Assembly (NCBI GenBank): GCA_023137005.1
Contig: JAGLQE010000201.1
Coordinates: 1-17,985 of the forward strand
Length of the DNA: 17,985 nucleotides
Source: Thermoplasmata archaeon
GTDB lineage: Archaea; Thermoplasmatota; Thermoplasmata; SG8-5; JAGLSY01
Direction of reading: 5' to 3'
The position numbers and the translations under genes are program-made. Positions within the stretch are counted from its first letter, which is position 1; each line of letters starts with the position of its first letter. A model generated the notes under the pieces. That model had not been told where the DNA came from, searched no databases, and was given only the letters and a program-made list of their open reading frames with translations. Positions 1 through 17,985 of this stretch are shown piece by piece.

Positions 1-117
1 GAATGCGAGAACGGAGTGATTGTATTCAAGATCTCGAAATTGAATGAGCGAATCAAAATTCGCACATTCAAAAACTCGAACGAAGTAAGAGATTCAAAAT
101 GGAGAGATGCAGAATGA
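1..117 (+). CDS. C-terminal end of unidentified upstream frame (partial)
   Basis: The first frame is open from the window edge to a TGA at 115-117 (38 codons, ending ...VRDSKWRDAE). Its stop overlaps the ATG at 114 in an ATGA arrangement, the coupling used elsewhere in this operon. In archaeal spc operons the gene before rnp1 is often rpl29 or a SUI1-type factor, but the visible residues do not resemble the end of either. It may be an extended L29 tail, an unknown protein, or a chance open frame. The segment also contains a small inverted repeat, GCGAAT-caaa-ATTCGC, at about 47-62. No function is assigned. Confidence 0.3.
   Translation, partial: ECENGVIVFKISKLNERIKIRTFKNSNEVRDSKWRDAE
101..106 (+). 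promoter_or_regulatory. Shine-Dalgarno deciding the rnp1 start
   Basis: GGAGAG lies 7 bases before the ATG at 114 but overlaps the alternative in-frame ATG at 99. It therefore favours 114 as the real start of rnp1. Confidence 0.55.
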
Positions 118-386
118 GAAATGCTAAGAATCTCGGGAACCATGAGCTGATCGGGCTCGATGTCAGTGTCTACAAGGCCAGTTCAAATGAGCTGGTTGTA
201 GAGGGCAGGGTCATCGACGAGACGAAGAACACCTTCGTGCTCGAAACGCCAAAGAGGGAGAACAGGATAGCCAAACACGGACATATGTTCGACTTCAACC
301 TGGACGGCCAGATGATCAAAATGGATGGCGACAGGATAAGCTTCAGACCCGAGGATCGTACCAAGAAAGTAAAACAGGTGATCTAA
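114..386 (+). CDS. rnp1: Ribonuclease P protein component 1 (Rpp29/Pop4)
   Basis: Archaeal RNase P protein subunit, which helps the RNase P RNA remove 5' leaders from pre-tRNAs. The family signature is clear: NHELIGLDV near the N-terminus, the EGRVIDETKNTFVLET strand segment of the Sm-like barrel, and GDRISFRPEDR near the C-terminus. An in-frame ATG at 99 would add five residues (MERCR). I prefer 114, which gives 90 aa, has GGAGAG at a proper distance, and overlaps the upstream stop as ATGA. The gene sits just before rps17, its usual place in archaeal ribosomal operons. A gap of about 50 bases to rps17 is the largest gap inside this operon. Confidence 0.93.
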   Translation: MRNAKNLGNHELIGLDVSVYKASSNELVVEGRVIDETKNTFVLETPKRENRIAKHGHMFDFNLDGQMIKMDGDRISFRPEDRTKKVKQVI

Positions 387-420
387 TGATGAAATTTCAA
401 TTTAATAATATAGCTAGCCA

Positions 421-429
421 AAGGAGGGA
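421..429 (+). promoter_or_regulatory. Strong ribosome binding site for a TTG-started rps17
   Basis: AAGGAGGGA is a near-perfect Shine-Dalgarno sequence placed 5 bases before TTG at 435. No ATG is found at a fitting position, so this site decides the unusual start codon. Confidence 0.8.
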
Positions 430-434
430 TTGAT

Positions 435-878
435 TTGGCTGAAACAAAAGAAAAGAAGACAACAAAGAAGACTACAGCAAAGAAAACGACCAAGCCCAGC
501 ACACCAAAGACAACCAAGAAGGCCACAACAAAGAAAACAACCAAGGCTAAGAAGCTGGACATTGGGGTAGATGTGAACTTACCGACCAAGACCTGTGATG
601 ACAAGCACTGTCCATTCCATGGGCAACTGAGTGTCAGGGGCCAGATACTGGATGGAACCATCGTATCTGACAAGATGCAGAACTCTGCAGTGGTCAAGAG
701 GGAATATCAGAGAAAGATCGAGAAATACGAGAGGTTCGAGAAGCGCTCGAGCAAGGTCATGGTGCATAATCCACCCTGTCTGGAAGCCAAGGTTGGCGAC
801 CATGTCAGGATAATGGAATGTAGGCCGCTGAGCAAGAATATCTCTTACGTTGTCATTGACAATTTGGACAGAAGGTGA
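435..878 (+). CDS. rps17: 30S ribosomal protein S17 (uS17) with Lys/Thr-rich N-terminal extension
   Basis: Primary 16S rRNA-binding protein of the small subunit. The conserved core starts near residue 41 and includes [12 protein letters not shown], a basic middle ([20 protein letters not shown]), HNPPC and the closing [21 protein letters not shown]. Residues 5-40 are low-complexity repeats of KKTT/TTKK type that are not part of the usual fold. They give 147 aa, against roughly 105-115 for most archaeal S17. The start codon is TTG, supported by the strong upstream Shine-Dalgarno. The stop is followed almost immediately by rpl14. The tail is probably disordered and rRNA-binding, which is inference. 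Confidence 0.96.
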
Positions 879-882
879 TATG

Positions 883-1281
883 ATGAAGGGTATACCAGGT
901 AGGCAAATGAGAGGACTCCCCACGGGAGCCAGATTGAATTGCGTTGACAATACTGGCGCGAAGATCGTAGAGATCATCGCTGTGCCCAAGTATCACGGTA
1001 CTCACAGGCGTTATCCCCACGCAGGTGTAGGTGATATTATTGTTATCAGTGTCAAGAAAGGAACACCAGAGATGAGAAGGCAGATACTCAGGGCTGTCAT
1101 AGTCAGGCAGAGGCGCCCCTTCAGGCGCTCTGACGGCACTATGGTCCAGTTCGACGATAATGCCTGCGTCATCACGACAGAGACAGGAGAGACCAAGGGA
1201 TCCGATATCAAGGGCCCTGTAGCAAGAGAGGCAGCAGAGCGCTGGCCAAGAATAGCCGCCACTGCATCTACTATAGTGTGA
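883..1281 (+). CDS. rpl14: 50S ribosomal protein L14 (uL14)
   Basis: Large-subunit protein at the subunit interface and the GTPase-factor-binding side. The sequence has the family core [12 protein letters not shown] (residues 16-27), then [14 protein letters not shown] and [11 protein letters not shown]. Two tandem ATGs at 880 and 883 are possible. 883 leaves about 4 bases after the GGTGA at 874-878, while 880 would leave 1, so 883 is chosen, giving 132 aa. The Shine-Dalgarno lies within the last codons of rps17, which implies translational coupling. An upstream TTG at 850 only opens the frame inside rps17 and is not credible. Confidence 0.96.
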
Positions 1282-1290
1282 GGGATTGAA

Positions 1291-1668
1291 ATGACGACAA
1301 GCAAGCATGCAAGAGCACAGAGAAAGGCGATGTACAATGCACCTCTCCACAAGAAGAGAAAGATGATAGCCTCCCACCTGTCAGAAGAACTATTCGAGAA
1401 ATACGGTGTAAGAAGCCTTACAGTGATCAAGGGAGACATAGTCAGGATCATGCGCGGCGACGCCGATATGAAAGATAAAGAGGCCGAGGTCGTGAGAATA
1501 TACACGAAGGAGATGAAAGTGTCCCTTGAAGGCATCAATATCAAAAAGGCCGATGCATCCGAGGTCAGCAAAAAGCTTCATCCATCCAATCTTTTGATCG
1601 TGAAATTGAATCTTAGTGACCAGAAGCGCAAAGAGAAACTGGATTTCCTATCTGGGGGTGAGGTTTAA
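1291..1668 (+). CDS. rpl24: 50S ribosomal protein L24 (uL24)
   Basis: Assembly-initiating large-subunit protein that binds 23S rRNA near the exit tunnel. At 125 aa it has normal archaeal length. The basic N-terminus (HARAQRKAMYNAPLHKKRKM) is typical of archaeal and eukaryotic L24/L26. A KOW motif covers roughly residues 44-71 (VIKGDIVRIMRGD...EAEVVRI), followed by the GIN segment near 81-83. It starts 9 bases after rpl14 with a GTGAGGG-type binding site. Its TAA shares one base with the ATG of rps4e. Confidence 0.96.
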   Translation: MTTSKHARAQRKAMYNAPLHKKRKMIASHLSEELFEKYGVRSLTVIKGDIVRIMRGDADMKDKEAEVVRIYTKEMKVSLEGINIKKADASEVSKKLHPSNLLIVKLNLSDQKRKEKLDFLSGGEV

Positions 1669-2378
1669 TGAGTAAACATATGAAGAGGTTGACAACACCG
1701 ACCATAATACCGGTTCCCAGAAAAGGGATAGTATGGATAGCCAAAGCATCACCAGGTGCACATCCAATTCAAAGAAGTGTTCCAATAGTGGTCCTTCTCA
1801 GGGATATGCTGAAGATCTGCGATACCTCCAGAGAGGCCAGAAGGATAATCGGACAGCGAAAGATCCTCATCGATGGCAAGCCAGCAAGGGATTATAAGAT
1901 ACCAGTTGGTCTGATGGATGTTATCTCCATTCCCGAGACAAAGGAATATTTCAGATTACTTATAGACAATAAAGGCAAGTTCCAGACCACGAGGATATCT
2001 CCGGACGAGGCCAAATGGAAGCTATCAAGGATCGAGGACAAGACCACCCTGAAAAAGGGCAAGACCCAACTCAATCTCCATGATGGAAGGAACATAATCC
2101 TGGACAAGGACCAGTATTCCACCGGAACTGTGCTCAAGATCCAGTTACCATCCCAGAAGATCCTAGGCTCCTTTGATGTGAAGCCAGGGAACAAAGCCTA
2201 CCTTGTAGGCGGTGGACATATAGGCCAGGTATGTGAGATAGAGAAGCATGAGATGACAAGGAGTCCCAAACCAAACCAGGTATCCTTCAAGGAGGGTTTC
2301 TCCACCATTCAGACATATGTCTTCGTCATCGGGGACAAGACCCCATCTCTTTCAATACCTGAGGCGGTGAGCTCATGA
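1668..2378 (+). CDS. rps4e: 30S ribosomal protein S4e (eS4)
   Basis: Small-subunit protein found in archaea and eukaryotes but not bacteria. It is one of the clearest markers that this DNA is archaeal. The N-terminus has the family pattern HMKRLTTP...IPRK-like WIAKASPGAH (residues 4-32). An S4-type RNA-binding domain spans about 41-85, including REARRIIGQRKILIDGK. A central eS4 domain precedes a C-terminal KOW-like segment around 172-200 (GNKAYLVGGGHIGQ). Length (236 aa) is normal. It overlaps rpl24 by one base and rpl5 by four (ATGA). Confidence 0.97.
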   Translation: MSKHMKRLTTPTIIPVPRKGIVWIAKASPGAHPIQRSVPIVVLLRDMLKICDTSREARRIIGQRKILIDGKPARDYKIPVGLMDVISIPETKEYFRLLIDNKGKFQTTRISPDEAKWKLSRIEDKTTLKKGKTQLNLHDGRNIILDKDQYSTGTVLKIQLPSQKILGSFDVKPGNKAYLVGGGHIGQVCEIEKHEMTRSPKPNQVSFKEGFSTIQTYVFVIGDKTPSLSIPEAVSS

Positions 2379-2884
2379 GTATAATGAGAATGATAAAGGT
2401 TGAAAAGGCTGTCATCAACATGGGTGTTGGTGAGGGCGGTGAGAAGCTGATCAGGGCCGAGAAGGTCATGGAGATGCTCACACACCGCAAGTCTGTCAGA
2501 ACTATATCCAGGACCACCAATAAGGACCTTGGATTAAGAGAGGGAATGCCCATCGGGTGCAAGGTCACCCTTCGCGGAAAGGAGGCTGAAGAATTCATAA
2601 CCAAGGCTTTCTGGGTCAAGGAGAACAGGATTGCTGATTATTCCTTTGATAAAGAGGGTAATTTCTCCTTTGGTGTTAATGACTATACTGATTTCGATGG
2701 CATGAGATACGATCCTCAGATCGGTATATTCGGTCTAGATGTTTCAGTGACCCTTGCCAGAAAGGGCAAGAGGATAGCGATAAGAAGAAGGCAGTCAAGA
2801 AAATTGCCGCAGAAGCAGAGGATCACCCAGGAAGAGGGTAAGAACTTTGCCAAGAATAAATTCAAAATAGAGGTGATCTCCTAA
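2375..2884 (+). CDS. rpl5: 50S ribosomal protein L5 (uL5)
   Basis: 5S rRNA-binding protein of the central protuberance. Recognisable blocks are [12 protein letters not shown] near residue 11, [19 protein letters not shown] in the first third, [12 protein letters not shown] and the GVNDYTDF...[12 protein letters not shown] block, ending in [15 protein letters not shown]. At 169 aa it is of usual archaeal length. The ATG overlaps the rps4e stop by four bases, with GGCGGTGAG upstream. Its TAA shares a base with the rps14 ATG. Confidence 0.96.
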
Positions 2885-3039
2885 TGAACTCAATGAAGCC
2901 AACAAAACAATTCGGTAGGAAGGAAGGATGCCTTAGATGTGGTCGAAAGCGCGGTATGATCCGCAGATATAATATCAGGCTTTGCAGGCAGTGCTTCAGG
3001 GAACTGGCGCCCGACCTGGGCTTTAAGAAGTATTCATAG
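2884..3039 (+). CDS. rps14: 30S ribosomal protein S14, zinc-binding type (uS14)
   Basis: A 51-codon gene, easily missed because of its size. The product carries two CxxC pairs, CLRC near residues 17-20 and CRQC near 37-40, the zinc knuckle of C+ type S14. KQFGRKEG precedes it, and [12 protein letters not shown] closes it, matching archaeal uS14/eukaryotic S29. It binds the 3' major domain of 16S rRNA in the head of the small subunit. The start at 2884 overlaps the rpl5 stop by one base; a second ATG at 2893 (MKPTKQFG) is possible and would remove three residues. Confidence 0.95.
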
Positions 3040-3050
3040 GAGGAAGAAGT

Positions 3051-3440
3051 ATGCAACATGATCCTTTGAATGATGCGATGTCTCAGATAAACAATGCTGA
3101 GGAAGTAGGAAAGAGCGAGTGTGTGGTAAAACCATCATCCAAGCTGATAGGCAGGGTGTTGAAGACCATGCAGGACAATGGGTATATCAAGGAATTCGAG
3201 TACCTGGATGATGGAAGATCGGGCCAGTTCAAGGTCTCTCTGAACGGAAATATCAATAAGTGTGGTGTTATCAAACCACGTTTCAGTGTCAGGAAGGCGG
3301 AATTGGAGAACTTCGAATCAAGATATCTGCCGGCACAGGACTTTGGAGTATTGATCCTTACAACGACAGAAGGTGTCATCACCCACACGCAGGCCAGGAG
3401 CCTCGGTGTAGGTGGTAGATTACTGGCTTATGTATATTGA
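3051..3440 (+). CDS. rps8: 30S ribosomal protein S8 (uS8)
   Basis: Primary 16S rRNA-binding protein of the platform, and in bacteria a known translational repressor of the spc operon. The protein shows [14 protein letters not shown] at the N-terminus, [17 protein letters not shown], a [11 protein letters not shown] block, and the C-terminal [19 protein letters not shown]. At 129 aa it has standard archaeal length. An AGGAGGA site lies before the ATG, right after the rps14 stop. Whether autoregulation exists here cannot be read from this sequence. Confidence 0.96.
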
Positions 3441-3451
3441 GGTGATTTGAA

Positions 3452-3994
3452 ATGCCGATAGCAGGAAAATCAGAGAAAGAAATTCAGATACCTGAGGGAG
3501 TCATGGTCACTATCAATGATGGTAATGTCACCGTCAAGGGAAAGAAGACCGAGCTCACAAGGAATCTTGACCATGTCAGGATAGATATCAAGGTCATTGG
3601 AGACAAGGTAATGCTCTCCTGCGAGTACCCCAGAAAGAAGGAGAACGCTTTGCTGGGAACTTATGCAGCCCATATCCAGAACATGGTGACAGGAGTGACC
3701 GAGGGTTTCGAATACAAGATGAAGATAGTTTACTCTCACTTTCCAGTGAAGGTCACGGTGAAGGGCGATACCTTCGTCATAGACAATTTCGTTGGAGAGA
3801 AGCACCCAAGGAAAGCCAAGATACTTGGGGACACGAAAGTCGTTTCCAAGGGCGATGAGGTAGTGATCACCGGTGCCAATAAGGAGCATGCGGGCCAGAC
3901 AGCTGCCAATATCGAAAAGGCCACCAAGATCAAGGGCTATGATCCTAGGGTGTTCCAGGATGGAATTTACATAATTCAGAAAGGAGGGATCTGA
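3452..3994 (+). CDS. rpl6: 50S ribosomal protein L6 (uL6)
   Basis: Large-subunit protein near the sarcin-ricin loop. It has the two-domain uL6 architecture. The first half contains IPEGVMVTINDGNVTVKGKK and NALLGTYAAHIQNMVTGVTEGF; the second repeats the fold with VKGDTFVIDNFVGEKHPRKA and ends with GYDPRVFQDGIYI. Length is 180 aa, typical for archaea. It is preceded by GAGGTGAT. Its TGA overlaps the rpl32e ATG by one base. Confidence 0.96.
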   Translation: MPIAGKSEKEIQIPEGVMVTINDGNVTVKGKKTELTRNLDHVRIDIKVIGDKVMLSCEYPRKKENALLGTYAAHIQNMVTGVTEGFEYKMKIVYSHFPVKVTVKGDTFVIDNFVGEKHPRKAKILGDTKVVSKGDEVVITGANKEHAGQTAANIEKATKIKGYDPRVFQDGIYIIQKGGI

Positions 3995-4494
3995 TGCCAG
4001 ACCAAGCAAAGAAAGTCAAAAAGGAAGATGTCCCGGTCGATGAGGAAGAGATCGAGATCGTCGACGAAGTAGATGAGGAGCAGGGCTACAGGGTGAAGCT
4101 GAAGCCAGATCTTTCAAAAGAAGAGATAAAGGCCATGAACCTCAGAAGCCAGATCGATGACAATAGGCCCAAGTTCCGAAGGCAGGAATGGTTCCGGTAC
4201 AAGAGACTGGGAATCGAATGGCGAAGGTCTGTCGGTATATCCTCCAAGATGAGAAGGAACTACAAGTACAGGGTGAATATGCCCTCCATAGGTTATCGTA
4301 GTCCAAAGGCCGTTCGCGGCAGGCATCCCTCTGGTTTCGAGGACATACTGGTCTACAATACCAAGGAACTTGAAGGACTGGACCCCAAGAGACAGGCGAT
4401 CAGGATAGCCCACACCGTGGGTACCCGAAAGAGAGGGGATATCGAAGCGAAGGCCAAGGAAATGAACCTCCGAATATTGAACAGGGGGCAGTAA
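3994..4494 (+). CDS. rpl32e: 50S ribosomal protein L32e (eL32) with acidic N-terminal extension
   Basis: Archaeal/eukaryotic large-subunit protein. The eL32 core begins around residue 58 with RPKFRRQEWFRYKRLG, followed by WRRSVGISSKMRRNYKYR, a segment with GYRSPKAVRGRHPSGFED, and the closing RIAHTVGTRKRGDI. The first roughly 50 residues are an acidic, charged extension (VDEEEIEIVDEVDEEQ near 16-31), unlike the basic core. Similar acidic leaders occur in some archaeal eL32 proteins. The start is supported by AAGGAGGGATC and the one-base overlap with rpl6. Confidence 0.96.
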   Translation: MPDQAKKVKKEDVPVDEEEIEIVDEVDEEQGYRVKLKPDLSKEEIKAMNLRSQIDDNRPKFRRQEWFRYKRLGIEWRRSVGISSKMRRNYKYRVNMPSIGYRSPKAVRGRHPSGFEDILVYNTKELEGLDPKRQAIRIAHTVGTRKRGDIEAKAKEMNLRILNRGQ

Positions 4495-4495
4495 T

Positions 4496-4948
4496 ATGCA
4501 TTTGAAGAACCAGAGAAGAATGGCATCCGAGATCCTGAAATGTGGTGAGAACAGAGTATGGATAGACCCCAACAGGGTTGAGGACGTAGCCAGTGCCATA
4601 ACCAGGGCCAATGTCCGTGTTATGATAAATGCTGGTGCGATAAAGGCCATGCAGAAGAGAGGCATTTCAACCGGTCGTAGGAAACATCAGGCTGCCCAGA
4701 AAAGAAAGGGTAGACAGAGAGGTCCAGGTAGCCGTAAAGGTGCCAAGGGAGCCAGGACTCCAAAGAAGAAGCTTTGGATGAAGAAGATCAGGATCCTCAG
4801 GGCAAGGCTGAAGGAACTCAGGGATGAAGGTACCATAGACACCAAGACCTACAGGAAATATTATCTTCAGGCCAAGGGTGGAATGTTCAAGAACAGGGCG
4901 CATTTGGAAACCCAGATGAAGATCCATGGCGTATTGAAGGAGGAATAA
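4496..4948 (+). CDS. rpl19e: 50S ribosomal protein L19e (eL19)
   Basis: Archaeal/eukaryotic large-subunit protein that reaches into the interface bridge with a long helix. Clear family blocks: LKNQRRMASEILKCGENRVW at the N-terminus, then ITRANVRVMINAGAI, a very basic RKHQAAQKRKGRQRGPGSRK segment, and WMKKIRILRARLKELRDEG...YYLQAKGG. At 150 aa it is full length. One base separates it from the rpl32e stop; GGGGG lies upstream at a suitable distance. Confidence 0.96.
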   Translation: MHLKNQRRMASEILKCGENRVWIDPNRVEDVASAITRANVRVMINAGAIKAMQKRGISTGRRKHQAAQKRKGRQRGPGSRKGAKGARTPKKKLWMKKIRILRARLKELRDEGTIDTKTYRKYYLQAKGGMFKNRAHLETQMKIHGVLKEE

Positions 4949-4950
4949 GT

Positions 4951-5454
4951 ATGGCAACAGGTCCAAGATACAGAGTGCATTTCGCAAGGCGCAGAGAGGG
5001 CAAGACAGACTACAAGGCAAGAAAGCACATGCTCATGTCACAGAAGCTCAGAGGTGTTGTCAGAGCATCCGCCAAATACACCACGGTACAATTGATAGAA
5101 TATGATCCCAAGGGCGACAAGATACTTGTCTCCGCCCACAGCAAGGAATTGGTAAAAATGGGCTGGACAAAGGGTACCTCCAATACTTCAGCGGCCTATC
5201 TGGTCGGTCTACTGGCCGGAACAAGGGCTCAGGAAAAGAAAATATCAGAGGTAGTTCTGGACATCGGACTTCATGCACCTATAAGGGGCAGTAAGGTCTA
5301 TGCCACGCTCAAAGGCATGGTGGATGCTGGACTGGATATTCCTCATGATCCCAAGATATTGCCTGATGAGTCCAGGATAACTGGCGCTACATTAGGAGAG
5401 GATGTACCAAAGATATTCGAATCAGTAGCTAATAAGATAAGAGGTGGTAAATAA
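4951..5454 (+). CDS. rpl18: 50S ribosomal protein L18 (uL18)
   Basis: 5S rRNA-binding protein, partner of L5. The sequence begins MATGPRYRVHFARRREGKTD and has the archaeal KHMLMSQKLRGVVRASAKYTT block, SAHSKEL, and DIGLHAPIRGSKVYATLKGM, ending DESRITG...VPKIFESV. At 167 aa it is close to the archaeal norm. AAGGAGGA precedes the start with ideal spacing. The TAA overlaps the rps5 ATG by one base. Confidence 0.96.
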   Translation: MATGPRYRVHFARRREGKTDYKARKHMLMSQKLRGVVRASAKYTTVQLIEYDPKGDKILVSAHSKELVKMGWTKGTSNTSAAYLVGLLAGTRAQEKKISEVVLDIGLHAPIRGSKVYATLKGMVDAGLDIPHDPKILPDESRITGATLGEDVPKIFESVANKIRGGK

Positions 5455-6368
5455 TGGCTTTCGGTGGAAGACCAAGTGGCGGAAGGGGCGGCAGACCTCC
5501 CAGAGAGGAACCCAACCCTGCATTGGACTGGATACCCAAAACAACATTGGGAAAACTTGTCTATGAAGGCACGATAACGACCATGAGCGAAGCACTAAGA
5601 TCAAGGCATGTCCTTAAGGAGGCTGAGATCGTGGATATCCTCCTTCCTGAGATGGAAGACGAGGTACTGGATGTCAATATGGTCCAGAGAATGACCGATT
5701 CAGGTCGAAGGGTCAGATTTGCCATTACAGCCGTTGTCGGGAACGAGGACGGATTCGTTGGAATGGGTCGCTCAAAGGGAAAGGAAGTTGGCCCGTCCAT
5801 CAGGAAGGCCATTGACAATGCTAAACTGAACCTAGTGGAGATAAAGAGGGGCTGCGGTTCCTGGGAATGTGGCTGTGGAAACTCACATACACTACCTTTT
5901 ACGGTCTCCGGAAAGGCAGGTTCTGTCATAGCGGAGTTCAAACCAGCTCCACAGGGAGTGGGATTGGCTGTCGGAGATGTTCCCAAGCATGTTCTGAAAC
6001 TTGCAGGAATATCCGATGCATGGGGAATATCCAAGGGTCACAGTAAAACAACAGTGAACTACAGTTTCGCCTCATTCTACGCTATGAAGAACACCACGAT
6101 GGTCAAGGTGACCCAGGCCCAGGCTGATAAACTACATATCATAACCGGACCAGTTAAGCCGATCTATCTTGACACATCACCAGAGGAGTTCAACCGCATC
6201 ATAGCCGATAAGAAGAAGAAAGAGGAAGAGCTCATCGCGAAAAAAGCCAAGGAATTGGCTGAGAGAAAGGCCCGTGGCGAGAATGTTGAAGAGGGCGGAT
6301 CAGAAGGAGGCCAGAGAAGGCCAAGATCCGGCAGACCCGATGACAGAAGGAACAGAAGGGAGAGATAA
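5454..6368 (+). CDS. rps5: 30S ribosomal protein S5 (uS5) with long charged C-terminal tail
   Basis: Small-subunit protein involved in decoding fidelity and mRNA entry. The S5 N-terminal RNA-binding domain is visible at about 70-130 (RRVRFAITAVVGNEDGFVGMG, KGKEVGPSIRKAIDNAK), and the C-terminal domain at 147-225 (VGLAVGDVPKHVLKLAGISDAW). The archaeal Cys motif GCGSWECGCG (residues 133-142) is present with C134, C139, C141 and H145, a likely metal site or disulfide. At 304 aa it is about 80-90 residues longer than typical archaeal S5. Residues 252-304 form a Lys/Glu then Arg/Gly-rich tail, and residues 5-20 a Gly/Arg-rich leader. Confidence 0.95.
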   Translation: MAFGGRPSGGRGGRPPREEPNPALDWIPKTTLGKLVYEGTITTMSEALRSRHVLKEAEIVDILLPEMEDEVLDVNMVQRMTDSGRRVRFAITAVVGNEDGFVGMGRSKGKEVGPSIRKAIDNAKLNLVEIKRGCGSWECGCGNSHTLPFTVSGKAGSVIAEFKPAPQGVGLAVGDVPKHVLKLAGISDAWGISKGHSKTTVNYSFASFYAMKNTTMVKVTQAQADKLHIITGPVKPIYLDTSPEEFNRIIADKKKKEEELIAKKAKELAERKARGENVEEGGSEGGQRRPRSGRPDDRRNRRER

Positions 6369-6370
6369 GT

Positions 6371-7177
6371 ATGATCACTCACGCAGTAATCAAAGTAAGA
6401 AGCAATATCAATGTCAATAGGGACATAAGAAGGACAATGGAGCTTCTCAGATTGAATAGGGTCAATCACTGTATCATATTACATGAGACTGCCATAACCA
6501 AGGGTATGCTTCAGAAGATCAAGGATTATGTCACCTGGGGAGAGGTCAAGCCAGAGGTTCTGGCCAGAATGACCCTTCTCAAAGGCAAGCTGGAAGGCGG
6601 TAGGGACATAGATACAGCCTATCTCAAGGCAAATTCAGAGTTCGGCACCCCGCTGGACTTTGCAAAGTCCGTTGTCGAAGGCAAGAGTAAGTATTCTGAC
6701 ATAAAAGGGATCAAGCCGATCATTCGGTTACACCCGCCCCTGAAGGGGTATGAGGGCATCAAGCGAGCTTATACAGTTGGCGGGGCCCTGGGATACCGCG
6801 GTGATAATATCAATGACCTTATACTACGTATGCTGGGTCCAGAGAATGCACCCGCCCCTAAGCCTAAGGCAGAGCCAAAGAAGGCACCTGCAGAGGTAAA
6901 GAAAGCTCCAGCCCCCAAGGCAAAGGCAGCTCCAGCTCCTAAGAAACCCGTTGCCAAGAAGGCCGCTCCCAAGGCAGAAGCTGAGAAGCCCAAGCCCAAA
7001 CCAGTTCCAGTCAAGAAGGCCGCTCCAAAAGCAGAAACTGAGAAACCCAAGTCCAAACCAGTTCCAGTCAAGAAGGTCGCTCCAAAAGCAGAAACTGAGA
7101 AACCCAAGTCCAAACCAGTTCCAGTCAAGAAGCCAGTTGCTAAAAAAGCAGCAGATGATAAGAAAGGTGATGCCTGA
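6371..7177 (+). CDS. rpl30: 50S ribosomal protein L30 (uL30) with repetitive Pro/Ala/Lys tail
   Basis: Large-subunit protein of the uL30 family (eukaryotic L7 relative). Residues 1-155 form a normal archaeal L30: HAVIKVRSNINVNRDIRRTM, LRLNRVNHCIILHE, a long archaeal insertion containing RMTLLKGKLEGG, and PPLKGYEGIKRAYTVGGALG. From about residue 157 to the end (some 112 residues) the protein is only Lys, Pro, Ala, Val and Glu, including three 19-residue repeats. The full protein (268 aa) is therefore far longer than the usual ~155. The stop overlaps the rpl15 ATG by one base, so the tail is in frame and translated. Confidence 0.93.
   Translation: MITHAVIKVRSNINVNRDIRRTMELLRLNRVNHCIILHETAITKGMLQKIKDYVTWGEVKPEVLARMTLLKGKLEGGRDIDTAYLKANSEFGTPLDFAKSVVEGKSKYSDIKGIKPIIRLHPPLKGYEGIKRAYTVGGALGYRGDNINDLILRMLGPENAPAPKPKAEPKKAPAEVKKAPAPKAKAAPAPKKPVAKKAAPKAEAEKPKPKPVPVKKAAPKAETEKPKSKPVPVKKVAPKAETEKPKSKPVPVKKPVAKKAADDKKGDA
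6956..7126 (+). repeat. Three tandem 57-bp coding repeats in the rpl30 tail
   Basis: Units at 6956-7012, 7013-7069 and 7070-7126, each encoding 19 residues of the form KKxAPKAExEKPKxKPVPV. Units 2 and 3 differ by only one base (GCC to GTC), so that duplication is recent; unit 1 differs at several sites. A partial AAGAAG start of a fourth unit follows at 7127. The 57-bp period keeps the reading frame. Confidence 0.93.
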
Positions 7178-7650
7178 TGAGTAGGACATGTGAGAGACAC
7201 AGAGGTAGCAGGACCCACGGCCGTGGCAAGAAAGCAGGTAGGGGTGCAGGTAAGAGAGGCGGAAGAGGTCAGGCAGGTCTGCATAAGCACAAATACATAA
7301 CTACTGTTAAATACCACCCAGACTATTTCGGCCGCCATGGGATGAACCGCGACCCATCACTTTACAACATTCCCGAGACCATGAATGTCGGAGCCCTTAT
7401 GGAAAATCTGGACTCCTTCGTCGCAGACGGAAAGGCTGGAAAGAAGGATGGCACGGTTACCGTCAACCTCAAGAACCTGGGCATCGACAAGCTCCTGGGA
7501 ACTGGGAAGGCCAATACCAAGGTCGTCGTGATGGTCGATGAAGCCACAGAGAAGGCCGTGAAAAAGATCGAAGACGCTGGTGGCGAGGTAAAGATCCTCC
7601 AAGAGGACAAACCCGCAAAGGCTCCAGCTAAAAAGAAAGATAAAAAGTAA
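7177..7650 (+). CDS. rpl15: 50S ribosomal protein L15 (uL15)
   Basis: Large-subunit protein and late assembly factor. The N-terminus is the Gly/Arg-rich uL15 signature (RGSRTHGRGKKAGRGAGKRG) followed by HKHKYITTVKYHPDYFGRHG, typical of archaeal/eukaryotic L15/L27a. The C-terminal domain includes VTVNLKNLGIDKLLGTGK and ends in a Lys/Ala/Pro extension (PAKAPAKKKDKK) resembling the tails on S17 and L30. 157 aa. It overlaps rpl30 by one base (TGATG). The next gene starts about 30 bases downstream. Confidence 0.95.
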   Translation: MSRTCERHRGSRTHGRGKKAGRGAGKRGGRGQAGLHKHKYITTVKYHPDYFGRHGMNRDPSLYNIPETMNVGALMENLDSFVADGKAGKKDGTVTVNLKNLGIDKLLGTGKANTKVVVMVDEATEKAVKKIEDAGGEVKILQEDKPAKAPAKKKDKK

Positions 7651-7679
7651 TAATCTAAATAACCAAGGTCAGTGATTAT

Positions 7680-9248
7680 ATGGCAGAGGATGACAAAAAA
7701 AGTATGTTATACGCACTGAAGCCTATCACAGACAGGCTTCCGGCTGTCAGCCAGCCAGAGGGGCATGTCCACTTCAGAACGAAGATGATGTGGCTTGTTC
7801 TGATCCTCGTACTTTATTTCATTTTGACAAATGTGATGATCTACGGCTTGGATCACGAGAGCACCATAGATCTGTTTGCCAGCTATCGTACTATCATGGC
7901 AGGGGCACAGGGTTCACTTATGCATCTTGGTATAGGACCGATAGTCACAGGGTCTATCATCATGCAGTTGTTCGTCGGTGCCAAGATCATAAAACTTGAC
8001 CTGACCGATGATGAGGACAAGGCCGTTTACCAGGGAACACAGAAGCTCCTGGTCATAATCATGATAGTTGTTGAGTCCGTTCCACAGGTGTACGGATACC
8101 TCACTCCTTCAGTCGCTTTGGGCGCTGGTCTGGAAAATGTCTGGGCAGGTCAAGGTGAGAATTTAGGAATGCTGGTCATCATAATCCAGCTATGTTTCGG
8201 AAGTTATCTTGTATTCCTTATGGATGAAACAGTGTCCAAATGGGGAGTTGGAAGTGGTATCAGTCTATTCATCGCTGCTGGTGTGGCGCAACAGATGTTC
8301 ACGGGAACTCTTAATTGGCTGCCTATAGATTCTTCCATGGCTCCCAGTATAGCCAATCCACCTGCAGGAACCATTCCCAAGACCATATATTTCCTCACTC
8401 ATATTCCAGCTTCAGGCATGACCAATAGTGGATACTATCAGCAATTGCTGATAGCTCCTCCCAATCCGATAATCGCTTTGGTGGGAACGATAGTCATTTT
8501 CCTATTCGTGGCCTATGCGGAATCATGTCGTATTGAATTACCATTGGCCCATGAGAGTGCCAGAGGCGCGAGGGGCAGATATCCTATCAAGCTCATTTAC
8601 GCATCCAATATACCTGTCATTCTTATCGCCGCAGTGCTGGCCAATGTAAGCATGTTCGCCATGCTCTTCTGGTCCAATCCCTTTTTCTCGGATCTACCCA
8701 TATTGGGTCACAATCCGGCTCTAGGTTATTATCTGGAAGGAGCGTCAGCTCCGTCCGGTGGTTTGGCGTGGTATCTTTCCACGATACAAGGTATTCCCGA
8801 TTGGCTATTACCATTGTTCAATCCATCTTATCTCCCGCCTGAAAAGACAGTATGGCAGGTGGGTGCCCGTGTCGTGATCTACATGAGTACCATGATATTG
8901 GGTTCGATCCTCTTCGCAAAGTTCTGGATAGATACGACGAACATGGGTGCGGAATCCGTGGCAGAACAGATCCAGGGTAGTGGTATGCAGATACCGGGTT
9001 TCAGGAGAGACCCTCGTATACTCAAGAAAGTGCTTGAGAGGTATATTCCGGTAGTCACGGTATTAAGTGGTGCCATAGTGGGAGCTCTAGCGGCCTTTGC
9101 TGACCTTCTGGGAACAGTGGGTAACAGTAGTGGTACGGGTGTTCTGCTTGCCGTGGGCATCATGATACAGACCTATGAGGCCATTGGCAGGGAGCAGATG
9201 ATGGAGATGCACCCGGTAATGAGAGGCTTCTTCGGTCAAACCCAGTAA
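7680..9248 (+). CDS. secY: Preprotein translocase subunit SecY (Sec61 alpha)
   Basis: Central channel of the Sec translocon in the cytoplasmic membrane, paired with SecE and Sec61beta encoded elsewhere. Around ten hydrophobic segments are visible, the first near residues 37-55. The N-terminal ALKPITDRLPAV helix, the plug region after it (IDLFASYRTIMAG...GSLMHLGIGPIVTGSIIMQL), the ribosome-binding cytoplasmic loop ELPLAHESARGARGRYPIKL, and the loop QIQGSGMQIPGFRRDP are family hallmarks. At 522 aa it is somewhat long for archaea. The extra length lies in outer loops, around 235-285 and 345-400. It is the last gene of the operon, as in many archaea, and is followed by a hairpin. Confidence 0.97.
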   Translation: MAEDDKKSMLYALKPITDRLPAVSQPEGHVHFRTKMMWLVLILVLYFILTNVMIYGLDHESTIDLFASYRTIMAGAQGSLMHLGIGPIVTGSIIMQLFVGAKIIKLDLTDDEDKAVYQGTQKLLVIIMIVVESVPQVYGYLTPSVALGAGLENVWAGQGENLGMLVIIIQLCFGSYLVFLMDETVSKWGVGSGISLFIAAGVAQQMFTGTLNWLPIDSSMAPSIANPPAGTIPKTIYFLTHIPASGMTNSGYYQQLLIAPPNPIIALVGTIVIFLFVAYAESCRIELPLAHESARGARGRYPIKLIYASNIPVILIAAVLANVSMFAMLFWSNPFFSDLPILGHNPALGYYLEGASAPSGGLAWYLSTIQGIPDWLLPLFNPSYLPPEKTVWQVGARVVIYMSTMILGSILFAKFWIDTTNMGAESVAEQIQGSGMQIPGFRRDPRILKKVLERYIPVVTVLSGAIVGALAAFADLLGTVGNSSGTGVLLAVGIMIQTYEAIGREQMMEMHPVMRGFFGQTQ

Positions 9249-9265
9249 GCTGGATGAATAGAAAT

Positions 9266-9295
9266 ATCCGGGTCGTTCAAGGCCCGGATCATCTT
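9266..9295 (+). terminator. Hairpin terminator after secY
   Basis: ATCCGGG (9266-9272) pairs perfectly with CCCGGAT (9283-9289), extended inward by one wobble and one C-G pair, leaving a loop of about 6 bases. A T-rich stretch (catctttcatttt) follows. It lies 17 bases after the secY stop, so it probably ends the ribosomal-protein transcript. Confidence 0.65.
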
Positions 9296-9343
9296 TCATT
9301 TTATTGAATAATAGTATCAGCCTTAAATTTAATCTAACAACCA

Positions 9344-9362
9344 AAATTTATATATTTATATA
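9344..9362 (+). promoter_or_regulatory. TATA-like box upstream of micro-ORF
   Basis: AAAATTTATATATTTATA is a strong archaeal TATA-type stretch. A transcription start about 25 bases after its centre would fall near 9375, giving a leader of roughly 15 bases before ATG 9391. The secY terminator lies just upstream, so this looks like a fresh promoter. Confidence 0.5.
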
Positions 9363-9390
9363 ATTCTATAAGGGGTTGGAGATGGGATAG

Positions 9391-9483
9391 ATGTGCTCTG
9401 AGGAAGACTGTAGGATTTTTCGTGATAAGATATTAGCCTGCCAGCAATGCTGGTCATTCATGCAGGAGGAAATAGAAACCTAG
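9391..9483 (+). CDS. Possible 30-residue Cys-containing microprotein
   Basis: A 31-codon frame from ATG 9391 to TAG 9481-9483. The product starts MCSEEDCRIF and contains ACQQCWSF, giving four cysteines spaced C-x4-C-x9-C-x2-C, a spacing compatible with a small metal-binding knuckle, followed by an acidic helix-like end (MQEEIET). GGAG at 9378-9381 lies 9 bases before the ATG, and a TATA-like box sits at about 9344-9362. No family is recognised. Chance occurrence of a frame this short is easy, so the call rests on promoter, Shine-Dalgarno and cysteine pattern together. The same stretch forms hairpins (for example CCAGC-aat-GCTGG at about 9440-9452) and may instead be a structured RNA. Confidence 0.35.
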   Translation: MCSEEDCRIFRDKILACQQCWSFMQEEIET

Positions 9484-9684
9484 GTGTTTCCTTAGCCATT
9501 AGAAGCCCTTCCCTCAGATACAGGCACTGAATTTGCACCAAGCCTTAATGAAAGCTCCCAAGATTTCTTTTAATGACGATCATTCAGCCAGGGGTATATT
9601 TTGATCTATATCCTATCTTATAGTTATACAATTTTGTAATTATAGCAGAATTATGTCAAGAGAGCTTTCGCTTCCACACTGAAC
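9484..9684. other. Intergenic stretch, nothing firmly identified
   Basis: After the micro-ORF there is about 200 bases with no convincing gene on either strand. An inverted repeat with GAAAC/GTTTC arms surrounds the micro-ORF stop (about 9474-9490). An AT-rich imperfect palindrome (TACAA-tt-TTGTA) lies near 9626-9638. I see no tRNA, and neither the conserved cores of RNase P RNA nor those of SRP RNA. Confidence 0.5.
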
Positions 9685-9719
9685 AAAAAAAAGGGTGAGG
9701 TTGGGTTGTACCCAACCTC
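9685..9719 (-). terminator. Intrinsic terminator of the minus-strand small-ORF operon
   Basis: A perfect 9-bp stem, GAGGTTGGG (9697-9705) with CCCAACCTC (9711-9719) and a 5-base loop. Read on the minus strand it is followed closely by eight T (complement of A 9685-9692). It lies about 24 bases past the stop of the last small ORF. This is the clearest terminator in the window and strong evidence for minus-strand transcription here. Confidence 0.85.
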
Positions 9720-9742
9720 GTGGGGGAAGAGTAATCGTGATA

Positions 9743-9892
9743 TTATCGGGGGAGCTTGGCTCCACCATTCTCCTCAAGGAACTTCTGAAAGTCGTCCTGT
9801 ATAGAAGAGATCTGTTTTTCCATTCTTGCCAGTCTGCAATTGATGCATTGACAGAATTCTTCCTCTATGATATCTCCCTCACCGTACATCAT
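9743..9892 (-). CDS. Small protein 3 of 3 (49 aa), CxCxxC motif, unknown function
   Basis: Begins MMYGEGDIIEEEF, then the triple-cysteine motif CQCINC (residues 14-19), then a predicted amphipathic helix (LARMEKQISSIQDDFQKFL) and a short tail. The cysteines could bind metal, perhaps as a dimer since only three are present; this is inference. The ATG at 9892 overlaps the stop of small protein 2 (ATGA), and GGAGGA at 9899-9904 lies 6 bases upstream, so translation is coupled. The intrinsic terminator follows. I recognise no family. Confidence 0.72.
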   Translation of the reverse strand: MMYGEGDIIEEEFCQCINCRLARMEKQISSIQDDFQKFLEENGGAKLPR

Positions 9893-10065
9893 AGTGAATC
9901 CTCCAGGTCCTGGTTAATGGGTTTCCAGCGCATGGCACTTGTGCCATCCATCTTGGACATAAGCCATTTATTGTTGCCGGCATAGATCTCATTGACAATG
10001 CCCAGGCTGGTTTGGAGCATTATCGTATCGCTCTTGTCCTTCCTGTTCAACTTTATAGCTGCCAT
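9889..10065 (-). CDS. Small protein 2 of 3 (58 aa), unknown function
   Basis: Starts MAAIKLNRKDKSDTIMLQTS, followed by LGIVNEIYAGNNKWLMSKMD and an end MRWKPINQDLEDSL. It is soluble, has mixed charge, no cysteines and no membrane segment. GGTGGT at 10074-10079 is 8 bases before the ATG; the gene follows small protein 1 after 18 bases and overlaps small protein 3 by four. A 7-bp inverted repeat, ATGGCAC-tt-GTGCCAT, lies inside the gene (9932-9947). I recognise no family. The plus-strand open frame over the same region has no binding site and is judged a shadow. Confidence 0.7.
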   Translation of the reverse strand: MAAIKLNRKDKSDTIMLQTSLGIVNEIYAGNNKWLMSKMDGTSAMRWKPINQDLEDSL

Positions 10066-10083
10066 ATTTTTCTACCACCACAA

Positions 10084-10221
10084 TTATTGTTTTGATTCCA
10101 TGATCTTCAATGCGTTCTTCAAACATTCAACGAAATCATCGTTGTAACATTCGTCATTTCTGGAAGTCTCTACAGTGGTGGTTCTCACTTTTTCCATCTG
10201 CGGTCTTTCTCTGTAGAGCAT
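10084..10221 (-). CDS. Small protein 1 of 3 (45 aa), unknown function
   Basis: First gene of the minus-strand unit: MLYRERPQMEKVRTTTVETS, then RNDECYNDDFVECLKNALKI and MESKQ. The second half looks helical, with two cysteines (C25 and C33). The Shine-Dalgarno AGGTGA (10227-10232) is 5 bases before the ATG, a near-ideal arrangement. Upstream lie three phased repeats and TATA-like sequences. It is followed after 18 bases by small protein 2. No relative is recognised; co-expression with two further tiny proteins suggests a small complex or regulatory module, which is inference. Confidence 0.7.
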   Translation of the reverse strand: MLYRERPQMEKVRTTTVETSRNDECYNDDFVECLKNALKIMESKQ

Positions 10222-10232
10222 TTTATTCACCT

Positions 10233-10265
10233 CATACGTTCTGCATACATTTTGTATACAATGAC
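10233..10265 (-). promoter_or_regulatory. Three direct repeats with 11-bp period, probable operator
   Basis: On the plus strand, CATACGTTCTG (10233-10243), CATACATTTTG (10244-10254) and TATACAATGAC (10255-10265) are head-to-tail copies sharing ATAC at positions 10234, 10245 and 10256, exactly 11 bases apart. One helical turn per unit would place bound proteins on one face. They lie between the presumed TATA box and the first small-ORF Shine-Dalgarno, so binding would block the transcription start. Confidence 0.5.
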
Positions 10266-10275
10266 ATTCTTTTGG

Positions 10276-10310
10276 AGGTATATATACCTTCCCCCTAGGG
10301 GTATTTAAAG
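10276..10310 (-). promoter_or_regulatory. Promoter region of small-ORF operon with palindromes
   Basis: Contains a perfect 14-nt palindrome AGGTATATATACCT (10276-10289), a second palindrome CCCCTAGGGG (10292-10301), and on the minus strand CTTTAAATACC (complement of 10300-10310), a good archaeal TATA box. Either TATA-like element could direct minus-strand transcription; starts would fall near 10255 or 10280. The palindromes may be repressor sites. Confidence 0.5.
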
Positions 10311-10541
10311 ATTGTTAATACTCCTTCTTAATCTCATGATCATGGCTGAGGATTTATGCCTTAAATATTGGTGATAGGATGTATTATTCGTAATAATGCA
10401 TTATTTTTTATTTAATTGTGATTTTCTCCCATTAAAGTTTATTTTCTAATCATATTTTTAAATCATTGTTTCAAAACTTAATATATTACCCAAAAAAATC
10501 ACGTTTTCCTTGATCTTTTTTTAATTCTCCCCCTCAAAAGG
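10311..10541. other. AT-rich divergent intergenic region upstream of pheS
   Basis: No gene is visible. It holds a perfect 14-nt palindrome AATAATGCATTATT (10392-10405) followed by a T run, and A7 and T7 tracts near 10494-10521 that form an imperfect inverted repeat. It separates the minus-strand small ORFs from plus-strand pheS and probably carries control sites for both. Confidence 0.5.
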
Positions 10542-10552
10542 ATTTTATTTAA
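10542..10552 (+). promoter_or_regulatory. TATA-like box of pheS, probably leaderless
   Basis: ATTTTATTTAA is centred about 25 bases before ATG 10571, the distance expected from an archaeal TATA box to the transcription start. No Shine-Dalgarno sits before the ATG, so the mRNA is probably leaderless. Confidence 0.5.
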
Positions 10553-10570
10553 GACCGCAATCACCATAGG

Positions 10571-12415
10571 ATGACCGGAGATGTAGATCCCAATATTCGC
10601 CACGAGCTCAGCCGTAATGAAAAGCGAGTTCTAATGGCCATATACGAGCTAGATGGTAAAGGCACTCCTGAGGAGGTAATAGAGCAAGCCCTACCAGCTG
10701 GACTTAATAAGCTGACAGATGTTCTCAAGACACAGCTCAATGACATACTCGATGATTATGACAGAAGCCTGGGTGACAATAAGATATCCGAGATGATGAT
10801 GGAACTGGCAGCCATAAGGGCCGATAATGACAGACAGCTGGAAGGGGGAATAATCACAATACTGGTCAAGCATATCTCCCACATACTCGTTGACCTGGAA
10901 GTCCCTTTGCAGAGAAAGATACTAGGCCAGGTGATAGGAGAGATACAACCCGCCATATCCAAATCATTGAGGTCAAGTGAGGGTCAGGATCTTCAGACAA
11001 ATATGATGACCATGGTGGATGTCATGAATTCCTCTTCGTGGCTAAAATCCAAGTCATTGCTCAAGATAGATGAAGGCATTGATCTGTTCTATTCCCTATC
11101 CTCTAAAAGACTGGCAGGCTCGGACCTCCCGGAAAGAAGGGCTCTCAAGCTCATTGACAAGAATCATGGCTCCATAACAGTTGAGGAGCTACGTGGCTCC
11201 AAGAAATTAAGAAATGAAGAGGTTTCGATAGCCATGGGCTGGCTTAAACGGAAAGGATGGGTCACCATACAGAAGCAGGGTGTTGACACTGTTCTTGAGC
11301 TGACCGAGCTGGGCCGGGATCACATCACCAAGAAGGGGAAGGACGAGATACTGATTGAAAAGCTGGCAGGTGGAGAGACACCTCTGGGCGAGCTTGATGA
11401 GAGCGTCATAGGCCAGCTGAAGAAAAGACAGGACATCCTTGTGGAGAGGGAAGTGATCGTGAGAAAGATGGAACTGATGCCTCATGGGCTGGAGATCGTG
11501 AAAGACGGTCTCGACCTCGGAGAGGATATATCACAACTCACTCAAGACATGATCAAGGACGGTAGCTGGAAGCAGGGAAGCATCAGACCTTATGATGTGG
11601 ATGCTTTCGCTCCGAATATCCATGGAGGCCGCAGGCACCCGCTCCAGCAGTATATTGACATGATACGCAGGATATTCCTGGATATGGGATTCACGGAGAT
11701 AGAATCAGATTATGTTCATTCCGCCTTCTGGAACATGGATGCGCTCTTCACAGCCCAGGACCACCCGGCCAGGGAATTGCACGATACTCTTTATCTCAAG
11801 AACCCTGCTACCATTCCACTTCCCGATGATCAGATAGTTGACAAGATCAAGACCATGCATGAATCAGGCGACTCTGATTCCGATGGCTGGGGCTATGATT
11901 GGAAATCGGAAGTGGCACAGCAGGCCCTTCTAAGAACCCACACGACAGTCAATACGATCAGCTACCTCAGGGACAATCCCAACCCCCCGCTCAAGGTCTT
12001 CAGTATCGGAAGGGTATTCAGAAAGGAGGCCGTGGACGCCACCCACCTTCCCGAGTTCATCCAGATAGAGGGAATAGTCATGGAGGAAGGTGCCAATATG
12101 GATATGTTGGCCGGCCTGATCAAGGAGTTTTACCATCGGATGGGTGTTGATGATATCCGTCTTAGACCAGGTTACTTCCCGTATACGGAGCCCAGTATAG
12201 AGCCCGAGATAAAACATCATGGCAACTGGATGGAACTGGGTGGGGCTGGAATATTCAGGCCAGAGGTCGTCGCTCCATTTGGAGTAGAACATCCGGTGCT
12301 TGCCTGGGGATTGGGCCTGGAAAGGCTGGTAATGGCACTTCTTGGTCTCAAAGATATAAGGAAGTTGTATGTTTCTGATATTGACTGGCTGAGGACGAAT
12401 CCGGTTGTTAAGTAG
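10571..12415 (+). CDS. pheS: Phenylalanine-tRNA ligase alpha subunit with inserted helical segment
   Basis: Catalytic subunit of the tetrameric enzyme that charges tRNA-Phe. The class II core is intact. Residues 354-410 hold GRRHPLQQYIDMIRR, FWNMDALFTAQDHPARELHDT and the nearby motif 1 region. Motif 2 is at about 474-500 (LKVFSIGRVFRKE...FIQIEG). Motif 3 is at about 555-585 (GAGIFRPEV...WGLGLERL). N-terminal winged helices are present, including LPERRAL at 186-192 and VSIAMGWLKRKGW at 218-230. At 614 aa it exceeds the usual archaeal ~500. Roughly residues 42-143 are extra and interrupt the first winged helix between NEKRVLMAIYELDGKGTPEEVIEQ and WLKSKSLLKI. pheT is not in the window. Confidence 0.95.
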   Translation: MTGDVDPNIRHELSRNEKRVLMAIYELDGKGTPEEVIEQALPAGLNKLTDVLKTQLNDILDDYDRSLGDNKISEMMMELAAIRADNDRQLEGGIITILVKHISHILVDLEVPLQRKILGQVIGEIQPAISKSLRSSEGQDLQTNMMTMVDVMNSSSWLKSKSLLKIDEGIDLFYSLSSKRLAGSDLPERRALKLIDKNHGSITVEELRGSKKLRNEEVSIAMGWLKRKGWVTIQKQGVDTVLELTELGRDHITKKGKDEILIEKLAGGETPLGELDESVIGQLKKRQDILVEREVIVRKMELMPHGLEIVKDGLDLGEDISQLTQDMIKDGSWKQGSIRPYDVDAFAPNIHGGRRHPLQQYIDMIRRIFLDMGFTEIESDYVHSAFWNMDALFTAQDHPARELHDTLYLKNPATIPLPDDQIVDKIKTMHESGDSDSDGWGYDWKSEVAQQALLRTHTTVNTISYLRDNPNPPLKVFSIGRVFRKEAVDATHLPEFIQIEGIVMEEGANMDMLAGLIKEFYHRMGVDDIRLRPGYFPYTEPSIEPEIKHHGNWMELGGAGIFRPEVVAPFGVEHPVLAWGLGLERLVMALLGLKDIRKLYVSDIDWLRTNPVVK

Positions 12416-12504
12416 TAAATAGTGTGGTAATACTATATCTTATACATTGGTTAGTTGGCATCACTATCAGTTCGAAATACTAACTTATGTAATTATACTA
12501 CATT

Positions 12505-12523
12505 ATTAACTAATCTAGTTAAT
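12505..12523. repeat. Inverted repeat between convergent genes
   Basis: ATTAACTA (12505-12512) and TAGTTAAT (12516-12523) form an 8-bp stem with a 3-base loop in the 148-base gap between the convergent pheS and methyltransferase genes. It could end transcription from either side, although no clear T tract follows. The rest of the gap is AT-rich with no gene visible. Confidence 0.4.
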
Positions 12524-12563
12524 GAAAGATATATTGTATTATCTATAGAGTGTCTTAAACACA

Positions 12564-13202
12564 TCAAAAGTCCGCTATCATTATCCCTGCCAGCGGATGT
12601 AGTCTTTCTACCCGGACACTCGCTCCCAGGCCTTCAAGGGTGTTTTTCAGGAACTCCACAGTGCTTGGGTGATCGTGCTCACCACCATCGCAGCCAACCT
12701 CTTCGAACTTTTCTAAATGGGCTTCTGGATCTTCGAAGAACATGATATCGCCTATCACCATCCGGCCAGGTCTTTTCATTATCCCTGCCAGGTTTGTCAA
12801 TCCCTGCTTCTTCAATTCATCTGGTAGATGATGTAGTGCGTAATTTACAAGGACCTTGTTGATGCCGTAAGAAGTGAGATCCGTACTCTCATTCGGGTCT
12901 TCGATGGAACCATACAGGAATTCCAGATTGTCCAATCCCTCTTCCGATGCCTTTTCTTCAGCCCTCTCCAGGCTCTTGCGGCTTATGTCCATGCCGATTA
13001 CCCGGGAGCACGACCTCGATGCCTTTATCGCATTCCTGCCAGATCCACTTCCAGCATCCAAAAGAGTATCATCGGAATTCAATTCCAGTGCATCCAATGC
13101 CTTTGAACCCACCTGCTTGAACATCGCATCATCCGGTCTGCTTTCGATATGTTCTACCTTACCATCGAACAATTCAGCAACCTTGTCCTTATCGTAATTC
13201 AT
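12564..13202 (-). CDS. Class I SAM-dependent methyltransferase
   Basis: Cytosolic methyltransferase of unknown substrate. Motif I is LLDAGSGSGRN (residues 47-57), with the acidic end of strand 2 at VIGMDIS (68-74). An YALHHLPDEL block (121-130) matches the motif after strand 4 in small-molecule methyltransferases of the UbiE/Methyltransf_11 type. At 212 aa it is normal for the class. The ATG overlaps the stop of the upstream DRTGG gene by four bases (ATGA), so it is cotranslated with the acetate-metabolism genes, an unexpected partnership. Substrate cannot be told from sequence. Confidence 0.85.
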   Translation of the reverse strand: MNYDKDKVAELFDGKVEHIESRPDDAMFKQVGSKALDALELNSDDTLLDAGSGSGRNAIKASRSCSRVIGMDISRKSLERAEEKASEEGLDNLEFLYGSIEDPNESTDLTSYGINKVLVNYALHHLPDELKKQGLTNLAGIMKRPGRMVIGDIMFFEDPEAHLEKFEEVGCDGGEHDHPSTVEFLKNTLEGLGASVRVERLHPLAGIMIADF

Positions 13203-14239
13203 AGGATCTTGTCCAATATCACGCCATCCTTGACCAGGTTCTTGATCAATTCCTTCTTTTCCAGATCATCCGGCATCAGCTCAGCAACTATGTGCTCGAC
13301 CATTTTGGCGGTCGTGTAGGTGTCCATCGGCACGGACATTATTGGCACATTAAGTTGATCGGCCTTGGAAAGGATTCTCGGATGTGGCAGTACATTATTG
13401 GTCAATATGATGCCAGCGGTGTCTTCGGATAGGGAGACCAGGATGAGATCCACCCTGTCACCACCAGTGATCAGCATCTTCCCCTCGTTCTGGAAAGCGG
13501 GCATCCGCAGGGCGGCATCCGCACTCAGGGCTCCGACCATGACCTTCTGTATCCTCTTGTCCAGGCCATTAGCTCCGGCCACGAGTTTGGCATGTAGTTT
13601 CTCCACGACGAGTGCCGTTCGTGCCTTTTCCAGTTCAGGATGGAGTGGCACATGACCCAGATAATTGACATTCTCCTCATCGAGGGCGGGAATGATATCC
13701 TCGTCCAGCATGTATTCATCTTCCTCAGACACCTTGTTGACAATGACCCCAGCAAGTTTAGAATCCGTGGACCTGAAGACCTTGGCCGCGGCTATGACCT
13801 TGTCGATTATGAGCCTGGCATCCCCCTCGGTCACCAGAATGATATCTCCGCCAAGGGTATTGCCCAGTGAATCTGCGTCCATACAAAGCGAGCTACCAAA
13901 GGTGAAATTCCTACCACTCTCGATGATCATCAATTCCTTTCCAGCAGATACCTTCTCGAACTTGTCAATGAGAGTCTGGCTCGCCCCTTCCAGTTGGCAT
14001 GATGATCTTATCTTCTCATGCTCGAAGCCGATGCTACAATCATTGGGGTCCACATCCAGTCCCAGCCATTCCTTGAATACCTCGGTATCCCGGTCCAGCA
14101 ATGCTTTCTTTGAATAGACTGGCCTATCGCCCAGTGGCTTGAAATAACCGCAATCCATATTGGAGTTCATGGCTATTCCAGTGCCTATCGTCGTCTTCCC
14201 TGCATGAGTCCTGGTTGATGTGATTATCAATTTTTTCAT
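13199..14239 (-). CDS. BioD-like P-loop / DRTGG domain protein (COG0857-like)
   Basis: The N-terminus MKKLIITSTRTHAGKTT holds a Walker A P-loop of the dethiobiotin synthetase type (residues 8-17), followed by an AAA_26-like domain with VIVNKVSEED and YLGHVPLHPELEKAR. The C-terminal part has ITGGDRVDLI...AGIILTNNVLPHPRIL, the DRTGG domain. This pairing is known as the N-terminal regulatory part of long bacterial phosphotransacetylases, and as stand-alone proteins in archaea. Here the acetyl-transferase domain is absent (346 aa). It lies between fused acetyl-CoA synthetase and a methyltransferase with four-base overlaps on both sides. A regulatory or sensory role in acetyl-CoA metabolism is inference. 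AGGGGTGA precedes the start. Confidence 0.85.
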   Translation of the reverse strand: MKKLIITSTRTHAGKTTIGTGIAMNSNMDCGYFKPLGDRPVYSKKALLDRDTEVFKEWLGLDVDPNDCSIGFEHEKIRSSCQLEGASQTLIDKFEKVSAGKELMIIESGRNFTFGSSLCMDADSLGNTLGGDIILVTEGDARLIIDKVIAAAKVFRSTDSKLAGVIVNKVSEEDEYMLDEDIIPALDEENVNYLGHVPLHPELEKARTALVVEKLHAKLVAGANGLDKRIQKVMVGALSADAALRMPAFQNEGKMLITGGDRVDLILVSLSEDTAGIILTNNVLPHPRILSKADQLNVPIMSVPMDTYTTAKMVEHIVAELMPDDLEKKELIKNLVKDGVILDKIL

Positions 14240-16353
14240 TTCACTTCACCCCTTATTGTCATTCTTGAATCCACCACCAGGCATCCTTTTCCCTGATCCA
14301 TGGCCATGAGTGGATTGATGTCCAGCTCCACTATCTCGGGTACGTGATTGGATAGATAAGATATTCTTGAAATTGCATCGGCCAGTGCTTCTATATCTCT
14401 CAAATTCTTGCCCCTGGCCCCGGCAAGTATGGGGTATGAACTGATCTCCCTGATCATGCCCATTATCTCCTTCCTGGATATGGGGGCGACCCGGAAGGCC
14501 ACGTCCTGCAGGATCTCTACGTAGATCCCGCCCATTCCGAACATGATGACCGGCCCGAAAGAAGGGTCCTGAGAGAATCCTAATATCATTTCAGTCGCGT
14601 CCTTGATCATGCTGGTTATCATGACCCCATTTATCCTGGCCTTATCGAACCTGTTCCGCACGGTGGCCATGATGGATTCGTAGGCGATCTCCAATTCCTC
14701 ATCATCCTCCAGGTCCAGCCTCACGCCTCCGAACTCTGTTTTGTGAAGAATATCCGGAGACAGTATCTTCATCACCACTGGATAGCCGATCTCATTGGCC
14801 ACCTTCTTCGCCTCCTCCAGGTTCTTGGCAACTGCCGAGCTAGGGAAGGTCAATCCGGCTTCTTTCAGTATAAGATTACAATCATCCTCTGTGAGGTTGG
14901 ACATGCCCTTGTCCCAGGTGTTCTTTATGATGCTCTTGATCTTTTCAAGGTCCATCTGGAAATCCTCTGGCTCCTCATCCTCCACTTTCAGCCTGCGATA
15001 TCTCTTGTACAGGGCCCCCATGGCGGACATGGCTCCATCTGGAGAAGCGTAACTGGGTATGCCAGCAAGGTTGAGTTCCGCGATGGATTCCGCAATTCCC
15101 TTTCCTCCCACCATGGAGAACACGATGGGCTTTTTCTTCTTGCTCTTCTTGATACTGGATATGGCGGCCTCCGCTATCTCCGTGGGGTCGCCTGTCGCTG
15201 TCTGGCAGTATAATCCAACTATCGCGGGTATCCTGTCATCCTCCAATGCGATGTCAAGGGCCATCTCATATTCCTTGTTCTGCCCCTGGCCAGTGATGTC
15301 AATGGGATTTTTCGTGCTGCCGTAGGATGGCATGGTGGGTCTGAACAGTTCCTCCAGCATTTCCGTGTCATCCAGCATCCGAACTCGATATCTCTCAGCC
15401 GAGTCAGAAGAGATAACACCGATCCCTCCTCCATTGGTGACAATGACCATGCCCTCAGCCTCTGGTATCGGAAGATCGGCCATTGCTCTAAGCCAGCCAA
15501 AACCATCCTCGAGATTCAATGCTCGAAGAACACCAGCCTGCTCGAGAGCCGCGGTGAAGATCTTATCCGAGCCAGCCAATGAGCCAGTGTGCGAGGCCGC
15601 GGCCAGTGCCCCCTTCTCGGAACTTCCTGATTTGATAGCGATTATCGGCTTCTTTTTGGACACTTTCTTGGCGATATCCATCAATCTACGCCCGTCCTTC
15701 GCCCCCTCTAAATAAAGGAAAATAACCTCGGTGATATCATCATGACCCAGATATTCAAGTGCCTCGCATTCGGAGATGTCTGCTTTGTTACCAATACTGA
15801 CAACTGCAGAAAGCCCAATGCCCTCTGTCACAGTTTTTCCCATGAGTGCGACACCCAGTGCCCCGCTCTGTGATATGAGGCCAACATTTCCAGGCTTGAC
15901 AACCGATGGGCCAAAGGTCGCGTTCATACTCGCCTTGGCAGAATAGACACCAAAGACATTGGGTCCGAGCATTCTGGCTCCGTATTCTGCAAGGGTCTCT
16001 TTCATATCCCATTCCAGATCGCGGCGACCAACCTCTGCAAAGCCAGATGCGATGTTTATGAACATCCTGCACCCGTGCTCGCAGGCTTCCTTTATCGTGG
16101 CATTCGATACTTCCGCAGGTACTGCTAGTAGTGTCAGGTCAGGCACGATCGGAATATCCTTGATGCTCCCGTAGCATTTCTTTCCAAAGACCTCTGGATA
16201 TCTGGGGTTTATCGGGAATACATCTCCTTCAAACCCTCCATTGACCAGGTTCTTGACCAAGCTGTGGCCTATGCTCCCATCCCTGTCCGAAGCTCCTATT
16301 ATGGCGACCGACCTGGGGGCGAACATCTTCTCCATCTGGGTGATAGTGTCCAT
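14236..16353 (-). CDS. acd: Acetate-CoA ligase (ADP-forming), fused alpha and beta domains
   Basis: Converts acetyl-CoA (or another acyl-CoA) plus ADP and phosphate to the acid, CoA and ATP, the archaeal substrate-level phosphorylation step. Alpha part: CoA-binding Rossmann domain (RSVAIIGASDRDGSIGHSL, 14-33) and succinyl-CoA-ligase-like domain with GLISQSGALG and SHTGSLAG, where H255 is the expected phospho-histidine. Beta part: ATP-grasp domain from about 495 (VVMKILSPDILHKTEFGGVR), with H537 as the expected second phospho-transfer histidine, ending ELDINPLM. At 705 aa it is a complete single-chain form. First gene of a three-gene unit; a TATA-like CTAATATAT sits about 28 bases upstream, so it may be leaderless. 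The exact acyl substrate is not certain. Confidence 0.92.
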   Translation of the reverse strand: MDTITQMEKMFAPRSVAIIGASDRDGSIGHSLVKNLVNGGFEGDVFPINPRYPEVFGKKCYGSIKDIPIVPDLTLLAVPAEVSNATIKEACEHGCRMFINIASGFAEVGRRDLEWDMKETLAEYGARMLGPNVFGVYSAKASMNATFGPSVVKPGNVGLISQSGALGVALMGKTVTEGIGLSAVVSIGNKADISECEALEYLGHDDITEVIFLYLEGAKDGRRLMDIAKKVSKKKPIIAIKSGSSEKGALAAASHTGSLAGSDKIFTAALEQAGVLRALNLEDGFGWLRAMADLPIPEAEGMVIVTNGGGIGVISSDSAERYRVRMLDDTEMLEELFRPTMPSYGSTKNPIDITGQGQNKEYEMALDIALEDDRIPAIVGLYCQTATGDPTEIAEAAISSIKKSKKKKPIVFSMVGGKGIAESIAELNLAGIPSYASPDGAMSAMGALYKRYRRLKVEDEEPEDFQMDLEKIKSIIKNTWDKGMSNLTEDDCNLILKEAGLTFPSSAVAKNLEEAKKVANEIGYPVVMKILSPDILHKTEFGGVRLDLEDDEELEIAYESIMATVRNRFDKARINGVMITSMIKDATEMILGFSQDPSFGPVIMFGMGGIYVEILQDVAFRVAPISRKEIMGMIREISSYPILAGARGKNLRDIEALADAISRISYLSNHVPEIVELDINPLMAMDQGKGCLVVDSRMTIRGEVK

Positions 16354-16378
16354 CAGACTCGTAATGTGGATTATGGGA

Positions 16379-16387
16379 TATATTAGT
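16379..16387 (-). promoter_or_regulatory. TATA-like box of the acd operon
   Basis: Minus-strand CTAATATAT lies about 28 bases before the acd ATG at 16353, with no Shine-Dalgarno between. A leaderless transcript is expected. Confidence 0.45.
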
Positions 16388-16427
16388 TTACACCCAAAAT
16401 CCTTTTATCCCATCAATGATTCGCCCT

Positions 16428-16455
16428 CATACTCAATATCATTGAGCATACTCAA
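16428..16455. repeat. Direct and inverted repeats just upstream of tRNA-Ala
   Basis: CATACTCAA occurs at 16428-16436 and again at 16447-16455, and between them CTCAAT-atc-ATTGAG forms a 6-bp hairpin (16432-16446). The cluster ends four bases before the tRNA gene, between it and the divergent acd operon. Confidence 0.5.
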
Positions 16456-16458
16456 AAT

Positions 16459-16532
16459 GGGCAAGTAGATCAGCTCGGAAGATCGCTTCCTTGGCATGGA
16501 AGAGGGCGCGAGTTCAAATCTCGCCTTGTCCA
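16459..16532 (+). tRNA. tRNA-Ala (anticodon GGC)
   Basis: A complete cloverleaf. Acceptor GGGCAAG (16459-16465) pairs with CTTGTCC (16525-16531), including the G3:U70 wobble that marks alanine tRNA. The D stem is GATC/GATC. Anticodon stem CTTCC/GGAAG (16486-16490, 16498-16502) encloses loop TTGGCAT with anticodon GGC at 16493-16495. The T arm is GCGAG-TTCAAAT-CTCGC. The discriminator is A16532; CCA is not encoded. No intron. A run of seven T at 16537-16543 follows, likely ending transcription. Confidence 0.96.
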
Positions 16533-16536
16533 TTTC

Positions 16537-16543
16537 TTTTTTT
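16537..16543 (+). terminator. Oligo-T terminator after tRNA-Ala
   Basis: Seven consecutive T start five bases after the tRNA 3' end, the usual archaeal signal for short RNA transcripts. Confidence 0.55.
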
Positions 16544-16573
16544 ATGCTTTCAATTGCATCATCGTGCCACAAA

Positions 16574-16583
16574 CCTTTTAATA
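16574..16583 (+). promoter_or_regulatory. TATA-like box of membrane regulator, probably leaderless
   Basis: ACCTTTTAATAAT is centred about 27 bases before ATG 16606 and no Shine-Dalgarno precedes the ATG, which fits a leaderless mRNA with its own promoter separate from the tRNA. Confidence 0.45.
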
Positions 16584-16605
16584 ATGAATACCCATGATTT
16601 AATCA

Positions 16606-17688
16606 ATGACAGGGAAGAAATGGCTTCTCATCTTCACCTTTGCCATGATCCTGGTGATCGGGCTCGGGATGATCATTCCACAGGATGTATGGAGGACCGG
16701 GGATGCTGGAAGCTACGAGGATGATACATCTGGCCTTGAAGGAGGGGATGACTATCAGTATGACCTAGACAATGAAATAAATTTCATTGTCTATACCAAT
16801 GACACCCTGTCCAATGAGCCCGTGTACTGGTTAGATAATGGGTCCTATGATATCGCCTATGTGCCGGCCACGCCAGATGATGGGAACACATCCGCAGACA
16901 ATACATCCTCGGAATCCCCAACCATTGGAGCTGGCTCTACAGATGTAATAGATGATGAATATCTTGAAAGGGATCTCTGGATCTACGAGGACAGTGCCTA
17001 CAAGGTGGTGTATGATAATCAGTCCAGTGAGTTGAGCAATAGCTCAAGTCTGGCTCTTCTACCTTATTCAGAGGATGCTGATGAAAGCTCTGCCACCCTG
17101 GGGGCCGATGCCTCCTCCATTGGTTGGGTGTTCCAGTCCCTTGGCTACATTGTTGTTTGTGCCATTATCTTCGCCCTCATGTTCGCCAGGCTGAGCAATG
17201 AGGATATCATGGCTGGTATTCGAAAACACATATACAATTTCATCTCGGAGAATCCTGGAGAACACCTGGCCCGTATAACGAAGGAATTCGATATGTCATC
17301 CAGCAGTGCGAGACATCATCTTTATGTTCTGGAGGTCAGTGATAAGATCGTATCGCACAAACCGGGCAAGTACAAGCATTACTATGTCAATCAAAATGGC
17401 TACAGCCGATTCACCAATGGCTCGGAGTACAAGGCCGTTATTTCCGCCCTCAGGAATGATACGACCCGGAGCATCGTCAAGGTGCTAGCACAGGGGGATA
17501 ACATGAACCAACTAATGCTCTCCCAGGCATTGAGCATTCATCCTTCTACGGTCAACTGGCATGCCAAAAGATTAATGGCCGCGGATATCATAAGGAAGAA
17601 CAGGCGGGGCAAGGACATCATCTACTCTCTGAATGATGAGATCGACATACACAAGATGATATCCATTATCGAGGGTACGTCATCTTAG
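16606..17688 (+). CDS. Membrane-anchored regulator with extracytoplasmic domain and two winged helices
   Basis: A 360-residue protein with a clear layout. A hydrophobic segment spans 6-24 (WLLIFTFAMILVIGLGMII). An acidic Asp/Ser/Thr-rich outer domain of about 150 residues carries six N-glycosylation sequons (N65, N78, N93, N99, N138, N145). A second membrane helix is at about 174-194 (VFQSLGYIVVCAIIFALMFA). Two winged-helix domains follow at about 200-262 (HLARITKEFDMSSSSARHHL) and 276-342 (LSQALSIHPSTVNWHAKRL). Double winged-helix regulators are common in archaea (COG3398 type); this one would hold its DNA-binding part at the membrane. An outside signal controlling transcription is inference; the target genes are unknown. 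Confidence 0.82.
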   Translation: MTGKKWLLIFTFAMILVIGLGMIIPQDVWRTGDAGSYEDDTSGLEGGDDYQYDLDNEINFIVYTNDTLSNEPVYWLDNGSYDIAYVPATPDDGNTSADNTSSESPTIGAGSTDVIDDEYLERDLWIYEDSAYKVVYDNQSSELSNSSSLALLPYSEDADESSATLGADASSIGWVFQSLGYIVVCAIIFALMFARLSNEDIMAGIRKHIYNFISENPGEHLARITKEFDMSSSSARHHLYVLEVSDKIVSHKPGKYKHYYVNQNGYSRFTNGSEYKAVISALRNDTTRSIVKVLAQGDNMNQLMLSQALSIHPSTVNWHAKRLMAADIIRKNRRGKDIIYSLNDEIDIHKMISIIEGTSS

Positions 17689-17700
17689 TGCAACAGGTCA

Positions 17701-17897
17701 AGCATCCCCCGGTCTTCAGGCCGGGGATGAATTGGCCCGCCACTAATAAGTAATCTGCCGTAACCCGGCAATGTGCTAGCTTCTTAACGCAGAGGTTTTA
17801 TCTCTGCGAGTCAGGGTTATGGCCCCCCAGAGATGTAAACTTCCAGGCCAGCAACGTGAACGCTAGGTCTTTAGGGCCTGGTAGTTTACGTCAATAA
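17701..17897 (+). mobile_element. Decayed IS200/IS605-type element end(s)
   Basis: Two hairpins flank a degenerate tnpB-like tail. The first (17703-17729) has CCCCGG/CCGGGG plus CAT/ATG arms with one bulged C and loop TCTTCAGG, of the kind found at IS200/IS605 ends. The second (17832-17892) has GATGTAAAC/GTTTACGTC and CCAGGCC/GGCCTGG stems, ending GGCCTGGTAGTTTACG, which resembles the 3' end of tnpB-associated guide RNA (omega RNA) in this family. No intact transposase remains. The first hairpin could instead be a terminator of the regulator gene 14 bases upstream, though it lacks a T tract. Confidence 0.5.
17754..17897 (+). pseudogene. Remnant of TnpB C-terminal zinc-ribbon/RuvC end
   Basis: An open frame without a start codon, bounded upstream by TAA at 17751. 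It reads ...TRQCASFLTQRFYLCESGLW followed by PPRDVNFQASNV. This resembles the TnpB C-terminus, where a CxxC...C-x2-C zinc ribbon precedes a (D)RDVNAA-N-I motif. The expected second cysteine of each CxxC pair is lost and short insertions disturb the RDVN-A-N block, as in a decaying copy. Only about 45 codons survive. The match is by eye and the call is moderate. Confidence 0.45.
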
Positions 17898-17985
17898 TCA
17901 TTCCTCTTAGCCAGTAAGACTATGATAATGAATACCACAAGAACGAGGATCAGAACTACACTGATTATGCATAGATCAGAGCCCT
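17891..17985 (-). CDS. C-terminal membrane segment of a protein running off the window (partial)
   Basis: On the minus strand the last 30 codons of a gene are visible, ending at TGA (17893-17891). They encode ...GSDLCIIS, a hydrophobic helix of about 20 residues (VVLILVLVVFIIIVLLA) and a short basic tail KRNDY. This is a typical C-terminal membrane anchor with the tail inside, as in archaeal surface or secreted-domain proteins. The rest lies beyond 17985. The stop codon lies within the large hairpin of the IS-like remnant, so the element or its relic abuts the gene end. Confidence 0.6.
   Translation of the reverse strand, partial: GSDLCIISVVLILVLVVFIIIVLLAKRNDY

Follow-up and report, generated by a model that had tools for sequence, protein, structure and literature searches.

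Very small archaeal proteins with cysteine residues, such as the P3 protein of the three-gene unit (P1–P3) analyzed here, include the CPxCG-related small zinc finger proteins, among them Brz of Halobacterium salinarum and, reportedly, HVO_0758 of Haloferax volcanii. According to the report on Brz, its loss lowers the bop mRNA of the adjacent gene, and the group is defined by two Cys/His patterns (two residues with 2–3 between them) located 7–40 residues apart, at least one being of the form CPxCG, CPxCx or CxxCG (PMC2253796). The study on Haloferax volcanii states that 12 of 16 such deletion mutants could be told from the wild type under one or more of four conditions, which included swarming and biofilm formation (PMC6562870). 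With respect to control, TrpY of Methanothermobacter is described as a repressor acting on boxes in its own promoter region (PMC6737238), and this archaeal arrangement is similar to the feedback proposed below for P3. The small-molecule-binding domains HNOB, V4R and DUF2378 enter the comparison through proteins of paralogous P3 units, one homologue of which lies above the HNOB cut-off. Toxin–antitoxin operons consist of tiny adjoining genes with tandem near-palindromes at the promoter, and the P1–P3 unit is similar to them in both respects.

The window, that is, the whole stretch of 17,985 nucleotides analyzed, belongs to an archaeal draft genome (G000; 2.0 Mb, 459 contigs, 79% complete), and the genomes compared with it are likewise incomplete drafts. 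The minus strand of its secY–pheS interval carries three small frames, P1, P2 and P3 (Table 1), and their location between a ribosomal operon and pheS, as given in a preliminary description of this DNA, is correct in that SecY and PheS flank the unit, a ribosomal protein operon ends with secY, and S4e, S8, L6, L18, S5, L30 and L15 are encoded further upstream of secY. The three minus-strand frames of 45, 58 and 49 codons noted there are present, the overlap of genes 2 and 3 as ATGA is true in the window, and the appearance of a complete unit is borne out by a promoter-like site, repeats and a terminator-like hairpin of its own around three tiny genes. A Shine-Dalgarno sequence at 5–8 bases had been claimed for all three genes; this holds for P1 (GAGGTG, 6 nt) and P3 (GGAGG, 7 nt), but P2 has a weaker GGTGG at 9 nt. 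Phased repeats upstream were also found, with a period of 11 and a degenerate third copy, and downstream both the hairpin and T8 are there, the number of pairs being 10 instead of 9. The cysteines noted in P1 and P3 proved to be one in P1 and a cluster in P3, followed by a heptad helix in the AlphaFold model.

Table 1. Features of the P1–P3 unit in the window
Feature	Position	Strand	Remarks
P1, 45 aa	10084..10221	-	single Cys within F-[VM]-x-C-L-x-N
P2, 58 aa	9889..10065	-	convincing matches confined to family f1
P3, 49 aa	9743..9892	-	CQCINCRLARME then heptad helix; ATGA overlap with P2
TATA-box-like core TATATATA	10279..10286	-	picked by eye
Operator-like tandem repeat, 11-bp steps	10228..10260	-	TGTATACAAAA / TGTATGCAGAA / CGTATGAGGTG
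Untranslated 18-nt element GATTACTCTTCCCCCACG	9719..9736	-	between P3 stop and hairpin
Terminator-like hairpin, 10 bp	9697..9719	-	first base = last base of 18-nt element
T8 run 3' of hairpin	9685..9692	-	

Frame length alone proves nothing, because a total of 133 ORFs of at least 40 aa are present in the window. The GTDB family of the window, f1, was sampled by three genomes, G000 and its relatives G001 and G002, and in both relatives P1, P2 and P3 recur between secY and pheS in identical order and orientation, so that the refuting condition named in the preliminary description, a lack of conservation in close relatives, does not apply. The identities to the window in G001 and G002 are 75 and 56% for P1, 76 and 59% for P2, and 80 and 49% for P3. 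Between the window and G001, the differences at the three codon positions are 7/6/12 (P1), 7/6/21 (P2) and 9/3/25 (P3), and dN/dS, proposed as a check in the preliminary description, is 0.13/0.82 = 0.16 for P1 and 0.145/0.72 = 0.20 for P2; dN of P3 is 0.12, its dS being not computable. In the comparisons with G002, dS was not computable in four of six cases and was 2.1 and 4.4 in the other two. The ATGA overlap of P2 and P3 is kept in G001; G002 lacks a P3 ATG at the P2 overlap, and its P3 may start at the overlapping CTG codon or at an ATG further up inside P2. The frames go beyond chance because of the same order in both relatives and the distribution of differences over codon positions, and as judged from these comparisons they are real genes under purifying selection in close relatives. 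The preliminary observation as a whole, covering frames, signals and conservation, is thus confirmed.

A fourth tiny Cys frame, MCSEEDCRIFRDKILACQQCWSFMQEEIET, was observed at 9391-9483 (+), downstream of secY and convergent with the P1–P3 operon. Its arrangement C-x4-C-x9-C-x2-C is also present in G001 and G002. For its 28 codons, dN/dS is 0.23/3.2 between the window and G001 and 0.42/0.56 between G001 and G002, and because of the latter value selection on this frame is less clear than for P1–P3.

As the preliminary description had supposed, P1–P3 match no known family above the cut-off in Pfam, NCBIfam or PADLOC; PHROGs gave two weak matches, both to families of unknown function. A collection of 5.8 billion proteins yielded 13 matches to P2 (window's own included) and 25 to P3 at E<=0.01, and 18 to P1 (window's own included) at E<=0.1, and a Pfam domain was absent from all of these matches. 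By profile search, 19 P3 matches were found in 10 of 400 genomes of the class (E<=0.01), the marginal member being G103 (E 0.008); the others belong to five GTDB families, f1, f2, f14, f17 and f25, and a single genome can have as many as four copies. The core C-[NQ]-C-I-N-C-R-L-[AS]-R-M-E is common to 26 aligned P3 sequences, and distant copies vary in this core, for instance CNCIYCRMARME and CDCLQCRLTRIE. Three Cys are invariant in 26/26 aligned proteins, P3 has Cys at positions 14, 16 and 19 only, and neither a second conserved Cys/His pair nor a conserved His was seen among the 26. P3 is thus similar to the CPxCG proteins in size and Cys content but falls outside their definition, because it has a single C-x-C-x2-C cluster without the second pair and reads CINCR at the place of the CPxCG, CPxCx or CxxCG form; it differs also in its long heptad helix. 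The existence of an unnamed Thermoplasmata family of tiny Cys-bearing proteins is well supported, and neither this family nor the tandem repeat described below appears in the titles and abstract starts listed in searches of open-licence PMC papers.

AlphaFold gave for P3 one confident helix at residues 17–42 (mean pLDDT 77, pTM 0.48), with pLDDT 95 for residues 21–30 and 92 for residues 31–40. Because the hydrophobic residues of this helix, L21, M24, I28, I31, F35 and F38, follow a 3-4-3-4 spacing, P3 is predicted to form a coiled-coil dimer. All four matches of P3 in the PDB sequence search had E values of at least 0.12, and both of those inspected align on the heptad helix. Since each chain has three conserved Cys and no conserved His, P3 might carry a site for metal or redox that is completed by a second chain; the proposal of the P1 Cys, which is invariant across 17 aligned sequences, as the fourth ligand is a guess.

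P1 and P2 are narrower in distribution. Convincing matches to P1 were found in three of 150 genomes, all within f1, with two further genomes at E 0.01 and 0.03, and those to P2 in three of 200 genomes, again f1 only, eight further genomes giving E values of 0.002 to 0.07. A P2 search of 61 whole genomes gave good matches in three, the window's own included and all f1; a fourth match (G024, E 0.004) was taken as chance because of two internal stops. The structure model of P2 is poor (pLDDT 54), and the PDB sequence search with P2 gave no match. The restriction of P1 to the f1 locus has one exception, a P1-like frame at a paralogous unit of G000.

Genome G000 carries two more copies of P3, P3' on contig C167 and P3'' on contig C257. 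On C167 the order is the P1-like frame, a gene for a 267-aa protein overlapping this frame as ATGA, P3', and a HAMP/4HB protein, and divergent from the P3' unit are a winged-helix gene, a response regulator and, as we take it from reading, a PAS-like gene. The P1-like frame was the only other match (E=0.10) of a P1 profile built without it; its assignment would be weak alone, but it falls directly ahead of the P3' unit. On C257, a 262-aa protein and P3'' are located on the same strand at the upstream end of a che cluster encoding an MCP, cheW, a response regulator, cheB, cheA, cheC, cheD and cheR. Just as P3 overlaps P2 in the window, P3' and P3'' each overlap or abut the sensor-like gene at its end. 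The 262-aa and 267-aa proteins, 46% identical to each other, gave no Pfam match above the cut-off and no HNOB match in G000; their homologue in G022 (L099) passed the HNOB gathering score of 25.5 bits with 35.9 bits, and four shorter relatives have matches to DUF2378 or V4R below the cut-off. P2 differs from these proteins: that it might be what remains of the sensor-like 267-aa protein had been considered, but profile comparison found no similarity.

Some further observations were made at these loci. The N-terminal domain of the 267/262-aa proteins (L063 2599-1796, L064 3900-3112) also exists as a free protein of 79 aa (L174 1424-1185), which adjoins cheD and has no Pfam family above the cut-off. 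A 58-aa ribbon-helix-helix-like frame (L064 4126-3950), with RHH_1 and NikA-like matches below the cut-off, precedes the 262-aa gene. In family f17, the P3 copy of G026 is near a PAS-DUF835 protein and that of G036 near what we read as a PAS-like protein. One P3 copy of G023 (L069 2519-2673) lies at a contig end directly after a ZnuA-type gene, a possible link to zinc, and is preceded by two further genes, which we read as those of an ABC ATPase and a permease. Other neighbors of P3 are, by our reading, rpiA, trpS and dfp, ribosomal L16, dCTP deaminase and a STAND-like ATPase.

The repeat ahead of P1 in the window consists of two TGYATRCA near-palindromes 11 bp apart and a degenerate third unit, which includes the P1 Shine-Dalgarno site. 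Between TATA box and ATG, all three f1 genomes have retained TGTATACAAAA-nGTATGCAnAA-nGTATGAGG, while much of the surrounding sequence differs. A 16-base tandem pattern was found exactly once in each of G000, G001 and G002, at the operon promoter; with one mismatch allowed, G000 and G002 each gave one more site, which does not exceed the reversed control (1 and 2 in G000 and G002, 1 in G003). Upstream stretches were read at 16 P3 loci (17 starts), and outside f1 the 11-bp tandem was found in G090 and G096 (f25, TGCATACAAAA twice) and at one of the four G023 copies (f14). Units 1 and 2 fit the self-complementary TGYATRCA with at most one mismatch at all six repeat loci; unit 3 is degenerate at five of them (f1 and f25) and fits in G023 only. 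The first unit begins 21–27 bp downstream of the first base of the TATA core, as picked by eye, in the six genomes (26 bp in the window), and the archaeal transcription start is expected at about this position. In f25 (L076, L077), a short frame of 23 and 29 codons, M-x-MAL-x-IWRKYEKGGE..., is located between the repeat and P3, at the position of P1; it has its own ribosome-site-like sequence and overlaps the P3 start.

When 400 whole genomes were scanned with a degenerate 19-base pattern, matches were obtained in six, solely at the six P3-family loci, and its reversed control gave no match in the 400. As the pattern was written after these sites had been seen, the positives are by construction; no other place in the 400 genomes, many of them incomplete, carries the 19-base tandem pattern. 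A 22-mer made from the window only was compared with 1.15 million positions (both strands of loci that overlap and are enriched for P3 loci), and at least 17 of 22 bases matched only at these P3 loci. The repeat thus looks like an operator private to P3-family genes, a restriction that sets it apart from the TRP boxes of TrpY. Among the 16 loci read, the six with the repeat are those with the core CINCR[LM]ARME, the other ten differing in this core, and no regulator gene common to the six was seen in ORF lists, with neighbors partly searched against Pfam. Feedback by P3 or its complex would then be the simplest reading; the alternative is an unlinked regulator with this single target.

The reading preferred here is that P1–P3 are an operon of micro-proteins that one Thermoplasmata family has inherited vertically, with P3 as an adaptor, a role in sensory relay and feedback control; this joint explanation is given a probability of roughly 0.4. 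P3 would form a coiled-coil dimer, with a metal-binding CxCxxC knuckle as its cap, and would act as a small adaptor of the protein whose gene lies directly upstream, P2 in the window. P1 would be a second accessory subunit that may complete a four-Cys site with P3, and P2 an f1-specific replacement of the sensor subunit, its translation probably coupled to that of P3 through the ATGA overlap. The P1–P2–P3 complex would most likely relay or tune a sensory signal, because in paralogous units an HNOB/V4R-like sensor precedes P3 and chemotaxis-type receptors are near. A regulator, most simply the P3-containing complex, would bind the 11-bp-phased TGYATRCA sites, which start at the expected transcription start, and shut the promoter, this feedback setting the level of the complex. 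The role of the unit as an autoregulated signaling adaptor complex is thus inferred, but family and repeat are well supported. The 'multi-subunit complex' or 'regulator' considered in the preliminary description fits, as far as gene contexts indicate, with the signaling surroundings of the P3 paralogues, and its interpretation as a whole is partly supported.

Several findings stand against this adaptor and feedback model. The net charge of the 26 aligned P3 proteins is -5 to +2, near neutral or acidic, which argues against P3 contacting DNA alone; the P1-like frame was found independently at E=0.10 only; and P2, for which the model is poor, is without similarity to the sensor-like proteins. 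The repeat is missing at 13 of the 19 P3 matches, including both G000 paralogues (10 by reading the upstream DNA, three by the strict 19-base pattern alone), its third unit is degenerate at five of six loci, and its leaders can also form weak RNA hairpins. Unrelated genes, which we read as rpiA, trpS or dCTP deaminase, adjoin many P3 copies, and the ATGA overlap is lost in G002.

The P3 family may instead consist of cytosolic metal or redox sensors, in which the Cys knuckle reads zinc or oxidation state for a small stress regulon without any chemosensory link. The three invariant Cys of P3, the one of P1 and the ZnuA-type, ABC ATPase and permease genes read before one G023 copy at a contig end are in favor of such a function, but a zinc-transporter neighborhood is found at only one of the 16 P3 loci read and both G000 paralogues have che or HAMP genes as neighbors, and this explanation is thus regarded as unlikely, although it deserves serious attention. 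Rather doubtful is a stronger version of the feedback, in which P3 would be the founder of a new class of autoregulatory DNA-binding micro-proteins: a metal-bound coiled-coil dimer with a Cys3 knuckle would recognize the TGYATRCA palindromes of its own promoter, one per helical turn, and P1 and P2 would be added subunits tying the repressor to a signal.

At the 3' end of the unit, the hairpin (-17.4 kcal/mol, z -3.85) is replaced in G002 by one of different sequence and similar shape, and the C-rich 18-nt element ahead of it is identical in the three f1 genomes. Its 14-nt core occurs exactly in one copy each in G000, G001 and G002 and not in G003. The element was also considered as a general terminator signal, and this was rejected, matches with up to two mismatches (9–17 per genome) being below the reversed control (16–30). 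Possible roles of the 18-nt element are the seed of a 3'-UTR small RNA and a site for a regulator. Control might be exerted by RNA, a repeat hairpin at the mRNA start hiding the P1 ribosome site, perhaps together with the 18-nt element. In six genomes, the repeats are located from the expected start site onward and the leaders fold at -6 to -12 kcal/mol, and the exact conservation of the 3' element would agree with such a switch; tandem palindromes, however, fold by construction, z is only -1.82 for the window leader, the 11-bp spacing is about one turn of DNA, and the pairing differs between families, a difference that is not decisive. Such an RNA switch is considered improbable.

The preliminary description had also proposed an inserted selfish cassette or a toxin–antitoxin set, here between secY and pheS. 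The small size of the genes, their close arrangement and a palindromic repeat resembling one for autoregulation are in line with this idea, as is the presence in the sister family f3 of a 251–255-aa gene beside pheS instead of the unit at five loci (L081-L084, L088) of the ten listed, the pheS-adjoining stretch being not clear at the other five. However, the unit occupies the same place in 3/3 f1 genomes with vertical-like divergence, no described toxin, antitoxin or defence family was matched in Pfam, NCBIfam or PADLOC, and searches of viral contigs with P2 and P3, of phages with P3 and of plasmids with P2 gave no relative. P1–P3 also differ from toxin–antitoxin operons in showing no sign of mobility and in that P3 is retained in other families for which no convincing P1 or P2 was seen. 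This proposal is not supported and is regarded as very improbable. Although frames of this length are common in the window, the comparison made with G001 and G002 refutes chance open frames in an intergenic spacer, because gene order and signals are conserved, lengths are nearly equal and the differences follow a codon-position pattern; this explanation can practically be dismissed.

Few parts of archaeal genomes are as poorly annotated as small proteins, and the 26 closest members of the P3 family share a nearly invariant 12-residue signature. With this signature, a private cis element and paralogues beside chemosensory genes, the function of the P3 family can be tested directly by means of short synthetic DNA and three proteins of under 60 residues.
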